Under the pieces are notes generated by a model, which ran no database searches, was not told the DNA's origin, and was given only the letters and a program-made list of their open reading frames with translations. This document shows, piece after piece, positions 1 through 64,000 of a stretch of 64,000 nucleotides of DNA (the first letter of the stretch is position 1; each line of letters starts with the position of its first letter). A program made the position numbers and the translations under genes. Origin of the DNA: an uncultured Oscillospiraceae bacterium (GTDB lineage Bacteria > Bacillota > Clostridia > Oscillospirales > Oscillospiraceae); the NCBI GenBank assembly GCA_947626315.1, contig CANQRQ010000001.1:62001-126000 (forward strand). Direction: 5' to 3'.

Positions 1-958
1 ACCCCTGCATGACAATGCTGGGGACGGGCTGCTCCGGGTGTTCGATCTGTTCTACCAGCTTTTGCGCCGCCTGATAGCCCTTTTCAAAGCTGGGCTGGCG
101 CACGGTCGTGAGCCGGGGCGAGACGTACTTCGCCACCTCCGAATCGTCAAAGCTAATGACGGAAAGCCCCTCCGGGATGCGGATCCCCATCTCCCGGGCC
201 GCCTGGTAGACGGCAAACGCCACCGTATCGTTGAAGGCCAGAATGGCGGAAACTCTGTTCGGCTGATACAGCAGCTGCTTGGCCAGATTCAGGGCCTTCT
301 CCTCCGTGATATTGTCACAGGTCACAAAATATTCCTCCGGCGCGCTCAGCCCCGCTTCTGCCAGGGCGGCCCGGTATCCGTCGGCCCGTTTCTGACAGGA
401 GGAATAGTCCAGCGGCCCGCAGATGTAGCCGATACGCCTGTGCCCGAGGGTAATCAGGTGGCGGACGGCCTCCCGCGCCATGGAAAAATCGTCAATGTCG
501 ATTTTGCAAAAGGGCGCGGATTCCTTCAGGTAGTCGCCGATCAGCACGAAGGGATATTTTGTCCGGAGCAGCTCCGTGATCAGCGTACTGCTCTGCCGGA
601 TCCCCATCAGGATCGCCCCGTCGATCAGCCTGTCCCGGAACAGCTCCAGGCAGCGGTGGCTCTGATTGTTGATTTCCAAAACAAGGCGGAAATCCCGCTC
701 CTTGGCCACGGTACTGATGCCGATCATTGCGTTGAGATAGGTGTCGTTGACAAAGAAATACTCCGGGTCGTGGGAAATGACCAGGCCGATGGATTTGACC
801 TTTTCTCCCCTCTTCGGCGTGCGGGAATATCCTTCGCAGGCCTTTCGGATCTTTTCCATGGCCGCCTCGCTCACATAGCCGGAGCCGTTGAGCGCCCTTG
901 AGACTGTCGCGACCCCTACGCCCGCTTCCCTTGCTACGTCATAAATTGTTTTGCCCAT
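1..958 (-). CDS. LacI-family transcriptional regulator, 3' end outside window
   Basis: This reading frame is open from an ATG at 958 to the window edge (about 319 codons), so the C-terminus is missing and the ORF track does not list it. The N-terminus TIYDVAREAGVGVATVSRAL is the LacI DNA-binding helix-turn-helix and hinge start. It is followed by a periplasmic-binding-protein-like effector domain with family phrases such as IGLVISHDPEYF, RRIGYICGP and VISFDDSEVAKY. The gene lies 8 bp after the Ldh_2 dehydrogenase at the end of a TRAP/aldolase operon, so it probably senses the imported sugar acid or a metabolite of it. The palindrome AAAGCGCTAA in the operon promoter is the likely operator. 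The 864-bp plus-strand ORF over it is a shadow. Confidence 0.93.
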   Translation of the reverse strand, partial: MGKTIYDVAREAGVGVATVSRALNGSGYVSEAAMEKIRKACEGYSRTPKRGEKVKSIGLVISHDPEYFFVNDTYLNAMIGISTVAKERDFRLVLEINNQSHRCLELFRDRLIDGAILMGIRQSSTLITELLRTKYPFVLIGDYLKESAPFCKIDIDDFSMAREAVRHLITLGHRRIGYICGPLDYSSCQKRADGYRAALAEAGLSAPEEYFVTCDNITEEKALNLAKQLLYQPNRVSAILAFNDTVAFAVYQAAREMGIRIPEGLSVISFDDSEVAKYVSPRLTTVRQPSFEKGYQAAQKLVEQIEHPEQPVPSIVMQG

Positions 959-966
959 AGTCTGTT

Positions 967-2070
967 TTAATAATAGCGCATAAACGGATTCTGCTCTTCC
1001 GGCGTTTCCAGGTCCTTCGCCCAGCCGCAGCCCAGGCGCTGAGCGATCTGGACCAGGCCGAGCCAGGTTGCCTCCGGCAGTTCAATGCCCTTCTCGCTTC
1101 GGACCTTTTCAAAGGAGTACTCAAACTCTCCCGGCAGCAGGACCTCCCGGACGCCCGGCAGCGGGCGGGCGCTTTTGAAGAAGGCGCCGTGGGCGGCGCA
1201 CTGTGCCTCAAAAGCCTCCCGGCCGAAAAAGCCGTCCGGGTTGATTGCCAGCAGGAAGATCCCGCTTTCCGCCTCCGGCGGCCGGTTGTCCTTGATGCAG
1301 GTCCAATATTCGGTGTTGGCCAGGGCAATAGACAGGAGGTCTGTCATGATGCTGAGGCCGGAGCCCTTGGCGCCGCCGCTTATGCCGCCCAGGGGGAGCA
1401 TCGTACCCTGGGGCTCCCGGTAGAAGTCCATCGGGTCGGTGGTGTCGTTCCCCTCCGCGTCGCGGATCCAGCCCAGGGGAACCTGCTTTCCCTCCTGAAG
1501 GTAAGTCCGGACTTTTCCTTCGGCCACGACCGTTGTGGAGAAGTCCAGGAAGACCGGTTTGGCGCCCTTCCTCGGCGCGGCAAACGCGATGGGATTCGTA
1601 CCCAGCCGGGCCTCCGCCGCGCCCCAGGGGGCCAAGGGGCCGCTGTGATAGGCCGCCACGGCACACAGGCCGATCAGGCCCTGCTTTGCCAGGCCCTCTA
1701 CCCAGGCCCCGATTCTTCCGGCATGGTAAGCATGGAGGCTGACCGCGCAGGCCGTCATGGAGCGTTTTGCCTTTTCCGCCACCACCTCTACCATTTTTCT
1801 GCCTACAACTTGGCCGAAGTTGTGGTTCCCGTCGATGACGGCCGTCGTGTCCGTTTCTCTGACCACCTCGACAGGCGTATTGGGGACGATATTTCCGTTT
1901 TCTATTTCTTCCAGATATTGCGGGATCCTTATCACGCCGTGGGAATCGACTCCGTACAGGTTGGCTGTCACCAACTCGTCCATTACGATTTCGGCTTCCT
2001 GTCTGCATACGCCGGCCTTGAGGAAAATATCCGTGCCGTATTCAAACAGCTTTTCTTTTTTTATAAGCAT
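967..2070 (-). CDS. Ldh_2-family NAD(P)-dependent dehydrogenase (malate/L-lactate/diketogulonate type)
   Basis: The product is 367 aa, the usual length for the Ldh_2 (malate/L-lactate/ureidoglycolate dehydrogenase) family. Family marks are the N-terminal GVDSHGVIRIPQYLEEI segment containing the conserved SHG, the later LGTNPIAFAAP and LDFSTTVVAEGKV segments, and GGAKGSGLSIMTDLLS. The enzyme reduces a 2-keto acid or oxidises a 2-hydroxy acid with NAD(P)H. YiaK (2,3-diketo-L-gulonate reductase), which sits beside the yiaMNO TRAP genes in E. coli, is in the same family, and the TRAP neighbours here suggest a similar sugar-acid substrate. ATG at 2070 follows AAGGAG. A terminator-like hairpin separates it from dctM, so its level may be set by read-through. 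The exact substrate cannot be read from the sequence. Confidence 0.9.
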   Translation of the reverse strand: MLIKKEKLFEYGTDIFLKAGVCRQEAEIVMDELVTANLYGVDSHGVIRIPQYLEEIENGNIVPNTPVEVVRETDTTAVIDGNHNFGQVVGRKMVEVVAEKAKRSMTACAVSLHAYHAGRIGAWVEGLAKQGLIGLCAVAAYHSGPLAPWGAAEARLGTNPIAFAAPRKGAKPVFLDFSTTVVAEGKVRTYLQEGKQVPLGWIRDAEGNDTTDPMDFYREPQGTMLPLGGISGGAKGSGLSIMTDLLSIALANTEYWTCIKDNRPPEAESGIFLLAINPDGFFGREAFEAQCAAHGAFFKSARPLPGVREVLLPGEFEYSFEKVRSEKGIELPEATWLGLVQIAQRLGCGWAKDLETPEEQNPFMRYY

Positions 2071-2101
2071 TTTTTCTCCTTATCCACCGGGGTGCCGGCA
2101 G

Positions 2102-2142
2102 AAAAAACGAGGTGCCCGCCCGGCTTTCTCTGCGGGCACCTC
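2102..2142 (-). terminator. Intrinsic terminator/attenuator between dctM and Ldh_2 gene
   Basis: An 11-bp perfect stem (GAGGTGCCCGC at 2109-2119 with GCGGGCACCTC at 2132-2142) is followed on the minus strand by six T residues (A-run at 2102-2107). It sits inside the operon just before the dehydrogenase gene, so it probably lowers rather than abolishes downstream transcription. Confidence 0.8.
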
Positions 2143-2146
2143 TTTC

Positions 2147-3430
2147 TTATCCGAGTAAATTGGGCAAAAACGTAACGGAAGCCGGGATATACGTGATAAT
2201 CAGCAGGGCAATGATTGCCGCCGCCACAAAAGGCAGAATCTGTTTATACAGAACGCTCAGCTCAATTTTTCCCACATTGGATACGATAAAGAGCATCATC
2301 CCCACCGGCGGGGTCAGCGTACCCACCATCAGATTGAAGCAGACCACCACGCCGAAATGGATCACATCAATGCCGTATTGGAGCGCCACCGGGTACAGGA
2401 TCGGCACCATGACCAGCAGAGCCGGAGAGGCATCCAGAAACATACCGACAAGCAGCAGCAGGACGTTCATCAGCAGCAGGAAGGCCCACTTGGAGTGCAC
2501 CAGGGTCATACAGGTCTCTGTAAAGATCCGGGCCAGCTGCAGGGTGGTGATCGCCCAGCCCATGGCAGAGGCGATGGCAATGATGAGCATAACGTTGGCG
2601 GCAGATTTTGCTGAACGGATGCAGCAGCGGATAAACTGCCGGATCGTCAGCTTTCTGCGGGCAAAGGCCACTACAATGGCATAGGTGGCGGCCAGGGCGC
2701 TGGACTCCACCGCCGTGCAGATCCCGAACACAATGCTCCCCATGATCAGCACCGGAAGGATCAGCGCCGGCAGTGTCTGAATAAGGGACCTCCCCAGCCG
2801 TTTCAGGGAAAACCTCTCCGAGCTTTTGGGGATATTGTTCCTGACCGCGTAGGAATAGCACAGGATCATATAGATAACGCCCAGTATGACCCCGGGGACG
2901 GCGCCGCCCAGAAACATCTTGGCAATAGAGACAGAACCCACGCAGCCCACAAACACGATCATAATGGTGGAGGGCGGGATGATAGGGCCGATGATTGCCG
3001 AGGCCGCCGTCACCGCGCAGGAAAAGTCCTTTGGGTAGCCGCCCTTTCTCATCAGGTCGATCTCGATGGGGCCCAGGCCGGAGGCGTCCGCCGCGGCGGA
3101 GCCGGACAGGCCGGCAAACAGCATGCTGGCCAGAACGTTGACATGGGCCAGGCCGCCCCGGATATGCCCGACGAGACAGTCGCAGAAGTTGACAATATCC
3201 TTTGTGATTTCCCCGTTGGACATGATCTCCGCCGTCAGGATGAACAGGAGAACACAGACATAGCTGTACATATCAATTCCGTTAAACAGCTTCTGGGGAA
3301 TGACGGAGTAATCTCCTCCCAGGGCCGCGAAGCTGACAATTGTCCACGCGCCCATGCCGATCGCTACCGGTATGCCTGTAAACAGGATGACCAGGAACAA
3401 CAGCAGCAGCAAAACCAATGTCAGGCTCAT
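2147..3430 (-). CDS. dctM: TRAP transporter large permease (DctM)
   Basis: At 427 aa this matches DctM subunits, which form the Na+-coupled transport domain of tripartite ATP-independent periplasmic transporters. The translation is almost wholly hydrophobic helices. Family phrases include GIPVAIGMGAW near the N-terminus, FAGLSGSAAADASGLGPIEI, SAIIGPIIPPSTIMI and GTLTPPVGMMLF near the C-terminus. It overlaps dctQ by an ATGA (3427-3430), which indicates translational coupling. Together with dctQ and the lipoprotein DctP it makes a complete importer for a carboxylate or sugar acid. The neighbouring Ldh_2 and HpcH/HpaI genes suggest that the solute is cleaved to pyruvate plus an aldehyde. Confidence 0.95.
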   Translation of the reverse strand: MSLTLVLLLLLFLVILFTGIPVAIGMGAWTIVSFAALGGDYSVIPQKLFNGIDMYSYVCVLLFILTAEIMSNGEITKDIVNFCDCLVGHIRGGLAHVNVLASMLFAGLSGSAAADASGLGPIEIDLMRKGGYPKDFSCAVTAASAIIGPIIPPSTIMIVFVGCVGSVSIAKMFLGGAVPGVILGVIYMILCYSYAVRNNIPKSSERFSLKRLGRSLIQTLPALILPVLIMGSIVFGICTAVESSALAATYAIVVAFARRKLTIRQFIRCCIRSAKSAANVMLIIAIASAMGWAITTLQLARIFTETCMTLVHSKWAFLLLMNVLLLLVGMFLDASPALLVMVPILYPVALQYGIDVIHFGVVVCFNLMVGTLTPPVGMMLFIVSNVGKIELSVLYKQILPFVAAAIIALLIITYIPASVTFLPNLLG

Positions 3431-4005
3431 TGTCCGCCCTCCTCTTCAGGCTCTTCCTGCCAGAACAGCTTTCTTCCCTTTCCCGCCTGAAAAGGCTCCA
3501 GTTCTCCGCTGAGAACGCCAATCAGTTCAATCACGCTCTCAAGAGCCATAAGGACCGCTCCGACCACCGGGGCCAGATACACGATGTTCCCCGGCCATTT
3601 CAGCATCGAGGTCTTAAAGGCCCGCATGACGTGGGAATAGACGATGCCATACCGGATGACCACGAAATAGAACACAAAGGTCATGGCGCAGGTGAGCAGG
3701 TAGAGCAGCATACGGGCTTTTTTTCCAAGCCGCGTATAGAGGATGTCCACCCGCGCCATGGAGCCTTCGCGCAGGCACATGGCAATCGCCAGATAGGCAT
3801 TCCAGATCATCAGATATCTGGACAGCTCGTCAGTAAAATGAATGGAGATATCGGATATCTTGCAGAGTACATAACGGTTCAGAACCTGCAGCAGGACCAC
3901 CAGGATACTGGCGACCACCATGCCGGCCACAAGAATTCCGATCGCCTTAAGCAAGCAGTCCGAGACTTTATTCAGCTTCTGATAGAATTTCCGCAAGGTC
4001 TGCAT
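3427..4005 (-). CDS. dctQ: TRAP transporter small permease (DctQ)
   Basis: This 192-aa protein has four predicted membrane helices and the DctQ pattern: a first helix about residues 15-40, then a conserved DELSRYLMIWNAYLAIAMCLREGSMARVD-like stretch around the second helix and cytoplasmic loop. Arg-Tyr-x-x-x-Trp and the acidic residue before it are typical of the family. DctQ scaffolds DctM and is required for transport. The C-terminus is charged (PEEEGG) and overlaps the dctM start by 4 bp. The next upstream gene, dctP, ends 19 bp away, so the three transporter genes are one transcript. Confidence 0.93.
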   Translation of the reverse strand: MQTLRKFYQKLNKVSDCLLKAIGILVAGMVVASILVVLLQVLNRYVLCKISDISIHFTDELSRYLMIWNAYLAIAMCLREGSMARVDILYTRLGKKARMLLYLLTCAMTFVFYFVVIRYGIVYSHVMRAFKTSMLKWPGNIVYLAPVVGAVLMALESVIELIGVLSGELEPFQAGKGRKLFWQEEPEEEGGQ

Positions 4006-4024
4006 GATCCTCCTCCGCAGGGGT

Positions 4025-5140
4025 TCAGCCTCTGAGGGCCTCCACGCTCGTCAGGAATTCGTCTACGATCTCGTCGCCCAGCGCCCCGCGCAGATACTCC
4101 TCGCAGGCAGGGCCGTAAGCGTTGTGCCAGTCGGCCAGTTCTTCCTCCGTGGGATAGTAGATGCTCATGCCCGCGTCAAGGAAGGTCTGCGCGCCGGACT
4201 CGGTAATGGCGTCCACAACCTCCCGGGCAAGGCCGGTGCAGTATTCGTTCGCATCCAGAATGATCTGCTGGTAGTCCGCCGGCAGGCTGTTGAAGAAGCT
4301 GGAGCTCATATAGTAGATGTTGACGCTGGGGCTGTGGCCGTCCATGACCATGTACTTGTGCACTTCATAGGTGCCGTCCTGGAGGATGTTGGTGATCGTG
4401 TTCTCATGACCGTCGATCACGCCGTTCTGCATGGCCGTATAGACCTCGGAGCCCGCCATCACAACAGGGCTGGCGCTCAGGGACTCCACCATGACGGTAT
4501 AGATATCGCTGCCAAGAACACGGAAGATCATGCCGGCCGCGTCATCCTTGGTCTTGAGTTCCTTTTTGACGGAGGTAAAATTCCGCAGACCCTTGGAGGC
4601 GCCGCCCAGGACCTTGATGCCGGAGGAAGCCTCCTGCGCGTCGAACATCTCGCGGGCAAAGTCGCTGTCAATGATGGCGTTTACCTCATCGGAGTTGTTA
4701 AAAGCGCCCGGCATAAGGAAAACCTGCGCCTTCGGCTCGAAGTTGCTGAGCAGGGACAGGTCGTAGATGCCCATCTCCACGGTGCCGGCCGCGATGGCCG
4801 TGATAACCTCATTTTCCGTCCCCAGAGAGGAGGAGGGATAGAGCTCCACGGTTATGCCGCCGTCCGTGGCATCCTCCACATACTCCTTGAACGTCTCCGC
4901 GTACATGATTTCCGCTGACTCGGTTCTGTCCAGTCCGCCGGGAGCATAACCGATCTTGATGGTGTAGGCCGCCGCGCCTTCATCCGCCGGGGCCTCGGCC
5001 GGGGCTTCGGTGGCGGGCGCCGCCTCTTCCGCGGGGGCTTCAGCGGCGGGCGCGGAGCTGCTGCCGCCGCAGCCGGCCAGTGCGCCGGCCAGCATCAGCA
5101 CCATTAACGCGAGAGCCAGAAGTCTTTTGCTGTTTTTCAT
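4025..5140 (-). CDS. dctP: TRAP solute-binding lipoprotein (DctP)
   Basis: The product is 371 aa with a lipoprotein signal peptide: a positively charged start, a hydrophobic core and a lipobox LAGC with the modified Cys at residue 24. An Ala/Pro/Glu-rich linker of about 35 residues tethers the binding domain outside the membrane. The DctP fold shows as SSSLGTENEVITAIAAGTVE, the RNFTSVKKELKT region, and PVVMAGSEVYTAMQNGVIDG, where the conserved Gly-Val-Ile-Asp-Gly motif lies. The protein delivers solute to DctQM. The Arg that usually salt-bridges the substrate carboxylate is probably in the IFRVLGSD segment. It is transcribed from the aldolase promoter and needs no separate start. Confidence 0.95.
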   Translation of the reverse strand: MKNSKRLLALALMVLMLAGALAGCGGSSSAPAAEAPAEEAAPATEAPAEAPADEGAAAYTIKIGYAPGGLDRTESAEIMYAETFKEYVEDATDGGITVELYPSSSLGTENEVITAIAAGTVEMGIYDLSLLSNFEPKAQVFLMPGAFNNSDEVNAIIDSDFAREMFDAQEASSGIKVLGGASKGLRNFTSVKKELKTKDDAAGMIFRVLGSDIYTVMVESLSASPVVMAGSEVYTAMQNGVIDGHENTITNILQDGTYEVHKYMVMDGHSPSVNIYYMSSSFFNSLPADYQQIILDANEYCTGLAREVVDAITESGAQTFLDAGMSIYYPTEEELADWHNAYGPACEEYLRGALGDEIVDEFLTSVEALRG

Positions 5141-5217
5141 TTTGCTTTCTCCTTTCGGTTGAAAAATTGATAAATTATCTTATCAGGCTGGCGCCTGATG
5201 AAGCCAATGACGGCGCT

Positions 5218-6003
5218 TTACCGGAGCTTTTCGATCACGTTCCCGGCGATCTGCCCCAGGGCGTTTTGCATATGGAACATATCGCTGCCCATGATCAGCA
5301 TATTTACCCCCTTGTCGATCAGGGCCCGGGCATTTTCCAGGGTGGGCGGCAGAGCGGGGGCCATGATTCCGATGCCGCGGGGCGCGGCCTTACGCACGAT
5401 CTGTTGAAGGACCTGGTCCGTGCTCTGCCCCTCCATATCATAAAACGTGGGTGAGTTGGTGGACATGGAATAGTCCGCCGGGCCAAAGTTGATTGCGTCC
5501 AGCCCCTCCACGGAGAGGATCTCGTCCAGGTTGTCCGTAAACTCAAAATCCTCTGCCATGGGAATGATCATTTCCGTCTCCAGACTGTGTTGGATATAGG
5601 CCAGATTGTCCACGCCCACGCCATATCTGGCAGAGCGGACCGTCATATCAAAGCCCCGGCGTCCCTTGGGCGGCAGCTTCCCGGCGCGTACACAGAGCTC
5701 CGCATCCTCCTTGGTCCGCACATGGGGGATGATCACGCCCTCCGCTCCCATCTCAAGGGCCTTGCGGATCTCTATCATATCCGGCCGTGTGACCCGGACA
5801 AGCGGGCTGACTCCAGCGAAACGGGCCGCCAGGACCGCCTCCCGCAGGGCGGTCACCTCCCAGGGGCAGTGTTCAGCGTCGATAAAGGCAAAATCGAACC
5901 CGTAGTATCCCAGACACTCCACCAGAGGCGGAAAATTGCTGTAAAGCGTCATTCCAAAAACGGGGCCTTTGGCCATTTTCTCCTTCAATGTGTTGCGCAG
6001 CAT
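5218..6003 (-). CDS. HpcH/HpaI-family class II aldolase
   Basis: At 261 aa this is a full-length member of the HpcH/HpaI family, metal-dependent aldolases that split 2-keto-3-deoxy acids into pyruvate and an aldehyde (HpaI, GarL and YfaU are characterised members). The N-terminal region carries the family's FIDAEHCPWE segment, where His45 matches the catalytic base. VRVTRPDMIEIRKALEMGAEG and VIIPHVRTKEDAE follow, containing the substrate-carboxylate Arg and metal-site region. It is the first gene of the operon, with ATG at 6003 behind a GGGAGGG ribosome site. Followed by a TRAP importer and an Ldh_2 enzyme, it likely performs the carbon-carbon cleavage of the imported sugar acid. Which keto acid is cleaved is not known. 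Confidence 0.92.
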   Translation of the reverse strand: MLRNTLKEKMAKGPVFGMTLYSNFPPLVECLGYYGFDFAFIDAEHCPWEVTALREAVLAARFAGVSPLVRVTRPDMIEIRKALEMGAEGVIIPHVRTKEDAELCVRAGKLPPKGRRGFDMTVRSARYGVGVDNLAYIQHSLETEMIIPMAEDFEFTDNLDEILSVEGLDAINFGPADYSMSTNSPTFYDMEGQSTDQVLQQIVRKAAPRGIGIMAPALPPTLENARALIDKGVNMLIMGSDMFHMQNALGQIAGNVIEKLR

Positions 6004-6033
6004 AGGGAGCCCTCCCCCTTTTATATCAGATTA

Positions 6034-6106
6034 GTTCCTTATTTCTGGCTTTAGAATAAAATATTAGCGCTTTTTTGTCAATAAAGTTCCATTTGTTCCT
6101 TATTTC
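6034..6106 (-). promoter_or_regulatory. Promoter of aldolase/TRAP operon with LacI-type operator
   Basis: On the minus strand TTGACA (6076-6081) and TATTCT (6053-6058) are separated by exactly 17 bp. The spacer holds the near-palindrome AAAGCGCTAA (6064-6073), centred on CG as in LacI-family operators. The 12-mer GTTCCTTATTTC occurs twice in direct orientation, at 6034-6045 and 6095-6106, bracketing the promoter 61 bp apart. It could be a second regulator's site. From here to 6305 I see only AT-rich spacer with no ORF. Confidence 0.75.
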
Positions 6107-6305
6107 AGCATAAGATTACGGCAAATTGCCCAAAAATCCGACCTCCATTTTTTATCCATTCCACAGCTTGTTCCACATTGTTTCATGTTCGTTCCCTTTT
6201 TCTCCACCTGTTTTCACAAATCGGCTCTTTTTCTTCCCGCGTGGACGGCGCGGAGCTGAGCCTTTTTAGTATGCGCCATATGTCCGGCCGTATGAACAGG
6301 CGCAG

Positions 6306-6349
6306 AAAAACCGCCGGCATATCTTTCAAACAGATACACCGACGGTTTC
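6306..6349 (-). terminator. Terminator of the AEC permease gene
   Basis: On the minus strand CCGTCGG and CCGGCGG form a stem with one mismatch around a 21-nt loop, followed by TTTTTC. It lies 15 bp beyond the permease stop codon. Confidence 0.6.
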
Positions 6350-6363
6350 AAACAGCCTTTTGT

Positions 6364-7302
6364 TCAGAAGGCGCTCAGGCTCTTCAGCAGGAAGCTCCAG
6401 AGAAAGATGGTAAAGGGGCAGAGGGCGCTGGTGAGCACCACTGCGTCCCCGGCCAGCTCCGCGTCCCCGCCCATCTGCTGGGCCATGGTGAAGGAGGCAA
6501 TGGCCGCGGGCGCCGCGAACACAGAGATCAGCCCCGCGATCTCCACGCCCCGCAGCCCCAGCAGATAGGCCGCGGCCAGGAACAGGCCCGGCATCACCAG
6601 CAGGCGGCCCACTGTGATCAGCGTCAGCTCCTGGCGCTGCCGGCCCAGGCTGTCAAAGCGGAAAAAGGCCCCCAGCAGGAAGATCATCAGGGGGCTGGCC
6701 ATATTGGCCAGGCTCTCCACCGGGGACGCCAGCGGCTCCGGGAGCCGCCAGCCGAAGACGGCGAACAGCAGCCCCGCCGCGCAGCCGAGGATCAGCGGGT
6801 TTTTCAGGATATCCCGGAAAATCCGGCCCGGGTCCGGCTTTTTCCCGTTGAACACCGACAGGATCAGCACCGCTGCCACGTTGTTGAGGGGCACCACCGC
6901 CGCCAGCAGCACCGCCACGGCGGAAACATCCGCCCCCTGCATCAGGGAGGCGGCCAGGGGCATGCCGATAATGGCCACGTTGGAGCGGCACAGCCCCTGG
7001 ATCACCACCCCCTGCTTGCGCTTGTCCCGGACCAGGGGCAGGGTGACGGCGATGCTGAGCGCGATCATCAGCAGGATCGCCGCCAGGGCAAAGAGGATCA
7101 GCCTGGGCCGCAGGGCGGAGGAGAGCTCCGCCCGGTAGATGTCGTTAAACAGCGTCACCGGCAGAAAGGCCGTGAAGGCCAGCTTGTTGATTTTGAAAAT
7201 GTCGCTCTCGTTCAGCAGGCCGCCGCGCCGGGCCATATAGCCCGCCGCCAGAATGACAAAAATGGGAAAGACCGCGTTGAAGCAGATCAGGAAATTCTCC
7301 AC
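6364..7302 (-). CDS. AEC-family transporter (auxin efflux carrier type)
   Basis: The family is shown by an N-terminal NAVFPIFVILAAGYMARRGGLL segment, then NKLAFTAFLPVTLFNDIY, and a C-terminal half ending FTMAQQMGGDAELAGDAVVL. About ten hydrophobic helices are present. AEC proteins export or import small organic acids; the solute is unknown here. I choose GTG at 7302 (312 aa, the family norm) rather than the track's ATG at 7437. A consensus promoter (TTTACA, 17 bp, TATAAC) lies between the two, and the extra 45 residues look non-coding. The gene is divergent from the MalY-like aminotransferase, with start-codon distance about 200 bp, so the two may share regulation. Confidence 0.85.
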   Translation of the reverse strand: MENFLICFNAVFPIFVILAAGYMARRGGLLNESDIFKINKLAFTAFLPVTLFNDIYRAELSSALRPRLILFALAAILLMIALSIAVTLPLVRDKRKQGVVIQGLCRSNVAIIGMPLAASLMQGADVSAVAVLLAAVVPLNNVAAVLILSVFNGKKPDPGRIFRDILKNPLILGCAAGLLFAVFGWRLPEPLASPVESLANMASPLMIFLLGAFFRFDSLGRQRQELTLITVGRLLVMPGLFLAAAYLLGLRGVEIAGLISVFAAPAAIASFTMAQQMGGDAELAGDAVVLTSALCPFTIFLWSFLLKSLSAF

Positions 7303-7336
7303 AGAAAGCCACCCGATTCCCGATAATTCTATATCC

Positions 7337-7365
7337 GTTATAGCAAAAAGCCGGGGACTTGTAAA
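7337..7365 (-). promoter_or_regulatory. Promoter for AEC permease
   Basis: TTTACA at 7360-7365, 17-bp spacer, TATAAC at 7337-7342, read on the minus strand. It lies inside the 5' extension of the listed ORF, which supports the downstream GTG start. Confidence 0.75.
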
Positions 7366-7401
7366 GCACGGATTTTTCCGGCCGTCCTGCCTGCTTCGCT
7401 C

Positions 7402-7430
7402 TTGCAAGGCCGCGCCGCTTCCCTTATAAT
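7402..7430 (+). promoter_or_regulatory. Promoter for MalY-like aminotransferase
   Basis: TTGCAA at 7402-7407, a 17-bp spacer and a perfect TATAAT at 7425-7430. The ribosome site AAGGAGG follows just before the ATG at 7503. Confidence 0.85.
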
Positions 7431-7502
7431 AAACCAAAAGGCTGTCCGCTTTCCAGGACCTCCCGGATTCCGGAAAACGGCCGCCGTCAAGGAGGAGTTT
7501 CC

Positions 7503-8699
7503 ATGCAGTACGATTTTACCACCGTCCTGGACCGGAGCGGCCGGGACTGTCTCGCCGCCAACACCATCCCTTTCCCCGGCGCGCAGGTACAGGAGGGCTT
7601 TGATCCCATCCCCATGTGGATCGCGGACATGAGTTATCCCACCGCCCCGCCGGTGCTGGAGGCTATGGAGAAGCGCCTGGCCTTTCCCAACCTGGGCTAC
7701 TTTCCGCTGACGGAGGAATATTATCAGAGCATCCTCTCCTGGCAGCGGCGGCGAAACGGCGTGGAGGGCCTGGAGGCGGAGCACATCGGCTATGAAAACG
7801 GGGTGCTGGGGGGCGTCAGCTCCGCGGTGCAGGCCTTCAGCAGCCAGGGAGAAAAGCTCCTGCTCCATTCCCCCACCTATGTGGGCTTCACCCACACGCT
7901 GGAGGCCCTGGGCCGCCCCGTTGTCCACAGCCCCCTGGTGCGGGACGAACAGGGCGTCTGGCGCATGGACTATGAGGACATGGACCGGAAGCTGAAGGAG
8001 CACCAGATCCATCTGGCCATCTTCTGTTCTCCGCACAATCCCTGCGGCCGCGTCTGGGAGCGCTGGGAGATCGAGAAGGCCCTGGAGGTCTACGCCGCCA
8101 ACGACTGCATCGTGCTCTCAGACGAGATCTGGTCGGACATCATCATGCCCGGGTACCGGCATATCCCCACCCAGTCCGTCTCCCAGGACGCCCGGAACCG
8201 GGTAGTGGCCTTCTATTCCCCCAGCAAGACCTTCAGCCTGGCCGGGCTGATCGGCTCCTACCACATTATTTATAACCCCGGTCTGCGCCACCGGGTGAGC
8301 CACCAGGGGCGGCTCAGCGGCTACAACAGCTGCAACGTCCTCTCCATGCACGGGCTGATCGGCGCCTACAGCCCGGAGGGGGAGGCCTGGGCGGAGCAGA
8401 TGTGCCGGGCGGTGGATGAAAACCTGGCCTGCGCCTGCGCGTTTTTCCGGGAGCAGGTCCCCGGCGTCCGGGTCATGCGCCCCCAGGGGACCTACATGCT
8501 GTTTCTGGACTGCGGCCCCTGGTGCCGGGAGCACGGCGTGAGTATCCGGGAGCTCCAACTGAGGGGCGTGGGCGTAGGCGTCATCTGGCAGAACGGGGAG
8601 GACTTCATCTGGCCCGACACCATCCGCATGAATCTGGCCCTGCCCAAATCCCGGCTGGAGGAGGCCCTGTCCCGGCTGAAAAAATATGTGTTTATCTAA
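7503..8699 (+). CDS. MalY/PatB-type PLP-dependent aminotransferase / C-S beta-lyase
   Basis: The 398-aa protein is a fold-type I PLP enzyme. It shows the MalY/PatB start (PMWIADMSYPTAPPVLEAME), the FCSPHNPCGRVW cofactor-pocket segment, DEIWSDII with the Asp that pairs the pyridine nitrogen, and YSPSKTFSLAGL with the Schiff-base Lys at residue 242. Members cleave cystathionine or other cysteine S-conjugates to pyruvate, ammonia and a thiol; some are also transaminases. The start is fixed by AAGGAGG seven bases before the ATG. It stands alone between its own promoter and a strong bidirectional terminator. A lyase role is likelier than pure transamination, but this is by family only. Confidence 0.9.
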   Translation: MQYDFTTVLDRSGRDCLAANTIPFPGAQVQEGFDPIPMWIADMSYPTAPPVLEAMEKRLAFPNLGYFPLTEEYYQSILSWQRRRNGVEGLEAEHIGYENGVLGGVSSAVQAFSSQGEKLLLHSPTYVGFTHTLEALGRPVVHSPLVRDEQGVWRMDYEDMDRKLKEHQIHLAIFCSPHNPCGRVWERWEIEKALEVYAANDCIVLSDEIWSDIIMPGYRHIPTQSVSQDARNRVVAFYSPSKTFSLAGLIGSYHIIYNPGLRHRVSHQGRLSGYNSCNVLSMHGLIGAYSPEGEAWAEQMCRAVDENLACACAFFREQVPGVRVMRPQGTYMLFLDCGPWCREHGVSIRELQLRGVGVGVIWQNGEDFIWPDTIRMNLALPKSRLEEALSRLKKYVFI

Positions 8700-8710
8700 A
8701 ACCATAGATA

Positions 8711-8743
8711 GAAATCCCCGGCGCGTTTCGCGCCGGGGATTTC
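8711..8743. terminator. Bidirectional terminator between aminotransferase and hydrogenase block
   Basis: A perfect 15-bp stem (GAAATCCCCGGCGCG, loop TTT, CGCGCCGGGGATTTC) sits between two convergent genes. It has no long T-run on either side, but its strength and position fit a shared terminator. Confidence 0.75.
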
Positions 8744-8763
8744 AAGTCAATCAGAGTCAATTA

Positions 8764-9393
8764 TTAGATCAGGATGCACTTCTTGGGGCAGGCCTCGGCG
8801 CAGGTGCCGCAGCCCACGCACTTGTCCTCGTCCAGGGTCCAGGTCTTGGCCGCCCGGTCCACCTCCAGCGCCCCGGCGGGGCACTTTTTGGCGCAGAGGG
8901 TGCAGTAGACGCACTTGGACGGGTCGTTGACCGGCTTGCCGTCATCCCGGGGCTTCACCGGCGCGGCGCCGGCCGCGGGTGCCGCCGCGGGGGCGGCGGG
9001 CTTGGGCGGGGCGGGCTTCTTCACCGGCGGCTTTTTGATGAAGCTGCCGCTGACCAGAAGATCCTCTTCCTTGGTGGCCACCATATGGTAGTCCCCGGTG
9101 AACTCGATGGCGTGGCGGCTGCAGAAGTCCGCGCAAGTGGCGCAGAAGGTGCAGGAGCCCAGGTTAAAGGTCATGGTGATCTTCTCGCCCTCTTCCACCT
9201 TCTCCGAGCTGCGGGTGATGGCGTTGCCGGAGCAGACCCGCTCGCACATGCCGCAGTTGATGCACAGCTCCGGATGGTAAACGATCCTTCCCCGGTAGTG
9301 GGGCGCCGCCTCGCTGGGGACGGCGGGGTACATGGCGCAGCTGGTCTTGCTGAAGAGCTGCTTTACCGCCTCTTTGACAAACGGAAAGTCCAT
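8764..9393 (-). CDS. Hydrogenase electron-transfer subunit, four [4Fe-4S] clusters (NuoI/MbhN-like with extra ferredoxin domain)
   Basis: The 209-aa product carries two separate 2[4Fe-4S] ferredoxin domains. The first has C44xxCxxC50xxxC54 and C81xxCxxC87xxxC91, matching NuoI/MbhN/EchF. The second has C161xxCxxC167xxxC171 and C192xxCxxC198xxxC202. They are joined by a Pro/Ala/Lys-rich linker at about residues 120-150. The first domain should relay electrons to the NuoB-like subunit; the added C-terminal domain is a likely docking wire for soluble ferredoxin. It is the last gene of the block; its ATG overlaps the NuoB-like stop (TAATG). NuoI-type subunits usually carry only two clusters, so this one is extended. 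Confidence 0.9.
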   Translation of the reverse strand: MDFPFVKEAVKQLFSKTSCAMYPAVPSEAAPHYRGRIVYHPELCINCGMCERVCSGNAITRSSEKVEEGEKITMTFNLGSCTFCATCADFCSRHAIEFTGDYHMVATKEEDLLVSGSFIKKPPVKKPAPPKPAAPAAAPAAGAAPVKPRDDGKPVNDPSKCVYCTLCAKKCPAGALEVDRAAKTWTLDEDKCVGCGTCAEACPKKCILI

Positions 9394-9833
9394 TACTTCG
9401 CCTCCCTCTTCTCTTTCAGGATTTTGGTGGCCAGGGCCAGGCCGTCGATCACCGCCTGGGGCTTGGGGGCGCAGCCGGCCACGTCCACGTCCACATGGAC
9501 GTACTTGCTCAGGGGGCCGGCCACAGAGTAGCTGCCCTTGAACACGTTGCCGGACTGGGGGCAGGAGCCCATGGTGACGATGCAGCGGGGCTCGGGCACC
9601 TGGGAGATGGCCCGAAGGACCCGGGGCAGAGACTGGGTCGTGACCGGGCCGGTGACCACCACGATGTCCGCGTGGCGGGGGCTGCCCGCCAGCTTGAAGC
9701 CCAGACGCTCCGCGTCGTAGCGGGGAGTCAGCACGGAGACCAGCTCGATATCGCAGCCGTTGCAGGAGCCGGCGTTGATGTGGAAGAGCCAGGGGGATTT
9801 GCCCATGCTCTCCGCAATGAGTTTTTTAAACAT
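9393..9833 (-). CDS. [NiFe] hydrogenase small subunit (NuoB/MbhJ-like)
   Basis: The product is 146 aa, as short as the small subunits of group 4 hydrogenases and complex I NuoB. The ligands for the proximal [4Fe-4S] cluster are visible: CNGCD near residue 24, TMGSCPQSGNVF, and the later VAGCAPKP. The DIVVVTGPVTTQ segment is also typical. It passes electrons from the ferredoxin-like subunit to the Ni-Fe site in the large subunit encoded at 15781-16863. It lies 12 bp after the NuoH-like gene and overlaps the ferredoxin start. The separation from the large-subunit gene by the whole antiporter module is noteworthy. Confidence 0.93.
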   Translation of the reverse strand: MFKKLIAESMGKSPWLFHINAGSCNGCDIELVSVLTPRYDAERLGFKLAGSPRHADIVVVTGPVTTQSLPRVLRAISQVPEPRCIVTMGSCPQSGNVFKGSYSVAGPLSKYVHVDVDVAGCAPKPQAVIDGLALATKILKEKREAK

Positions 9834-9845
9834 AGTCGCCCCTCC

Positions 9846-10883
9846 TTACAGACCGTACCAGGCCAGAACCAGGCTGATCAGGGCCAGGCCGGATGCCACG
9901 GTCCAGTAGAACTTGAAAATCTGCTCGATCTTGAGCCGCGCGGTGACGGCGTGGACGAAGGAAATGCAGACCACCGTGAGCACCACGCACAGCAGGAACA
10001 GCACGATCGCCTCCAGCAGCACCGACACGCCGCCGGCGGCCGCGCCGCTCAGGCCCGCCAGAGCCACCAGGCTCTCGATGCCGCCGCCGATGCCGCCCAG
10101 GAACAGGGCCACAAACAGGCTGGTCATGGTGAGCATTTTGATGGCGTGGCTCAGTTTAAAGATGCCCAGGGGAGGGCCGCTGTATTCCGCCAGGAGGCCC
10201 TCGCAGATCTCCGTCTCCGCCTCGGCGGCGTCAAAGGGGTGGCTGCCGGTCTCGCCGGGGATCACCATCAGCATGGCGACGGCGGCGGGGATCATGCTGG
10301 CCTTGAGGATCAGGCTGCCGTGGGCCGCCTGATAGGCCATGATGGAGGAGAAGGAGAAGGTCAGGCCCTCGCCGGTGGCGCTGCCTACCGCCTTGCCAAC
10401 CGACAGCAGCACCAGCACCAGGGGCAGCTCGCAGGCGATGATGGTGACCATCTCGCGGGAGAGGCCCACCCCCGCGTAGGGGGAGCCGGAGGCCGCGCCG
10501 CCCAGGATGTTGGCCAGGGCGGGGATCAGCAGCAGGTAGAGGATGACGATGATATCCGCCATGCCGGAGAAAGCGGTGAAGTTAAAGACCGGGATGAACA
10601 GCTGCAGCACCACCAGGGAGGCCAGGCCAACCAGCGGCGCCATGAGGAACACCGTCTTGGAGGAGGCCGCCGCGGGGATGATGGTCTCTTTGCCGCAGAG
10701 CTTGAAGAAATCGTAGAAGGGCTGAAGGATGGGAGGACCTACGCGCTTCTGCATCTTGGCCACCAGCTTGCGGTCAATGCCGCACAGGAGCAGGCCCGCC
10801 AGGAAGCAGAACAGGAAGCCGGGGAAAATCAGAATATAGCCCAGATACTGCAGGGCGCTCATAACAATACTCACGTCTCCCAC
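9846..10883 (-). CDS. Hydrogenase membrane subunit (NuoH/MbhM-like)
   Basis: This 345-aa integral membrane protein has about eight helices. It carries the NuoH signature GIDRKLVAKMQKRVGPP in the first cytoplasmic loop, followed by YDFFKLCGKETIIP, and the later HPFDAAEAETEICEGLLAEY segment, the conserved acidic loop near the catalytic arm. NuoH-like subunits link the peripheral hydrogenase arm to the ion-pumping module and close the bottom of the redox-coupled cavity. It sits directly after the MrpD-like gene with a 4-bp gap, so coupling and membrane anchor are co-translated. Confidence 0.94.
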   Translation of the reverse strand: MGDVSIVMSALQYLGYILIFPGFLFCFLAGLLLCGIDRKLVAKMQKRVGPPILQPFYDFFKLCGKETIIPAAASSKTVFLMAPLVGLASLVVLQLFIPVFNFTAFSGMADIIVILYLLLIPALANILGGAASGSPYAGVGLSREMVTIIACELPLVLVLLSVGKAVGSATGEGLTFSFSSIMAYQAAHGSLILKASMIPAAVAMLMVIPGETGSHPFDAAEAETEICEGLLAEYSGPPLGIFKLSHAIKMLTMTSLFVALFLGGIGGGIESLVALAGLSGAAAGGVSVLLEAIVLFLLCVVLTVVCISFVHAVTARLKIEQIFKFYWTVASGLALISLVLAWYGL

Positions 10884-10887
10884 CTCC

Positions 10888-12810
10888 TTAAAATACGATC
10901 AGCATGTAGAGCGTGACCAGGGCCAGGGCGACGACAGCCCAGAGGGCATAGTCGTTCACGATGCCGCTGTGCAGCTCATGCATGAAGTTGAAGTACCCAC
11001 GCCAGTTGTGCTTGAAGCCCCAGAACAGGTCCTCGCCGCCCACCTGGGAGTACACGCTCTCTTCGCCGCCGAAGAACAGGTCGTATTTGCTGTCCGCCGG
11101 GGCGGCGCTCTCGCTGACGCTGTCATACTTGCCGGCGATGGCCACGATGGTGACGGCCAGCAGGGCGATGATCAGGAGCAGCAGCCAGCTGACCGGCTGC
11201 CACAGGCCAACCTCCACATAGGTGACGGCCTGGGCCGCGGGGGCGGCGGCGCCCATCACGCTCTCCGCGTAGCCGGAGCCCAGCATGGCGTTGATGTAGT
11301 TGGCCACGTTGAACACGGCGTTTGCTGCGGGCTGGGTCAGATAGGTGGTGACCACATTGGGGAACAGGCCCGTCAGCACGCAGAGGATGGCGAAGAGGCT
11401 CATGGCCAGACGCATGCCCCAGGGGACCTCGGTGACGTTTTCATACTCCTTGGGGAGGCGGCCGAAGAACACCGACTGGCTGACCTTCACGAAGGAGGCC
11501 AGGGTCAGCACGCTGGTGACCAGGGCGATGATGGTGACGAACACGAAGCCGATGTTGCCGGACTCCACCGCCTTATAGTAGATGGACTGATACACCATCC
11601 ACTTGGAGGCAAAGCCGTTAAAGGGCGGGATGCCGCTGATGGAGAAGGCACCCACCAGAAACAGCGCCGTGGTCCAGGGCATTTTCTTGGACAGGCCGCC
11701 CAGCTTGCCCAGGTCGGTGGTGCCGGTCTGCTGCAGGACAGCGCCGGCGGCAAGGAACAGCAGGCCCTTGAACAGGGTGTGGTTCATGGCGTGATACAGG
11801 CCGGAGGAGACGCCCATGGCGGTGCACAGGCCGACGGCCGTCAGCACGTAGCCGATCTGGGAGATACTGTGGAAGGCCAGCAGACGCTTGAAGTCATGCT
11901 GCGCCAGGGCCATGGTCACGCAGACGAACATGCTCACCGAGCCCATGAACACCAGGATGAACTGCATGGTGCCCAGATTCATGGTCTGGAACAGGAAGTA
12001 GCTCAGCCGGATGATGCCGTAGATACCGGACTTGGTGAGGACGCCGGAGATCAGCACCGAGATGGACGCGGGAGCCGCGCCGTGGGCGTCCGCCGCCAGG
12101 GGATGGAAGGGCACGATGAAGGCCTTCGTGGAAAAGCCTATGTACAGCAGGGCAAAGGCCACCACGGTGGCGGTGTTCATATGCCCGGGGATAAAGGCGG
12201 ACAGCTGGGCAAAGTTCAGGGTGTGGGCCTGGGCGTAGAGCATGATGGTGCCCGTCAGGATGCAGGTGGAGCCCATGCAGCCCACTACCAGGTACTTGAA
12301 TGCCGCTTCCAGCGCGCCCTTGGCGGTGTTGCGGAAGGCCGTCAGCGCCACGGCGGCAAAGGTCAGGATCTCCACCATGATGAACATGTTGAACAGGTCC
12401 CCGGAGAGGACCAGACCCATGACGCCGCCGGCGAGCATCAGGAACAGGGTGTAATACTGGCCCACGTTGTCGTCAAAGCGCATGTACTGGATGGAGTACA
12501 CACAGGAGACGAACACGGCCGTGGCGATCAGCAGGCCGAAAAACAGGCTCAGGGCGTCTACCTCCAGGGCAATGCCGATGGCGTAGCCGCCGGCAGGGGC
12601 CCGGGCGCCCATCCAGTAGGCGATGATCTCGCCGTTGAGCATCACGGGCTTGACCAGGGCGATCAGGAAGCCCAGGGAGGCGGTCACCGCCAGCAGGGCG
12701 ATGGCGTGCCGCAGGGGCTTGACGTTGCCGAAGAGGACGATCAGGAACGCCCCCAGGAAGAGCACCATGATGGAGAAGATCGGGAAGTGCTGATACAGGG
12801 AAGTCATCAT
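10888..12810 (-). CDS. MrpD/NuoN-like antiporter subunit of hydrogenase (MbhH-like)
   Basis: At 640 aa this is a proton/sodium antiporter-family subunit (Proton_antipo_M). The conserved core is seen in FNMFIMVEILTFAAVAL with the functional Glu of helix 5, GFSTKAFIVPFHPLAADAHGAAP with the functional Lys in helix 7, and GVLTKSGIYGIIR with another conserved Lys. A loop before the last helix extends the C-terminus by about 90 residues. In Mbh-type enzymes this subunit carries H+ coupled to the redox reaction. ATG at 12810 overlaps the MrpC-like stop by 4 bp. Confidence 0.94.
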   Translation of the reverse strand: MMTSLYQHFPIFSIMVLFLGAFLIVLFGNVKPLRHAIALLAVTASLGFLIALVKPVMLNGEIIAYWMGARAPAGGYAIGIALEVDALSLFFGLLIATAVFVSCVYSIQYMRFDDNVGQYYTLFLMLAGGVMGLVLSGDLFNMFIMVEILTFAAVALTAFRNTAKGALEAAFKYLVVGCMGSTCILTGTIMLYAQAHTLNFAQLSAFIPGHMNTATVVAFALLYIGFSTKAFIVPFHPLAADAHGAAPASISVLISGVLTKSGIYGIIRLSYFLFQTMNLGTMQFILVFMGSVSMFVCVTMALAQHDFKRLLAFHSISQIGYVLTAVGLCTAMGVSSGLYHAMNHTLFKGLLFLAAGAVLQQTGTTDLGKLGGLSKKMPWTTALFLVGAFSISGIPPFNGFASKWMVYQSIYYKAVESGNIGFVFVTIIALVTSVLTLASFVKVSQSVFFGRLPKEYENVTEVPWGMRLAMSLFAILCVLTGLFPNVVTTYLTQPAANAVFNVANYINAMLGSGYAESVMGAAAPAAQAVTYVEVGLWQPVSWLLLLIIALLAVTIVAIAGKYDSVSESAAPADSKYDLFFGGEESVYSQVGGEDLFWGFKHNWRGYFNFMHELHSGIVNDYALWAVVALALVTLYMLIVF

Positions 12811-13157
12811 CCTCTCAGCCTCCTTATCTCTCTGGTGTCGATGGTGCCGTACTGCTCACGCAGCTTCATCACCAGGGACAGGGACATGGCCGTGACGCAG
12901 GCGCCGATGACGATGCTGGTCAGGGTCAGGGCCTGGGGGATGGGGTCCACGAAGAAGGAGGCGGGGTTCAGCTCGCCCCAGGTAAAGATAGGGGCGGTGC
13001 CGCCGGGATTGAAGCCGATGCTGATGATCAGCAGATTGACGCCGTAATCCGCGATGGACAGGCCGATCACCGTCTTGACCAGGTTGGTCTTGGTGACGAT
13101 GGTGTAGAAGCCCAGAATGATGAGGAAAAACGACGCGATATAGTTAAACAGTATCAT
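12807..13157 (-). CDS. MrpC/NuoK-like subunit (MbhG-like)
   Basis: The protein is 116 aa with three membrane helices, matching MnhC/MrpC. Its key stretch is LVKTVIGLSIADYGVNLLIISIGF in the second helix, followed by the periplasmic DPIPQALTLTSIVIGACVTA segment; the PQALxLTxIVI pattern is the family hallmark. I use the ATG at 13157, which has AGGTGA upstream, rather than the track's start at 13196, which overlaps the MrpB-like gene. It forms part of the ion-translocating arm next to the MrpD-like subunit. Confidence 0.9.
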   Translation of the reverse strand: MILFNYIASFFLIILGFYTIVTKTNLVKTVIGLSIADYGVNLLIISIGFNPGGTAPIFTWGELNPASFFVDPIPQALTLTSIVIGACVTAMSLSLVMKLREQYGTIDTREIRRLRG

Positions 13158-13167
13158 AGTCTTCACC

Positions 13168-13626
13168 TCATTCCGCGCCGGCGTCTTTTCCGGCAAAGAC
13201 GCCGATCATCAACAGGGAAATGGAGCCGATGCCGGTTATGACCTTCACGCCGACCGTCAGGTTCATCCAGAAGATGGTGCCGGAGCTGTAAAGGTCGCCC
13301 ACGTTCCCAAAGGTGTAGAGGACGTTCTGGCAGAACTGGGCGCCCACGGCCACGCCCAGCAGAGCCAGGGCCACATAGACCGTGGAGGCCGCGCCCTCGG
13401 CGTGGTGCAGCAGGTTGAAGCTCAGGGCCTCCGCGGTGGTCTGCTGGCCGTGGCCGAAGTAGAGCAGCACCACGACCGCCGCCATGATGACGCCGCCCTG
13501 GAAGCCGCCGCCGGGGGACAGGTGCCCGTGCAGCACGATGTACAGGCTGTACACCAGGGCCAGGGGCATGATCGCGTCGCAGCCGCAGGGCTGGATCACG
13601 TCTTTGATCACAGGCTTGTTATTCAT
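13168..13626 (-). CDS. MrpB-like subunit (MbhF-like)
   Basis: This 152-aa membrane protein has four helices and the MnhB/MrpB signature HGHLSPGGGFQGGVI after the first helix, where the amphipathic loop enters the membrane. The C-terminal half GTIFWMNLTVGVKVITGIGSISLL resembles the last helices of MnhB. In Mrp antiporters MrpB lines the putative Na+ path with MrpA-C and MrpC. Its start overlaps the preceding small gene by 8 bp, as is common throughout this module. Confidence 0.92.
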   Translation of the reverse strand: MNNKPVIKDVIQPCGCDAIMPLALVYSLYIVLHGHLSPGGGFQGGVIMAAVVVLLYFGHGQQTTAEALSFNLLHHAEGAASTVYVALALLGVAVGAQFCQNVLYTFGNVGDLYSSGTIFWMNLTVGVKVITGIGSISLLMIGVFAGKDAGAE

Positions 13627-13978
13627 CCGTCTTCTCCTCCTTCTTGGCTTTCTTGGTAAAGAGGATCACGGTGGAGCCGGCCACGGCGGTGATCAGGATA
13701 AAGGCCTCGCCCATGGTGTCGTAACCACGGAAGTCGAAGACGATAGAGGTCACGTCGTTGACCGCGTGGGACTTCTCCAGGTTCTGCTGGACGATGGCCG
13801 CCGCCGCGCCGTCGGCGGTGCTGTCGTCATAGGAGGACGGATCCTGCTGCAGCTCGTACACGGAGACGGCAGCCTGGCTGCCGTCATAGGTCCGGGGCAT
13901 GGCCGCCATGGCGACGCCGGCGTAGACGCAGGCCGCCAGAACGGCCAGCAGGGAGAACCAGGTCAGAAATTTCTTCAT
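13619..13978 (-). CDS. MbhE-like small membrane subunit (MrpA C-terminal/MrpB N-terminal domain type)
   Basis: The product is 119 aa with an N-terminal helix, a soluble loop of about 60 residues and a C-terminal helix. The conserved part is NDVTSIVFDFRGYDTMGEAFIL, which matches the FDxRxxDTxGE motif at the MrpA C-terminus and in MbhE. That motif lies at the start of the Na+ half of Mrp complexes. The poorly conserved extracellular loop is rich in Ala, Asp and Ser. The ATG overlaps the preceding stop by 4 bp. Confidence 0.85.
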   Translation of the reverse strand: MKKFLTWFSLLAVLAACVYAGVAMAAMPRTYDGSQAAVSVYELQQDPSSYDDSTADGAAAAIVQQNLEKSHAVNDVTSIVFDFRGYDTMGEAFILITAVAGSTVILFTKKAKKEEKTDE

Positions 13979-14229
13979 TTGCCGTCCCCTCCCTTGATCT
14001 TTTTCAGGGTGACAATGAAGATCAGCGGGCTCAGGGCCGCGCCCACAGCGGCCTCGGAGATGGCCACATCGGGGGCGTGGAGCAGCAGAAACTCCGCCGC
14101 GGCGAACAGGCCCGTCACGCTCAGGGCGATGACCGACGACAGCAGATTCTCAAAATGGGCCGCCAGAATAGCGGACACCACCATGCCCACGACCACCAGG
14201 ACATTCAGGATCACAACCAGTTCACTCAT
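13975..14229 (-). CDS. DUF4040/MbhD-like subunit
   Basis: At 84 aa with three hydrophobic helices, this matches the DUF4040 segment that is a domain of MrpA and a separate protein, MbhD, in Mbh. The diagnostic stretch is LHAPDVAISEAAVGAAL, containing the conserved PDVAxTEAxVG motif with its membrane Glu. I take the ATG at 14229 instead of the track's 14304, since the extra 25 residues are Arg-rich and overlap the MrpG-like coding end. It pairs with the MbhE-like gene to replace the missing MrpA C-terminal domain. Confidence 0.87.
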   Translation of the reverse strand: MSELVVILNVLVVVGMVVSAILAAHFENLLSSVIALSVTGLFAAAEFLLLHAPDVAISEAAVGAALSPLIFIVTLKKIKGGDGK

Positions 14230-14566
14230 CGAAATCCCTCCCGTAATCGTCGATTTCCATCTTTTTCTCCGGGCGGATACCGGCCTGATACGCCCCCTTG
14301 GCAATGGCGTGGGAGCCGACAGGGTTCGTGAAGAAGATCAGCGCGCCGATCAGCGCCACCTTGACGGCGGCGGAGGCGCTGCCCATCACGAAGATGGCGT
14401 AGAGCAGGCCGCCCAGGCACACGCCCAGGACGCCCAGGGTGCTGACGCAGGTGCTGGCCTGCATCCGGCAGAAGGTGTCGGGCATTTTCAGGATGCCCTT
14501 GGTGCCCGCCAGGGCGAAGATCAGCCCTACGGCGATCAGCAGGTCAATGACGATCCTTAGCAGCAT
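14222..14566 (-). CDS. MrpG-like subunit (MbhC-like)
   Basis: This 114-aa protein has three membrane helices and the MnhG/MrpG pattern: LAGTKGILKMPDTFCRMQASTCVSTLGV (the conserved RxPDxxxRxHAxTK-type loop) and ALIFFTNPVGSHAIAKGAY near the third helix. MrpE, MrpF and MrpG together form a small subcomplex needed for assembly of Mrp-type pumps. The C-terminal 20 residues are charged and cytoplasmic. The start overlaps the MrpF-like gene by 23 bp. Confidence 0.9.
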   Translation of the reverse strand: MLLRIVIDLLIAVGLIFALAGTKGILKMPDTFCRMQASTCVSTLGVLGVCLGGLLYAIFVMGSASAAVKVALIGALIFFTNPVGSHAIAKGAYQAGIRPEKKMEIDDYGRDFDE

Positions 14567-14828
14567 ACTTGAGCCACCTCCCCTTGTCCATGTACTTGGC
14601 CACCAGCATCGTGTCGATAATGCCCAGCAGCGCGCCGATGATGGCGATATCCAGATAAATGCTTCTGCCGCTGTAGAGAGAGAAGAGGACCATGGCGCAG
14701 CAGATGCAGATATCCGCCGCGTCCCCGGCTACCATCCGGTCCGCGGCCGTGGGGCCCTTGATGAGCCGGATCAGGTTCAGCAGAGCCAGAGCGCCGAACA
14801 GCACGGCAAAAATCATCAGGTCGCTCAT
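14544..14828 (-). CDS. MrpF-like subunit (MbhB-like)
   Basis: The real product is about 94 aa, starting MSDLMIFAVLFGALALLNL. The track's 197-aa ORF fuses it to out-of-frame sequence. MnhF/MrpF features are IRLIKGPTAADRMVAGDAADI after helix 1 (the RGPTxADRxVA loop) and SIYLDIAIIGALLGIIDTMLVAKYM at the third helix. ATG at 14828 overlaps the MrpE-like stop (ATGA) and has AAGGAGG eight bases upstream, whereas the ATG six bases earlier is too close to that site. It is part of the Mrp-like accessory trio E-F-G. Confidence 0.9.
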   Translation of the reverse strand: MSDLMIFAVLFGALALLNLIRLIKGPTAADRMVAGDAADICICCAMVLFSLYSGRSIYLDIAIIGALLGIIDTMLVAKYMDKGRWLKYAAKDRH

Positions 14829-15346
14829 TCCCATACCCTCCTTAAGCCTTTCTCCAGCCTGCCCTTGATGGCGTCCCCCGCCTCCTGGCCGCTGGGCTTG
14901 GTCACATCGATCCAGTGTATGTAGTAGTAGGTCTGGCCCTCCTCCTCGGCGATTTCCATGGTGATGGTGCCGGGGGTGAGGGTGATGGCGTTGGCAAGGG
15001 CGGCCTGGCCGTAGTCGGACTTCAGGTCCACAGGCACCTTGACAATGCCGGGGTTTACGTTCTTGCAGCCGCCGAAGCAGCGCTTGGCCACATCCAGATT
15101 GGCCTTGACCATCTCCACCGGGAAAATGCACAGCCAAAACGCCAGGGCGTTGACCAGCTTCACAGGATTGAAGAGCCAGAAGGCCTTTTCATGGATGAAG
15201 AAGCGGGCCGAGAACAGGGCCACCGCAAGGCTTACCACCGCGCCCACCGCCAGCTCCTGGACCTGGACCGACCAGGTCAACAAAAGCCAGAAGGCATAGC
15301 AGACGATGAAGGTGGAAATGACAGCGGGAAGTCTCGTCTTTTGCAA
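14825..15346 (-). CDS. MrpE-like subunit (MbhA-like)
   Basis: The 173-aa product has two N-terminal helices and a cytoplasmic domain, like MnhE/MrpE. Conserved features are FWLCIFPVEMVKANLDVAKRC after the second helix and ALANAITLTPGTITMEI, the family's LTPGTxTxxL motif, with a HWIDV segment beyond. It is the first gene of the antiporter-like module. About 90 bp separate it from hypA with no clear terminator, so the module is probably expressed from the same long transcript as the hydrogenase subunits upstream. Confidence 0.92.
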   Translation of the reverse strand: MQKTRLPAVISTFIVCYAFWLLLTWSVQVQELAVGAVVSLAVALFSARFFIHEKAFWLFNPVKLVNALAFWLCIFPVEMVKANLDVAKRCFGGCKNVNPGIVKVPVDLKSDYGQAALANAITLTPGTITMEIAEEEGQTYYYIHWIDVTKPSGQEAGDAIKGRLEKGLRRVWE

Positions 15347-15435
15347 AGGGTAACCTCTCCTTTCTTTCCGGACGGGGCGGGCCGCGGCCCGTTTTTGCCT
15401 CCGTCCGCGGTTTTTGCGGATGAAATGATCTGCGT

Positions 15436-15777
15436 CTATTCTACTTTCAGGTTTTCCACATAGAACTCCCGGCCGGCGGTCATTCGGACGGCGGTGGAGC
15501 GGCAGTGGGGACAGCAGGCGTTTTTCCGGTCCGCCTCCCCCTCATAGCCGCAGTCCAGACACCGGAAGCGGGCGGGCACCGTCTCGATGCGCAGCTCCGC
15601 CCCCTCCGCAGCGGAGCCCGCCGCGGCAACGGGGAAGAACTCCCGCAGGCACTCCGGCACCAGGCCGGAGAACTCGCCCATTTTCAAGCGGATCTCCAGC
15701 ACCCGCTGAAAGCCGTTTTTCCGGGCCTCGGAATTGACAATCTCGATGATCCCCTGGGCGATCGCCAGCTCGTGCAT
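15436..15777 (-). CDS. hypA: Hydrogenase nickel chaperone HypA
   Basis: The 113-aa product starts MHELAIAQGII; the Met1-His2-Glu3 amino terminus is the HypA nickel site. The zinc site is CxxC at 73/76 and CxxC at 89/92 with an extra Cys88. HypA delivers Ni2+ to the large-subunit precursor, usually with the GTPase HypB. No hypB is found in this window, so it is either elsewhere or dispensable. The gene follows the large-subunit stop by 3 bp, placing the nickel chaperone right behind its client in the transcript. Confidence 0.95.
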   Translation of the reverse strand: MHELAIAQGIIEIVNSEARKNGFQRVLEIRLKMGEFSGLVPECLREFFPVAAAGSAAEGAELRIETVPARFRCLDCGYEGEADRKNACCPHCRSTAVRMTAGREFYVENLKVE

Positions 15778-15780
15778 GGC

Positions 15781-16863
15781 TCAGCGGTCCAGGCAGCTGA
15801 AGCAGGGGTCGATGCTGGCCACGATGAGCCCGGCGTCGGCCACGGAGTTGTTCCTCAGCATGGCGGGGATGGTGGGGGTGTTCTTATAGCTGGGCACGTG
15901 GATGCTGACCCGGTGGTTCATCAGGGTCCCGTTGCCCACCACCATGTAGCTCAGCTGGCCCCGGGGGGCTTCATGCCGGGCGACGGAGACGCCCTCCTGG
16001 ATCTTGATCAGCTTGTTGCCCAGATTGATGGGGCCCTCCGGCAGATTGTCCAGCGCCTGGCGGATGATCTTGATGCTCTCGGCGCTCTCCAGGGCGCGGA
16101 TCACCACCCGGGCGAACACGTCGCCGCTGTCCACCACGGGGACGGCAAACTCAAAATCGTCATAGGAGCAGTAGGGCGCGTCCCGCCGCACGTCCACGTC
16201 CACGCCGGAGGCTCTGGCGTGGGGGCCGATGGCGCCCATCTGCAGGGCCACGTCCCGGGGCAGGGTGCCCACGCCCTTGGTGCGCATGGCGATGGTCTTG
16301 TCCGTGACCGCGATCTCCGTGATCCGCTTGAGCTTCTCCTCCAGCACGTCGCAGGCGGAGAGGATCTTGACCCGCAGCTCGTCGCTGATGTCCCGGCGGG
16401 AGCCGCCGATGGTGACCATGGCGTAGTTGACCCGGTTGCCGGTCATCTCCTCCAGCAGGTCCATGACCAGCTCCCGTTCATCCCAGATGTGCATGAACAT
16501 GCTGTCATGGCCGATGATGTGGCAGGCGATGCCCAGCCACAGGAAGTGGGAGTGCAGCCGCTCCAGCTCCGCGGTGATCACCCGGATATACTCGCCCCGC
16601 TTGGGGACGGCGATCCCGTTGATGTTCTCCACCGCCATGGCGTAGGTGAGGGCGTGGGAGTGGGAGCAGATGCCGCAGACCCGCTCCACCAGCACCAGGG
16701 TCTGGATCACGTTGCGCTCGGTGGCCAGCTTTTCGATGCCCCGGTGGTTGTAGCCCACAAAAACTTCCGCGTCTTTGATGATCTCGCCCTCGGTATAGAG
16801 CTTGGCGTGGATGGGCTCCTCCAGTGCGGGATGGTAGGGCCCGATGGGCACAATGTAGCTCAT
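15781..16863 (-). CDS. [NiFe] hydrogenase large subunit, group 4 (NuoD/MbhL-like), no C-terminal extension
   Basis: At 360 aa this is a catalytic large subunit. All four Ni-Fe ligands are present: RVCGICSHSHA (Cys63, Cys66) near the N-terminus and DPCFSCLDR (Cys354, Cys357) at the end, so it is a true hydrogenase, not a NuoD relic. The chain stops at Arg360, exactly where maturation endopeptidases cut other large subunits; no pro-peptide is encoded, and no endopeptidase gene is seen nearby. It should oxidise ferredoxin-derived electrons to form H2, or the reverse, coupled to the Mrp-like arm. Its start overlaps the NuoC-like stop by 4 bp. Confidence 0.95.
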   Translation of the reverse strand: MSYIVPIGPYHPALEEPIHAKLYTEGEIIKDAEVFVGYNHRGIEKLATERNVIQTLVLVERVCGICSHSHALTYAMAVENINGIAVPKRGEYIRVITAELERLHSHFLWLGIACHIIGHDSMFMHIWDERELVMDLLEEMTGNRVNYAMVTIGGSRRDISDELRVKILSACDVLEEKLKRITEIAVTDKTIAMRTKGVGTLPRDVALQMGAIGPHARASGVDVDVRRDAPYCSYDDFEFAVPVVDSGDVFARVVIRALESAESIKIIRQALDNLPEGPINLGNKLIKIQEGVSVARHEAPRGQLSYMVVGNGTLMNHRVSIHVPSYKNTPTIPAMLRNNSVADAGLIVASIDPCFSCLDR

Positions 16864-17267
16864 TGCTTCGCCTCCTTTTTGTTCTTCTCTACCAGTTCGG
16901 ACAGGGGCATGACCATGATATGCCCCTTGCCCTGGGTCTCCAGCATGTCCTCCGGCAGGAACAGGCGCTGGGACATATCCAGCCCCTCAAATTCCACGCC
17001 GAAGAGCTCGTTGATCTCCCGTTCCGGCCAGGAGGCGGCGGTGTCGTAAAGGCTGCTGATGGAGGGGACCTTGGTCTCTCCAACCACGTGGTAGGACTCG
17101 ATCGCCGGGTCCACCGCGTACTCATAGGAGATGTCCATTCGGTTTTCCTTGTCGATATACGCGTGGATCATCACAAGGAAGCGGCCCTCCTTCTTCATCC
17201 TCTCTGCAACGGGTACGATCTGGTCCTTGGTGATGTCGATTCTCTTGTACTCCTGCATGCATTTCAC
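16860..17267 (-). CDS. NuoC/MbhK-like hydrogenase subunit
   Basis: This 135-aa soluble protein matches the 30-kDa (NuoC) family. The C-terminal half has PSISSLYDTAASWPEREINELFGVEFEG, containing the conserved WxEREExxD/E-(hydrophobic)-G segment that contacts the large and small subunits. In Mbh and Ech enzymes this subunit supports assembly and has no cofactors. It begins the structural hydrogenase genes, 46 bp after hypE, and runs into the large subunit with an ATGA overlap. Confidence 0.93.
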   Translation of the reverse strand: MKCMQEYKRIDITKDQIVPVAERMKKEGRFLVMIHAYIDKENRMDISYEYAVDPAIESYHVVGETKVPSISSLYDTAASWPEREINELFGVEFEGLDMSQRLFLPEDMLETQGKGHIMVMPLSELVEKNKKEAKQ

Positions 17268-17312
17268 CTCTCGATGATGTTAAAATGGGCTCTTGTGGGT
17301 TCTTACGATTTA

Positions 17313-18311
17313 TCAGCAAATTCTCGGGAGCTGGGCCCCCGCGAGTTTCTGCAGGATTCTCCGGCCCCCCAGGCGGGTCTTCATGACCAGCCGGCCGGGG
17401 ACCTGCCCGGTGACGGTGCCGATCCGGGCGGCGGCGCGCCCCTCGGGGAAGGAGCGCAGAAGCGCCAGGGCCGCGTCCTCGCTCTCCGGCGGGACCACCG
17501 CCAGGAGCTTGCCTTCGTTGGCGCAGTACAGCGGGTCCAGGCCCAGCAGCTCACAGGCCGCCTGCACCGGGCCGCTCACCGGGATCCGCTCCTCTTCGAT
17601 CTCAATGCCCAGGGCCGTGCCCTCCACAAACTCGTTGAGGGTGGTGGCCACGCCGCCCCGGGTGGGGTCCCGCAGGACCCGGACCTGCAGCCCGGTGCCT
17701 AAGAGCGCCTGAGCCAGCTTGTTCAGCGGCGCGCAGTCCGAGCGGAGCTCGCCCTGCATCAGGCCGCTTCTGGCCAGCATCACGGCGGCGCCGTGGTCCC
17801 CCGCCGTACCGGAGAGGAGCACCCGGTCCCCCTCCCGGATGGCCCGGGGGCTCAGCCCCGGGTACCGGAGTTGGCCGATGCCGGCGGTGTTGATATAGAG
17901 CTTATCCCCCCGGCCCCGTTCCACCACCTTGGTGTCGCCGGTGACGATCTGCACCTCCGCCGCTTCACAGGTGGCGCGCATGGAGGCGATCACCCGCTCC
18001 AGCTGGGCGGCGGGCAGGCCCTCTTCTATAATAAAGGAGCAGCTCAGCCAGGCCGGAACGCCGCCGCACATGGCCACGTCGTTCACCGTGCCGCAGACGG
18101 CCAGCTTGCCGATATCCCCGCCGGGGAAGAACAGGGGGTCCACCACAAAGCTGTCCGTGGAGAAGACCAGCGGCTCCCCGCCGGGGAGGATGGCCCCGTC
18201 CCCCAGCGGCCGGAGGGCCGGGTTGTCCAGGGCGGGCAGGATCATGCCCTCGATCAGGCGGGAAGTCTTTTTCCCCCCGCTGCCGTAATCCAGTGTAATA
18301 ATCTCATCCAT
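17313..18311 (-). CDS. hypE: Hydrogenase maturation factor HypE
   Basis: The 332-aa product is a PurM/AIR-synthase-fold ATPase. It begins with the family's ITLDYGSGGKKTSRLI and has DSFVVDPLFFPGGDIGKLAVCGTVNDVAMCG in the ATP region. The C-terminus is LPRIC; the terminal Cys of this PRIC tail receives the carbamoyl group from HypF and is dehydrated to thiocyanate, providing CN- for the active-site iron. Length and both termini are intact. It sits between hypD and the hydrogenase structural genes. Confidence 0.97.
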   Translation of the reverse strand: MDEIITLDYGSGGKKTSRLIEGMILPALDNPALRPLGDGAILPGGEPLVFSTDSFVVDPLFFPGGDIGKLAVCGTVNDVAMCGGVPAWLSCSFIIEEGLPAAQLERVIASMRATCEAAEVQIVTGDTKVVERGRGDKLYINTAGIGQLRYPGLSPRAIREGDRVLLSGTAGDHGAAVMLARSGLMQGELRSDCAPLNKLAQALLGTGLQVRVLRDPTRGGVATTLNEFVEGTALGIEIEEERIPVSGPVQAACELLGLDPLYCANEGKLLAVVPPESEDAALALLRSFPEGRAAARIGTVTGQVPGRLVMKTRLGGRRILQKLAGAQLPRIC

Positions 18312-18343
18312 AAGGGATCTTGCTTCTCTCCCGGCCCGGCCGC

Positions 18344-19411
18344 TCAGGGCAGGGCCGCGTATTTATAGGCCGCGGCGCAGGCCCCCTCCGAGGAGACCAT
18401 GCAGGGGCCCATAGGGTCCTCCGGGGTGCAGGCCTTGCCGAAGAGGCCGCAGTCCCGGGGGCTCAGCCGCCCAGTGATCACCTGGCCGCAGCGGCAGGCG
18501 CTGGGGGGCTCCTCCGGCTTGACGGAGACGGCAAAGCGCCGCTGGGCATCAAATGCCTTCCACTCCTCCCGGAGGCCGAGGCCGCTGGCCTCGATCTCCC
18601 CCAGGCCCCGCCAGGTGTCGCTTCGGGGCTCCAGGCAGCGGTCCATCACCGCCCGGGCCAGGCGGTTCCCCTCCCGGGAGACCGCCCTGGGATAGGCGTT
18701 CTCCAGCCGGGGCCGGCCTTCCGCCAGCTGCTTCAGCAGCCAATAGACGGCCAGTAGGATCTCCTCCGGCTCAAAGCCGCCCACCACCGCCGGCAGGCCG
18801 TAGTCCTCCGGCAGGAAGCGGAAGCCCTCCGCGCCGATGATGGTGGCCACGTGGCCGGGGCAGAGGAAGCCCTGCACATTGAAGTCCTCCATGGCGATCA
18901 GCGCCCGGAGGGCGGGTTCGACGGTTTTCAGCAGGGAGAAGACCGTGAAATTCCGGACCTTCTCCTCCGCCGCAGTCAGCACGGCGGCGGCGGTGCCCGG
19001 CGCGGTAGTCTCAAACCCGGCGCCCAGAAAGACGATCTGCCGGTCCGGGCTGTTTTTGGCCAGCTCCACCGCGTCGATGGGGGAATAGACCACCTCCACC
19101 CGGGCGCCCAGCGCCCGGCGGCGCTGGAGGCTGTCCCCCGGGGTGCTCCCGGGGACGCGCACCATGTCCCCATAGGTGGCGATCGTCACCTCCCGCTCCA
19201 TGGACAGGTCCAGGATGGCGTCGATCACCTGGGGCGGCGTCACGCAGACGGGGCAGCCGGGCCCGCTCAAAAGCTGCACGTTCTCCGGCAACAGGGATTT
19301 GAGCCCGGAGCGGGCGATGGCCATGGTGTGGGTCCCGCAGACCTCCATCAAGTTGACCCGGCCCACGGGCAGGGCCTCGATGGCCCGGAGCAGCTTCTCA
19401 GCGGAGGGCAT
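18344..19411 (-). CDS. hypD: Hydrogenase maturation factor HypD
   Basis: At 355 aa this is full-length HypD, the [4Fe-4S] scaffold on which Fe(CN)2CO is assembled with HypC. Conserved blocks are EVCGTHTMAIARSGL, LLSGPGCPVCVTP, ATYGDMVRVPGS, FLGAGFETTAPGTA and LCPGHVATIIG. The C-terminal Cys cluster runs through CRCGQVITG, PRDCGLF, KACTP, GPCMVSSEGAC. Its ATG overlaps the end of hypC by 14 bp, consistent with HypC and HypD acting as one complex. The SAM-free redox Cys pair is within the GCPVC motif. Confidence 0.97.
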   Translation of the reverse strand: MPSAEKLLRAIEALPVGRVNLMEVCGTHTMAIARSGLKSLLPENVQLLSGPGCPVCVTPPQVIDAILDLSMEREVTIATYGDMVRVPGSTPGDSLQRRRALGARVEVVYSPIDAVELAKNSPDRQIVFLGAGFETTAPGTAAAVLTAAEEKVRNFTVFSLLKTVEPALRALIAMEDFNVQGFLCPGHVATIIGAEGFRFLPEDYGLPAVVGGFEPEEILLAVYWLLKQLAEGRPRLENAYPRAVSREGNRLARAVMDRCLEPRSDTWRGLGEIEASGLGLREEWKAFDAQRRFAVSVKPEEPPSACRCGQVITGRLSPRDCGLFGKACTPEDPMGPCMVSSEGACAAAYKYAALP

Positions 19412-19619
19412 CGTCCATCTCCTCCCAGGCCTCCAGATCCGCCAGCGCCTGGCCCTCCGGCAGGCGCTCGATGGCGAAGCCCGCGTGGACCATCACATAG
19501 TCGCCCACCTTGGGCTCCTTGATGAAATCCACCCGCAGCTCCCGGGTCACGCCCAGGGCCTCGCCCACGGCCTTTTTGCCGTCAACCTCTATTAATCTCA
19601 GGGGTACCGCAAGGCACAT
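19398..19619 (-). CDS. hypC: Hydrogenase maturation chaperone HypC
   Basis: The product is 73 aa and begins MCLAVPLRLIEVDG; the amino-terminal Cys2, exposed after Met removal, binds the iron centre and the large-subunit precursor. The rest is the small OB-like barrel with VGDYVMVHAGFAIERL, the family's core. It lies within a run of overlapping genes: its start is 38 bp inside hypF and its stop 14 bp inside hypD. One HypC is present, as expected when there is a single hydrogenase locus. Confidence 0.96.
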   Translation of the reverse strand: MCLAVPLRLIEVDGKKAVGEALGVTRELRVDFIKEPKVGDYVMVHAGFAIERLPEGQALADLEAWEEMDDALR

Positions 19620-21870
19620 GCGTTTCTTCTCCCTTCGCCCGGGCCTGGGCCACCATCAGCTGGCCCAAGGAAATGCCCTCGTCATTGGCGGAGACCCGGC
19701 GGTGATGCCAGGGCCGCAGGCCCCGGGCCCGGAGCGCGCCGGGCAGGCGCTCCATCAGATACATATTCTGAAAGCTGCCGCCGGAGAGGACCACATCCTG
19801 GATTCCCGTGGCCCGGGAGGCGGCCAGGCAGCAGGCAGCTGCCATCTCGATCAGCGTGTTCATAAATTTCGCGGCGCAGAGCCCTGCCGGAACGCCCCTG
19901 GCCCGGTCCGCCGTCAGGGCGCGGACCATGGGCCGCCAGTCAAAGCGCAGGGGTTCGCCGTCCAGCGTGAAGGGGTACGCCTCCCCGCTCTCTCCGGCGG
20001 CGGCCTCCAGGAGGATCGCCCCCTGGCCCTCATAGCTGCAGCGCCGCTTGATGCCCAGCAGGGCCGAGACCCCGTCGAAGAGCCGGCCCATGCCGGTGGA
20101 CACCGGGCAGTTGAGCCCGGAGCGGAGGACCGCCTCATACAGCGCCCCGTTTTCCACCGCCCCGGTATCGCAGCCCGCGTCCTGCAGCAGGAACCAGGCG
20201 GTCCGCTCCGGCTCCCATACGGCCTTGTCCCCGCCGATCAGGCGGAGCGGCCGGAGGCTGGCAAAGCGCTCAAAGCGCTCATAGTCTCCCACCAGGCACT
20301 CCCCGCCCCAGGCGGTCCCGTCGGGGCCCAGGCCGGTGCCGTCCCAGATCAGGCCGATCACCGGGCCTTGCAGCCCGTTGTCCGCCATGCAGGCGGCCAT
20401 GTGGGCGTGATGGTGCTGCACCTGGATCACCGGCAGCCCCTCCTCCTCGCCACGCCGCAGGGCGTAGGCGGTGGACAGGTAGTCCGGGTGCAGGTCGCAG
20501 GCCAGCAGCTCCGGCCGGATATCGAAAAGGCGCTCAAAGTGCCTGATCTGCTGTTCGTAGTGCTCCAAGGTCTCCAGATTTTTCAGGTCGCCGATGTGCT
20601 GGCTGGGGAAAACATGCTCCCCTCTGGACAGGCAGAAGCTGGCCTTCTGCTCGGCGCCGCAGGCCAGGATGCCGCCCCGGCAGCCGGGGACCTGCACCGG
20701 ATAGGGCACATAGCCCCGGGAGCGCCGGGCGAAATAGGCCTCCCCGTCCAGCTCCCAGCACAGGGAATCGTCACAGCGGGTCTGAATGTCCCGGTCGTGG
20801 AGCAGGAAACCGTCGGCAATGCCCCGCAGCCGCTCCACTGCCTCTTTGTTCTGGGTCAGGATCGGCAGGTCGGAGAGGTTAGCGCTGGTCATCACCAGCT
20901 GGGGGAGATCCTCCCCCATCAGAAGCACGTGCAGGGGAGTATAGGGCAGCATCACGCCGATGCGGCCGTTTTCGCTGAAGGCCTCCCAGCCCGGCCGGCG
21001 CTTTTTCAGCAGCACGATCGGCCGCTGCCGGGAAGTCAGAAGCTTCTCCTCCGCCGGGCTCACCAGGCACAGCTCCCTGGCCGCCGCCGCATCCCGGCAC
21101 ATCAGGGCGAAGGGCTTCTCATCCCGCTGCTTGCGCTGCCGCAGCAGCCGCGCCGTCTCCCCGCTCTCGCAGGAGCAGGCCAGGTGGATGCCCCCCAGGC
21201 CCTTGACGGCCAGAATGCCGCCGCTCTTCAGCAGCGCCCGGGCCCGCTCGATGGCGTCCCCCGGCTGCTCCCGGCCCTGCCCGTCCAGGTAGAACACCCG
21301 GGGGCCGCAGTCCGGGCAGCAGTCCGGCTGGGCATGGTAGCGCCGGTTTTCAATGTCGTGATATTCCCGGCTGCAGTCCGGGCACATGGGGAAGGCCTCC
21401 ATAGAGGTCTTCGCCCGGTCATAGGGGACGTCTTTGATGATGGTGAACCGGGGGCCGCAGTTGGTGCAGTTGATGAAGGGGTAGCGGTACCGCCGGTCCG
21501 CCGGGTCCCGCAGCTCCCGCAGGCAGTCCTCACAGACGCAGATATCCGGGGAGATCAGCGTGTCCCGCAGTGGGTCCGTCCTGCTGCGGCGGATCTCAAA
21601 GCCCTGATAGCCCGCCAGACCGTCCAGCCGGCGGGTCTCCACGCTCTCGATCACGGCCAGGGCCGGGGCGCGCCGGGGCAGCTCCTCCAGGAAGCGTTCC
21701 AGCGCTGCCTCCGGCCCCTCCAGCTCCAGCTCCACGCCGGAGGAGGTGTTTTTGATATATCCGTTCAGGCCTCTTTCCGCCACCAGCCGGTGGATGAACG
21801 GCCGGAACCCTACGCCCTGCACAATGCCGCGTATTTCGATCCGCACTCTTTCCACGGCGAGCTGCTCCAT
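19582..21870 (-). CDS. hypF: Carbamoyltransferase HypF
   Basis: The 762-aa product shows the full HypF order. An acylphosphatase domain (IRGIVQGVGFRPFIHRL) is followed by two zinc-finger pairs (CEDCLREL, NCTNCGPRF, CPDCSREY, CCPDCGPR), a YrdC-like domain (KGLGGIHLACSC) and a Kae1-like carbamoyltransferase domain with QVQHHHAHMAACMADNG. It makes the carbamoyl unit used by HypE for cyanide ligands. I start at the ATG at 21870. The track's upstream start at 21921 is the first base of the promoter -35 box, and the -10 lies in between. The leader is short and I see no strong ribosome site. It is the first gene of the long hydrogenase transcript. Confidence 0.96.
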   Translation of the reverse strand: MEQLAVERVRIEIRGIVQGVGFRPFIHRLVAERGLNGYIKNTSSGVELELEGPEAALERFLEELPRRAPALAVIESVETRRLDGLAGYQGFEIRRSRTDPLRDTLISPDICVCEDCLRELRDPADRRYRYPFINCTNCGPRFTIIKDVPYDRAKTSMEAFPMCPDCSREYHDIENRRYHAQPDCCPDCGPRVFYLDGQGREQPGDAIERARALLKSGGILAVKGLGGIHLACSCESGETARLLRQRKQRDEKPFALMCRDAAAARELCLVSPAEEKLLTSRQRPIVLLKKRRPGWEAFSENGRIGVMLPYTPLHVLLMGEDLPQLVMTSANLSDLPILTQNKEAVERLRGIADGFLLHDRDIQTRCDDSLCWELDGEAYFARRSRGYVPYPVQVPGCRGGILACGAEQKASFCLSRGEHVFPSQHIGDLKNLETLEHYEQQIRHFERLFDIRPELLACDLHPDYLSTAYALRRGEEEGLPVIQVQHHHAHMAACMADNGLQGPVIGLIWDGTGLGPDGTAWGGECLVGDYERFERFASLRPLRLIGGDKAVWEPERTAWFLLQDAGCDTGAVENGALYEAVLRSGLNCPVSTGMGRLFDGVSALLGIKRRCSYEGQGAILLEAAAGESGEAYPFTLDGEPLRFDWRPMVRALTADRARGVPAGLCAAKFMNTLIEMAAACCLAASRATGIQDVVLSGGSFQNMYLMERLPGALRARGLRPWHHRRVSANDEGISLGQLMVAQARAKGEETHVPCGTPEINRG

Positions 21871-21892
21871 AGTAGATAAATTATCACACTTC

Positions 21893-21921
21893 ATTATACC
21901 CGGAGCCCGGACAAGTTGCAA
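21893..21921 (-). promoter_or_regulatory. Promoter of hyp-hydrogenase operon
   Basis: TTGCAA (21916-21921), 17 bp, and a perfect TATAAT (21893-21898) on the minus strand lie 23 bp before the hypF ATG. No other strong promoter is evident before 8764, so it may drive about 13 kb. Confidence 0.8.
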
Positions 21922-22003
21922 GAGATATTTTCCCCCATCCGTCCTTTTTCGAGCCGGATCCCCACCCCTTTGCCCTGGAAGTTTTTTCCTGCCCCCTTAT
22001 GAG

Positions 22004-22037
22004 AAAAGCCCCGGCGGACGGAAGCGTTCGCCGGGGC
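22004..22037 (-). terminator. Terminator of the NSS transporter gene
   Basis: A 9-bp stem (GCCCCGGCG with CGCCGGGGC) is followed on the minus strand by TTTTC, 25 bp past the transporter stop. Confidence 0.7.
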
Positions 22038-22061
22038 GGGAATGCGGTTTGCAGGGTTTTA

Positions 22062-23612
22062 TCAGGTCTTCTGTTTGCCCTTCGTGGCCAGGACAAGCGC
22101 CATGAAGACGATCAGAATACCGAAGGAGATGATGTAGGAGATGGCGCCGATGCCGAAGTAATCCTGCATCTGGCCGGCCAGCACGAAGGCCATGACGATG
22201 GGCACCACGAACTTGATGCAGATCGTATAGAAGGTCTCGAAGCCCTTGCTGACTTTGGTGCTGACTTCCACCTCGTCCAGGGTCAGACGGGGATTCAGCT
22301 CCCAGCCGACCATCACGCCCAGCAGCATAGCGCCGAGAGGCATGGCCATGCCCTCAGACCAGCAGTCCATGAAGTCCAGCCAATCCTGCAGGAAGGTGGG
22401 GGCGGAGGACATGCCCAGCAGGTTCATGGGGGCGATGCCGTTGCTGCCCAGGCCGTCCACAGCCACCAGCGTGGCCTCCACCAGGATCGCCAGGGCGACC
22501 CAGAGCACGATCTTTTTCCGGGGTTCCTTCTGGCCCTTGGCCGTGGCCTTGTCGATGAAGTGGGAGGCGACGACCTCCATCAGGGAGATGGCGGAGGAGA
22601 TGGCCGCAATGAGCACCAGCAGGTAGAAGATAATGCCGAACAGGGGGCCGATGGCGCCCATGTTGGAGAACACGTCCTGCAGGGTGACGAAGAGCAGTTT
22701 CGGTCCGCCCAGGGCCATGTCCGCCGGGGCGATGCCGGCCGCCATGCTGTTGGCCACGGCGGCGGGGATGACGGCGAAGCCGGCCATCAGGGCCACGATG
22801 GTATCCGCAACGACGATGACGGCGGAGTTCTTGATCAGATTCTCCTGCTTGCTCAGGTAGGAGCCGTAGGTGACCATAACGCCCATGGCCAGGGACAGGG
22901 AGAAGAACATCTGCCCGCCGGCGGTACCCAGAACGGTGACGATGTTAGGCGCTTCCGAGATAAAGCCGGCCTTCACAGCGTAGCCGGGGACGAACATGAA
23001 CTTCAGGCCTTCCACAGAGCCGGGCAGGGTCAGGCCCCGGATGATGACCACCACCAGCATGACGGCCAGGGCGGGCATGCCGATCTTGTTGAACTTCTCC
23101 ACGCCGCCTTCCACGCCGCCGCGGACGATCAGCATGCAGATGACGATGAACAGCAGGGTGAAGACGAAGCAGCCGAAGGGGTTGACCAGCATAGCGCCGA
23201 AGGTGTCGCCGCCGGTGATCTTGCTGCCGAAGATGCCGCTCAGGCCGAAGCTCAGCTCCGCCATGTTCAGGGACATGTACTGGAGCGAGTAGCCGCCCAG
23301 CACAGAGTAAAAGCTCATGATGACGAAGGGGGCGAAGATTCCCAGCCAGCCCAGGAACTTGAACTTCTTGGAGACCTCGCTGTACGCGCTGATGATGCTC
23401 TTGCCGGTTTTGCGGCCGATGGCCAGCTCGCTGACCATGATGATCATGCCCACAAAAACGGCCAGCAAAAGGTAGATGATCAGGAAGGTAAAGCCTCCGC
23501 TTTTACCCATCTTGAAGGGGAAGCCCCAGATGTTGCCCAGGCCCACCGCAGAGCCGATAGCAGCCATCAGAAAGCCTAGATTGCTTCCCCAGGAACTGCG
23601 ATTGTTTTCCAT
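22062..23612 (-). CDS. Sodium-dependent transporter, NSS/SNF family
   Basis: At 516 aa this is a neurotransmitter:sodium symporter homologue of the bacterial LeuT type. The N-terminal helix has FLMAAIGSAVGLGNIWGFPF, the unwound Na1/Na2 and substrate site of helix 1, and TYGSYLSKQENLIKNSAVIVVAD corresponds to helices 6-7. About eleven or twelve helices are evident. Such carriers import amino acids with Na+; the specific one is not readable. The gene is divergent from a LysR regulator across a 258-bp spacer, the classic layout for a target and its regulator. A -10 TATAAT for this gene lies at 23770-23775 with only a weak -35. Confidence 0.95.
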   Translation of the reverse strand: MENNRSSWGSNLGFLMAAIGSAVGLGNIWGFPFKMGKSGGFTFLIIYLLLAVFVGMIIMVSELAIGRKTGKSIISAYSEVSKKFKFLGWLGIFAPFVIMSFYSVLGGYSLQYMSLNMAELSFGLSGIFGSKITGGDTFGAMLVNPFGCFVFTLLFIVICMLIVRGGVEGGVEKFNKIGMPALAVMLVVVIIRGLTLPGSVEGLKFMFVPGYAVKAGFISEAPNIVTVLGTAGGQMFFSLSLAMGVMVTYGSYLSKQENLIKNSAVIVVADTIVALMAGFAVIPAAVANSMAAGIAPADMALGGPKLLFVTLQDVFSNMGAIGPLFGIIFYLLVLIAAISSAISLMEVVASHFIDKATAKGQKEPRKKIVLWVALAILVEATLVAVDGLGSNGIAPMNLLGMSSAPTFLQDWLDFMDCWSEGMAMPLGAMLLGVMVGWELNPRLTLDEVEVSTKVSKGFETFYTICIKFVVPIVMAFVLAGQMQDYFGIGAISYIISFGILIVFMALVLATKGKQKT

Positions 23613-23785
23613 GTGTACTCCTTTCCTTCTTTCAAATATGTCCTGCTTCTTTTCTTTCCCGGCGGCGGAGCCCCCTCTGAACCGGGCCCCTGTCCGCCGG
23701 CACTCCCTTTTTCCGAAAGGGGCCGGATTTTTTGCCGGGGCTCCCCCAGCTTAGCGGTGTTTCTTGTACAATTATAACATTTTCC

Positions 23786-23814
23786 TTGCATTTTTCCTAA
23801 CGAGATATTATTAT
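23786..23814 (+). promoter_or_regulatory. Promoter for LysR regulator
   Basis: TTGCAT at 23786-23791, a 17-bp spacer and TATTAT at 23809-23814. It is back to back with the weaker NSS promoter, so one LysR site could control both. Confidence 0.65.
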
Positions 23815-23870
23815 ATATGTAATGAATTTTTCTCATGGATGACATAAAGGGGTGAAATAATTAACAAGTT

Positions 23871-24773
23871 ATGGACACCAAAAAAGTCAGGGCGCTGCTG
23901 ACCGCCGTGGACCTGGGCAGTCTCACCGCCGCCGCTGTGGAGCTGGGCTATACGCAGTCCGGGCTCACCCATATGATGAACTCTCTGGAGGACGAGCTGG
24001 GCCTCAATCTTTTGGTGCGCAGCAAGAACGGGGTACATCTGTCTCCCGCCGGGCAGGAGCTGCTGTCCCGGATGCGGGCCCTGGTGGAGGCCGCCTCCGA
24101 CCTGGAGACCCGGGCGGAGCAGCTGCAGCAGAAGAGCTCCACCACCCTCCGCCTGGGGGCCTATTCCAGCGTGGCCCGGCAGTGGCTGCCCTCCGTGCTG
24201 GCGGAATTCCGGCGGGTCTGCCCGGAGACGGAGGTCTCCATCTCCGTGGGCGGCATCCCGGATATCTACGAGGGGATGCGGGGGGACCGGCTGGACTGCG
24301 CCATCGTCAGCTATCACGAGGAGCAGTGCCGGGGCTTCGGCTGGGTCCCTCTGCGCAACGACGCGCTGGTGGCCGTGCTGCCGCTGGGCACGCATCTGCA
24401 GGAGGGGCGCTTCCCGGTGGCCGGCTTTTCCGGGCAGGAGTTCCTCATGCCCTCGGACGGCTTTGAGCTGGACATTAACCCTGTGTTCAACACCGCCCGC
24501 TGGAAGGACGATCCCCAGGTCCTTTACACGAACCTGGACGACGCGGCCATTGTCTCCATGGTGGCCCACGGCCTGGGCACCAGCATCCTCTCGGACCTGG
24601 TGATGCAGGGCATCCATGACGAGGCGCTGGCGGCCCCGCTGAATCCGCCTGCCTGGCGGCGGCTGGGCATCATCACCAGCGAACGGGGGCAGAACGACCG
24701 GAACATCCGCCGCTTTGTCCGCTGCGCCCAGGCGGTGATTGGCCGGATGTACCGGGAGCGGCAAAGCATTTGA
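23871..24773 (+). CDS. LysR-family transcriptional regulator
   Basis: The 300-aa product has the LysR winged helix-turn-helix at residues 1-60 (VDLGSLTAAAVELGYTQSGLTHMMNSLEDELG, then LLVRSKNGVHLSPAGQELL) and a two-lobed effector domain starting LRLGAYSSVARQWLPSVL. It most likely controls the divergent NSS transporter in response to its solute. The TGA stop lies inside the tRNA-Ser promoter, so transcription through lysR could affect tRNA output or the reverse. The helix 2-3 sequence is ordinary for the family and the length is normal. Confidence 0.95.
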   Translation: MDTKKVRALLTAVDLGSLTAAAVELGYTQSGLTHMMNSLEDELGLNLLVRSKNGVHLSPAGQELLSRMRALVEAASDLETRAEQLQQKSSTTLRLGAYSSVARQWLPSVLAEFRRVCPETEVSISVGGIPDIYEGMRGDRLDCAIVSYHEEQCRGFGWVPLRNDALVAVLPLGTHLQEGRFPVAGFSGQEFLMPSDGFELDINPVFNTARWKDDPQVLYTNLDDAAIVSMVAHGLGTSILSDLVMQGIHDEALAAPLNPPAWRRLGIITSERGQNDRNIRRFVRCAQAVIGRMYRERQSI

Positions 24774-24798
24774 CAGCTTTGCGCGCCTGTGGTATAAA
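24770..24798 (+). promoter_or_regulatory. Promoter of tRNA-Ser
   Basis: A perfect TTGACA (24770-24775), 17-bp spacer and TATAAA (24793-24798). The -35 box overlaps the last codon and stop of the lysR gene. Confidence 0.88.
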
Positions 24799-24814
24799 TA
24801 GTTGTCCCCGATAC

Positions 24815-24907
24815 GGAGGGTTACCGAAGCGGTCACAACGGGGCGGTCTTGAAAACCGTTAGGGCTGGAATACGCCCACAGGGGTTCGAATCCCTTACCC
24901 TCCGCCA
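24815..24907 (+). tRNA. tRNA-Ser(TGA), CCA encoded
   Basis: The acceptor arms GGAGGGT and ACCCTCC pair fully. The anticodon arm GCGGT-CTTGAAA-ACCGT puts TGA at the anticodon, there is a long serine-type variable arm, and the T-loop is TTCGAAT. Discriminator G is followed by genomic CCA at 24905-24907. Its 3' end CTCCGCCAT (24900-24908) recurs at 25704-25712 on the far side of the following element. Confidence 0.95.
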
Positions 24908-24908
24908 T

Positions 24909-24941
24909 GCAAAACCCCAATGCTTCGCATTGGGGTTTTGC
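24909..24941 (+). terminator. Perfect hairpin directly after tRNA-Ser
   Basis: A 15-bp perfect stem, GCAAAACCCCAATGC with loop TTC, begins one base after the tRNA CCA. The descending arm ends GGGGTTTTGC. It could stop tRNA transcription and also forms the left edge of the structured element. Confidence 0.6.
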
Positions 24942-25340
24942 AACGAAATCCGTCCTGCGGACGGGTGAAATCCCGCTGACGCGGGATGAAATCGCTTCGC
25001 GGTGAAATCCTGCTTCGCAGGATGCAGGTGACAGAAGGCTAACCAAAGCCGCTTCCCTTGTGCTCTGGGGGCAGGAACTCCCTGTGAAGTGCGAAGCAGT
25101 TTCTGGCGAGCAGATTTTTTCTCAGGCTAGGAAAAGCCCGCAGGAAATACTTTGTGTATTTTCAAGGGCTTTGACACAGCATGAGGGAAAATCTGCCGTC
25201 AGAAACCGGCTTGGATTAGCCTTTTGTCACCTAAAGGACGGATTTCATTTCATCGGCGCTTCAGCGCCGATTTCACCAAGGGCGCAAGCCCTTGATTTCA
25301 CCGTGCCAGGGGCACGATTTCACTTTCGCAGGTGAGGAAT
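24942..25340 (+). repeat. Palindromic structured leader: hairpin arrays around a 207-nt imperfect inverted repeat
   Basis: The left side has four short hairpins (24950-24964, 24970-24987, a 3-bp CGC/GCG one near 24993, 25007-25023) joined by TGAAATC linkers. The right side has three (25252-25271, 25278-25293, 25302-25316) joined by GATTTCAC, the reverse complement. Between them a 26-nt arm at 25026-25051 pairs with 25207-25232 (three mismatches). Inside that, GTTTCTGgCG at 25099 pairs with the arm ending at 25206. The whole can fold as one long rod. The 91-codon ORF over it is not convincing as a gene. The stretch ends at the AGGTGAGG ribosome site of the next gene. Confidence 0.8.
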
Positions 25341-25344
25341 TAAA

Positions 25345-25692
25345 ATGGCTGGGAATCATTTATCTGAGCTTTCCATGGACTTGGCGGTAAAAACGCTGAA
25401 GATTTGCGAGAATATAAAAGGGCATTATTCTCTCGTCAACCAGCTGGAACGCTCTTCAACCAGTATCGGCGCCAATATCCGTGAAGCAAACTACGCCCAT
25501 AGCCGGTCGGATTTCATCGCAAAGCTCCAAATCGCGCTGAAGGAGTGCTATGAGACGGAATATTGGCTTGAACTTATGCTGCGGGCAGAAATTGGAGAGA
25601 GGGAGACCGCCAATCAATTGAAGCACGATTGCGGTTCTGTCCGGCGAATACTTGTAGCATCTGTTAATACAGCAAAGGCGAAAAACTTGTAG
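25345..25692 (+). CDS. Four-helix bundle protein (S23/IVS-protein, bAvd-like family)
   Basis: The 115-aa product is almost all alpha-helix. It has the family pattern LAVKTLKICENIKG, LVNQLERSSTSIGANIREANYAHSR, DFIAKLQIALKECYETEYWL and a fourth helix. The QLxRSSxSIxANIxE core is typical of the TIGR02436-type four-helix bundle family. Relatives are encoded in 23S rRNA intervening sequences and as accessory proteins of diversity-generating retroelements, and bind nucleic acid with a positive central channel. It follows a long palindromic leader and lies between copies of the tRNA-Ser 3' end. No reverse transcriptase or integrase is nearby. Function is unknown; an RNA-binding role with its own leader is my inference. 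Confidence 0.9.
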   Translation: MAGNHLSELSMDLAVKTLKICENIKGHYSLVNQLERSSTSIGANIREANYAHSRSDFIAKLQIALKECYETEYWLELMLRAEIGERETANQLKHDCGSVRRILVASVNTAKAKNL

Positions 25693-25697
25693 AATTT

Positions 25698-25757
25698 CCG
25701 CCTCTCCGCCATCAAAAAAGCAGCCTAACGGCTGCTTTTTTGATGGCGGAGAGGCGG
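25698..25757. repeat. 28-bp perfect inverted repeat with tRNA-Ser-like 3' ends and internal terminator
   Basis: Arms 25698-25725 and 25730-25757 are perfect complements around the loop TAAC. The inner part AAAAAAGCAGCC/GGCTGCTTTTTT is a bidirectional terminator. The outer part reads CCTCTCCGCCA, which resembles a tRNA-Ser 3' end plus CCA, in both directions. Confidence 0.88.
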
Positions 25758-25767
25758 CGCTTTGCGC
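25730..25767 (+). repeat. 38-bp direct repeat, copy 1 (left of sigma cassette)
   Basis: This 38-bp segment starts GGCTGCTTTTTTGATGG and ends GGCGCTTTGCGC. It matches 28180-28217 with one mismatch (A/G at the 14th base), in the same orientation. Confidence 0.9.
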
Positions 25768-25855
25768 CGCAAGTATCCGCTGCGCTCAAAACCTATAACT
25801 TTTGTTTATCTGCATGAAGTTTCTGTAAGCATAGGACTGCGTTGAGATACTGCCC

Positions 25856-27544
25856 TTATGGCAGACGACTCAGGTTCATGCTGTCAGCTGTTTCTTCTAA
25901 GAATCGTGGTACATGGCTATAGGCCACGACTAGAATATAGGCCGACTCCGTCTCATAAAGGATATAGGATAGGCCAGGCTGCCCATAAGAGTCGACACTC
26001 TCGTCCACGGCAATGGTCACGGAGCCGCCCCAAGTCGTGTCATAGACCCAAGAAAGCAGATCGCCGGAGGGAATTTCCATACCGAGTGATGTGAAGAAGC
26101 AACCCTTTTTAAGATAATAGATGCTGCCGTCATCAAAACATCCGTTGTTGTATATGGTTCGGAAAGAATCCCATTGATTCGCAATTTCGCTGCCCAACCA
26201 TTCCTGTATCCGCTGTCGGTTCACCGGCTCCCCTTGACCTGCGGACTCGCTTTTAAAGGCACCCCAGGGATACACAGCCTCCGGACCGTAGAATACCCCG
26301 GCAACGTTATATAAGCCATCTGTTGCTGGAAGCAGATTATACTGTTGCCAGATTTCCTCTGCCAGACTGTCCAACGACTCGTCCCCGGAGGGCCAGCCCC
26401 CATAATAGGAACTGTGGCGGAAACCAGTACCTTTCCAGCGTTCCTCACGTCCCATAGTTTCGCTCAAATAGTCTGCATAACGCTGGGTAAATGTGGTGGC
26501 TGCCAAAACTTCGGGAGTTGCTAAAAAGTCTCCTAGGGAAAGAGCATGATGAGATGAGACGGTAGGTTCCTTGTTAAAGAAACTCTGCACATGATCCCCG
26601 CCGGCGCAGAGGGCCTGATAGTCAAAGCTATTCACTAGGGTTTCCACTGTCTCATGTCCTGCCGGCGAAGGAAAGTCCAGCTGCAGGATGACGGTCCAGT
26701 CCTCGGTCTCATAAAAGGCAAATGCTCTGGTCTCAATGCTTTGACCCGGGGTGGAGCGCAGAGCCAGAGAGAGCCGCTCCCCACCAGAACTCGTGTACTC
26801 CCACTGACGGAAGGCCGCTGAGTCTGGAATATACAGACTATCAACCGGCATGGTGTCTGGACGGTTTCGCTCCAAACGGAAAAGGCACCAGCCGTCTTCG
26901 CCAGCGGGCAGATCTATCGTCCCCTCGCAAATAAAGGAGCCATCCTCAAAGATTTCGTGGGGCGACAGCAGGCCGGATGCTTCCGCCAGGAAGAAGTTCC
27001 CTGTCCCAGCCGCCTGATACAAACTCTCCGGTCCTTGCAGCCCCCAGCTGGCGCTGTGGAGCCGAACCCCGTATTGGTCCCGAATCTCAAAAAGCTTGCC
27101 GGCCATCTCCGGTGTGTAAGCGCCGTATAAGATGTAGGCAGCCTCCAGAGCCTCATCCCCCTGAAACCAGACAGGATCCGATTCATAGTCTTCTTTTGTG
27201 TATTCCAGCCAGTAATCCGCCCATGCGGCGGCTGCCATGGCCGCAGGACTGTCTCCGCCCCGATCATGTGAGAGATAACCGCCGGCCTCTAAAACGGGTG
27301 TTTCTGCCTGAACGTCTGTAACAGGTGCAGCCAACTGGGGATTGCGACTGGGAGTCAGGCGCTTTTCCAAACTCAGATAGACGGCTGCGCAAGCAGACAG
27401 CAACAGGACAGCTAGCAGGGCAGCCAATAGCGCCCGAACCATCAGGCGGCGGTTTGTCCTGCGCCGGGGTGTCGCTTCCCAAGCTAAGAGTATATCTTGG
27501 TCATCTAGATATGAGATAGCCTCAAATAAAATCATGGGATCCAT
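25856..27544 (-). CDS. Putative membrane anti-sigma factor partner of the ECF sigma factor
   Basis: The 562-aa product has a cytoplasmic N-terminus of about 35 residues and one membrane helix (ALLAALLAVLLLSACAAVYL, roughly residues 33-52). A large extracellular part of about 500 residues follows, rich in Tyr, Trp and Asp/Glu, with two similar halves (SFDYQAL and SMNLSRL near half ends). It overlaps the sigma gene by 13 bp. That layout is typical of ECF sigma/anti-sigma pairs, where the short inner segment holds sigma and the outer domain senses envelope stress. I do not recognise the outer domain. Codons are clearly less GC-rich than in neighbouring genes, which suggests acquisition. Confidence 0.7.
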   Translation of the reverse strand: MDPMILFEAISYLDDQDILLAWEATPRRRTNRRLMVRALLAALLAVLLLSACAAVYLSLEKRLTPSRNPQLAAPVTDVQAETPVLEAGGYLSHDRGGDSPAAMAAAAWADYWLEYTKEDYESDPVWFQGDEALEAAYILYGAYTPEMAGKLFEIRDQYGVRLHSASWGLQGPESLYQAAGTGNFFLAEASGLLSPHEIFEDGSFICEGTIDLPAGEDGWCLFRLERNRPDTMPVDSLYIPDSAAFRQWEYTSSGGERLSLALRSTPGQSIETRAFAFYETEDWTVILQLDFPSPAGHETVETLVNSFDYQALCAGGDHVQSFFNKEPTVSSHHALSLGDFLATPEVLAATTFTQRYADYLSETMGREERWKGTGFRHSSYYGGWPSGDESLDSLAEEIWQQYNLLPATDGLYNVAGVFYGPEAVYPWGAFKSESAGQGEPVNRQRIQEWLGSEIANQWDSFRTIYNNGCFDDGSIYYLKKGCFFTSLGMEIPSGDLLSWVYDTTWGGSVTIAVDESVDSYGQPGLSYILYETESAYILVVAYSHVPRFLEETADSMNLSRLP

Positions 27545-28095
27545 AATTCTTCCTCCTCCAAAAAGGCCTTCAGCTTTTTCCTCAACCGGTGTAAGCAGGT
27601 CTTTACTTTACCGGGGCTGCAGGTGCAAACGATTGCTGTCTCCTCAATGGAGCGGACGTAAAAGTAACGGTTTGTGAAAATACGCCGCTCTTCCTCGCTC
27701 AAGCCCTCCATAAAGCGACGCAGAGTCAGTCCCAGTTCTTTAGCCTCCAACTGCCGCTCCGGTCCGCCGGCAGCGGGGATACACTCGCTTAACTCCTCCA
27801 GGCAAAGAGCGGGTCGTCCACCGCCTCGCTTTAGTCGTGTTTGCCGCTCCAAACGCTTCAGGGCAAGGTTACGAGTGATGCGTCCCAAAAAGGGTGCCAG
27901 CCGTTCTGGCCGTTTGTCCGGCATTGCATTCCAGGCGGCCATATAGCTGTCGTTTAAGCACTCCTCTGCATCCTGAACGTCTTGCAAAATGTTTTGAGCG
28001 ATGGTCAAGCAGTAGGAACCATATTTTTTCTCTGTCTCCTGAATGGCTTGCTGATCCCGATTCCAGTATAGTTCCACGATTCTCGCGTCCTCCAT
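27532..28095 (-). CDS. ECF-type RNA polymerase sigma factor
   Basis: The 187-aa product has region 2 (QNILQDVQDAEECLNDSYMAAWNAMPDKRPERLAPFLGRITRNLALKRLER, cut here by family order) with the DAEE and YxxxW signature. Region 4 is LSEEERRIFTNRYFYVRSIEETAIV followed by a recognition helix and LHRLRKKL. It has no regions 1 or 3, as in the extracytoplasmic-function class. ATG at 28095 has AGGAGG upstream. A GTAACCTTTT/CGGTCT element before it resembles an ECF autoregulated promoter. It is co-transcribed with the overlapping membrane partner. Confidence 0.93.
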   Translation of the reverse strand: MEDARIVELYWNRDQQAIQETEKKYGSYCLTIAQNILQDVQDAEECLNDSYMAAWNAMPDKRPERLAPFLGRITRNLALKRLERQTRLKRGGGRPALCLEELSECIPAAGGPERQLEAKELGLTLRRFMEGLSEEERRIFTNRYFYVRSIEETAIVCTCSPGKVKTCLHRLRKKLKAFLEEEELWIP

Positions 28096-28124
28096 CCTTT
28101 CACCTCCTACAAGTGTTCTTATCT

Positions 28125-28155
28125 ATATAGACCGTGTTTAGGGTCAAAAGGTTAC
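28125..28155 (-). promoter_or_regulatory. Candidate ECF-type autoregulated promoter
   Basis: On the minus strand GTAACCTTTTG (-35-like) is followed after about 13 bp by CGGTCTATAT (-10-like). The AAC and GTC cores are common to ECF sigma promoters. It lies 30 bp before the sigma gene. Confidence 0.55.
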
Positions 28156-28163
28156 AGACAAAT

Positions 28164-28191
28164 AAAAAAGCAGCCGAAAGGCTGCTTTTTT
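28164..28191. terminator. Bidirectional terminator
   Basis: AAAAAAGCAGCC, loop GAAA, GGCTGCTTTTTT: a perfect 12-bp stem with A/T tails usable on both strands. It is the same core as the hairpin at 25714-25741. Confidence 0.85.
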
Positions 28192-28217
28192 GGTGGCGGA
28201 GAGGCGGCGCTTTGCGC
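28180..28217 (+). repeat. 38-bp direct repeat, copy 2 (right of sigma cassette)
   Basis: Second copy of the repeat at 25730-25767, 37 of 38 identical. The two copies bracket the sigma/anti-sigma pair exactly at the change in base composition. Confidence 0.9.
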
Positions 28218-28225
28218 GCAGGGAC

Positions 28226-28468
28226 CTACTCCCGGCCGGAGCGGTAGAGCCGGGCCTTTTTGCGGCAGCGCCAGCTGAGCTTCTGGCCGCAGCGGTCGCA
28301 GAAGGCCATATACTCCCGGTCCAGGGGGCATCTGCACCGGGGGCAGTAGTAGTACACGCTGTTTTGCAGGAGCAACCCCTCCGTGACGGGCATGGAGACC
28401 CGGTAGCTGGCCAGATCCAGCAGCTTCCGCCGGGAAGCGCCGGCCAGCTTCTTGTCAGCCCGGTTCAA
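28226..28468 (-). CDS. Small zinc-ribbon protein, unknown function
   Basis: This 80-aa basic protein has a CPRC near residue 42 and CDRC near residue 57, a four-Cys zinc ribbon, followed by an Arg/Lys-rich tail (WRCRKKARLYRSGRE). The N-terminal half is charged with one hydrophobic turn. Its start overlaps the XRE regulator stop by an ATGA, so the two are translated together. I do not recognise the family; nucleic-acid or partner-protein binding would fit a zinc ribbon next to a regulator. Confidence 0.7.
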   Translation of the reverse strand: MNRADKKLAGASRRKLLDLASYRVSMPVTEGLLLQNSVYYYCPRCRCPLDREYMAFCDRCGQKLSWRCRKKARLYRSGRE

Positions 28469-28827
28469 GGCTTTTCCCCTCCCGTCCGGCGTTCCTGATC
28501 GTACAGCCTGTCCGAGAGCTCTTTCAGATCGTCCATCATCTGCCGGGAGTGCTCGGCCAGAGGGAGCAGGGACGGATGCAGAGAGCGGAGGAAGCCGTCC
28601 AGATCCTGGGCGGGGACCGCCTGTGTTCCGTCCACCAGCCGGATGGAACAGCCCATCTTCTCTGAGACCAGCTCCGCCGTGTCCAGCCGCATCTCCACGC
28701 TCCCCTTTATGTAGCCCTGGAGGGACGACCGGGCGATCCCCAGCTCTTTGGAAAATTCCGTCACGTTCAGGTCCCTCTGCTTCATAACGGCGCTGAGTTT
28801 GGCTGCTATGTCTTTCTTAATTTCCAT
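28465..28827 (-). CDS. XRE-type helix-turn-helix regulator
   Basis: The product is 120 aa. Residues 5-60 form an XRE/Cro helix-turn-helix (LSAVMKQRDLNVTEFSKELGIARSSLQGYIKG), then an SEKMGCSIR segment and a helical C-terminus (LLPLAEHSRQMMDDLKELSDRL) probably for dimerisation. The ATG at 28827 has AAAGGAGG upstream. Its target is unknown; the co-translated zinc-ribbon gene is the closest candidate. Between 28828 and 29009 I see only spacer. Confidence 0.88.
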   Translation of the reverse strand: MEIKKDIAAKLSAVMKQRDLNVTEFSKELGIARSSLQGYIKGSVEMRLDTAELVSEKMGCSIRLVDGTQAVPAQDLDGFLRSLHPSLLPLAEHSRQMMDDLKELSDRLYDQERRTGGEKP

Positions 28828-29050
28828 AAAAATACAGCCTCCTTTCGCCCCTCAGATTAAAAGGGTGAAGGGAGGGTGTAAATGAAATTATCCCGGCATT
28901 TCAGCCGTTTTTCCGGCACGAAACGACAGGCCCGCTTTCGCCGGTCCGCCGCGGGGCTTTCCCTCTGTTCAGGCGGAAGTTAATCCCTTCTAACCGCGGC
29001 ATATTATAAGGCGGGGGGCCTTGCAAGCAAGGTTCCCCGCCGTGCTCATG

Positions 29051-30358
29051 TCAGATCAGCATGCCCCGCTTCTTGGCCTCGAAGCGCAGCTCGTCCCGGA
29101 AGTCCGGGTGGGCGATTTCGATCAGGCGCTTGGCCCGCTCGCCCAGGCTGTGCCCTCTGAGGTGGGCCACGCCGTACTCGGTCACCACATAGTCCACGTC
29201 GTTCTTGCTGGTGGTGCACACCGCACCGGGGGTCAGAATGGGCTTGATCTTGCTGATGGTGCCGCCCTTGGCGGTGGAGGTGAAGGCGATGAAGCTCTTG
29301 CCGCCCTTGGACTGGCAGGCGCCGCGCACATAGTCGATCTGCCCGCCGGAGCCGGACATGTGCTTGGTCCCCACGCTCTCCGCGCAGACCTGGCCCCACA
29401 GGTCCACCTCCAGCGCCGCGTTGATGGAGATCATGTTGTCGTTTTTGCAGATGACCTCCGGGTCGTTCACATAGTCCACCGGCATGAGGGCGATGGCCGG
29501 GTTGTCGTCAATATAATCGTAGATGCGCTTGGAGCCGTAGGCAAAGGTGGTGACGCTCTGGCCCCGGTGGATCTGCTTTTTGCTGTTGTTCACCGCGCCG
29601 CACTCGATCAGCTCCACCATGGAGTCTGTGAACATCTCCGTGTGGATGCCCAGGTCGTGCTTGGCCTTCAGGGCCATGCCGGTGGCGTCGGGGATGGCGC
29701 CGATGCCCAGCTGGATGCAGGCCCCGTCAGGGATGCGCTCCGCGATCAGGTTGCCGATGGTGACGCTTGTCTCGTCCAGCTTCGGGGGGGCGAGCACCGG
29801 CAGCTCCTGGTCATGCTCGATCAGGGCGTCCACCTGACTCAGGTGGATCTGGGCGCCGCAGACGGCCCTGGGCTGGAAGCGGTTGACTTCCAGATAGACC
29901 CGCTTGGCCTTCTCCAGCATGGCCACCGCGTAGGAGCAGGTGGCGCCCAGGCTGAAGTACCCGTGCTTATCCATCGGCGAGACGGAGAGACACACCGCGT
30001 CATAGCTGTAGTTGGCCCGGATGTGCCGGGGGATATCCCGGTAATAGGCGGGGAGGAAATCCCCGTATCCGCCGTTGACGGCCTTCCGGGCGCCGGTGCC
30101 GGAAAACCAGGAGAAGCCTGTCAGCTTGCCGAAAAGGCCGCTGTCCTCATAGAACTCGAAAGGATAGACGTCCAGCAGGGTCTGCACCCGCACGCCGGAC
30201 AGCCCGCCCTCCGCGGCCCGCCGGGCCAGGGCTGAGAAAATCGCCGGCGCGGCGGAAACAGCCGCGTCCGTCCCCAGGAGCCAGCCGTTCTCCACCCGGG
30301 CGGCAAGCTCGTCGGCCGTGGTACGCTTCTGCGCGTAGAGGGAACTGTAATCTGTCAT
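29051..30358 (-). CDS. Acetyl-CoA hydrolase/transferase-family CoA-transferase (4-hydroxybutyrate or butyrate type)
   Basis: At 435 aa (ATG at 30358, behind GGAGGTG) it matches 4-hydroxybutyrate/butyryl-CoA:acetate CoA-transferases. Key segments are CIQLGIGAIPDAT, GIHTEMFTDSMVELIECGAVNN (the Glu of HTEMF is the family's catalytic glutamate region), and the C-terminal VVTEYGVAHLRGHSLGERAKRLIEIAHPDF. It swaps CoA between acetate and a fermentation acid, the last step of butyrate formation in many gut Clostridia. The track's 38-residue upstream extension crosses the promoter region and is not used. The gene is monocistronic, with a weak hairpin at about 29010-29042 as terminator. Which acyl-CoA is preferred cannot be told. 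Confidence 0.88.
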   Translation of the reverse strand: MTDYSSLYAQKRTTADELAARVENGWLLGTDAAVSAAPAIFSALARRAAEGGLSGVRVQTLLDVYPFEFYEDSGLFGKLTGFSWFSGTGARKAVNGGYGDFLPAYYRDIPRHIRANYSYDAVCLSVSPMDKHGYFSLGATCSYAVAMLEKAKRVYLEVNRFQPRAVCGAQIHLSQVDALIEHDQELPVLAPPKLDETSVTIGNLIAERIPDGACIQLGIGAIPDATGMALKAKHDLGIHTEMFTDSMVELIECGAVNNSKKQIHRGQSVTTFAYGSKRIYDYIDDNPAIALMPVDYVNDPEVICKNDNMISINAALEVDLWGQVCAESVGTKHMSGSGGQIDYVRGACQSKGGKSFIAFTSTAKGGTISKIKPILTPGAVCTTSKNDVDYVVTEYGVAHLRGHSLGERAKRLIEIAHPDFRDELRFEAKKRGMLI

Positions 30359-30463
30359 ATCGCACCTCCGTCTGTTGAATTTGTTTTGTCTGTACTTATA
30401 TAATGCCACAATCCGGCCCTTAAAGCAAGGAAAACCGGCGGAAGGAGGGGCAAAATAAAAGGC

Positions 30464-30492
30464 TTGACACAACAGGCGCTTTTCTATTAAAA
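30464..30492 (+). promoter_or_regulatory. Promoter for YcxB-like/GntR pair
   Basis: TTGACA at 30464-30469, 17 bp, TTAAAA at 30487-30492 in the run CTATTAAAATAG. The -10 is imperfect. Confidence 0.5.
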
Positions 30493-30547
30493 TAGTATTT
30501 TAGAAAGATATTCCCTTCGTTTAGAAAGACGGTCCGGAGGCGAAGAT

Positions 30548-31120
30548 ATGGCGGAACGCTGGCTCTACCGCGGGAAAATCGAACACACGGCCAAGTCGGT
30601 GGAGCGGCTGTACACCACCGCGTACAACTGCTACAGCAAGGGCCGGATGCTGACCCGGCTGGGGATCGGCGTCGTGCTGGTGATCGTCTCTCTGACGGTG
30701 TCCATGCCCATGTCGGCCCGGGCGGTCCTGATGCTCGTTGGCGCCTGGCTGATGGCCAGCCGGGACTTTCCCGGCCAGATCCAGGCGGACCGGGCGGTGG
30801 AGGCCCGGCACGGCTCCCTGCCCGGCATGGACTATGAGTTCTATCCGGACCGGGTCCGTCTGTCCGGAGAGGGCAGCATGAACATCCCCTATAAGAAATT
30901 TACCCGCCTGGTGGAGGACGAGGAATATCTGTATCTGTTTCTGGATAAAGATTCTGTCTGTATGCTGCCCCGGTCCTCTGTGGAGCCTCAGCCGGCGGAG
31001 GACTTTATGAAATTTGTCGAGGGGAAGACCGGGCTGAGCTGGCGGCGGGAGAAGTCCCTGCTGTCCCTGAATCTCTGGGACCTGCGGCAGCTTTGGCGGG
31101 ATATCCGGGGGAAGAAATGA
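30548..31120 (+). CDS. YcxB-like membrane protein
   Basis: The 190-aa product has two adjacent hydrophobic helices at about residues 37-75. A C-terminal soluble domain with YEFYPDRVRLSGEGSMNIPYKKFTRLVEDEEYLYLFLDKDSVCMLPR follows, the typical YcxB/PH-like beta arrangement. Proteins of this type are widespread in Firmicutes and of unknown function. The gene ends 16 bp before the GntR regulator and probably shares its transcript. The ribosome site GGAGG lies 9 bases before the ATG. Confidence 0.75.
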   Translation: MAERWLYRGKIEHTAKSVERLYTTAYNCYSKGRMLTRLGIGVVLVIVSLTVSMPMSARAVLMLVGAWLMASRDFPGQIQADRAVEARHGSLPGMDYEFYPDRVRLSGEGSMNIPYKKFTRLVEDEEYLYLFLDKDSVCMLPRSSVEPQPAEDFMKFVEGKTGLSWRREKSLLSLNLWDLRQLWRDIRGKK

Positions 31121-31136
31121 CACGGAGCGCGGAAGC

Positions 31137-31883
31137 ATGGATACGAGGAAAGAACAGGAAAATAAGCTGAGCCTGGGCGAGAAGCTGTCCCAGTGGCGGC
31201 TGGAATATTCGCCGGAGGGCAGCGCCCGGAGCGTCGCCTATCAGACCATCCGCGGCAAGATCATCAGCCTGGACTTCAAGCCCGGGGAGCCCCTGAGCGA
31301 CAAGCTCCTGGCCGAGGAGCTGGGCGTGAGCCGGACCCCGGTGCGGGAGGCCCTGATCATGCTGGCCGCCAGCAACATGGTGCTGCTCAAGCCCCAGCGG
31401 GGCACCTTCGTGGCCCCTATCGACACCGAGCGCATGGCTGTGGAGCAGTTTTCACGCTGCGCGCTGGAAAAGGAGATCATCCGCCGGGCCGCGCCGCTGA
31501 TGACAAAGGAGCTGATTTGGCAGTACGAGCAGAACCTCCGGAGCTACCGCCACTATGTCCACAGCAGCCTCCCGGAGCGGGAGCTGCAGATGCTGGAGCT
31601 GGACAACGCCTTTCACCGGATCGCCTTTACGGCGGCCGGCCAGGAAAACAGCTTTCTGTACATGCTGGGCACCATGCAGCACATCGAGCGGATGCGCTTT
31701 CTCAGCGTGATGGTCGTGAGCCAGGAAAACATCTATCAGGACCACCTGGAGATCGCCCAGGCGCTCAAAGAGGGCGACGCGGAGACCGCCCTGCGGGCCC
31801 TGGAGCGGCATCTGAACCGCTATCTGGACGATCTGCAGATCGCGCGGGAAAAATTCCCCTCTTATTTCCAACTGGGTGAATAG
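31137..31883 (+). CDS. GntR-family (FadR-type) transcriptional regulator
   Basis: The 248-aa product has the GntR winged helix at residues 20-90 (AYQTIRGKIISLDFKPGEPL, LAEELGVSRTPVREALIML, LLKPQRGTFVAPI). An all-helical FCD effector domain with conserved Asp/His metal ligands (LELDNAFHRIAFTAAGQE and later EIAQALKEGD) follows. Such regulators often sense hexuronates or other sugar acids (ExuR/UxuR class). The uronate TRAP operon begins 190 bp downstream in the same direction after a terminator. It is therefore the best candidate to regulate that operon, perhaps at TTGTGCACAA (31949). Confidence 0.93.
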   Translation: MDTRKEQENKLSLGEKLSQWRLEYSPEGSARSVAYQTIRGKIISLDFKPGEPLSDKLLAEELGVSRTPVREALIMLAASNMVLLKPQRGTFVAPIDTERMAVEQFSRCALEKEIIRRAAPLMTKELIWQYEQNLRSYRHYVHSSLPERELQMLELDNAFHRIAFTAAGQENSFLYMLGTMQHIERMRFLSVMVVSQENIYQDHLEIAQALKEGDAETALRALERHLNRYLDDLQIAREKFPSYFQLGE

Positions 31884-31905
31884 ACATTTAAAATCCGATA
31901 TGACA

Positions 31906-31941
31906 CCCCCGGACGGCGCTTTTGGCGCTGTCCGGGGGTTT
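31906..31941 (+). terminator. Terminator after GntR gene
   Basis: CCCCCGGAC and GTCCGGGGG form the main stem with an inner GCGC/GCGC pair, followed by TTTAT. It insulates the regulator from the uronate operon. Confidence 0.85.
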
Positions 31942-31948
31942 ATCGTTA

Positions 31949-32020
31949 TTGTGCACAAATTGACAAGGTAAAATAGTGTTAGATTGCACACTTGAAAATC
32001 TCTGACTGATATATTAGAAT
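31949..32020 (+). promoter_or_regulatory. Promoter and operator of the uronate TRAP operon
   Basis: TTGAAA (31992-31997), 17 bp and TAGAAT (32015-32020) form a good promoter. Upstream is the perfect 10-bp palindrome TTGTGCACAA (31949-31958) and a related half-site TTGCACA (31984-31990), possible GntR sites. Confidence 0.65.
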
Positions 32021-32074
32021 ACCTGCATCAGGGTTTGCCCCTATCCCGCGCGAAAATGAGAAACAGGAGGAAAC

Positions 32075-33067
32075 ATGTTGAAACGCAAGAGAATCATTGC
32101 TCTGGCCCTGTGCCTGGTCATGGCACTGGCTCTGGCCGCCTGCGGCGGCTCCGGCACGTCTGACGGTACCTTCCACCTGCGTCTGTCCCACGGCCTGGCA
32201 GAAGATCATGCGGTCCACATCGCCATGACCGCCTGGGCGGAAGAGGTTGAAAAGAGGTCCAACGGAAGCATCACCATCCAGATTTTCCCCAACGCAACTC
32301 TGGGCAGCGAGGTGGACAACATCACCCAGATCCGGGCCGGCGCTCTGGATATCGCCAAGGTTTCCGCCTCCACCCTGGGCAACTTCCAGCCGGAGTGGAA
32401 CGTGGTCTCCGTCCCCTATGTCTTTAACGACAAGGAACACTTCTATAAAGTGATGGACGGGGAGATCGGCCAGGAGCTCTATGACCTGACCGAGGACGTG
32501 GGCTTCATCGGCCTGACCTGGCTGGAATCCGGCGCCCGCTCCTTCTACACCGCTGACACCCCCATCCGCACCCCGGCCGACCTGAAGGGCCTGAAGATCC
32601 GCACCATGGACTCCCAGATGGCCATTGACATGATGAACGCCTTTGGCGGCTCCGCCATGGTCATGGGCTACAGCGAGATCTACACCGGCATGCAGCAGGG
32701 CGTCATCGACGGTGCGGAGAACAACATCACCGCCATGCGCGACCACAAGGATGTGACCGGCTACTACTGCTTTGACGAGCACACCCGCATCCCCGACATC
32801 CTGGTGATCTCCACGGAGGTCTGGAACGCCATGACGGACGAGCAGCGTCAGATCATGACCGAGACGGCCAAAGAGATGACTGAGACCTACAAGACCTCCT
32901 GGGCCGAATTTGAGGACGAGGTCCGCGCCGGCGCAGACAACGTGGAGTTTGTCGAAGACGTGGACACCGCCGCTTTCCAGGAGGCCTGCCAGAGCATCTA
33001 CGAGAACCTGAAGGCCAGCGACCCCGCGGTATACGCTTTCGTAGAGAAGATCCAGGCCGCCGCCTGA
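32075..33067 (+). CDS. dctP: TRAP solute-binding lipoprotein (DctP), uronate operon
   Basis: The product is 330 aa with lipobox LAAC (Cys23) and almost no linker before the binding domain. The fold is shown by FHLRLSHGLAEDHAVH, IFPNATLGSEVDNITQIRAGALDI, GLTWLESGARSFYT, ADLKGLKIRTMDSQ and SEIYTGMQQGVIDGAENN. The Arg in GLKIRT is the usual carboxylate-binding residue. Placed ahead of GH31 and uronate-catabolic genes, it most likely binds a hexuronate or a uronate-containing oligosaccharide. It differs from the DctP at 4025-5140, so the two systems carry different solutes. Confidence 0.95.
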   Translation: MLKRKRIIALALCLVMALALAACGGSGTSDGTFHLRLSHGLAEDHAVHIAMTAWAEEVEKRSNGSITIQIFPNATLGSEVDNITQIRAGALDIAKVSASTLGNFQPEWNVVSVPYVFNDKEHFYKVMDGEIGQELYDLTEDVGFIGLTWLESGARSFYTADTPIRTPADLKGLKIRTMDSQMAIDMMNAFGGSAMVMGYSEIYTGMQQGVIDGAENNITAMRDHKDVTGYYCFDEHTRIPDILVISTEVWNAMTDEQRQIMTETAKEMTETYKTSWAEFEDEVRAGADNVEFVEDVDTAAFQEACQSIYENLKASDPAVYAFVEKIQAAA

Positions 33068-33147
33068 ACCCAGCCCCAACCATTCCACGAACAGGCGGCT
33101 GCGAAAACCGCAGCCAGCCATACCAAATAAGATAAGGAGTTGATCTT

Positions 33148-33627
33148 TTGAAGGCTATCGAGAAGATCCTGGACGCCGTTATGCGCTTTCTGATGGCGCT
33201 GGCTATGGGCGCTCTGGTGGTCGGCGGCACCTGGCAGATCGTCAGCCGCTGGATCCTGGGCAACCCCTCCACCTTCACCGATGAGTTTCTGCGCTATGTC
33301 CTGATCTGGGCCTCCCTGCTGGGCTCCGCCTATTGCTTCTATCGGGACGAGCATCTGTCCCTGACCCTGATCACGGACCGGGCCAAGGGCGTGTTTTCCG
33401 TGATCCTCAGCGTTTTCATCGAGGCTTGCACCCTGTTCTTTGTCTGCTATGTGTTTGTCTACGGCGGATGGAAGCTGGCGGCTGCCGCCATCAACATTTC
33501 CTCCGTCATTCACATTCCCTTTAGCTTCCTCTATTCGATCCTGCCCTTGGCCGGCATCTTTATCGTGCTGGCCCGCATCCTGAAATACGCGCAGCTGCTG
33601 GCTGCCCGGAAAGGAGGAAAAGCATAA
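33148..33627 (+). CDS. dctQ: TRAP transporter small permease (DctQ), uronate operon
   Basis: This 159-aa protein has four helices with the family's TFTDEFLRYVLIWASLLGSAYCFYRDEHLSL segment in the middle. It carries an alternative start codon: TTG at 33148 encodes the first residue behind AAGGAG. Its stop overlaps the dctM ATG (TAATG). With the flanking genes it completes a second TRAP importer in the window. Confidence 0.92.
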   Translation: MKAIEKILDAVMRFLMALAMGALVVGGTWQIVSRWILGNPSTFTDEFLRYVLIWASLLGSAYCFYRDEHLSLTLITDRAKGVFSVILSVFIEACTLFFVCYVFVYGGWKLAAAAINISSVIHIPFSFLYSILPLAGIFIVLARILKYAQLLAARKGGKA

Positions 33628-34946
33628 TGGTCGTACAGGCAACCTTAATGCTCTTTGGCTCCTTCTTCGTGATGCTTCTGGCCGGCGTGCCTATCTCCGC
33701 CGGTATCGGCATCGCCTCCGTGATCACCGCTCTCATGAGCGGGATCCCCGCGGATACCTTCGCCCTGGTCGCGGCCCAGCGCTGCTTCTCCGGGCTGGAT
33801 TCCTTCTCCCTGCTGGCCCTGCCCTTCTTCTCTCTGGGCGGCAACATCATGAACAAGGGCGGCATCGCCCGCCGTCTGGTGCGTCTGGCCCGGCTGCTGG
33901 TGGGTAAGATCCCCGGCTATCTGGCCGCCACCAACGTGCTGGCCAACATGTTCTTCGGCGCCGTGTCCGGCTCCTCTGTGGCGGCCGCCTCCGCTATGGG
34001 CTCCATCCTGAGCCCCCTGGAGAAGGACGAGGGCTATGACCCCAACTACTCCGCCGCCGTCAACATCTGCTCCGCTCCTACCGGCATTCTGATCCCGCCC
34101 TCCGGTCCGCTGATCCTCTTCTCCATCACCGCCGGCGGCGTCTCCGTGGCGGCCCTGTTCATGGGCGGCTACCTGACCGGTCTGGCGCTGGGCATCGCGG
34201 TGGCCGTCCTGGCCGTCATTCTGGCCAAAAAGCAGGGCTATAAGGCCGCTGCCGCGAAGGAGAGCGACCCCGCCTGGAAGATCTGGGTGGACGCCATCCC
34301 CTCCCTGCTGGCCGTCATCATCGTCATGGGCGGCATCCTGGGCGGCATCTTCACCGCCACCGAGGCCGGCGTCGTCATGGTCCTGTACTGCCTGGTGCTG
34401 TCCATCATCTACCGGGAGCTGGATCTGAAGACCCTGTACAATCTGCTGGCGGACACCATGAAGAGCTCCGCCACGATCCTCTTCCTGATCGCGGCCTCCT
34501 CCATCATGTCCTTCGTCATGAGCTATTCCGGCATCCCCGCCGCCATCAGCAACGCCCTGATGAGCGTCTCCAACAACCGCTATGTGCTGCTGTTCATCAT
34601 GAACGTGTTCCTGCTGGTCATGGGCATGTTCCTGGATCTGACCCCCGCCGTGCTGATCTTCACGCCGATCTTCCTGCCTATCGCCCGCAGCGTGGGCATG
34701 AGCGACGTACACTTCGGCCTGATGCTGATCATGAACCTGGGCATCGGCTCCGTGACCCCGCCTGTGGGCTCCTGCCTGTTTGTGGGCTGCGGCGTGGCCA
34801 ACGTGAAGATCGAGGGCGTGACCAAGTACATCGTACCCATCTTCGCGGCCATGGTGATCGCCCTGCTGCTGGTGACCTTTATCCCCGCCATCAGCCTGAT
34901 CGTCCCCTATATCTCCGGCCTGGTCCCCGGTTTCGGCTGGAACTGA
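33627..34946 (+). CDS. dctM: TRAP transporter large permease (DctM), uronate operon
   Basis: At 439 aa and about twelve helices this is a standard DctM. Marks are AGVPISAGIGIASV, FFGAVSGSSVAAASAMGSIL, SAPTGILIPPSGPLILFS and GIGSVTPPVGSCLFVGC. The sequence is only moderately like the DctM at 2147-3430, again pointing to separate substrates. It is followed by a strong palindrome (34975-34998) before the GH31 genes, which may trim transcription so that transporter mRNA exceeds hydrolase mRNA. Confidence 0.95.
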   Translation: MVVQATLMLFGSFFVMLLAGVPISAGIGIASVITALMSGIPADTFALVAAQRCFSGLDSFSLLALPFFSLGGNIMNKGGIARRLVRLARLLVGKIPGYLAATNVLANMFFGAVSGSSVAAASAMGSILSPLEKDEGYDPNYSAAVNICSAPTGILIPPSGPLILFSITAGGVSVAALFMGGYLTGLALGIAVAVLAVILAKKQGYKAAAAKESDPAWKIWVDAIPSLLAVIIVMGGILGGIFTATEAGVVMVLYCLVLSIIYRELDLKTLYNLLADTMKSSATILFLIAASSIMSFVMSYSGIPAAISNALMSVSNNRYVLLFIMNVFLLVMGMFLDLTPAVLIFTPIFLPIARSVGMSDVHFGLMLIMNLGIGSVTPPVGSCLFVGCGVANVKIEGVTKYIVPIFAAMVIALLLVTFIPAISLIVPYISGLVPGFGWN

Positions 34947-34974
34947 AAGAACCCTTTGCGGCGGCTCTAAGCCT

Positions 34975-34998
34975 CTGCCTGCGCCGCGGCGCAGGCAG
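34975..34998 (+). terminator. Hairpin/attenuator between TRAP and GH31 genes
   Basis: A perfect 24-bp palindrome (CTGCCTGCGCCG and its complement) is followed by a GGGGC/GCCCC hairpin and TTTTA. It looks like a partial terminator inside the operon. Confidence 0.6.
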
Positions 34999-35060
34999 GG
35001 CGGGGCCGCCCCTTTTATGCCTTTAATCCAACCCGTAAAACAAACTTCTGAGAGGTAAGT

Positions 35061-37553
35061 ATGGATATCTGCTCAAAGATCACCGGCATGGAACCGCTGA
35101 ACGGAGCCTTCCTTCTCCACACCAACTGCGCCGACATCAAGCTTGTCTTCGTCACCGAGGAGATCGTCCGCCTCCGGGTGTCCTTTGACCGGGAGCTGGC
35201 CGAGGAGTCCTACGTGCTCTCCGCCACCGCCTGGGAAGACCGTCTGGACGGCCTCTTCGAGGGGGAGCGCACCCGGCTGACGCCGGCAGCGCCCGCCCTG
35301 GCGGAGACGGAAAAGACCCTGATCTTTTCCACCGCCCAGCTCCGCCTGGAGCTGGACAAAGATCCCCTGTGCGTCCGCCTCTATGACAAAGAGGGCACCG
35401 AGCTCTACAGCAGCCTGGCCGAGAGCCCCTTTACCCTGGATTCCAACCGGCGCGTCACCGCCTACAGCCGCATGGAGGAGGACGACTGCTTCTACGGCTT
35501 CGGCGAGAAGACCGGCAACCTGAACAAAAACAAGGAGTTTCTCCGGGAGCGGGCCACCGACGCCATGGGCTACGACGCCACAAAAATGGACACGCTCTAT
35601 AAGCACATCCCCTTTTACATCCGCCTGAACCGGAAAACCCGCAAGGCCGTGGGCCTGTTCTACCACAACTTCTATGAGTCCGTGTTCAACATGGGCAGGG
35701 AGAAGAGCAACTACTGGCCCCGCTACACTTACTGGCAGGCCGACGGCGGCGACATCGACCTGTTCCTGCTGGGGGGCAATACTCTGGCTCGGATCGTGGA
35801 CAACTACACCCTGCTCACCGGCCGGCCGGCCCTGCTGCCCAAGCGGGCCCTGGGCTATCAGGGCTCCTCCATGTTCTATCCGGAGCTGGAGAAGGACAGC
35901 GACGATGCGGTGCTGGAATTTATCGACACTATCAAGGAGGAGGGCTTCCCCATTGACGGCTTCCACCTGTCCTCCGGCTACACCAGCTGCAACAACAAGC
36001 GCTGCGTCTTTGTGTGGAACAAAGAGCGCTTCAAGGACCCCCGTGCCTACTTCGCCGCCATGAACGAAAAGGGCGCCCAGAACGTGCCCAACGTAAAGCC
36101 GGGCGTTCTGCTGGTCCACCCCTGGTTTGACGAGTTTGTGTCCAAGGATGTGTTTGTCAGGGACTCCAAGGAGGATACCTACGGCGTCGGCAAATGGTGG
36201 GGCGGCGACGGGGCCTTCTGGGACTTCACCAAGCCCTCCGCCCGGCGGATCTGGAAGGACTACCTGATCGAGAACATCATCGACGTAGGCACCGACTCCG
36301 TCTGGAACGACAACTGCGAATACGACAGCCTGCTGGACAAGGACGTGCGTTGCGATTTTGACGGCAAGGGCGGCACCATCGGCCAGCTCAAGCCCATCAT
36401 GTGCACCCTCATGTGCAAAATGAGCAACGACGCGGTGAAGGAGCACAACCCGGACGCCCGGCCCTACTCCGTCTGCCGCAGCGGCAGCGCCGGCATCCAG
36501 AAATACGCCCAGACCTGGTGCGGCGACAACTACACCAGCTGGACCAGCCTCCAGTACAACATCCCCATCATCACCGGCATGGGCCTGTCCGGCCAGCCCA
36601 ACGAGGGCGCGGACATCGGCGGTTTTGCCGGCCCTGCGCCGGAGGAGGAACTCTTCGTCCGCTGGGTGCAGAACGGCGTCTTTCAGCCCCGCTTCTCCAT
36701 CCACTCCGCCAGCAACGACAACACCGTCACCGAGCCCTGGATGTACCGCGGCTCCGCCGGCTTGATCCGGGACGCCATCCTGCTGCGCTACCGGCTGACG
36801 CCCTATCTTTACTCCGCCGAGTACGAGGCCCATCAGACCGGCGCGCCTATTATGCGGGCTCTGGTCTACGAGTTCCAGAACGATGAAAAGGTCTACGACG
36901 AGAGCTTTGAATTCATGTTCGGCCGGGACCTGCTGGTGGCCAACGTGATCGAGAAGGGCGCCAAGACCCGGAAGGTCTATCTGCCCGCCGGCTGCAAATG
37001 GTACGACTGGAACGACAACTTCGCCTGCTACGAGGGCGGCCAGACCGTCGAGATCCCCGTGGACATGAGCAGCATCCCCCTGTTCATCCGGGAGGGGGCC
37101 ATCCTCCCCCTGGCGGACAACCAGCTCATGAGCATGGCCAACGACCATATGACCGCGCTGCACCTGATCCTGGCCCCCGGCGGTGAGCGGCGCTACACCC
37201 TCTATGACGACGACGGCGTGAGCAACGACTACGCCAAGGGCGTCTACCGCAAGACGGAGATCAGCATGTCCGGCGAGAGCGTGGTCAAGGTGGCCTTCAA
37301 GGCCGAGGGCAGCTATACCGACTTTGTAAAGACCGTCACCGTGGAGATGATCCGCAAAGACCGGAGCCCCTTCTGGGTGGCCCTGGGCGGGGAGAAGCTG
37401 GAGCACTTCCTGAACCGGCGCAAGTTCGAGGCGGCGGAGCGGGGCTGGTACTACAGCCAGACCAAAAAGGCGGTGCTGATCAAGTACCCCAACCCCGGGA
37501 AAGACCTGACGCTCACGGTGTCCTTTGAGGACTTTGATCTGATCGGCATGTAA
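35061..37553 (+). CDS. Glycoside hydrolase family 31 enzyme, first of a tandem pair
   Basis: The 830-aa product has an N-terminal beta domain and a (beta/alpha)8 GH31 barrel. The nucleophile region is VWNDNCEYD (Asp417) and the acid/base region is WCGDNYTSW (Asp489), with FAGPAPEEELFVRWVQNGVFQPRFSIHS following. C-terminal beta domains end at DLIGM. GH31 enzymes act on alpha-glycosides (glucose, xylose, sulfoquinovose). There is no signal peptide, so it works inside the cell on imported material. Its position directly upstream of three uronate genes suggests an alpha-linked uronide as substrate, which is not an established GH31 activity as far as I know. Confidence 0.93.
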   Translation: MDICSKITGMEPLNGAFLLHTNCADIKLVFVTEEIVRLRVSFDRELAEESYVLSATAWEDRLDGLFEGERTRLTPAAPALAETEKTLIFSTAQLRLELDKDPLCVRLYDKEGTELYSSLAESPFTLDSNRRVTAYSRMEEDDCFYGFGEKTGNLNKNKEFLRERATDAMGYDATKMDTLYKHIPFYIRLNRKTRKAVGLFYHNFYESVFNMGREKSNYWPRYTYWQADGGDIDLFLLGGNTLARIVDNYTLLTGRPALLPKRALGYQGSSMFYPELEKDSDDAVLEFIDTIKEEGFPIDGFHLSSGYTSCNNKRCVFVWNKERFKDPRAYFAAMNEKGAQNVPNVKPGVLLVHPWFDEFVSKDVFVRDSKEDTYGVGKWWGGDGAFWDFTKPSARRIWKDYLIENIIDVGTDSVWNDNCEYDSLLDKDVRCDFDGKGGTIGQLKPIMCTLMCKMSNDAVKEHNPDARPYSVCRSGSAGIQKYAQTWCGDNYTSWTSLQYNIPIITGMGLSGQPNEGADIGGFAGPAPEEELFVRWVQNGVFQPRFSIHSASNDNTVTEPWMYRGSAGLIRDAILLRYRLTPYLYSAEYEAHQTGAPIMRALVYEFQNDEKVYDESFEFMFGRDLLVANVIEKGAKTRKVYLPAGCKWYDWNDNFACYEGGQTVEIPVDMSSIPLFIREGAILPLADNQLMSMANDHMTALHLILAPGGERRYTLYDDDGVSNDYAKGVYRKTEISMSGESVVKVAFKAEGSYTDFVKTVTVEMIRKDRSPFWVALGGEKLEHFLNRRKFEAAERGWYYSQTKKAVLIKYPNPGKDLTLTVSFEDFDLIGM

Positions 37554-37565
37554 GAGGGAGGCGCT

Positions 37566-40076
37566 ATGCTTTTAAGACGTTTCGAGTCCCTGGAAAAGAC
37601 GGAGAACGGCTGGCTGCTCCACGGCGACTGCGCGGACGCGCTGCTGGTCTTTCTCAGCGACGATGTGATCCGCATCCGCGTCTCCTTTGACCGGCGCTTC
37701 CCGGAGGCGTCCTACGCCCTGGCGACCACCGCCTGGCCCGACCGGCTGGACGGCCTCTTCGCGGAGGAGCGGCGGCGGGTCCCGGCCCTGGACATCCCCT
37801 GCCGGGAGACAGAGAAGAGCCTGAGCTTTGAGACCGGCAGCCTGCGCCTGGTGCTGAAAAAGGCCCCCTTCGCCTTCTCCCTCTTCGATTTGGCGGGGAA
37901 CTGCTTGTACCGGGACCTGCCGGAGCGGGCCTTTGAGAAGGACCAGCTGGGCCGCCTCAGCCACTACTCCTGCATGGACCGGGAGAAGGACCACTTCTAC
38001 GGCTTCGGCGAGAAGACCGGCCACCTGGACAAGAAGCTCCGGCGGCTGCGCATGTCCCCCAAGGACGCCATCGGCCACGATCCGGAGACCGGGGACCCTA
38101 TGTACAAGCATATCCCCTTCTACCTCCGGGTGAACGAGGACAGGCTGCACAGCCTGGGCCTGTTCTACCACAACTCCTATGACTGCGTGTTCGACCTGGG
38201 CCAGGAGATCAGCGGCTACTGGGAGCGCTACTGCTATTACCAGACCGACGGGGGCGACATCGACCTGTTCCTCATCAACGGGCCCAGGCCTGCCCAGGTG
38301 GTGGAGCGCTACACCTGGCTCACCGGCCGGACCATCCTGCCCACCAAGCAGTCCCTGGGCTACTGCGCCTCTACCATGTACTACGCGGAGCTGGAGAAGG
38401 ACTGCGACCAGGAGATCTACAAGGTCATCGACAAGCACCTGAAAGAGCAGATCTGGATCGACAATTTCTGGCTGGCCTCCGGCTACTCCTCCGGCGAGGA
38501 GGACAATCTGCGCTACACCTTCAACTGGAACCATAAGCGCTTCCCGGACCCGGAGGGCTTCTTTGAGAAGATGAACGCCCTGGGCATCAACGTGATCTGC
38601 AACCTGAAGCCCGGCGTTCTGAAGCGGCACCCTTACGCCCGCTACTACGAGGAGCGGGACGCCTTCATCAAGAACCCTGGCGGCCAGGGCGATTACTACG
38701 GCCGCTGGTGGGGCGGCGAGGGCCGCTTTATCGACTTTACCGGCCCGGCGGGCCGGGAGGCCTGGAAGGCCCTGCTGGAGGAGAATATCCTCCGCAAGGG
38801 CGCCAAAACCGTCTGGAACGACAACTGCGAGATGGACGGCGTGGAGGACCGGGACGCCCGGTGCTCCTTTGAGGGCGCCGGGGGCGACATGGCCCGGCTG
38901 AAGATCATCCACTCCAATATGATGGCCTATACCGCCATCCAGGCGCTGCGGGACGTGTACCCCAACGAGCGGCCCTACGTGATCAACCGGGCCGGCTTTG
39001 CGGGCATCCAGCGCTACGCCCAGGTCTGGGGCGGGGACAATCTCACCGGCTGGAAGACCCTCAAGTTCAACATCGCCACCATCCTGGGCATGGGCCTGTC
39101 CGGCTGCGCCAACATGGGCTGCGACATCGGCGGCTTTACCGGCCCCGCCCCGGAGGGAGAGCTGCTGCTGCGCTGGATCCAAAACGGCATTTTCCAGCCC
39201 CGCTTCACCCTCAACTCCGCCAACACGGACAACACTGTGACCCAGCCCTGGATGTACGAGGAGAACCTGCCCCACATCCGCCGGGCCTTCGCCCTGCGCT
39301 ACCGGCTGCTGCCCACCCTGTACTCCCTGCTGTACGAGGCCAGCGTCAGCGGTCTGCCCGCCCTGCGGCCGTTGTTCCTGGAGTTTCCGGAGGACCCGGC
39401 CTGCTACACCGACGAGCATCTGAGCTTTCTGTTCGGGCCCGGCCTGCTGGTGGCCAACGTGGTGGAGCCGGGGGCCAAGACCCGGGAGCTCTACCTGCCC
39501 GCCGGGACCACGTGGTACGACCTGAACGACCACATGCGCGCATACGCCGGCGGCCAGGTGATCTCTGTGCCTGTGGACCTGGGGACCATCCCCCTGTTCC
39601 TGCGGGGCAGCGCCGTTCTGCTCGGCAGCGAGGACGTAAAGCGCATCCGGTTCGACACCCTGCGCACCCTGGACCTGACCGTGGCCGCGGAGAAGGACTG
39701 CTCCTTCCTGTTCTATGACGACGACGGCCACACCGAGGACTACAAACGGGGCGTCAGCGCCCGAACGCTGATCACCGTCCAGGCCGGGGACCGGACAGTG
39801 ATCTCCTTCCACAAGGAGGGGAGCTGGGCCGGCACGGTGGAGCGGCTGACCCTGACCCTGGTCAGCAAAGCCAAGGGCGCCTTCTGGGTGACCGTGGACG
39901 GACGGCAGATCCCCCGCTATCTGGTGCGGGACAACTGGGAGGAGGCCGAAGAGGGCTGGTACTATGAGCTGTCCGACCGGACCATCCGGGTCAAATGCCC
40001 GAAACCGGCCAAGGACGATTTCAGCATCGTGATCTCCACGGAGAAATTCGACCTGATCGGCATGAACGAGGAATAA
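37566..40076 (+). CDS. Glycoside hydrolase family 31 enzyme, second of a tandem pair
   Basis: The 836-aa protein is a paralogue of its neighbour with the same layout: ERDHFYGFGEKTGHLDKK-like entry (with K variations), nucleophile VWNDNCEMD (Asp419), acid/base WGGDNLTGW (Asp491) and GFTGPAPEGELLLRWIQNGIFQPRFTLNS. It also ends FDLIGM. It is cytoplasmic, lying 12 bp behind the first GH31, so they are co-translated. The two differ through the substrate-facing loops (for example WCGDNYTSWTSL versus WGGDNLTGWKTL), suggesting two related linkages or leaving groups rather than simple duplication. Confidence 0.93.
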   Translation: MLLRRFESLEKTENGWLLHGDCADALLVFLSDDVIRIRVSFDRRFPEASYALATTAWPDRLDGLFAEERRRVPALDIPCRETEKSLSFETGSLRLVLKKAPFAFSLFDLAGNCLYRDLPERAFEKDQLGRLSHYSCMDREKDHFYGFGEKTGHLDKKLRRLRMSPKDAIGHDPETGDPMYKHIPFYLRVNEDRLHSLGLFYHNSYDCVFDLGQEISGYWERYCYYQTDGGDIDLFLINGPRPAQVVERYTWLTGRTILPTKQSLGYCASTMYYAELEKDCDQEIYKVIDKHLKEQIWIDNFWLASGYSSGEEDNLRYTFNWNHKRFPDPEGFFEKMNALGINVICNLKPGVLKRHPYARYYEERDAFIKNPGGQGDYYGRWWGGEGRFIDFTGPAGREAWKALLEENILRKGAKTVWNDNCEMDGVEDRDARCSFEGAGGDMARLKIIHSNMMAYTAIQALRDVYPNERPYVINRAGFAGIQRYAQVWGGDNLTGWKTLKFNIATILGMGLSGCANMGCDIGGFTGPAPEGELLLRWIQNGIFQPRFTLNSANTDNTVTQPWMYEENLPHIRRAFALRYRLLPTLYSLLYEASVSGLPALRPLFLEFPEDPACYTDEHLSFLFGPGLLVANVVEPGAKTRELYLPAGTTWYDLNDHMRAYAGGQVISVPVDLGTIPLFLRGSAVLLGSEDVKRIRFDTLRTLDLTVAAEKDCSFLFYDDDGHTEDYKRGVSARTLITVQAGDRTVISFHKEGSWAGTVERLTLTLVSKAKGAFWVTVDGRQIPRYLVRDNWEEAEEGWYYELSDRTIRVKCPKPAKDDFSIVISTEKFDLIGMNEE

Positions 40077-40104
40077 ATTTTATTACTTTGAGGGAGGTAC
40101 TGTC

Positions 40105-41193
40105 ATGCCTATGCAAATGGGCTTTCGCTGGTACGGCGAAGGGAACGACGGAATCAGCCTGGAGGATATCCGGCAGATCCCCGGCGTGAGCACCATCGTC
40201 TGGGCGCTGCACAATAAGCTGCCCGGCGAGGTCTGGGAGCCGGAGGAGATCGCCCCGGTGGTGGAGGATATCCGCGCCCACGGCTTCAACGCCGATGTGG
40301 TGGAGTCCGTCAACGTCCACGACGATATTAAGATCGGCCTGCCCAGCCGGGACAGGTACATCGACAACTATATCCAGACCATACGGAACCTGGCCCCCTT
40401 CGGCGTGAAGGTCATCTGCTACAACTTTATGCCCATCTTTGACTGGACCCGCAGCGACCTGTTCCACCCGGTAGGGGACGGCTCCACCGCCCTGTATTAT
40501 CAGAAGGACATGATCCAGGACGACCCCAAGGAGATGGCCGCCTATGTGATGAGCTTCACGGAGAAGTACCACATGACCTTCCCCGGCTGGGAGCCGGAGC
40601 GCATGGCCAAGCTGGACGAGCTCTTTGAGAAGTACAAGGACGTGACCAAGGAGAAGCTCTGGGCCAACTTTAAGTATTTCCTGGAGCGGCTCATGCCCGT
40701 CTGCCGCGAGTGCGATATCAAAATGGCCGTCCACATGGACGATCCCCCCTGGGACATCTTCGGCCTGCCCCGCCTGCTGGTGGACAGTGAGAGCATCGAC
40801 CGTTTTCTGGCCATGGTGGATGACCCCTATAACTGCCTGACCCTCTGCTCCGGCAGCCTGAACGCCAACCCTGAAAACAACGTGGCCGCCATCGTCCGCC
40901 GGCACTGTGACCGGATCGCCTTTGCCCACATCCGCAACGTCAAGCACTTCCCCAACGGCGACTTCTCCGAGGCCTCCCACCGGGACTGCGACGGGGACAC
41001 CGGCATCCTCGACATCCTCCGGGCCTATCACGACTGCGGCTACGAGGGCTATATCCGGCCGGACCACGGCCGGCACCTGTGGGGCGAGGGCCCCGGCAGC
41101 TGCCGCCCAGGCTACGGCCTGTATGACCGGGCCCTGGGCATCATGTATATGCTGGGCGCCTGGGATCTGATGGACAAGGAGGCAAAAGCATGA
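40105..41193 (+). CDS. uxuA: D-mannonate dehydratase
   Basis: At 362 aa this is UxuA, which dehydrates D-mannonate to 2-keto-3-deoxy-D-gluconate with a divalent metal. Recognisable blocks are FRWYGEGNDGISLEDIRQIPG, TIVWALHNKLPGEVW, CYNFMPIFDWTRSDL, KMAVHMDDPPWDIFGLPRL, and the metal-ligand region RIAFAHIRNVKHF with YIRPDHGRHLWGE near the end. ATG at 40105 is preceded by GGGAGG. It overlaps uxuB by an ATGA. KDG kinase and KDPG aldolase, needed for the next steps, are not in the window. Confidence 0.97.
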   Translation: MPMQMGFRWYGEGNDGISLEDIRQIPGVSTIVWALHNKLPGEVWEPEEIAPVVEDIRAHGFNADVVESVNVHDDIKIGLPSRDRYIDNYIQTIRNLAPFGVKVICYNFMPIFDWTRSDLFHPVGDGSTALYYQKDMIQDDPKEMAAYVMSFTEKYHMTFPGWEPERMAKLDELFEKYKDVTKEKLWANFKYFLERLMPVCRECDIKMAVHMDDPPWDIFGLPRLLVDSESIDRFLAMVDDPYNCLTLCSGSLNANPENNVAAIVRRHCDRIAFAHIRNVKHFPNGDFSEASHRDCDGDTGILDILRAYHDCGYEGYIRPDHGRHLWGEGPGSCRPGYGLYDRALGIMYMLGAWDLMDKEAKA

Positions 41194-42815
41194 GCAAAAA
41201 ACTGGATCTGAGCACGGCCGGTCTGAAGGACCGGGCCGCCTGGGAAGCGGCGGGCTACGCCCTGCCCCGGTATGACCGGGAGGCCATGGTGGCCGCCACG
41301 CTGGAAGAGCCTGCCTGGCTGCATTTCGGCGCGGGCAACATCTTCAAGGCCTTTCAGGCCCACGCCGCCCAGAAGCTTTTGAACGAGGGCCTGACGCACA
41401 CCGGCATCCTGGCCGCCGAGCGCAGCAAGCGGGGGGACGACAGCCACGACAACTACACTGTCCTGGTGACTCTGAAGGCCAGCGGGCAGGTGGAAAAAAC
41501 CGTCATCGGCAGCATCGCCCACACCTATGCCCTCTACGGCCAGGAGGCCGAACTGGAGGAGGTCTTCAAAAAGCCCTCCCTGCAGATGGTGAGCTTTACC
41601 ATCACCGAGAAGGGCTACAGCCTGGTGGACGGCAAGGGAGAGCGCCTGCCGGACGTGACCGCCGATCTGGATGCCGGCCCGGCCGCCGCCGTCAGCTATA
41701 TGGGCAAGCTCACCGCCCTGCTCCTTGCCCGCTACCGGGCCGGGGCGCTCCCCCTCGCCATGGTCAGCATGGACAACTGCTCCCACAACGGGGACAAGCT
41801 GAAGGCCGCCGTCACCGCCTTTGCCCAGGCCTGGTCGGAGAAGGGCCTGGCGCCGGAGGGCTTTGCCGCCTATGTGAACGATCCGAAGCAGGTCAGCTTC
41901 CCCTGGACCATGATCGACAAGATCACCCCCAGCCCGGACGCCAGCGTGGGCGGCCTGCTGGAGGCCGACGGCCTGGAGGGCTTCGCCCCCGTGGTCACCC
42001 CCCGGGGCACCCATGTGGCCCCCTTTGTCAACGCCGAGGAGTGCGAGTACCTGGTCATCGAGGACAGCTTCCCCAACGGCCGCCCGCCGCTGGAAAAGGC
42101 CGGGATCCTCTTCACTCCGCGGGAGACGGTGGACAAGGTGGAACGGATGAAGGTCTGCACCTGCCTCAACCCCCTGCACACCAGTCTGGCCGTCTACGGC
42201 TGCCTGCTGGGCTATCAGCGGATCTATGAGGAGATGAAGGACCCGGAGCTGCGCGCGCTGGTGCAGGGCGTCGGCTACGGGGAGGGCTTGCCCGTGGTCA
42301 CGGATCCGGGCGTCCTGAACCCCAAAGAGTTTATCGACGCCGTGGTGCAGATGCGCCTGCCCAACCCCTTCATGCCCGACATGCCCCAGCGGATTGCCAC
42401 CGACACCTCCCAAAAGCTGCCCATCCGCTTCGGGGAGACCATCAAGGCCTACATCGCCTCTCCCGAGCTGGACGTGCACGATCTCAAGCTGATCCCCCTG
42501 GTCTTTGCCGGCTGGCTGCGCTACCTGATGGCGGTGGATGACAAAGGCAAGCCCTTCACCCTGAGCCCGGACCCCCTGCTGGACACGGTCTGCCCGGTGG
42601 TCCGGGACTTCCGGCTGGGGCAGGTCCCCCCGGCGGAGGCGATCCGGGAAAAGCTGGCGGGGCTTCTGTCCCGGGCGGATATCTTCGGCGTGGACCTGGT
42701 GGAGGCCGGTTTGTCCGACCTGGTCTGCGCTTACTTTGCCCAGCTGATCGCCGGCCCCGGCTCAGTGCGGGCCACCCTGAAAAAAATTCTGACTGACGGA
42801 GGGAAAACAGCGTGA
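41190..42815 (+). CDS. uxuB: Fructuronate reductase / D-mannonate oxidoreductase
   Basis: The 541-aa product is a mannitol-dehydrogenase-family protein. Its N-terminal domain has HFGAGNIFKAFQAHAAQKLL (nucleotide site), then SMDNCSHNGDKLK, the C-terminal catalytic domain with FVNAEECEYLVIEDSFPNGRPPLEKAG, and RMKVCTCLNPLHTSLAVYGCLLGYQ carrying the catalytic Lys/Asn/His set. It reduces D-fructuronate to D-mannonate with NADH. At 541 aa it is longer than E. coli UxuB but usual for clostridial members. Start and stop both overlap neighbours by 4 bp. Confidence 0.94.
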   Translation: MSKKLDLSTAGLKDRAAWEAAGYALPRYDREAMVAATLEEPAWLHFGAGNIFKAFQAHAAQKLLNEGLTHTGILAAERSKRGDDSHDNYTVLVTLKASGQVEKTVIGSIAHTYALYGQEAELEEVFKKPSLQMVSFTITEKGYSLVDGKGERLPDVTADLDAGPAAAVSYMGKLTALLLARYRAGALPLAMVSMDNCSHNGDKLKAAVTAFAQAWSEKGLAPEGFAAYVNDPKQVSFPWTMIDKITPSPDASVGGLLEADGLEGFAPVVTPRGTHVAPFVNAEECEYLVIEDSFPNGRPPLEKAGILFTPRETVDKVERMKVCTCLNPLHTSLAVYGCLLGYQRIYEEMKDPELRALVQGVGYGEGLPVVTDPGVLNPKEFIDAVVQMRLPNPFMPDMPQRIATDTSQKLPIRFGETIKAYIASPELDVHDLKLIPLVFAGWLRYLMAVDDKGKPFTLSPDPLLDTVCPVVRDFRLGQVPPAEAIREKLAGLLSRADIFGVDLVEAGLSDLVCAYFAQLIAGPGSVRATLKKILTDGGKTA

Positions 42816-44203
42816 AAGCCTTTATGGACAAGGATTTTCTCCTCTCCACGGAGACGGCAAAGCACCTCTTCCACGACTACGCGGAGCAGCTGCCCATCAT
42901 CGACTACCACTGCCACCTGTCCCCCCGGGAGATCTATGAGGACCGGCAGTTTGAGAACATCACCCAGGTCTGGCTGGGCGGCGACCACTACAAGTGGCGC
43001 CTGATGCGCTCCAACGGGGTGGAGGAGCGGTATATCACCGGCGACGCCTCCGACCGGGAGAAGTTCCAGAAGTGGGCGGAGACCCTCGGCCTGGCCATTG
43101 GCAACCCCCTCTACCACTGGAGCCACCTGGAGCTGCGCAACTACTTCGGCTATCAGGGCATCCTCAACGGCGACACCGCCGGGGAGGTCTGGCAGCTGTG
43201 CAACGAGAAGCTGAAGACCATGAGCGCCCGCCAGCTGATCGCCGGCTCCCGGGTGGAGGCCCTCTGCACCACCGACGACCCGGCGGACAGCCTGGAGTGG
43301 CACAAAAAGATCGCGGAGGACGGCTTCGCGGTAAAGGTGCTGCCCACCTTCCGGCCGGATCAGGCCCTGGGCATCGAGAAGCCCGGCTATCTGGACTATC
43401 TCCAGTCCCTGGCCGAGGCCGCCGGAGACGAGATCCACTGCTTTAACTGCCTGGTAAAAGTTCTGAAAAAGCGCATGGACGCCTTTGACGCCCTGGGCTG
43501 CCGCATCTCCGACCACGGCCTGGAGGCGGTGACCTACGCCCCGGCGGAAAAGAGCGAAATCATGGACATCTTCAAGCGCCGCAAAGCGGGCCAGATCCCT
43601 ACCGCCGAGGAGGCCAGGAAATTCCGCACGGCGCTGCTGCTGGCCCTGGGCCGGGAGTACGCCAGACGAGGCTGGGCCATGCAGATCCACTTCGGCGTGA
43701 TCCGCAACAACGCCCAGCGGGTGTTCAAGGCCCTGGGGCCGGATGCCGGCGTGGATTCCATCGGCGACGCGGCGTCCATCAAGGAGCTGGCCGCCTTCCT
43801 CAACGCCCTGGATGAGACCGGCGAGCTGCCCAAGACCATCCTCTACTCTCTCAACCCCAACGACAACGCCGCCATCGAGACCGTCATGGGCTGCTTCCAG
43901 ACCGGCGAGGCCGTGGGCAAGCTCCAGCACGGCAGCGGCTGGTGGTTCAATGACCACAAGCAGGGCATGATCGAGCAGATGACCAGTCTGGCCAACGAAG
44001 GCATGCTGGCGGGCTTCATCGGCATGCTCACCGACTCCCGCAGCTTCCTGTCCTACGCCCGGCATGAGTATTTCCGCCGCATCCTCTGCGACCTGGTGGG
44101 CTCCTGGGTGGAAAACGGGGAGTACCCCAACGACGAGAAGGCCCTTAAACAGATCATCGAAGGCGTCTGCTGCGAGAACGCCCGGCGCTATCTGGGCCTT
44201 TAA
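42812..44203 (+). CDS. uxaC: Glucuronate (uronate) isomerase
   Basis: The 463-aa protein is UxaC, an amidohydrolase-fold enzyme that isomerises D-glucuronate to D-fructuronate and D-galacturonate to D-tagaturonate. Blocks seen are LPIIDYHCHLSPREIYEDR (metal-binding HCH), WLGGDHYKWRLMRSNGVEE, FRPDQALGI, MQIHFGVIRNNAQRVF and TDSRSFLSYARHEYFRR. It is the last gene of the operon and is followed by a terminator. With uxuA and uxuB present but no uxaA/uxaB, the glucuronate branch is the one supported. Confidence 0.97.
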   Translation: MKAFMDKDFLLSTETAKHLFHDYAEQLPIIDYHCHLSPREIYEDRQFENITQVWLGGDHYKWRLMRSNGVEERYITGDASDREKFQKWAETLGLAIGNPLYHWSHLELRNYFGYQGILNGDTAGEVWQLCNEKLKTMSARQLIAGSRVEALCTTDDPADSLEWHKKIAEDGFAVKVLPTFRPDQALGIEKPGYLDYLQSLAEAAGDEIHCFNCLVKVLKKRMDAFDALGCRISDHGLEAVTYAPAEKSEIMDIFKRRKAGQIPTAEEARKFRTALLLALGREYARRGWAMQIHFGVIRNNAQRVFKALGPDAGVDSIGDAASIKELAAFLNALDETGELPKTILYSLNPNDNAAIETVMGCFQTGEAVGKLQHGSGWWFNDHKQGMIEQMTSLANEGMLAGFIGMLTDSRSFLSYARHEYFRRILCDLVGSWVENGEYPNDEKALKQIIEGVCCENARRYLGL

Positions 44204-44221
44204 GACGGTCTCCCGTAATAG

Positions 44222-44262
44222 GAAAAGCTTCTCTATCCGTGCAGCGGGTGGAGAAGCTTTTC
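44222..44262 (+). terminator. Terminator of the uronate operon
   Basis: A perfect 12-bp stem, GAAAAGCTTCTC with GAGAAGCTTTTC, encloses a 17-nt loop and ends in TTTTCT, 18 bp past uxaC. Confidence 0.8.
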
Positions 44263-44282
44263 TGCTAAAGTTGTATATTCTG

Positions 44283-44311
44283 TTGACATACGTAAAAATA
44301 CGTACTATAAT
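44283..44311 (+). promoter_or_regulatory. hicAB promoter with operator-like palindromes in spacer
   Basis: TTGACA (44283-44288), exactly 17 bp, TATAAT (44306-44311): full consensus. The spacer contains two copies of ATACGTA, each with a TACGTA palindrome, separated by AAA, ideal for a HicB repressor. Confidence 0.9.
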
Positions 44312-44339
44312 ATAGGTAAGAGATAAAGAAGGTGGTCTA

Positions 44340-44525
44340 ATTAAATATTCAGAGCTGGAAAAGATATTAAAGCAAGCGGGCTGTACAGTGAGGAGAGAAG
44401 GAAAATCGCATACACTATGGTATAGTCCAAAGACCGGAAAGGTGTTCACGGTAGGGCGGCACAAGACGCAGGATGTGCCGAGCGGAACGCTAAAGTCTAT
44501 TAAAGTGAGCGCGGGACTTGAATAA
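44340..44525 (+). CDS. hicA: HicA-family toxin, apparently initiated at ATT
   Basis: The frame reads KYSELEKILKQAGC, then REGKSHTLWYSP and VGRHKTQDVPSGTLKSI, the complete HicA fold (61 aa). The conserved catalytic His is His24 in the G-K-S-H motif. HicA is a small dsRBD-like mRNA interferase. No ATG, GTG or TTG exists between the in-frame TAG at 44313 and the first conserved codon. The ATT at 44340 stands where relatives have ATG, eight bases after AAGAAGG, so ATT is the likely start. The ORF track misses it. A disabling ATG-to-ATT mutation is the alternative. It lies just upstream of hicB. Confidence 0.85.
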   Translation: MKYSELEKILKQAGCTVRREGKSHTLWYSPKTGKVFTVGRHKTQDVPSGTLKSIKVSAGLE

Positions 44526-44562
44526 AGCCCCAAACTCTCCCGCAAACGGAGGAAGGAAAAAA

Positions 44563-44952
44563 GTGAAGAAATATTTGTACCCCGCAGTCTTTGAGAAGGA
44601 AGAAAGCGGCTACAGCGTTATCTTCCCGGACCTGGGCATCGCCACTTCCGGAGAGACGCTGGAAGAGGCCATGGACATGGCAAAGGATGCTCTGTGTTTA
44701 ACGCTCTATGATCTGGAAGAAAGCAAGCATCCCATTCCAGCCGCATCCGACATGAGAGCGCTGTCATGCCCGGACAATGCTTTTTTGAGCCTCGTGGCCT
44801 GCGACACGATGGAGTACCGGCGTTTTTACAGCAGCAAGGCTGTGAAGAAAACGCTGAGTATTCCGGCATGGCTGAACACGATGGCAGAGAGAGAAGACAT
44901 CAATTTCTCGGCGGTGCTGCAAAAAGCGCTGAAGGCTGAGCTGCATATCTGA
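44563..44952 (+). CDS. hicB: HicB-family antitoxin
   Basis: The product is about 129 aa from GTG at 44563, which has GGAGGAAGG upstream; the track's ATG-type start at 44518 lies inside hicA. The N-terminal half is the HicB partial RNase-H fold (YLYPAVFEKEESGYSVIFPDLGIATSGETLEEAMDMAKDAL, shown by its FPDLG and GxTxEEA marks). The C-terminal part has a short helical DNA-binding region (LSIPAWLNTMAEREDINFSAVLQKAL, RHH/arc-like). It should neutralise HicA and repress the promoter upstream. Confidence 0.93.
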   Translation: MKKYLYPAVFEKEESGYSVIFPDLGIATSGETLEEAMDMAKDALCLTLYDLEESKHPIPAASDMRALSCPDNAFLSLVACDTMEYRRFYSSKAVKKTLSIPAWLNTMAEREDINFSAVLQKALKAELHI

Positions 44953-44974
44953 GCCCCGCGGCGCGAAACGCTGC

Positions 44975-45240
44975 TATTTTTTGATAAGCGAAAGCTTAGG
45001 TGAAATCCCGCGTGGGGCGGGTTTGGGAGGGGATGGGCTTCCCCTCCAAAAAATTGAGCGAAGCGGATATTTGCGGCGCTTTGCGCCGCCACCAGGATTC
45101 GCCCGCCTGCGGGCGGGCCGGGTCGGCGTCAAAGGACCTCCGAAGACGATAGGACCGCGTAGGCGCGGTCCTATGCGTCGGTCGTAGGCCCTTTTCCTTT
45201 CCCCATGAAACCCGCTGGCGCTGGGTTTTCATAGGGCCCC
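44975..45240. repeat. Hairpin-rich intergenic island
   Basis: Between hicB and the tRNA terminator there is no credible gene. A series of hairpins is seen: CCCGC-GGCGGG near 45007, GGAGGGGA/TCCCCTCC at 45026, GCGGCGC-TTT-GCGCCGC near 45073, CGCCCGC/GGGCGGG near 45100, and AGGACCGCG/CGCGGTCCT near 45150. One GGTGAAATCCCGC matches the linker-hairpin unit of the element at 24942-25340, and GGCGCTTTGCGCCGC also occurs at 25755. Confidence 0.7.
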
Positions 45241-45280
45241 CTTACACCGCTTCCTTCGAATCCCCGCTTTCGCACATATG

Positions 45281-45319
45281 AAAAATCCCCGCACCCGCAT
45301 AGCGGGTACGGGAATTTTT
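45281..45319 (-). terminator. Terminator of the tRNA cluster
   Basis: On the minus strand CCCGTACCCGC and GCGGGTGCGGG pair around TAT with one mismatch, followed by GATTTTTC, immediately after tRNA-Lys. Confidence 0.88.
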
Positions 45320-45394
45320 GGTGCTCCAGCGGGGATTCGAACCCCGGACACCCTGCTTAAAAGGCAGGTGCTCTGCCTACTGAGCTACTGGGGC
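45319..45394 (-). tRNA. tRNA-Lys(TTT)
   Basis: The anticodon arm CCTGC-CTTTTAA-GCAGG gives TTT; the T-arm and CCA are present. The acceptor arms GCCCCAG and CTGGAGC have a C3-A70 mismatch; the other six pairs are good. Confidence 0.93.
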
Positions 45395-45451
45395 ATAGGG
45401 GAGGGGGATCTATCTTTCACGTCCTCCGCCGGCGGCGGAAGGCGGGTTTTT

Positions 45452-45525
45452 TGGCTGGGATGGCGGGACTCGAACCCACTATATCGGAGTCAAAGTCCGG
45501 TGTGTTACCATTACACTACATCCCA
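45452..45525 (-). tRNA. tRNA-Gln(TTG)
   Basis: TGGGATG/CATCCCA acceptor pairing, anticodon loop CTTTGAC with TTG, T-loop TTCGAGT, discriminator G and CCA encoded. The first anticodon-stem pair is C27-A43, a mismatch. Confidence 0.93.
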
Positions 45526-45587
45526 ATATATCCGGCGCTCTGATGGGCTGAGGCCGCCCCGCCGGGAGCGGCCTCAAGCTTTTTCAA

Positions 45588-45664
45588 TGGGGTGGGTGAA
45601 GGGGCTCGAACCCTCGACACCCGGAACCACAATCCGGTGCTCTGCCAACTGAGCTACGCCCACC
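45588..45664 (-). tRNA. tRNA-His(GTG)
   Basis: The anticodon arm CCGGA-TTGTGGT-TCCGG has GTG. The extra G(-1) typical of tRNA-His is encoded at 45664, opposite discriminator C. The acceptor GTGGGCG/CACCCAC has one C6-A67 mismatch. Confidence 0.93.
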
Positions 45665-45675
45665 ATATCTTCTTT

Positions 45676-45752
45676 TGGCACGCCAAGAGGGATTCGAACC
45701 CCCGACCTACTGCTTAGAAGGCAGTTGCTCTATCCTGCTGAGCTATTGGCGC
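45676..45752 (-). tRNA. tRNA-Arg(TCT)
   Basis: The anticodon arm ACTGC-CTTCTAA-GCAGT gives TCT. The acceptor GCGCCAA/TTGGCGT closes with a G1-T72 wobble; CCA is encoded. Confidence 0.93.
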
Positions 45753-45772
45753 ATATTCAGGGCCCAACAGCA

Positions 45773-45846
45773 TGGAGCGGGTGATGGGAATCGAACCCAC
45801 GTATCCAGCTTGGAAGGCTGGTGTTCTGCCATTGAACTACACCCGC
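45773..45846 (-). tRNA. tRNA-Gly(TCC)
   Basis: GCGGGTG/CACCCGC acceptor arms pair fully. The anticodon arm CCAGC-CTTCCAA-GCTGG has TCC, the T-loop is TTCGATT and CCA is encoded. First tRNA of the five-gene cluster. Confidence 0.94.
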
Positions 45847-45872
45847 ACGACCATTCCCTTATCAGCCTTGTG

Positions 45873-45902
45873 ATCATAACATATTTTGGGCGGTTGTGTC
45901 AA
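45873..45902 (-). promoter_or_regulatory. Promoter of the tRNA cluster
   Basis: On the minus strand TTGACA (45897-45902), an 18-bp spacer and TATGAT (45873-45878), 27 bp before tRNA-Gly. Confidence 0.8.
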
Positions 45903-46064
45903 CAGAATTTTTCCCGGACCGGTGGAAAAAATTCCAAATGCCCGGCAAAAAAGCCATCACCGGTAATTTCCCTCTATTTCTTGGTATTTCCCTACGGGAT
46001 CTGACAAATTTCACGGCCACCGCCGGGTATACTGGAGGCAGCTACCGATTCAGGGGGTGAAAAC

Positions 46065-46712
46065 GTGAAAAAGGTCCTGTCGCTGCTGACAGCCTTCGCC
46101 CTGGCGCTGTCCCTGTCCACCTGTACATACACGGAGGAGCCTCCCCCGCCGGACTATCTGCGCATGATGGCCGAGGCCGCCGCGGCCGGCGATCCGGAGG
46201 AGGGCCTCGCCATCGAGACGGCGGAGGCCGCCGCGCTGGAGGAGGCGGGCCTGCCGGAGCGCCCAATCTCCTTTGACCAGCTCTATCTCCTGTCTCAGTT
46301 CATTTTTCTCCGGGCGGGGACTCCCCGGCTCAGCCAGGAGCTGCGGCTGTGTACCGGTGAGCTGATTTTGAACCGGATGGCCTCCCCGGAATTCCCCAGC
46401 ACCATGCGGGGCGTCCTGCTCCAGATGGGCGGGGACGCCGCCCTGCTGGCCCGCCCCGGCTACGCGGAGACGGTCCCCTCCCAGGACTGCGTGTCGGCGG
46501 CTATGCGGCTGCTGCTGGGGGACCGGATGATGGAGCCCTCCGTGGTGTATCAGGTCTATGAGCGCAAGGGGGATATCTTTGCCACCTTTGCGGACAAGCT
46601 TCTGGGCTTCACCTATTTCTGCCGCAGCGAGCACCCGGAGCTGTACGAAAGCGGCGCCGCGTCTCCCCTCTCCCAAACTGGCGGCGACGGCCCGGACGCC
46701 GTTGCCGGGTAA
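46065..46712 (+). CDS. SleB/cell-wall-hydrolase-like lipoprotein or secreted protein, divergent
   Basis: The 215-aa product has a signal peptide (VLSLLTAFALALSLSTC), possibly a lipoprotein with Cys20 or 21. After a Glu/Ala-rich linker, the segment CTGELILNRMASPEFPSTMRGVLLQ aligns in pattern with the SleB/CwlJ hydrolase core (VGxVxxNRVxxxxFPxTxxxVI). The preceding catalytic-Glu motif (EARGE in the family) is not recognisable here; LRAGTPRLSQEL stands in its place. It may be an inactive or altered relative that binds cell wall. The gene stands alone after the tRNA promoter region, with a clear -10 TATACT but no good -35, and ends at a strong terminator. Confidence 0.6.
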   Translation: MKKVLSLLTAFALALSLSTCTYTEEPPPPDYLRMMAEAAAAGDPEEGLAIETAEAAALEEAGLPERPISFDQLYLLSQFIFLRAGTPRLSQELRLCTGELILNRMASPEFPSTMRGVLLQMGGDAALLARPGYAETVPSQDCVSAAMRLLLGDRMMEPSVVYQVYERKGDIFATFADKLLGFTYFCRSEHPELYESGAASPLSQTGGDGPDAVAG

Positions 46713-46719
46713 AGACATA

Positions 46720-46759
46720 CCGCCGGACCCGGTTTTTTCCGGGTCCGGCGGCGTTTTTT
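46720..46759. terminator. Bidirectional terminator between SleB-like gene and 5-FCL gene
   Basis: A perfect 13-bp stem (CCGCCGGACCCGG and complement) around TTTTTT, followed by CGTTTTTT on the plus strand. It sits between convergent genes. Confidence 0.9.
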
Positions 46760-47325
46760 CAGTTCTTTTTCCGGTAGATCCCCCGCTCCGTGATCACCGC
46801 GTCCACGGTCCGGTCGTGGGCCTCCGCGGTGACCCGGGGCAGGCGCTGGACCTCAAAGGCCGGGACAAGCAGCGGGATCTCCCGGCAGCGGGGCAGATAG
46901 CGGTCATAGTAGCCCGCCCCGTGGCCCAGACGCCGCAGGCCGGCGTCAAAGGCCACACAGGGAACCAGTACCAGATCCAGCTCCTCCGGCCGCGCCGGAC
47001 GGGCCAGGGCCGGGTCCGGCTCCCGGAGGCCGAAGGCCCCCCGCCGCAGCTGTTCCGGTCCCGTGGGGATCCAGGCCTCCATCCGGCCCGCCGGGCCGGA
47101 CACCGGGAAGGCCAGAAGCTTCCCTTGGGCTCTGAGGGCCCGGTGCAGCGGGGCCAAATCCGCCTCGTCCCAGGCGGCCAGATAGGAGAGGATCAGCCCC
47201 GCCTCTCCCAGCTCCGGCATGGTCAGCAGGCGGCGGCAAATGGCCTCCGACGCCGCCTGCCGGGCGGCCGGGCTCAGGCCGCGCCGGGCGGCCAGGGCCA
47301 GGGCCCGCTCCTCCGCCTTGCCCAT
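46759..47325 (-). CDS. 5-formyltetrahydrofolate cyclo-ligase
   Basis: The 188-aa product fits the 5-FCL family, which converts 5-formyl-THF to 5,10-methenyl-THF with ATP. It has a basic N-terminus, then LILSYLAAWDEADLAPL, KLLAFPVSGPAGRMEAWIP, ELDLVLVPCVAFDAGLRRLGHGAGYYDRYL (the G-x-G-x-G-Y-Y-D-R motif) and VPAFEVQRL. I start at ATG 47325, which overlaps the folT stop as TAATG; the track's longer ORF reads into folT. It is regulated with folT by the upstream THF riboswitch, a logical pairing of folate uptake and salvage. Confidence 0.95.
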   Translation of the reverse strand: MGKAEERALALAARRGLSPAARQAASEAICRRLLTMPELGEAGLILSYLAAWDEADLAPLHRALRAQGKLLAFPVSGPAGRMEAWIPTGPEQLRRGAFGLREPDPALARPARPEELDLVLVPCVAFDAGLRRLGHGAGYYDRYLPRCREIPLLVPAFEVQRLPRVTAEAHDRTVDAVITERGIYRKKN

Positions 47326-47855
47326 TACTGGCCCCGGCGCTCCGCCACGGACGCGGCCCGCAGCAGCGCGGGCATCACGGCGGTATAGGCCGCCGCCTTG
47401 CCCAGGCAGATCAGCAGCCGGGGGAAGAAGCTGCCGAAGATGTAGACAAAGGAGTAGTAGCCGTAAACCTTGCTGTCGATATACAGCACCAGGGTGTTTA
47501 CCGCGAAAACCAAGAGGTTGGCGGCGAAGACAATGAAGGCCTGCTGCCGCCGGCTCAGATGGAAGCCCCGGTTCCGGGCATAGAAGCCCACCAGCAGCCC
47601 GCAGAGCACATAGGGCAGGATCCACAGGGGGGTGGTGACCGTCACCCCATAGCGCAGCAGCTGATACAGCAGCGTGCCCAGCCCGCCCACGGCCATGCCG
47701 TCCACCGGGCCGAAGAGCAGCGCCCCTACCAGGACCGGCAGGCATTCAAAGGTGATCTTCAGGTTCCCCATGTCCAGGGATACCGCCCCCAGCACGGCGC
47801 ACATGGCCGCCAGCAGGGCGTTGACGGAAAGTCTTTTGGTGTTGACTGTCTGCAT
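47325..47855 (-). CDS. folT: Folate ECF transporter S component FolT
   Basis: The 176-aa membrane protein begins MQTVNTKRLSVNALLAAMCAVLGAVSLDMGNLKITFECLPVLVGALLFGPVDG, the LxxFP-like start and GPxxGAxxG shape of ECF S components. About six helices follow. FolT captures folate for a shared ECF energy-coupling module whose ATPases are not in the window. The ATG at 47855 is preceded by AAGGAG, which lies in a hairpin of the riboswitch. The track's start at 47984 lies inside the riboswitch and is rejected. The neighbouring 5-FCL gene and the THF aptamer support folate as substrate. Confidence 0.9.
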   Translation of the reverse strand: MQTVNTKRLSVNALLAAMCAVLGAVSLDMGNLKITFECLPVLVGALLFGPVDGMAVGGLGTLLYQLLRYGVTVTTPLWILPYVLCGLLVGFYARNRGFHLSRRQQAFIVFAANLLVFAVNTLVLYIDSKVYGYYSFVYIFGSFFPRLLICLGKAAAYTAVMPALLRAASVAERRGQ

Positions 47856-47863
47856 AAAAATAG

Positions 47864-47896
47864 GCTCCTTTCGTGCCTGTTTGCCACGAAAGGAGC
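47864..47896 (-). promoter_or_regulatory. Riboswitch expression platform sequestering the folT ribosome site
   Basis: On the minus strand GCTCCTTTCGTG pairs with CACGAAAGGAGC (12 bp). The second arm contains AAGGAG of folT, and the hairpin is followed by CTATTTTT, so it could block translation, terminate, or both. Confidence 0.8.
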
Positions 47897-47913
47897 TCTT
47901 TTCTGTTCCTTGG

Positions 47914-48008
47914 GTGGCAGCGGAAGCGGAAACCGCACCGCACATCGCTGTTTCGTCCGTGGACAACTTCCCATCCCACGGCACTTAACGCGCGGCTTCC
48001 TACTCTGT
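47914..48008 (-). promoter_or_regulatory. Tetrahydrofolate (THF) riboswitch
   Basis: The minus-strand RNA has the known THF aptamer landmarks in order: GAGTAG, GCGTTAAGTG, GGGATGGGAAGTTGTCC, ACGAA and GCGGTGCGG, with the expected pairing of CCGTGG/CCACGG. It lies between folD and folT and controls folT and the 5-FCL gene. Confidence 0.9.
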
Positions 48009-48052
48009 CTGATAACAACCCTACTATATTAAACGCCCTGAAAGAGCGTATC

Positions 48053-48898
48053 TTATACCAATTCTGCAGCCTCCACCACATGGGAGGCCAGCACCGTGGT
48101 GGTCACGGCACCTACCCCGCCGGGCACCGGCGTGATCGCCCGGACCAGGGGCTCCACCCGGTCAAAGCACACGTCCCCGGTGAGCTTTCCGTCCGGGCCC
48201 TGGTTGGTCCCCACGTCGATCACCGTCTGCCCCGGATGGACAAAGCGCTCGTCCACGGTCCCCGCGTGGCCCGCAGCGGCGATCAGGATATCCTGCTCCC
48301 GGCAGAGTCGGGCCAGGTCCCGGGTCTTCGTGTGGCACATGGTGACGGTGGCGTTCCTGGCCTGGAGCAGCAGGGACAGGGGTTTCCCCACCACCAGGCT
48401 CCGGCCGATCACGGCCACCCGTGCGCCGGTCAGCTCCACGCCGTAGTAGTCCAGAATTTCCAGCACGGCCTGGGGGGTGCAGGGGATGAAGCCCGCGCCC
48501 CGGCCGGTATATACCCGGCACATGGAGCCCTGGGTGATGCTGTCCACATCCTTCTCCGGGGCCAGGCGGGCGCAGACTGTCGCCTCGTCGATCTGCGGAG
48601 GCAGAGGCCGCAGGATCAGGCAGCCGTGGATGCTCCGGTCGGCGTTGATCCGGTCGATCTCCGCCAGCAGCGCCGCCTGCTCTGCATCCCTGGGCAGGGC
48701 CACCTGCTCCAGCTCTATGCCCAGCCCGCCGCAGCGCTTGACGGCGCCCCGCTCGTAGGCCAGGTCCCCCGGCTCCTCGCCCAGGCGCAGGATCGCCAGG
48801 CGGGGGATCACGCCTTTTTCTCTGAGCGCCTGGACCCGGGCGCTCAGCTTTTCGCACAGTGCGGCGGCTACCGCCGCGCCTTTTAACTGTTCAGCCAT
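48053..48898 (-). CDS. folD: Bifunctional methylene-THF dehydrogenase / methenyl-THF cyclohydrolase FolD
   Basis: At 281 aa this is FolD. The catalytic Lys region lies in LAILRLGEEPGDLAYERGAVKRCGGLGIE, an unusual variant of the common YxxxKxKxxxxxGI since the phrase reads YERGAVKRCGGLGI. GCLILRPLPPQID, FIPCTPQAVLEILDYYGVELTGARVAVIGRSLVVGKPLSLLL and the C-terminal TPVPGGVGAVTTTVLASHVVEAA are present. It interconverts methylene-, methenyl- and formyl-THF with NAD(P). It starts 8 bp inside the preceding fchA-like gene, so it is coupled to it. The Tyr-to-Lys spacing of the catalytic loop should be checked. Confidence 0.95.
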   Translation of the reverse strand: MAEQLKGAAVAAALCEKLSARVQALREKGVIPRLAILRLGEEPGDLAYERGAVKRCGGLGIELEQVALPRDAEQAALLAEIDRINADRSIHGCLILRPLPPQIDEATVCARLAPEKDVDSITQGSMCRVYTGRGAGFIPCTPQAVLEILDYYGVELTGARVAVIGRSLVVGKPLSLLLQARNATVTMCHTKTRDLARLCREQDILIAAAGHAGTVDERFVHPGQTVIDVGTNQGPDGKLTGDVCFDRVEPLVRAITPVPGGVGAVTTTVLASHVVEAAELV

Positions 48899-49529
48899 TG
48901 TTCTCCTCCCTCAGATACGCCATCGCCCGGTCCGTCACCCGCTGCAGGCGGGGCAGCCAGCCCCGGAGCAGCGCCTCCGTCTCCTCCGCCAGGGCCGCCG
49001 CTTGGGCGTCCCCCGGGAGCGTCCGGGTGTTCACAAGCACGTTCATCGCCGCGGCCTCCATGGCCGCCCGGCAGGCGGCAGAGCCGCAGCCCACATCGGA
49101 CAGCAGCGCCGGGCTGCCCTCCTCCAGCATCCGCTCCAGCAGAGCAGCGGCGGCGGCGCAGCAGCGCAGCATCTCCAGCGGGGCCTCGCAGGCCTGCAGC
49201 GTGGCGGCGCGCAGGCGTTCGGCGGTGTTCGCTCCGTCCCTGGGCAGGGCATAGGCCGCCGCCAGGGGCAAAAAGCCCTCCGCGTCCCGGTCGATCAGCG
49301 CCAGCAGGGCCCGGCTCTCCTCCTGGGCGGAGGCGGCCAGCGCCTCCAGCTCCTCCCGCCGTCCGACGTACTTCTTCCGTCCCGCGGTGAGCAGCGCGGC
49401 CATGGAGCACAGGGCGGCGGAGAGCGCCCCCATCAGCGCGGCTGCACCGCCCCCGCCGGGGGTCGCCGCCCGGGAGGCCAGAAGCGCGGTGAACTCCGCG
49501 CAGCTTTTATCCCTCAAAAGCGCCTCCAT
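48891..49529 (-). CDS. fchA: Cyclodeaminase/cyclohydrolase family protein (FchA/FTCD-C type)
   Basis: The 212-aa all-helical product begins with SCAEFTALLASRAATPGGGGAAALMGALSAALCSMAALLTAGRKKY, the PGGGxxAAxxGAxAAALxxM motif of formimidoyl-THF cyclodeaminase and clostridial methenyl-THF cyclohydrolase FchA. ATG at 49529 follows GGTGGAG; the track's start at 49592 lies in the promoter. Placed before folD, it supports the C1 pathway from formate through Fhs, or histidine/purine breakdown. Having both FchA and bifunctional FolD gives two cyclohydrolase activities. Confidence 0.9.
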   Translation of the reverse strand: MEALLRDKSCAEFTALLASRAATPGGGGAAALMGALSAALCSMAALLTAGRKKYVGRREELEALAASAQEESRALLALIDRDAEGFLPLAAAYALPRDGANTAERLRAATLQACEAPLEMLRCCAAAAALLERMLEEGSPALLSDVGCGSAACRAAMEAAAMNVLVNTRTLPGDAQAAALAEETEALLRGWLPRLQRVTDRAMAYLREENNG

Positions 49530-49563
49530 GCCCGCTCCACCCCCTTTTCCTTCATTGTTTTTG

Positions 49564-49592
49564 ATTATAGGGGCCTCTTTCTCCCTTGTCAA
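49564..49592 (-). promoter_or_regulatory. Promoter of fchA-folD operon
   Basis: TTGACA (49587-49592), 17 bp and TATAAT (49564-49569) on the minus strand, a full consensus promoter 34 bp before the fchA ATG. Confidence 0.92.
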
Positions 49593-49640
49593 GCGAAAAA
49601 ACCGCCGTTTTTCCTTCCTTCCTCCAGGACAATTTTTCCC

Positions 49641-49685
49641 GTCAAGCTATTTTGCTTGACAGCCCTGCGATCTTCCCGGTATACT
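49641..49685 (+). promoter_or_regulatory. SDR gene promoter with overlapping inverted-repeat operator
   Basis: TTGACA (49656-49661), 18 bp, TATACT (49680-49685). The perfect inverted repeat GTCAAGC-TATTTT-GCTTGAC (49641-49660) overlaps the -35 box, a typical repressor position. Confidence 0.75.
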
Positions 49686-49738
49686 GAATTTAGCCCCGCC
49701 TGTTCGGGGGAAAATTTTACAGAAAGGAAATTCTCTCT

Positions 49739-50497
49739 ATGGGAAATCGTCTGGAAGGTAAAATCGCCCTGGTGACTGCGTGCACCAGAGGCATCGGACG
49801 TGCCATTGCGGACATGTTTGTAGACGAGGGCGCCAAAGTCTACTACGCCTGTCGCAATATGGAGACCGGCGCCGCCGCCGTGGAAGCGGCCAGAGCCAGA
49901 GGGGGCCAGGCGGAGCTGGTGTACTTCGAGGCCTATGAGCCGGAGACCCACAGGAGCATGATCAACGAGTGCCTGGCCAAAGAGGGGCGGCTGGACGTGC
50001 TGGTGAACAACTTCGGCACCTCCAACCCGCAGAAGGACCTGGATATTATGCGCTGCACCTATGAAGAATTTGAGCGGACGGTCAACACAGACCTGTCCAC
50101 GGTGTTCAACGCCTGCCAGGAGGCGCTGAACAAGGCCATGCTGCCCCAGCAGTCCGGCAGCATTATCAACATCGGCTCGGTGGCCGCCATCTGCCCGGAC
50201 AAGACCCAGCTGGGCTACGGCGTGGCCAAGCAGGGGATCAACCACCTGACCAAGCAGATGGCCCGGCAGGTGGCCTATGCCAACGTCCGGGTCAACGTGC
50301 TCAACCCCGGCATCATCGCCACCGACGCGGTGGCCCGCCATCTGACCCCGGAAACCCAGGTTTACTACACCGCCAACTGCATGATCAAGCGGGTGGGAGA
50401 ACCCAACGAGGTGGCCTATATGGCCCTGTATCTGGCCTCCGACGAGTCCAAATACGTCACCGCCCAGGTGCTGAACGTCTCCGGCGGCTGGATGTAA
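49739..50497 (+). CDS. Short-chain dehydrogenase, resembles clostridial 7alpha-hydroxysteroid dehydrogenase
   Basis: The 252-aa product is a classical SDR with cofactor motif TACTRGIG, where the first Gly of TGxxxGIG is Ala. NNFGT replaces NNAG, and the catalytic set is Ser147, Tyr160 and Lys164 (YGVAK). The pattern LVTAxTRGIG, LVNNFGTxxPxKDLD, GYGVxKxGxNxxTKQxA and PGxIATDA strongly recalls clostridial 7alpha-HSDHs as I remember them, which oxidise the 7-hydroxyl of bile acids with NADP(H). It is monocistronic with its own promoter and operator. Another alcohol substrate is possible; the bile-acid call is by resemblance, not by search. Confidence 0.6.
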   Translation: MGNRLEGKIALVTACTRGIGRAIADMFVDEGAKVYYACRNMETGAAAVEAARARGGQAELVYFEAYEPETHRSMINECLAKEGRLDVLVNNFGTSNPQKDLDIMRCTYEEFERTVNTDLSTVFNACQEALNKAMLPQQSGSIINIGSVAAICPDKTQLGYGVAKQGINHLTKQMARQVAYANVRVNVLNPGIIATDAVARHLTPETQVYYTANCMIKRVGEPNEVAYMALYLASDESKYVTAQVLNVSGGWM

Positions 50498-50520
50498 AAA
50501 TCGCGCTTACAGTCTCAATC

Positions 50521-50546
50521 GCCCCGGCTGCTTTTGCAGCCGGGGC
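50521..50546 (+). terminator. Terminator after SDR gene
   Basis: A perfect 11-bp GC-rich stem (GCCCCGGCTGC, loop TTTT, GCAGCCGGGGC) 23 bp past the stop codon, without a T-tract. Confidence 0.6.
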
Positions 50547-50551
50547 GGTTC

Positions 50552-50801
50552 AGCATGCAGACAAAATCCTTTGGACTTTGTCTGCATGCTTCGGCGCCAC
50601 TTTTTTTAGAAGGACAACGTCCTTCTAAAAAAACTCGCTGCGCTCGGCAAATGCGCCGTATCAATACGGCTTTTTGCTGGTGCGATCCAAACGCGATGGG
50701 GTCTTACCCCCTCGCGCACCCCCGCTGCTCACGCCCTTTCCTCCCGCCGCTTGAAGTTTTTTGATAGTCTGCCGCTCCGTCCGCGAAAGCGGACGGAGCG
50801 G
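50552..50801. repeat. Intergenic region with large hairpins, no gene
   Basis: Three strong perfect inverted repeats are present: AGCATGCAGACAAA at 50552-50565 with 50577-50590; TTTTTTTAGAAGGAC at 50601-50615 with 50619-50633, which can terminate on both strands; and CCGCTCCGTCCGC at 50772-50784 with 50789-50801. The sequence between is low in coding signal. The rest up to the fhs start holds a TACAAT -10 (50921-50926) with a weak -35. Confidence 0.75.
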
Positions 50802-50970
50802 TTCAATTTTTTGATATTTTCCGGATTTTTCGTCATTTTATCCGATTTTTTTCGTCCTTTTTCGACAAAAATTCTTTGTCAAAATCCCGATCAGGTGTTT
50901 CCATTCTCCGTTTTCTATGGTACAATGCATGCGCACAACTTTGCAACAAGACTGGAAAGGGGTTTGCGCA

Positions 50971-52641
50971 ATGAAAACAGATATCGAGATTGCTCAGAGC
51001 TGCGTGATGCAGCCCATCGGCCGGATCGCCGAGGCGGCCGGAATCGGGGAGAAGTACCTGGAGTGCTACGGAAAAACCAAGGCCAAGGTGGACCTGGCCT
51101 TTCTGCAGGAGAGCCGGCGGCCCCAGGGCAAGCTGATTCTGGTCACGGCCATCACCCCCACCCCCGCCGGGGAGGGAAAGACCACCACGACCATCGGCCT
51201 GGCCGACGGCCTGCGGCGGATCGGCAAGCAGTCCGTTGTGGCCATGCGGGAGCCCTCTCTGGGTCCTGTCTTCGGCGTGAAGGGCGGCGCCTGCGGCGGC
51301 GGCTATGCCCAGGTGGTGCCCATGGAGGACATCAACCTGCACTTTACCGGCGATATCCACGCCATCGGCGCCGCCAACAACCTGCTGGCCGCGCTGCTGG
51401 ACAACCATATCCAGCAGGGCAACGCTCTGGGCATCGACCCCAAGCGCGTCACCTGGCGCCGCTGCCTGGACATGAACGACCGGCAGCTGCGGAACATCGT
51501 GGACGGCCTGGGCGGCCGGGCCAACGGCGTGCCCCGGGAGGACGGCTTTGACATCACGGTGGCCAGCGAGATCATGGCGGTGCTCTGCCTGGCGGACAGC
51601 ATCAGCGACCTGAAGGCGCGGCTGAGCCGCATTGTGGTGGGCTACAGCTATGAGGGCAAGCCCGTCACCTGCGGGCAGCTGAAGGCCGCCGGGGCCATGG
51701 CCGCCCTGCTGAAGGACGCGGTGAAGCCCAACCTGGTGCAGACTCTGGAGGGCACGCCCGCCTTTGTCCACGGGGGGCCCTTCGCCAATATCGCCCACGG
51801 CTGCAACTCTGTGCTGGCCACCAAGATGGCTCTGCGCTGCGCGGACTACGCCGTCACCGAGGCCGGCTTCGGCGCGGACCTGGGGGCGGAGAAATTCCTG
51901 GACATCAAATGCCGGGCGGCGGGGCTGGAGCCCTCCGCGGTGGTGGTGGTGGCCACGGTGCGGGCCCTGAAAATGCACGGCGGCCTGGACAAAAAGCAGT
52001 TGGACACCGAGGATCTGGCGGCGCTGGAGCGGGGCGTGCCCAATCTGCTGCGCCATGTGGACAACATCAAGAACGTCTACGGTCTGCCCTGCGTGGTGGC
52101 GGTCAACCGCTTCCCCACGGACACCCAGGCGGAGCTGGACTTCATCATCGCCAAATGCCGGGAGCTGGGGGTCAACACCGTTCTGTCCGAGGTCTGGGCC
52201 AAGGGCGGCGAGGGCGGCATGGCCCTGGCGGAAGAGGTGGTCCGCCTCTGCCGGGAGGAGAAGGGCGACTTCCGCTTCAGCTACCCCCTGGACGCCTCGC
52301 TGGAGGAGAAGCTCCGGGCCGTTGTCACCCGGGTCTACCGGGGGGCGGGCCTGGCACTGACCCCCGGCGCCCAGAAGCAGCTGAAGGAGTTGACGGACCT
52401 GGGCTTCGGCGGCCTGCCGGTCTGCATCGCCAAGACCCAGTACAGCTTTTCCGACGATCCGGCCCTGCTGGGGGCCCCCGAGGGCTTCACCGTCACGGTC
52501 CGGAATCTGAAGGTCTCCGCCGGGGCGGGCTTTGTGGTGGCCCTCACCGGCGAGATCATGACCATGCCCGGCCTGCCCAAATCCCCCGCCGCGGAGCGGA
52601 TCGATTTGGATGAAAATGGGGTCATCAGCGGCCTGTTCTGA
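50971..52641 (+). CDS. fhs: Formate-tetrahydrofolate ligase
   Basis: The 556-aa product is Fhs, which makes 10-formyl-THF from formate, THF and ATP. The P-loop [20 protein letters not shown] is at residues 62-81; [36 protein letters not shown]-type segments and the C-terminal [21 protein letters not shown] are present. ATG at 50971 follows GGAAAGGGG; the track's earlier start lies upstream of that site. Together with FchA and FolD it forms a formate-to-methylene-THF route, useful for purine synthesis, serine/glycine interconversion or a Wood-Ljungdahl methyl branch. Confidence 0.97.
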
Positions 52642-52653
52642 GGGGGCGGAGCC

Positions 52654-53268
52654 ATGAAACTGATCATCGCGTCCAACAACGAGCACAAGCTCCGGGAAAT
52701 CAAGGCCATCCTCAACGGCTTCTTTGACGAGATCCTCTCCCTGGGGGAGGCCGGCATTACGCATGAGACGGTGGAGGACGGCTCCACCTTCCTGGAAAAC
52801 GCCCTGAAAAAGGCCCGGGAGATTGCCCAGCTCTCCGGCTGCTGCGCCCTGGCGGATGACAGCGGCCTCTGCGTGGACGCCCTGGGCGGGGCGCCGGGGA
52901 TCTACTCCGCCCGCTTTTCCGGCGTCCACGGGGACGACAAGGCCAACAACCGCCTGCTGCTGGAGAAGATGCAGGGGGTGGAGGACCGGCGGGCCCACTT
53001 CGCCTGCGCCATCGCCCTGGTCCGGCCGGACGGCAGCTGTGTCACCGCTGAGGGGGCTTTCCACGGGCTGATCACCCGGGAGGAGCGGGGCAGCAACGGC
53101 TTCGGATACGATCCGCTGCTCTATCTGCCGGAATACGGCTGCACCTCCGCCGAGCTTCCCCCGGAGGAGAAAAACCGCATCAGCCACCGGGCGAAAGCCC
53201 TTCACGCCTTAGTGGAAAAGCTCCGTGAAGAAGGCAGTGAAGGAGCAGCCTATGCGCGACAGATTTAA
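52654..53268 (+). CDS. rdgB: XTP/dITP diphosphatase (RdgB/HAM1)
   Basis: At 204 aa this is the house-cleaning nucleotidase that hydrolyses XTP, dITP and ITP to monophosphates. Motifs are LIIASNNEHKLREIKAIL (SNNxxKxxE), FLENALKKA, CALADDSGLCVDALGGAPGIYSARFSG, and GSNGFGYDPLLYLPEYGCTSAEL, followed by SHRAKAL. It starts 12 bp after fhs with its own GGGGGCGGAG site and ends 16 bp inside the ClC gene. Confidence 0.96.
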   Translation: MKLIIASNNEHKLREIKAILNGFFDEILSLGEAGITHETVEDGSTFLENALKKAREIAQLSGCCALADDSGLCVDALGGAPGIYSARFSGVHGDDKANNRLLLEKMQGVEDRRAHFACAIALVRPDGSCVTAEGAFHGLITREERGSNGFGYDPLLYLPEYGCTSAELPPEEKNRISHRAKALHALVEKLREEGSEGAAYARQI

Positions 53269-54553
53269 ATGGTTTTTCCCCCTTGTCCGGCTCTGGGGCC
53301 TCTATCTCCGGGCCCTGGGCAAGTGGCTGCTGGTGGCAGCGGTCACCGGCGTTTTCAGCGGGCTGCTGGGCTCCGCCTTCCACATCTGCGTGGACGGGGC
53401 CACCCGCCTCCGGGCGGCCCAGCCCTGGCTGCTGTTTGCCCTGCCGGCGGCCGGCCTGCTGATCGTGGGGATCTACCGGCTCACCAGGACCGAGGGCCTG
53501 AGCACCAACAGCATCCTGGAGGAGGTGCAGAGCGGCCGGGGCCTGTCTCTGAACCTGATCCCCGCCATCTTCTTCTCCACGGTGCTGACCCATCTCTGCG
53601 GCGGCTCCGCGGGCCGGGAGGGCGCGGCGCTCCAGCTGGGGGGCACCGTGGGCTTTGAGACCGGTAAGCTCCTGCGTCTGGACGACCGGGACCTGCGCAC
53701 CGCCACCATGGCGGGCATGGCAGCCTTTTTCTCGGCCCTGTTCGGCACGCCCCTGACCGCCACGGTCTTTGCCATGTCGGTGATCAGCGTGGGGCTTCTG
53801 TACCACGCCGCGCTGCTGCCCTGCCTTACCGCCTCTCTGACGGCCTACGGGGTCTCCCGGCTGCTGGGCGTGGCGCCCACCCGCTTCACGGTGGCCGCGC
53901 CGGCGCTGAGCCTGGGGATGCTGCTGCGGGTGGCGGGCCTGGCGGCGCTGTGCGCCTTTGTCTCCGTTTTGTTCTGCGGCACTATCCACTTTTTTGAGGC
54001 CTGGATGAAAAAGGTCCTGAAAAAGCCCGCGCTCCGGGCCTTTGCCGGGGGGCTTGCCCTGGTGGGGCTGACGCTGCTGTGCGGGACAACGGATTACAAC
54101 GGCGCGGGCATGGACCTGATCGCCGCCGCCGTGGAGCAGGGGCAGGCCGCCCCCTGGGCCTTTCTGCTGAAGCTGCTGTTCACCGCCGTCACCCTGGGCG
54201 CCGGCTTCAAGGGCGGCGAGGTGGTGCCCTCCTTCTTCGTGGGGGCCGCCTTCGCCTGCGCCGCGGGGCCCCTGCTGGGCATTCCGGCGGGCTTTGCCGC
54301 GGCGGTGGGGCTGGTGTCTGTCTTCTGCGGGGCGGTGAACTGCCCCCTCTCCTCCATCCTCCTGTCGGTGGAGCTGTTCGGCTCCGACGGGCTGCTGTAT
54401 TTCGCCCTGGCCTGCGCGCTGAGCTTCGTCCTCTCCGGCTATGACGGGCTCTACTCCAGCCAGCGGATCATGTACGACAAGCTGAAGGCCCGGTACATCA
54501 ACGTCCACGCCAACGCCTACCACGAGGGGGAGCAGGTGGAGACGGGAAACTGA
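53252..54553 (+). CDS. ClC-family chloride channel/antiporter-like protein
   Basis: The 433-aa product has about ten to twelve membrane helices. HLCGGSAGREGAALQLGG carries the ClC GxxxGREGP-like motif with the gating Glu, and GAGFKGGEVVPSFFVGAAFAC matches the second GxFxP segment. The usual GSGIP selectivity loop of helix D is replaced by STNSIL, as in a clostridial branch of unproven ion preference. I start at ATG 53252, which has AAGGAG upstream; the track's GTG at 53225 is deeper in rdgB. It may exchange Cl- or F- with protons. Confidence 0.85.
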   Translation: MRDRFKWFFPLVRLWGLYLRALGKWLLVAAVTGVFSGLLGSAFHICVDGATRLRAAQPWLLFALPAAGLLIVGIYRLTRTEGLSTNSILEEVQSGRGLSLNLIPAIFFSTVLTHLCGGSAGREGAALQLGGTVGFETGKLLRLDDRDLRTATMAGMAAFFSALFGTPLTATVFAMSVISVGLLYHAALLPCLTASLTAYGVSRLLGVAPTRFTVAAPALSLGMLLRVAGLAALCAFVSVLFCGTIHFFEAWMKKVLKKPALRAFAGGLALVGLTLLCGTTDYNGAGMDLIAAAVEQGQAAPWAFLLKLLFTAVTLGAGFKGGEVVPSFFVGAAFACAAGPLLGIPAGFAAAVGLVSVFCGAVNCPLSSILLSVELFGSDGLLYFALACALSFVLSGYDGLYSSQRIMYDKLKARYINVHANAYHEGEQVETGN

Positions 54554-54572
54554 GAAAAAAGCGTTCATAAAG

Positions 54573-54619
54573 AACAAGGGACTGTAGCAAAACGAGAAGT
54601 TGAGCTACAGTCCCTTGTT
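54573..54619 (+). terminator. Terminator after the ClC gene
   Basis: A perfect 16-bp inverted repeat (AACAAGGGACTGTAGC and complement) encloses a 15-nt loop, ending TTGTTGTGTT. Confidence 0.7.
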
Positions 54620-54649
54620 GTGTTAAAGGAAGGAAAAATCTTTTCCGAT

Positions 54650-54973
54650 ATAAACGAAAGTTTATCGCAGGAAAGATACCTTTCTCAGCCTGTCTCCTTC
54701 GGTCACCAGCGAAAACAGGGTTTTGTCTCTTGGTGTATTGTAGCCTTCTCTTGCCTCGTCGCAAGAGAAGGCTACCGAAGAGAAAGACGCCCGGGGACGT
54801 TTCCCCGGGCCCCCTCCGGGAGCAGGGTACAACAGACCCGTTCTTAGGCCGCCCGTAGTCGTTTTTGCAGGTTTACCCCGGTGCAGACACTGGAGGGGAT
54901 CGCTCCTGCGATCGCACGCACATACCAACAAGGCTCGCTGGGCATTTACTTTCTGCGATAAACTTTCGTTTAT
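54650..54973. repeat. Hairpin-bounded intergenic segment
   Basis: The ends are a 25/26-nt inverted repeat: ATAAACGAAAGTTTATCGCA at 54650 onward, and its complement ending at 54973, with one extra G. Each arm is itself a hairpin (ATAAAC-GAAA-GTTTAT). Inside are further stems such as GTAGCCTTCTCTTG/CAAGAGAAGGCTAC near 54740. No convincing ORF was found. It resembles a MITE or a structured RNA unit. Confidence 0.65.
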
Positions 54974-55006
54974 CTTCCAGAATATCCTTTCTTGGCAAAT
55001 AAAGAT

Positions 55007-55035
55007 GCTGTAGCAAAAAAGTGTTTTGCTACAGC
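55007..55035 (-). terminator. Terminator of the LRR gene trio
   Basis: A perfect 12-bp stem (GCTGTAGCAAAA/TTTTGCTACAGC), followed on the minus strand by ATCTTTATTT, 21 bp after the last LRR stop. The stem repeats CTGTAGCAAAA of the opposite terminator at 54573. Confidence 0.7.
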
Positions 55036-55056
55036 CCCTTTATATTTATAAGCCAG

Positions 55057-56598
55057 TCAATAGAGGAGCGGGTCGTTCCAGGAAAAGGCGTAGCTTTCCA
55101 GGGCGTAGTTGCCGAACTGCCGCCGCAAAAGCGCATAGCGGGGGACAAAATCGCCGTTCTCGTCAAAGCGCCAGCCGCCCATGGTGGGGTCATAGGTGGT
55201 GGTGTTGATCTCGCAGTCCGGGGCCAGCTTCTGCATGTGGGCAATCTGGCTTTCGGGTACCGGGTCCAGGCAGCCGATCCACAGCCGCTCCAGCTGGGGA
55301 AGGTTGTAGAGAGGGGAGATATCGTCCAGATCGTAGAGATAGCAGATGTTCAGGTGCTTCAGCTCCTTGAGCCCTGCCAGGGGCGTCAGGTCCGACAGAC
55401 TCGTGGTCTGAAGCTCCAGATACTCCAGGTGCGGGCAGTTTGCCAGGGGGGAGGCGTCGCTCCAGTCGTTCATGGCCAGCACTGCCACCCGCAGCTCCGG
55501 CATGGAGGAGACAAAGGAGATGTCTGAAATGACCACGTTGTGCCCCAGATCCAGATAGCGCACATCCGTGCAGCAGCTGAGGGCCTCCGCATCGTCATCG
55601 TCCACGTTGCCGCCCTGGCCGGGCATAGAGGCCAGCAGCCGCTTCGTATCCGTGCGGACGCTGTAGTGATCGGCGATCCAGACCCGCCAGACCACCTTTA
55701 CCCGGGGCAGCGCGTCCCGCAGGGCCAGCATGTCCCGGTTGGAAATGCCGCAGGAGTCCATCTCCAGGCGGCGGAGCTTGGGCATGCACTGGGCGGCCTG
55801 CCGCACTGCCTCGCCCCGGTCGTCCATGGGGATATGGTTCAGATCCATGGTCCTGTCTGTGAGGGAGAAGGCCTTGCCGAAGAGGGTAAAGGCGTACTGA
55901 AATTCCGTCTCCGGCCGGGCGGCCTCCATGGCGGTGATGTCCTCCCAGACAAAATGCCCCAGGTTTTCATCGCTGCCCAGATCGACAGAGCGGAGCTTGC
56001 GCATGACCGGCAGGTAGCGGAGCAGCTCCGGGGCGTCCGCGTGTCCCCGGCCGCTCAGGTCCAGGGTCTCCGTATCCAGGGAGAGCTCCCGGCCAAAGAG
56101 CCGGAAGCGGTAATCAAAGCGGAGGCGGGGATAGGCGCTGAGAAAGGCCAGCACCTGCTCAGGTGTCAGCCCACCGGCGGCGTCCCCCAGATCCACGCTC
56201 TCCAGCGCCGGCAGGCAGGCCAGCAGGGGCAGCGCGTCCTCCGCCAGCGCCGGGTCCAGGCCGGAGAGGTCCAGCTGCGTGACAGAATTGTCCACGACGG
56301 AGCCGTCCGGCAGAGTCACGGTGTAGCGGAGCTCCTTCTCCGGATGGGTCTGGGCCCAGGAGGACAGGGCGCTGTAGCCGGAGCTGCCGCTGAGGTCCAG
56401 CTGCCGCAGAAGCGGAAAACGGTCCAGCAGAGGCAGATCCTCCGACTCCAGGACCGCCGTCAGGCTGACGGCGTCCGTCCGTACCCAGCCGATGGAGAGC
56501 CGGATCATATCCTCGCAGGAGGCGGACAGCATACCGCTCAGCAGGACCGCCAGAGCGAAGCCCAGTACAGGCCGCCAGGAAAAACGGGAATGAGCCAT
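55057..56598 (-). CDS. Leucine-rich-repeat surface protein 1 (third gene of trio)
   Basis: The 513-aa product has an N-terminal membrane or signal helix (VLGFALAVLLSGMLSASC, a possible but weak lipobox). Leu-rich repeats without a strict register follow, such as VRYLDLGHNVVISDISFVSSMPELRVAVLAMN, CPHLEYLELQTTSLSDLTPLAGLKELKHLNI and ISPLYNLPQLERLWIG. A Trp-rich middle (VKVVWRVWIADHYSVRTD) and an end WNDPLLY are shared with both neighbours. It is exported and probably an adhesin or receptor; no sortase motif is seen. ATG at 56598 follows AGGAGG. Partner unknown. Confidence 0.88.
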   Translation of the reverse strand: MAHSRFSWRPVLGFALAVLLSGMLSASCEDMIRLSIGWVRTDAVSLTAVLESEDLPLLDRFPLLRQLDLSGSSGYSALSSWAQTHPEKELRYTVTLPDGSVVDNSVTQLDLSGLDPALAEDALPLLACLPALESVDLGDAAGGLTPEQVLAFLSAYPRLRFDYRFRLFGRELSLDTETLDLSGRGHADAPELLRYLPVMRKLRSVDLGSDENLGHFVWEDITAMEAARPETEFQYAFTLFGKAFSLTDRTMDLNHIPMDDRGEAVRQAAQCMPKLRRLEMDSCGISNRDMLALRDALPRVKVVWRVWIADHYSVRTDTKRLLASMPGQGGNVDDDDAEALSCCTDVRYLDLGHNVVISDISFVSSMPELRVAVLAMNDWSDASPLANCPHLEYLELQTTSLSDLTPLAGLKELKHLNICYLYDLDDISPLYNLPQLERLWIGCLDPVPESQIAHMQKLAPDCEINTTTYDPTMGGWRFDENGDFVPRYALLRRQFGNYALESYAFSWNDPLLY

Positions 56599-56664
56599 AG
56601 CTAGCCTCCTTTCATACAGGCGCCGCGCCTGTGTTTGCTCTCATTTGGCGCGGCGGAAACGCTC

Positions 56665-58242
56665 TCAGGCAGCCGGAGGCTCTGCGGGCAGAGGAGGCTT
56701 CGTGCCGCAGAGGGGATCGTTCCAGTAGTAGGAATAGGCGCCCATCTGCGCCGCGTAATTGAACTGCTCGGTCAGCAGCTTATAGCGGGGATCCAGCTGG
56801 GCATAGCCGAACTCGTCATGCCCCAGATATCGCCAGCCGCCCTCCGTGGGGTCGATGGTGGTGGTGTTGATCACACAGTTGGGGGCGATTTTCTGCATCT
56901 CCTCCACCTGCTCGGGGGGGACCGGCGTATACATGCCGATCCAGAGCCGCTCCAGCTGGGGCAGCTCATAGAGGGGGCTCAGATCGTGGAGGGAGAAGCT
57001 GTAGCAGATGTTCAGATGGCGCAGATTCTTGAGAGTGGAGAGGGGACTCAGATCGCTGAACGCGGCGGTCTGAATCTCCAGATATTCCAGCTTCGGGCAG
57101 CTTGCCAGGGGGCTGACGTCCTTCCAGCGGGCCATAGCCAGGATGGCCACCTCCAGGTCCGGCATGTACCGGACAAAGTCAATGGAATTCATGTATGTAT
57201 TGTGCCCCAGGTCCAGATATTTGACCTTGGTGCAGTATTTGAGACACTCGGTGTTCTTCCCGGTGAGCTCTCCGCCCAGGCCGGGGTTGGAGGCCAGGAT
57301 CCGCTCCACATTGGTGCGCACGCTGTAGTTGTCTCCGAACCAGATGCGCCAGATGACCTCCGTATCGGGCAGCGCGTCCCGGATGGCGGCCATGCTCTCG
57401 TCAGAGACGCCGCAGGAATCCATGTCCAGGGTCTCCAGATGGGGCATGCAGGAGGCGATCTGTTTGACCAGGACTCCCTCGTCGTCAATGGGGATGAGCC
57501 GCAGATCCATGCTGGTGTCGGCCAGGGTAAAGCTCTTGCCGTAGAGGGTGAAGCTGTAGGCCAGCTCCGCCTCCGGGCAGGCCTCATGGATGGCGCTGAT
57601 ATCGGCCCAGTCCAGATGCTTTTCCGCCTCGTCGCTCCCCAACTCCACCCTCCTCAGGCCGGTCAGCATGGGCAGGCAGGGCAGCAGAGGCTCCACATCG
57701 CTGTGGCTGAGGCCGGAGAGGTCCAGGGAAGCGGTCTGCTGATCCAGCGTCTGCCCCCTAAAGGAAAAGCTGAAGCGGAAATCCAGCTCGGGATAGGCGG
57801 CCAGACAGCTCTGCGCCGCCTCCGGGCTGAGGAGACTGCCCAGGTCCACCGTTTCCAGCGCCGGCAGCCAGGCCAGCAGAGGCAGGGCCTCCTCCAGGGC
57901 GGCTGCGTCCATGCCGGACAGGTCCAGCTGGGTGGCCGTGTTTTCGGCGAGGGAGCCGTCCGGCAGGGGCACGGTGTAGCGCAGGGCCACCTGCGGGTGG
58001 GCCTCCGCCCAGGCCAGGATCTCCTCATAGCAGCTGCTGCCGCTGAAGTCCGCGGACTGGAGGGCGGTAAAGCCGTCCAGCAGGGGCAGATCCTCCGGGC
58101 TTACGACTGCGGTGAGCTGTACCGTGTCGGCTGGGTAATCGCCGGAAGAGAGACTGACTTTCTTCGCCCCGCAGCCCCAGAGGGGCAGGACGCAGAGAAG
58201 CAGCAGAAGAACGATCAAGGATTTTTTGCGGAAAGAGCGCAT
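56665..58242 (-). CDS. Leucine-rich-repeat lipoprotein 2 (middle gene of trio)
   Basis: The 525-aa product starts MRSFRKKSLIVLLLLLCVLP and has the clear lipobox LWGC, so Cys24 is the lipidated residue. The body repeats the plan of its neighbours: EVIWRIWFGDNYSVRTNVERILAS, VKYLDLGHNTYMNSIDFVRYMPDLEVAILAMA, CPKLEYLEIQTAAFSDLSPLSTL, and YELPQLERLWIG, ending SYYWNDPLCG plus a short Pro-rich tail. I use ATG 58242, behind GGAGG, rather than the 15-codon extension in the track. It is likely anchored to the outer face of the cell membrane. Confidence 0.9.
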   Translation of the reverse strand: MRSFRKKSLIVLLLLLCVLPLWGCGAKKVSLSSGDYPADTVQLTAVVSPEDLPLLDGFTALQSADFSGSSCYEEILAWAEAHPQVALRYTVPLPDGSLAENTATQLDLSGMDAAALEEALPLLAWLPALETVDLGSLLSPEAAQSCLAAYPELDFRFSFSFRGQTLDQQTASLDLSGLSHSDVEPLLPCLPMLTGLRRVELGSDEAEKHLDWADISAIHEACPEAELAYSFTLYGKSFTLADTSMDLRLIPIDDEGVLVKQIASCMPHLETLDMDSCGVSDESMAAIRDALPDTEVIWRIWFGDNYSVRTNVERILASNPGLGGELTGKNTECLKYCTKVKYLDLGHNTYMNSIDFVRYMPDLEVAILAMARWKDVSPLASCPKLEYLEIQTAAFSDLSPLSTLKNLRHLNICYSFSLHDLSPLYELPQLERLWIGMYTPVPPEQVEEMQKIAPNCVINTTTIDPTEGGWRYLGHDEFGYAQLDPRYKLLTEQFNYAAQMGAYSYYWNDPLCGTKPPLPAEPPAA

Positions 58243-58283
58243 AAAACTGCCTCCAAACGAAAAGTTCTGAAACAAGCCGGGGA

Positions 58284-59939
58284 TCAATGGGGCTCGTACA
58301 GGGGGTCCAGCCAGGTGAAGGAGTAATCCTCCGTGTCATAGCCGAACTGCTCCCGCAAGAGCTCGTAGCGGGGATGGAGAACTTCCTGAAGCCAGCCGGT
58401 CTCCGCGTAGTGCAGCAGGCTCAGCTCCGTATAGCCGGCGATGCGCCAGTGCCCGGCGGTGGGGTCATACACCTCGGTGTTGATTTCGCAGTTGGGCGCC
58501 GCGGCCTGCATCTCCGCCACCTGCTCGGCGGGTACCGGGGTAATGCAGCCGATCCAGAGCCGCTCCATCTCCGTCAGCCCGTAGAGGGGCGAGATATCCG
58601 TGACGTTTTCGCAGTTGCAGATGTTCAGATGCCGCAGCTCCGTCAGCCCGGAGAGAGGCGACAGGTCGGAGATGGTGGTGCTGTTCAGCTCCAGATACTC
58701 CAGGTGCGGGCAGTTGGCCAGAGGGGACAGGTCCCCGATGGGGTTCATGGCGATGACCAGAACCTCCAGGTTGGGCATGTAATTGACAAAGGAGAGATCG
58801 GTAATGACCTCGTTGTGGCCCAGATCCAGATATTTCACATCCGTGCAGTATTTGAGCACCGCGGTGTCCTCGTCATAGACGATGCCGCCCTTGGAGGGCT
58901 TGGAGGCCAGGATCTTGATCACATCGGTGCGGACGCTGTAATGGTCCCCGAACCAGATGCGCCAGACCACCTTGATATTGGGGAAATCGTCCCGGATGGC
59001 GGCCATGTCCTCGTTGGAGACGCCGCAGAAGTCCATATCCAGATAGACGCAGTTTTGCATATAGGGCAGGATGCTGCGCACGGCGGCCCCGCCGTCGTCC
59101 ATGGTGATGTGGTTGAAATCCAGGCTCTCGTCCAGGGTGTTGAGGCTCCTGCCGAAGAGACTGAAGCTGTAGGAGAAATCGGTGTTCGGGCAGGCGGCCT
59201 GCAAGGTGCCGATATCCTCCCAGCTGAGGCTGTTGACGCCCTCGCCCCCCAGATTCACCGTCCGCAGCTTGCTCATGCAGCTCAGGTAATCCGCGGCGGC
59301 CGCAGTCTCCTCATGGCTCATGGCGGACAGATCCAGCTCCTCGGCCGCCAGACTGACGGTCTGCCCGGCCAGGGAGAAGGAAAAGCTCAGATCCGCCTCC
59401 GGCGCGGCCTCCCGGAGCAGGACCAGGTCTGCCCCCGTCAGAGAGGCACCGGCCTCCCCGCTGCCCAGATCGATGCTCTTGAGCTCCGGCAGATACGCCA
59501 GCAGCCCGGCAGCCTCCGCCGCCTGGGCGCTGTCCAGCCCCGGGAGCTCCAGCGCCTCCTGGTCCCACTGGGCGATGACGCCGCCGGGGAATTCCACCGT
59601 GTAGCGGCAGTCGACAGAGGGGTGCGCCTCGATCCAGGGGATAAACTCCTCATAGCAGGTGCTTCCGCTGAAATCCACCGACTGAAGGGCGGTGAAGCCG
59701 TTCAGCAGCTCCGCCTCCCCCGGCTGGAGCACCAGGGTCAGGTCCGTCGTGTCCGCGGGAAAGCTTCCTGCGGCGAAGGTGATCTCCGGCGTCCCCAGAA
59801 GGGGCAGGCCGGTCACGCCGCCACCGCCGTCCGCGCTGACGGAGGGCCAGGAATAGCAGCAGAGAATAAACACCCCCGCGTACAGCAGACTCACCAGGGC
59901 CTTTATGATATTCAAGAGGATTCTTCCGAATTTCTTCAT
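58284..59939 (-). CDS. Leucine-rich-repeat surface protein 3 (first gene of trio)
   Basis: The 551-aa product has a signal anchor (LLNIIKALVSLLYAGVFILCCYSW) with tandem Cys but no clean lipobox. The LRR region has VKYLDLGHNEVITDLSFVNYMPNLEVLVIAMN, CPHLEYLELNSTTISDLSPLSGLTELRHLNICNC and YGLTEMERLWIG, and it ends FTWLDPLYE. ATG at 59939 follows GGGAGG; the track's start at 59981 lies in the promoter. It leads the operon. The three paralogues differ most at the N-terminus and tail, as if the export mode had diverged while the LRR face was kept. Confidence 0.88.
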   Translation of the reverse strand: MKKFGRILLNIIKALVSLLYAGVFILCCYSWPSVSADGGGGVTGLPLLGTPEITFAAGSFPADTTDLTLVLQPGEAELLNGFTALQSVDFSGSTCYEEFIPWIEAHPSVDCRYTVEFPGGVIAQWDQEALELPGLDSAQAAEAAGLLAYLPELKSIDLGSGEAGASLTGADLVLLREAAPEADLSFSFSLAGQTVSLAAEELDLSAMSHEETAAAADYLSCMSKLRTVNLGGEGVNSLSWEDIGTLQAACPNTDFSYSFSLFGRSLNTLDESLDFNHITMDDGGAAVRSILPYMQNCVYLDMDFCGVSNEDMAAIRDDFPNIKVVWRIWFGDHYSVRTDVIKILASKPSKGGIVYDEDTAVLKYCTDVKYLDLGHNEVITDLSFVNYMPNLEVLVIAMNPIGDLSPLANCPHLEYLELNSTTISDLSPLSGLTELRHLNICNCENVTDISPLYGLTEMERLWIGCITPVPAEQVAEMQAAAPNCEINTEVYDPTAGHWRIAGYTELSLLHYAETGWLQEVLHPRYELLREQFGYDTEDYSFTWLDPLYEPH

Positions 59940-59971
59940 CTTGCGCCTCCCGAAGACTGCACTTGTTTTAT

Positions 59972-60000
59972 AGTATAGCATCGGCGCCTGGGTTTTGCAA
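59972..60000 (-). promoter_or_regulatory. Promoter of the LRR operon
   Basis: TTGCAA (59995-60000), 17 bp, TATACT (59972-59977) on the minus strand, 33 bp before the first LRR ATG. Confidence 0.85.
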
Positions 60001-60044
60001 GAATTTGGCGGATGAAATTGCAGGGAAACGAAATTTGTTTCCGG

Positions 60045-60073
60045 TTGACAGGGCAGGCAGAATACGGTATAAT
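60045..60073 (+). promoter_or_regulatory. Promoter of cysE
   Basis: TTGACA (60045-60050), exactly 17 bp, TATAAT (60068-60073): full consensus, with a leader of about 115 nt before cysE. Confidence 0.93.
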
Positions 60074-60128
60074 CATCTTATCCTATTTTTTTAATAGGAA
60101 TTTATTGCGCTTTCTGAGAGGTTACCGC

Positions 60129-60170
60129 ATGCAGTCTCTGCGCCGATGTCTCCCCTGCCGCATAAAATGA
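60129..60170 (+). CDS. Putative 13-aa leader peptide with two Cys codons
   Basis: ATG at 60129 opens [13 protein letters not shown] and stops at TGA 60170, 25 bp before cysE. AGAGG lies seven bases before the ATG. Both Cys codons fall within a Cys-x-x-Cys. It could sense Cys-tRNA supply for the cysE gene behind it. Too short for the ORF track; no clear competing hairpins were identified, so attenuation is unproven. Confidence 0.4.
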
Positions 60171-60195
60171 AAAAGAAAATGCGAGAGGGAGACTT

Positions 60196-60858
60196 ATGTT
60201 CAACGATTTGCGAGATACCATCAACGCCTATAAAGCCAGGGACCCGGCTGCCCGCAGCTCTCTGGAGGTCCTTCTGCTGTACCCTGGGGTGAAGGCCGTC
60301 CGGAGCTACCGGAAGGCCCACTGGCTCCACGAGCACGGCTGCAAATTTCTGGCCCGGATGATTTCCCAGCGCAGCCGCCGGGTTACGGGGATCGAGATCC
60401 ACCCCGGCGCCAAAATCGGCAAGCGGCTGGTCATTGACCACGGCATGGGCATCGTCATCGGCGAGACCTCCGAGGTCGGGGACGACTGCCTGATCTATCA
60501 CGGGGTCACCCTGGGCGGCACCGGCAAGGACGTGGGCAAGCGGCACCCCACCATTGGGGACAACGTGCTCATCGGCACCGGCGCCAAGGTCCTGGGGCCC
60601 ATCACCATCGGCAGCAACAGCCGCGTCGCCGCCAACTCCGTGGTGCTGACAGACATTCCGGAGGACAGCACCGCCGTGGGCGTCCCGGCCAAGGTGGTCA
60701 AGATCGCCGGCAAGCGGACGAACTACGTGCGCGAGGTGGACCAGGTGAACGTGACCGATCCGGTCTGGACGGAGCTGGCCGCTCTGCGTAAGGAGCTGAA
60801 GGACCTGAAGGCCGCGCAGCCGCCGGAGAGCGGCGCAGCGGGGCCGGACGCGCCGTAA
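60196..60858 (+). CDS. cysE: Serine O-acetyltransferase
   Basis: The 220-aa product is CysE of the short bacterial type. A helical N-terminus is followed by left-handed beta-helix hexapeptides ([46 protein letters not shown]), with the catalytic His82 in the DHG motif. [21 protein letters not shown] closes the helix. It acetylates serine to O-acetylserine, the first step to cysteine. No cysK follows; a downstream tRNA-modifying gene is co-transcribed instead. GGGAG precedes the ATG. Confidence 0.96.
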
Positions 60859-60865
60859 CGGGGCT

Positions 60866-61816
60866 ATGGACGGCGTGCAGACCGGGCGCTTTGCCCCCAG
60901 TCCCTCGGGCTATCTGCATATGGGCAATCTTCTCTCCATGCTGCTGGCATGGCTGGACAGCCGCGCCCTGAACGGGCGGATGCTCTTTCGCCTGGAGGAC
61001 CTGGACCCTGCCCGCTCTAAGCCGGCGTATGCCGCCGCCCTGGCGGAGGATTTCCGCTGGCTGGGGCTGGACTGGGAGGCGGGCTGGCCCGACCCGGCCT
61101 ATGCCCAGAGCAGCCGGACCCGCTATTACGAGGCGGCCTTTGCCGCCCTGCAGGAGAAAGGCCTGGTCTACCCCTGCTGGTGCAGCCGGGCCCAGCGCCT
61201 GGCGGCGGCCTCCGCGCCCCATCCGGGGGAAGCGGAGGCTGACCCGGGCTGTCCCTGCGCCTGGCTCTCCCGGCGGCAGCGGGCCGCCTTGGAGGCCGGG
61301 GGACGCAGCCCCGCCTGGAAGATCCGGGTCCCGGACCGGACGGTGGCGGTGGAGGACGCCCATTACGGCGTCTTCAGCCAGAACCTGGCCCGGGAGACGG
61401 GGGATTTCATCATCCGCCGGGCGGACGGGGTCTTTGCCTACCAGCTGGCGGTGAGCGTGGACGACCTGCTCATGGGCGTCACCCGGGTGGTGCGGGGCAG
61501 GGACCTGCTCAGCTCCGCCCCCAGGCAGCGCTGGCTGATCGAGACGCTGGGCGGGCAGGCCCCGGTCTACGCCCACGGCCCGCTGCTCACCGAAGGCGCG
61601 GACAAGCTCTCCAAGCGGCAGGGCGCTCTGAGCACCCAGGTCCTGCGGCAGACGGTCCGCCCCGAGGCGCTGACCGGACGGCTGGCCTGGCTCTGCGGCC
61701 TGACGGAGACGGACGAGCCCTTGAGCCCCCGGGAGCTGATCCCCCTCTTTTCCTGGGACAGGGTGAAGCGGGAGGATATTCCTTTAGAGTTCGGCAAATT
61801 CTCCGAATTCCCCTGA
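60866..61816 (+). CDS. gluQ: Glutamyl-Q tRNA(Asp) synthetase
   Basis: The 316-aa product matches GluQRS, a truncated glutamyl-tRNA synthetase without an anticodon domain, which attaches Glu to queuosine-34 of tRNA-Asp. The HIGH-like motif is PSPSGYLHMGN (residues 11-21). The zinc-binding Cys are CWC and CPC near residues 105-130, and the KMSKS-like motif is KLSKRQG. It starts 7 bp after cysE. The insert between the zinc Cys is normal for the family. It implies that tRNA queuosine is made or salvaged in this organism. Confidence 0.94.
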   Translation: MDGVQTGRFAPSPSGYLHMGNLLSMLLAWLDSRALNGRMLFRLEDLDPARSKPAYAAALAEDFRWLGLDWEAGWPDPAYAQSSRTRYYEAAFAALQEKGLVYPCWCSRAQRLAAASAPHPGEAEADPGCPCAWLSRRQRAALEAGGRSPAWKIRVPDRTVAVEDAHYGVFSQNLARETGDFIIRRADGVFAYQLAVSVDDLLMGVTRVVRGRDLLSSAPRQRWLIETLGGQAPVYAHGPLLTEGADKLSKRQGALSTQVLRQTVRPEALTGRLAWLCGLTETDEPLSPRELIPLFSWDRVKREDIPLEFGKFSEFP

Positions 61817-61883
61817 TTTCCCCGGCGGGAAGGCCTCATTTTTGGCATTCCTGCCAGACTTTTGCCCGGCGCGGGAAAAATTC

Positions 61884-61912
61884 TTGACAGGGGCGGGGGA
61901 ATGTGGTACGCT
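61884..61912 (+). promoter_or_regulatory. Promoter ahead of lysine riboswitch
   Basis: TTGACA (61884-61889), 17 bp, TACGCT (61907-61912). A copy of AAAGCGCTAA, the 10-mer in the LacI-operon promoter, lies at 61929-61938, just after the expected start of transcription. Confidence 0.65.
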
Positions 61913-61955
61913 CATGATGCGCTGAATTAAAGCGCTAAATTTCATACAGGTTTGG

Positions 61956-62122
61956 CAATAGAGGCGCGGAGCTTAAGAGTACCTGCCCGGAGGGCGCGGA
62001 GCCCGGGGAACGGCGGGGAAAGGAAGTTTCGCCGAAACCTTCAGCCTTTCCGCGGGCTGATGCAGTTGGGGTGCAGTTGAACAGGCTGCACACTCTCACC
62101 GGATTCGGTGGAGGAGCTATTG
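61956..62122 (+). promoter_or_regulatory. Lysine riboswitch (L-box)
   Basis: The RNA has the L-box landmarks in order: ATAGAGGCGCGGAGCTTAAG (loop E/kink region), AGAGTA, GGGGAA, AAAGGAAGTTTCGCCGAAAC, and GGAGGAGCTATTG closing with the initial CAATA as P1. Arms between them pair as expected for the five-helix junction. An intrinsic terminator follows at 62142-62174, so high lysine should shut off the downstream symporter. Confidence 0.88.
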
Positions 62123-62141
62123 TTTCACGAACGAAACTTGT

Positions 62142-62174
62142 GGAGCAGTGGTTACCGGCCGCTGCTCCTTTTTT
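62142..62174 (+). terminator. Riboswitch-controlled terminator
   Basis: GGAGCAGTGG and CCGCTGCTCC pair (one T-G) around TTACCGG, followed by TTTTTTCG. It precedes the symporter ribosome site by about 45 bp. Confidence 0.9.
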
Positions 62175-62234
62175 CGTTTCTGGCAAGGCCGACCGACGTT
62201 TTCCTTGTTGTCGATCCGGAAAAGGAGAAACACC

Positions 62235-63737
62235 ATGATCGACTTTCTGAACTGGCTTGACGGGGTCCTGTGGGGCTTGCCCCTGATCGTTTTGATGATC
62301 GCCACGGGGCTGTATTTCACCATCCGTTCCGGCTTCTTCCAGTTCCGCTACTTCGGCTGGACCATGAAGCGCACGGCGGGGCAGATCTTTGCCGGCAAGA
62401 CCGCCCGGGACGACGCCGCCGAAAAGGGCATGCTCAGCCCCTTTGAGGCCATCGCCACCGCCATCGGCGGCACGGTGGGCTTCGGCAACATTGCCGGCGT
62501 GGCCACGGCCGTGGCCGCCGGCGGGCCGGGCGCCATCTTCTGGATGTGGGCCACCGCCTGCCTGGGCCTGATCCTCAAGCAGGTGGAGGTTACCCTGGGC
62601 TGCCACTACCGGCGCACGGAGGCCAACGGGGACTCCTACGGCGGCCCCACCTATTACATGGAGTACGGCCTTGGCAAAGAGCGGCATTGGGGCAAGCTCT
62701 GGCTGATCCCCGCCATCATCTTCGGCCTGGGCATCTTCTCCACCTTCTTCATCACCTCCTCCACCCTGACCGCCGCCCAGGTGGTCTCCGGGGCCTTCCG
62801 GCTGCCTGACCTGCACATCGGCGGCCTGACCGTGGAGGGCGTCATCCTGGCGGGTCTGTTGCTGTGCGTGCTGACCTATATGGTCACCAGCGGCGGCACC
62901 CGGAAGATCGCCGCGCTGTTTTCCAAGCTGGTGCCCTTCATGAGCGCCCTGTACATCCTCATGGGCCTGGCCATGATCGTGGCCAACCTGACCCGCGTCC
63001 CCGGCGCCTTCGCCTCCATCTTCCACGACGCCTTCACCGGCACCGCCGCCATGGGCGGCTTCGCCGGCGCCACGGTGGCCCAGATCGTCCAGACCGGTAT
63101 GGCCCGGGCCGTGTACTCCAACGAGGCCGGCTGGGGCACCTCCCCCATGGTCCACTCCTCCGCCAAGACCCGGCACCCGGTGGAGCAGGGGCTCTGGGGC
63201 TCCTTCGAGGTTTTCTTTGACACCTTCATCGTCTGCTCCATCACCGGCCTGTCCGTGATCCTCAGCGGCAACTGGACCAACGGCACCAACGGCGGCGATC
63301 TGGCCCTCAGCGCCTTCGCCTCCAGCTTCGGCGTGGTGGGCAGCGTGCTGCTGGCCGTCATTATGGTGATCTTCACCGTCACCACCTCCGGCGGCTGGTT
63401 CACCTATTACCTGTCCCTGCTGGAGCACCTGTGCGCCAACAACGACCTGCTCAAGAAGATCGTCATGAAGTTCTTCTACGCCCTCCGGGCCCTGCCCGGC
63501 CTGCTCTGGACCATCTACCTGGTCAAGACCAACAACCAGGGCTTCATCTGGACGGTGGTGGACATCACCTCCGCCATCCCCACCTTTGTGAACGTGGCGG
63601 TGATCCTGATCCTGTCCGGCGAATACTTCAAGCTTTTGAAGGATTACAAGGCCCGCTACCTGCACAAGGGCACCCTGAACGAGAACGTCAGCCTCTTCTA
63701 TGAGGACCAGGCGGCCGTCGCTTCCTCCGCAAAGTAA
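62235..63737 (+). CDS. AGCS-family Na+/amino-acid symporter, probably for lysine by regulation
   Basis: The 500-aa product is an alanine/glycine:cation symporter family protein. FEAIATAIGGTVGFGNIAGVATAVAAGGPGAIFWMW, where GNI..GV is the Na+ site and GPGAxFWMW the family hallmark, is followed by TYYMEYGLGK, ARAVYSNEAGWGTSPMVHSSA and about eleven helices. I start at ATG 62235 behind AAGGAG; the track's earlier start is inside the terminator. The family usually carries Ala, Gly or Gln, but the lysine riboswitch upstream predicts lysine or a related cation. That is inference from regulation. Confidence 0.92.
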   Translation: MIDFLNWLDGVLWGLPLIVLMIATGLYFTIRSGFFQFRYFGWTMKRTAGQIFAGKTARDDAAEKGMLSPFEAIATAIGGTVGFGNIAGVATAVAAGGPGAIFWMWATACLGLILKQVEVTLGCHYRRTEANGDSYGGPTYYMEYGLGKERHWGKLWLIPAIIFGLGIFSTFFITSSTLTAAQVVSGAFRLPDLHIGGLTVEGVILAGLLLCVLTYMVTSGGTRKIAALFSKLVPFMSALYILMGLAMIVANLTRVPGAFASIFHDAFTGTAAMGGFAGATVAQIVQTGMARAVYSNEAGWGTSPMVHSSAKTRHPVEQGLWGSFEVFFDTFIVCSITGLSVILSGNWTNGTNGGDLALSAFASSFGVVGSVLLAVIMVIFTVTTSGGWFTYYLSLLEHLCANNDLLKKIVMKFFYALRALPGLLWTIYLVKTNNQGFIWTVVDITSAIPTFVNVAVILILSGEYFKLLKDYKARYLHKGTLNENVSLFYEDQAAVASSAK

Positions 63738-63747
63738 AATAAAACCT

Positions 63748-63774
63748 CCGGCAGCCGCAAAAAGCGGCTGCCGG
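63748..63774 (+). terminator. Hairpin between symporter and amidohydrolase
   Basis: A perfect 11-bp stem (CCGGCAGCCGC/GCGGCTGCCGG) with loop AAAAA, without a T-run. A partial terminator or mRNA-stabilising hairpin. Confidence 0.5.
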
Positions 63775-63798
63775 TCAGCATCATTAAAGGAGAAGGAT

Positions 63799-64000
63799 AT
63801 GAAAACTCTGTATTATAACGGCGCGGTCTATACCGGCGCCCTGCCCCTGGTCCAGGCCTTTGTGGTGGAGGACGGGCTCTTTACCTTCGCCGGGTCCGAC
63901 GCCGAGGCCGCGGCCTTTGCCGGACCGGAGGCGGAGCGGGTGGACCTGGCAGGCCGCTTTGTCTGTTACGGCTTTACCGACAGCCATATGCACCTGCTCT
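63799..64000 (+). CDS. Amidohydrolase (YtcJ-like), 3' end outside window
   Basis: Only 67 codons are in the window. ATG at 63799 follows AAAGGAGAAGG. The translation shows the N-terminal composite beta domain (LYYNGAVYTGALPLVQAFVVEDG) and the first metal-binding motif as TDSHMHLL, the DxHxH of amidohydrolase family 3. Members hydrolyse amides or imines of unknown structure. It probably shares the riboswitch-controlled transcript with the symporter, so it may act on the imported amino compound. Confidence 0.82.
   Translation, partial: MKTLYYNGAVYTGALPLVQAFVVEDGLFTFAGSDAEAAAFAGPEAERVDLAGRFVCYGFTDSHMHLL

Follow-up and report, generated by a model that had tools for sequence, protein, structure and literature searches.

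A lysine riboswitch precedes an AGCS transporter gene and its amidohydrolase neighbour in gut Bacillota: a probable lysine-acquisition operon

Lysine riboswitches (L-boxes) usually govern lysC, dapA-type genes or transporters such as LysP, YvsH and LysW, as stated in the initial annotation of the locus described here and in agreement with a published compilation (PMC5584792, Table 2), whose transporters are LysP/GabP, LysW (NhaC), YvsH and LysXY; the AGCS family is absent from it. In Clostridioides difficile, an L-box unit couples the transporter YfcC to an M20D amidohydrolase (PMC11477304). The few characterised AGCS proteins transport small neutral amino acids, and control of AGCS genes by glycine riboswitches is known, reported as OFF switches in Streptococcus pyogenes and Vibrio cholerae (PMC5829553, PMC11477304). 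On the enzymatic side, epsilon-lysine acylases, which convert N-epsilon-acetyl-lysine to lysine, are classified in the YtcJ-like amidohydrolase family (PMC10699109), and the known members are distinguished by having no carboxylated lysine (PMC11511702). Control of an AGCS gene by a lysine riboswitch was not found in the open-licence papers that we searched, including the PMC5584792 list, and the AGCS gene reported here falls outside the published L-box transporter families (lysP/gabP, lysW, yvsH, lysXY).

The leader and the two genes

The locus lies at the end of a 64,000-nucleotide stretch of DNA from an uncultured Oscillospiraceae bacterium, the whole of which we refer to as the window. The lysine riboswitch aptamer occupies positions 61951-62127 on the + strand (Infernal, RF00168; 99.2 bits against a gathering score of 30, E 3.7e-25), the match spans the full length of the model (positions 1-182), and the L-box core agrees with the consensus at 45 of its 49 most conserved positions. 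The initial annotation had recognised the element from its landmarks and begun it at 61956; the element is real, but that start is 5 nt late relative to the Infernal start at 61951. It was the only riboswitch found upstream of the AGCS gene in the window, with no glycine aptamer (RF00504) there. A possible sigma-70-type promoter, read from the sequence, may lie on the same strand at 61884-61912, consisting of TTGACA (61884-61889), a 17-nt spacer and TACGCT (61907-61912); only three of the six bases of TACGCT match the second hexamer, so that a consensus scan did not list it.

The aptamer is followed by an intrinsic terminator at 62142-62174 (+), made of a 12-pair stem with a loop of 3 (hairpin 62142-62168, approximately -21 to -25 kcal/mol) and then TTTTTT, although the terminator scan is weak when taken alone, with 4 such sites found against a mean of 2.1 in the shuffled region. 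For the nascent transcript that still lacks the terminator's 3' arm, RNAfold predicted an alternative antiterminator helix (62113-62156, +) of 18 pairs and -19.8 kcal/mol, in which the 3' strand of P1, GCUAUUG (62116-62122), can pair with nucleotides 62146-62152 in the 5' arm of the terminator; the same pairing is present in most usable leaders of relatives. From this layout we infer an OFF switch: lysine binding stabilises P1, whose 3' strand is also the 5' strand of the antiterminator, and lysine is therefore predicted to induce termination.

Downstream of the terminator, a ribosome-binding site read as AAAGGAG (62221-62227, +) precedes an ATG at 62235, which opens the AGCS transporter gene (62235-63737, +; 500 aa). 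The protein matched PF01235 (Pfam, E 1.6e-100), TIGR00835 (NCBIfam, 344 bits against a cut-off of 273) and, in a PDB sequence search, the solved AgcS structure 6cse (E 5.9e-58), and with these results the original description of an L-box and terminator ahead of a clear AGCS gene holds. Its AlphaFold model (mean pLDDT 82.9) matched 6cse with TM scores of 0.78/0.90 at 31% identity, ahead of every other structure by some thirteen powers of ten in E-value, and the model thus indicates a LeuT-type fold as in AgcS.

A YtcJ-like amidohydrolase gene follows on the same strand from 63799 and runs past the window end at 64000; its full frame of 533 aa (contig positions 125799-127397) starts 61 bases after the AGCS gene, behind its own AAAGGAG, also read from the sequence (63786-63792, +). 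The protein matched PF07969 (E 5.4e-100), its metal ligands (HxH, H, H, D: H63, H65, H340, H372 and D435) are conserved in 40 homologues, the lysine K288 of the motif LKMLGDG is invariant among homologues, and its start, as read from the sequence, has no signal peptide. The fold best matches 3igh and 3icj, two uncharacterised archaeal hydrolases, and these closest solved structures gave no clue to the reaction. Between the two genes lies a perfect inverted repeat of 11 pairs with a loop of 5 (63748-63774), followed by a T-run on the - strand only, which may perhaps act in mRNA stability or partial attenuation; in many relatives there is no space for such a repeat, as the two genes overlap.

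Several other features of the window were recorded. A strong tetrahydrofolate riboswitch (RF01831, 82.5 bits) lies at 47916-48009 (-), and a Gut-1 RNA (RF01706, 60.4 bits) at 24941-25013 (+), some 40 nt beyond a tRNA (24815-24904); the Gut-1 family was described from gut metagenomes and its function is unknown. Three neighbouring related genes at 55057-59981 (-) encode repeat proteins of about 510-565 aa, leucine-rich-repeat-like by eye, with signal-peptide-like starts. Just upstream of the L-box operon, at 60196-61816, an unusual pair consists of cysE (serine acetyltransferase) and, 8 nt on, a GluQRS-like gene.

Distribution of the arrangement and its riboswitch classes

Within the genus, a close relative of the transporter was found in only 3 of 60 other genomes (94, 74 and 74% identity), all three with an L-box directly before the gene. 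Other L-boxes of the genus sit before ABC importers, NhaC-type carriers, lysA, dapA and some amidohydrolases. Among these, the L-box with the highest score in the genus sample (120 bits; L005, G012:C27) precedes a PF07969/PF01979 amidohydrolase of 457 aa, and the stretch fetched there contains no transporter; another precedes an M20 amidohydrolase alone (L077, G049:C24), and a third precedes a YfcC-type carrier and an M20 amidohydrolase (L087, G057:C50), a second design of L-box transporter plus hydrolase. Two more lie directly before peptide-type solute-binding proteins (L030, which matches PF00496, and L013, 67% identical to L030), suggesting a lysine-controlled uptake of peptides.

When 85,000 species genomes were scanned with the AGCS protein as query, 45 loci formed a discrete group at no less than 68% identity, and the next matches came only at 41% or lower. 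An Rfam search placed an L-box in 38 of these 45, on the same strand and 81-219 nt before the start codon. Of the others, L139 yielded its L-box at a laxer threshold, the earlier miss reflecting a stricter search setting; L141 carries a variant aptamer missed by cmscan and recovered by alignment; L112 shows the 3' end of an L-box at the contig edge; and L153 is an AGCS gene split at a contig end, the 5' half of which, together with the L-box, is L231. With L120 and L145 left out as not judgeable, the L-box lies directly upstream of the AGCS gene in 42 of 43 evaluable loci of the branch. The sole true exception is L136, where the gene and a terminator are present and no L-box was found. One locus (L132) has two same-strand L-boxes (1115-1286 and 4716-4896) 3.4 kb apart, the second of which precedes the AGCS gene. 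Nearly all of the relatives are metagenome-assembled genomes, among which binning has probably gone wrong in places (as in 'Dehalococcoidales', L136), and the loci, which span Oscillospiraceae, Lachnospiraceae, Erysipelotrichaceae and others as named in their records, are non-independent observations.

The 40 branch aptamers aligned had a mean column identity of 65%, and 24 of 37 predicted pairs had changed on both sides in a compensatory manner. Of 38 leaders from relatives, 36 have a terminator after the aptamer, and the pairing between P1 and the terminator arm occurs in 32 of the 36 usable leaders, compared with 31% after shuffling. Because there are about two L-boxes per genome, an L-box would be expected this close upstream by chance in less than 1 in 1000 cases per genome.

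The amidohydrolase is the next downstream gene, at 50-93% identity, in all 42 loci with enough downstream sequence, which bears out its earlier tentative naming as a partner of the transporter. In 15 of 38 loci its start codon shares 4 nt with the stop of the AGCS gene, a sign of probable translational coupling. Comparison of the loci thus shows L-box, AGCS gene and amidohydrolase gene kept together, as read from their sequences, across several bacterial families. Four class-level homologues of the amidohydrolase outside the operon (43-53% identity; L189-L192) had neither an AGCS gene nor an L-box within the approximately 1.5 kb fetched around each.

The more distant AGCS genes, at 41% identity or lower, present a different picture, with a glycine riboswitch before 23 of 30 (10/15 and 13/15 in two sets); no L-box was found at any of these 30, and the amidohydrolase was not found beside the glycine-riboswitch AGCS genes, whose products presumably take up an unconjugated amino acid. 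In a maximum-likelihood tree, 42 L-box-branch proteins were monophyletic and split from the other AGCS proteins with support of 99/99. The same division is present in the genome of the window, which has two further AGCS genes, one of them (L233) with a glycine riboswitch (RF00504). With the L-box in only one monophyletic branch and the glycine riboswitch in others, riboswitch class, lysine or glycine, labels the branch of the transporter, and does so also between two paralogs of this one genome.

Substrate of the transporter and role of the hydrolase

The L-box branch also differs from its relatives in the putative pocket region. Relative to AgcS of Methanococcus maripaludis, six substitutions are fixed or nearly fixed in the branch (T78 to F83, G164 to F172, Q170 to A180, L279 to W300, S371 to F389 and G374 to Y392). 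Five of them bring in aromatics (F83, F172, W300, F389 and Y392) that do not vary within the branch, where AgcS mostly has small residues, while the Gln at MmAgcS position 170 is invariant in the glycine-switched branch and replaced by Ala here. No branch-specific acidic residue, the expected mark for the amine of the lysine side chain, was found in the transmembrane core. Acidic residues common to all AGCS proteins could nevertheless bind a cationic side chain.

Taken together, the data make it very probable that the operon serves the acquisition of lysine, either free or as a conjugate. The initial annotation had gone further and proposed an AGCS branch specific for lysine; a separate, L-box-controlled branch stands (42 of 43 loci, support 99/99), while lysine itself as the substrate does not follow, for sequence alone cannot tell free lysine from a lysine conjugate. 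The strict coupling to the hydrolase and the absent branch-specific acidic residue tip the balance slightly towards a conjugate, and with epsilon-lysine acylases known among YtcJ-like enzymes, import of a conjugate of the N-acyl-lysine type followed by intracellular hydrolysis seems at least as likely as import of free lysine. The separate L-box unit of YfcC and M20D, in C. difficile and at L087, also speaks for a transporter working with a hydrolase. A conjugate with a neutral side chain would need the hydrolase to yield lysine and would remain close to the neutral zwitterions of the AGCS family. In the specific route that we propose, to which we give an evenly balanced confidence, plentiful lysine would bind the aptamer, hold P1, block the antiterminator and end transcription before the AGCS gene, whereas under scarce lysine both proteins would be made; the transporter, with its reshaped pocket, would then carry in, by cation symport, a lysine conjugate that is zwitterionic and has an uncharged side chain, most likely an N-epsilon-acyl-lysine such as acetyl-lysine, and the cytoplasmic amidohydrolase would cleave its amide bond and release lysine. 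More broadly, and with a confidence a little short of even, we suggest that this AGCS branch has moved away from small neutral amino acids and now takes lysine conjugates, either N-acyl-lysines or amides that contain lysine. Together with a dedicated cytoplasmic amidohydrolase and the L-box OFF switch, it would make up a system by which gut Bacillota salvage lysine from acylated forms present in diet, host or microbial products.

Some observations count against the conjugate route. K288 of LKMLGDG is invariant, unlike in the known epsilon-lysine acylases (EC 3.5.1.17), which have no carboxylated lysine; on this ground we rejected membership of that subfamily, and the amidohydrolase would be at most a cousin of these enzymes. 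One branch member, L136, lacks the L-box. In many relatives, moreover, one other L-box at most was found, and it controls dapA; the AGCS protein would then be the sole L-box transporter, which would fit a plain lysine importer equally well. Such an importer, with the branch acting as a Na+ (or H+) symporter of free L-lysine and the hydrolase freeing lysine from other intracellular amides or serving some separate housekeeping function that lysine controls in the same way, is a serious if somewhat doubtful possibility. L-boxes before single transporters usually mark lysine importers (PMC5584792), glycine riboswitches precede AGCS relatives thought to carry free glycine, and the five invariant aromatics could form a cation-pi site. 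Import of free lysine nonetheless leaves the constant, often translationally coupled hydrolase unexplained and finds no branch-specific acidic residue to support it, and the genome already has an L-box-controlled LysXYZ-type ABC importer.

Other explanations fare less well. Transport of alanine, glycine or glutamine, with the L-box as an indirect control that senses, for example, amino-acid supply, would agree with the few characterised AGCS proteins, but riboswitch class follows the AGCS branch even between paralogs of one genome and at some positions of the putative pocket region each group is fixed for a different residue, so that we consider it very unlikely. An operon for lysine breakdown or export, switched on by lysine, has its precedent in some L-boxes that lie ahead of lysine fermentation genes, which they are thought to switch on (PMC5584792); here the shared strand of P1 and antiterminator should make lysine binding favour termination, and no lysine fermentation genes were found beside the gene pair across the 16 kb of sequence read. 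On this leader architecture we rejected a breakdown operon that lysine turns on, and we hold the breakdown or export reading highly improbable. Nothing apart from the single locus without an L-box speaks for an aptamer unrelated to its neighbours, present by chance or as a relic, and its retention in 42 of 43 loci from several bacterial families, with covariation, a terminator and a confined distance from the start codon, makes such an accident vanishingly improbable.

The operon offers a concrete, testable role for widespread genes that so far carry no more than the labels 'sodium:alanine symporter' and 'amidohydrolase', and it brings AGCS into the L-box regulon as a further transporter family. 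Riboswitch class, lysine or glycine, would serve as a natural substrate label within a single transporter family, opening AGCS specificity to sequence-guided mutagenesis, and should the conjugate route hold true, gut bacteria would have a way to lysine from acylated rather than free lysine.

Comparison with described systems

The operon resembles the published L-box units before lysP/gabP, lysW (NhaC), yvsH and lysXY in its aptamer, its attenuation logic and the transporter directly downstream, and the same genome holds the LysXYZ-type ABC version of such a unit; it differs from them in that its transporter belongs to the AGCS family and is always paired with an amidohydrolase. The AGCS genes behind glycine riboswitches in S. 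pyogenes, V. cholerae and C. difficile share the principle of an amino-acid riboswitch controlling an AGCS gene, but with another riboswitch class, another branch of the family (41% identity or lower) and no amidohydrolase partner. With AgcS of M. maripaludis (6cse/6csf) the transporter has family and fold in common, and the two differ at six positions (T78, G164, Q170, L279, S371 and G374 in AgcS). For the hydrolase, the closest described enzymes are SmELA, SamELA, SgELA and ScELA, YtcJ-like metal amidohydrolases that free lysine from N-epsilon-acetyl-lysine (PMC10699109, PMC11511702); these have no carboxylated lysine, whereas the amidohydrolase here appears to have one (K288), and neither paper describes a transporter or riboswitch that partners them. 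A parallel in overall design is the yfcC and M20D unit of C. difficile, seen also in a species of this genus (L087), in which an L-box likewise stands over a transporter and an amidohydrolase; both of its protein families are unrelated to AGCS and to the YtcJ-like enzymes, and the same design would thus have been reached separately.
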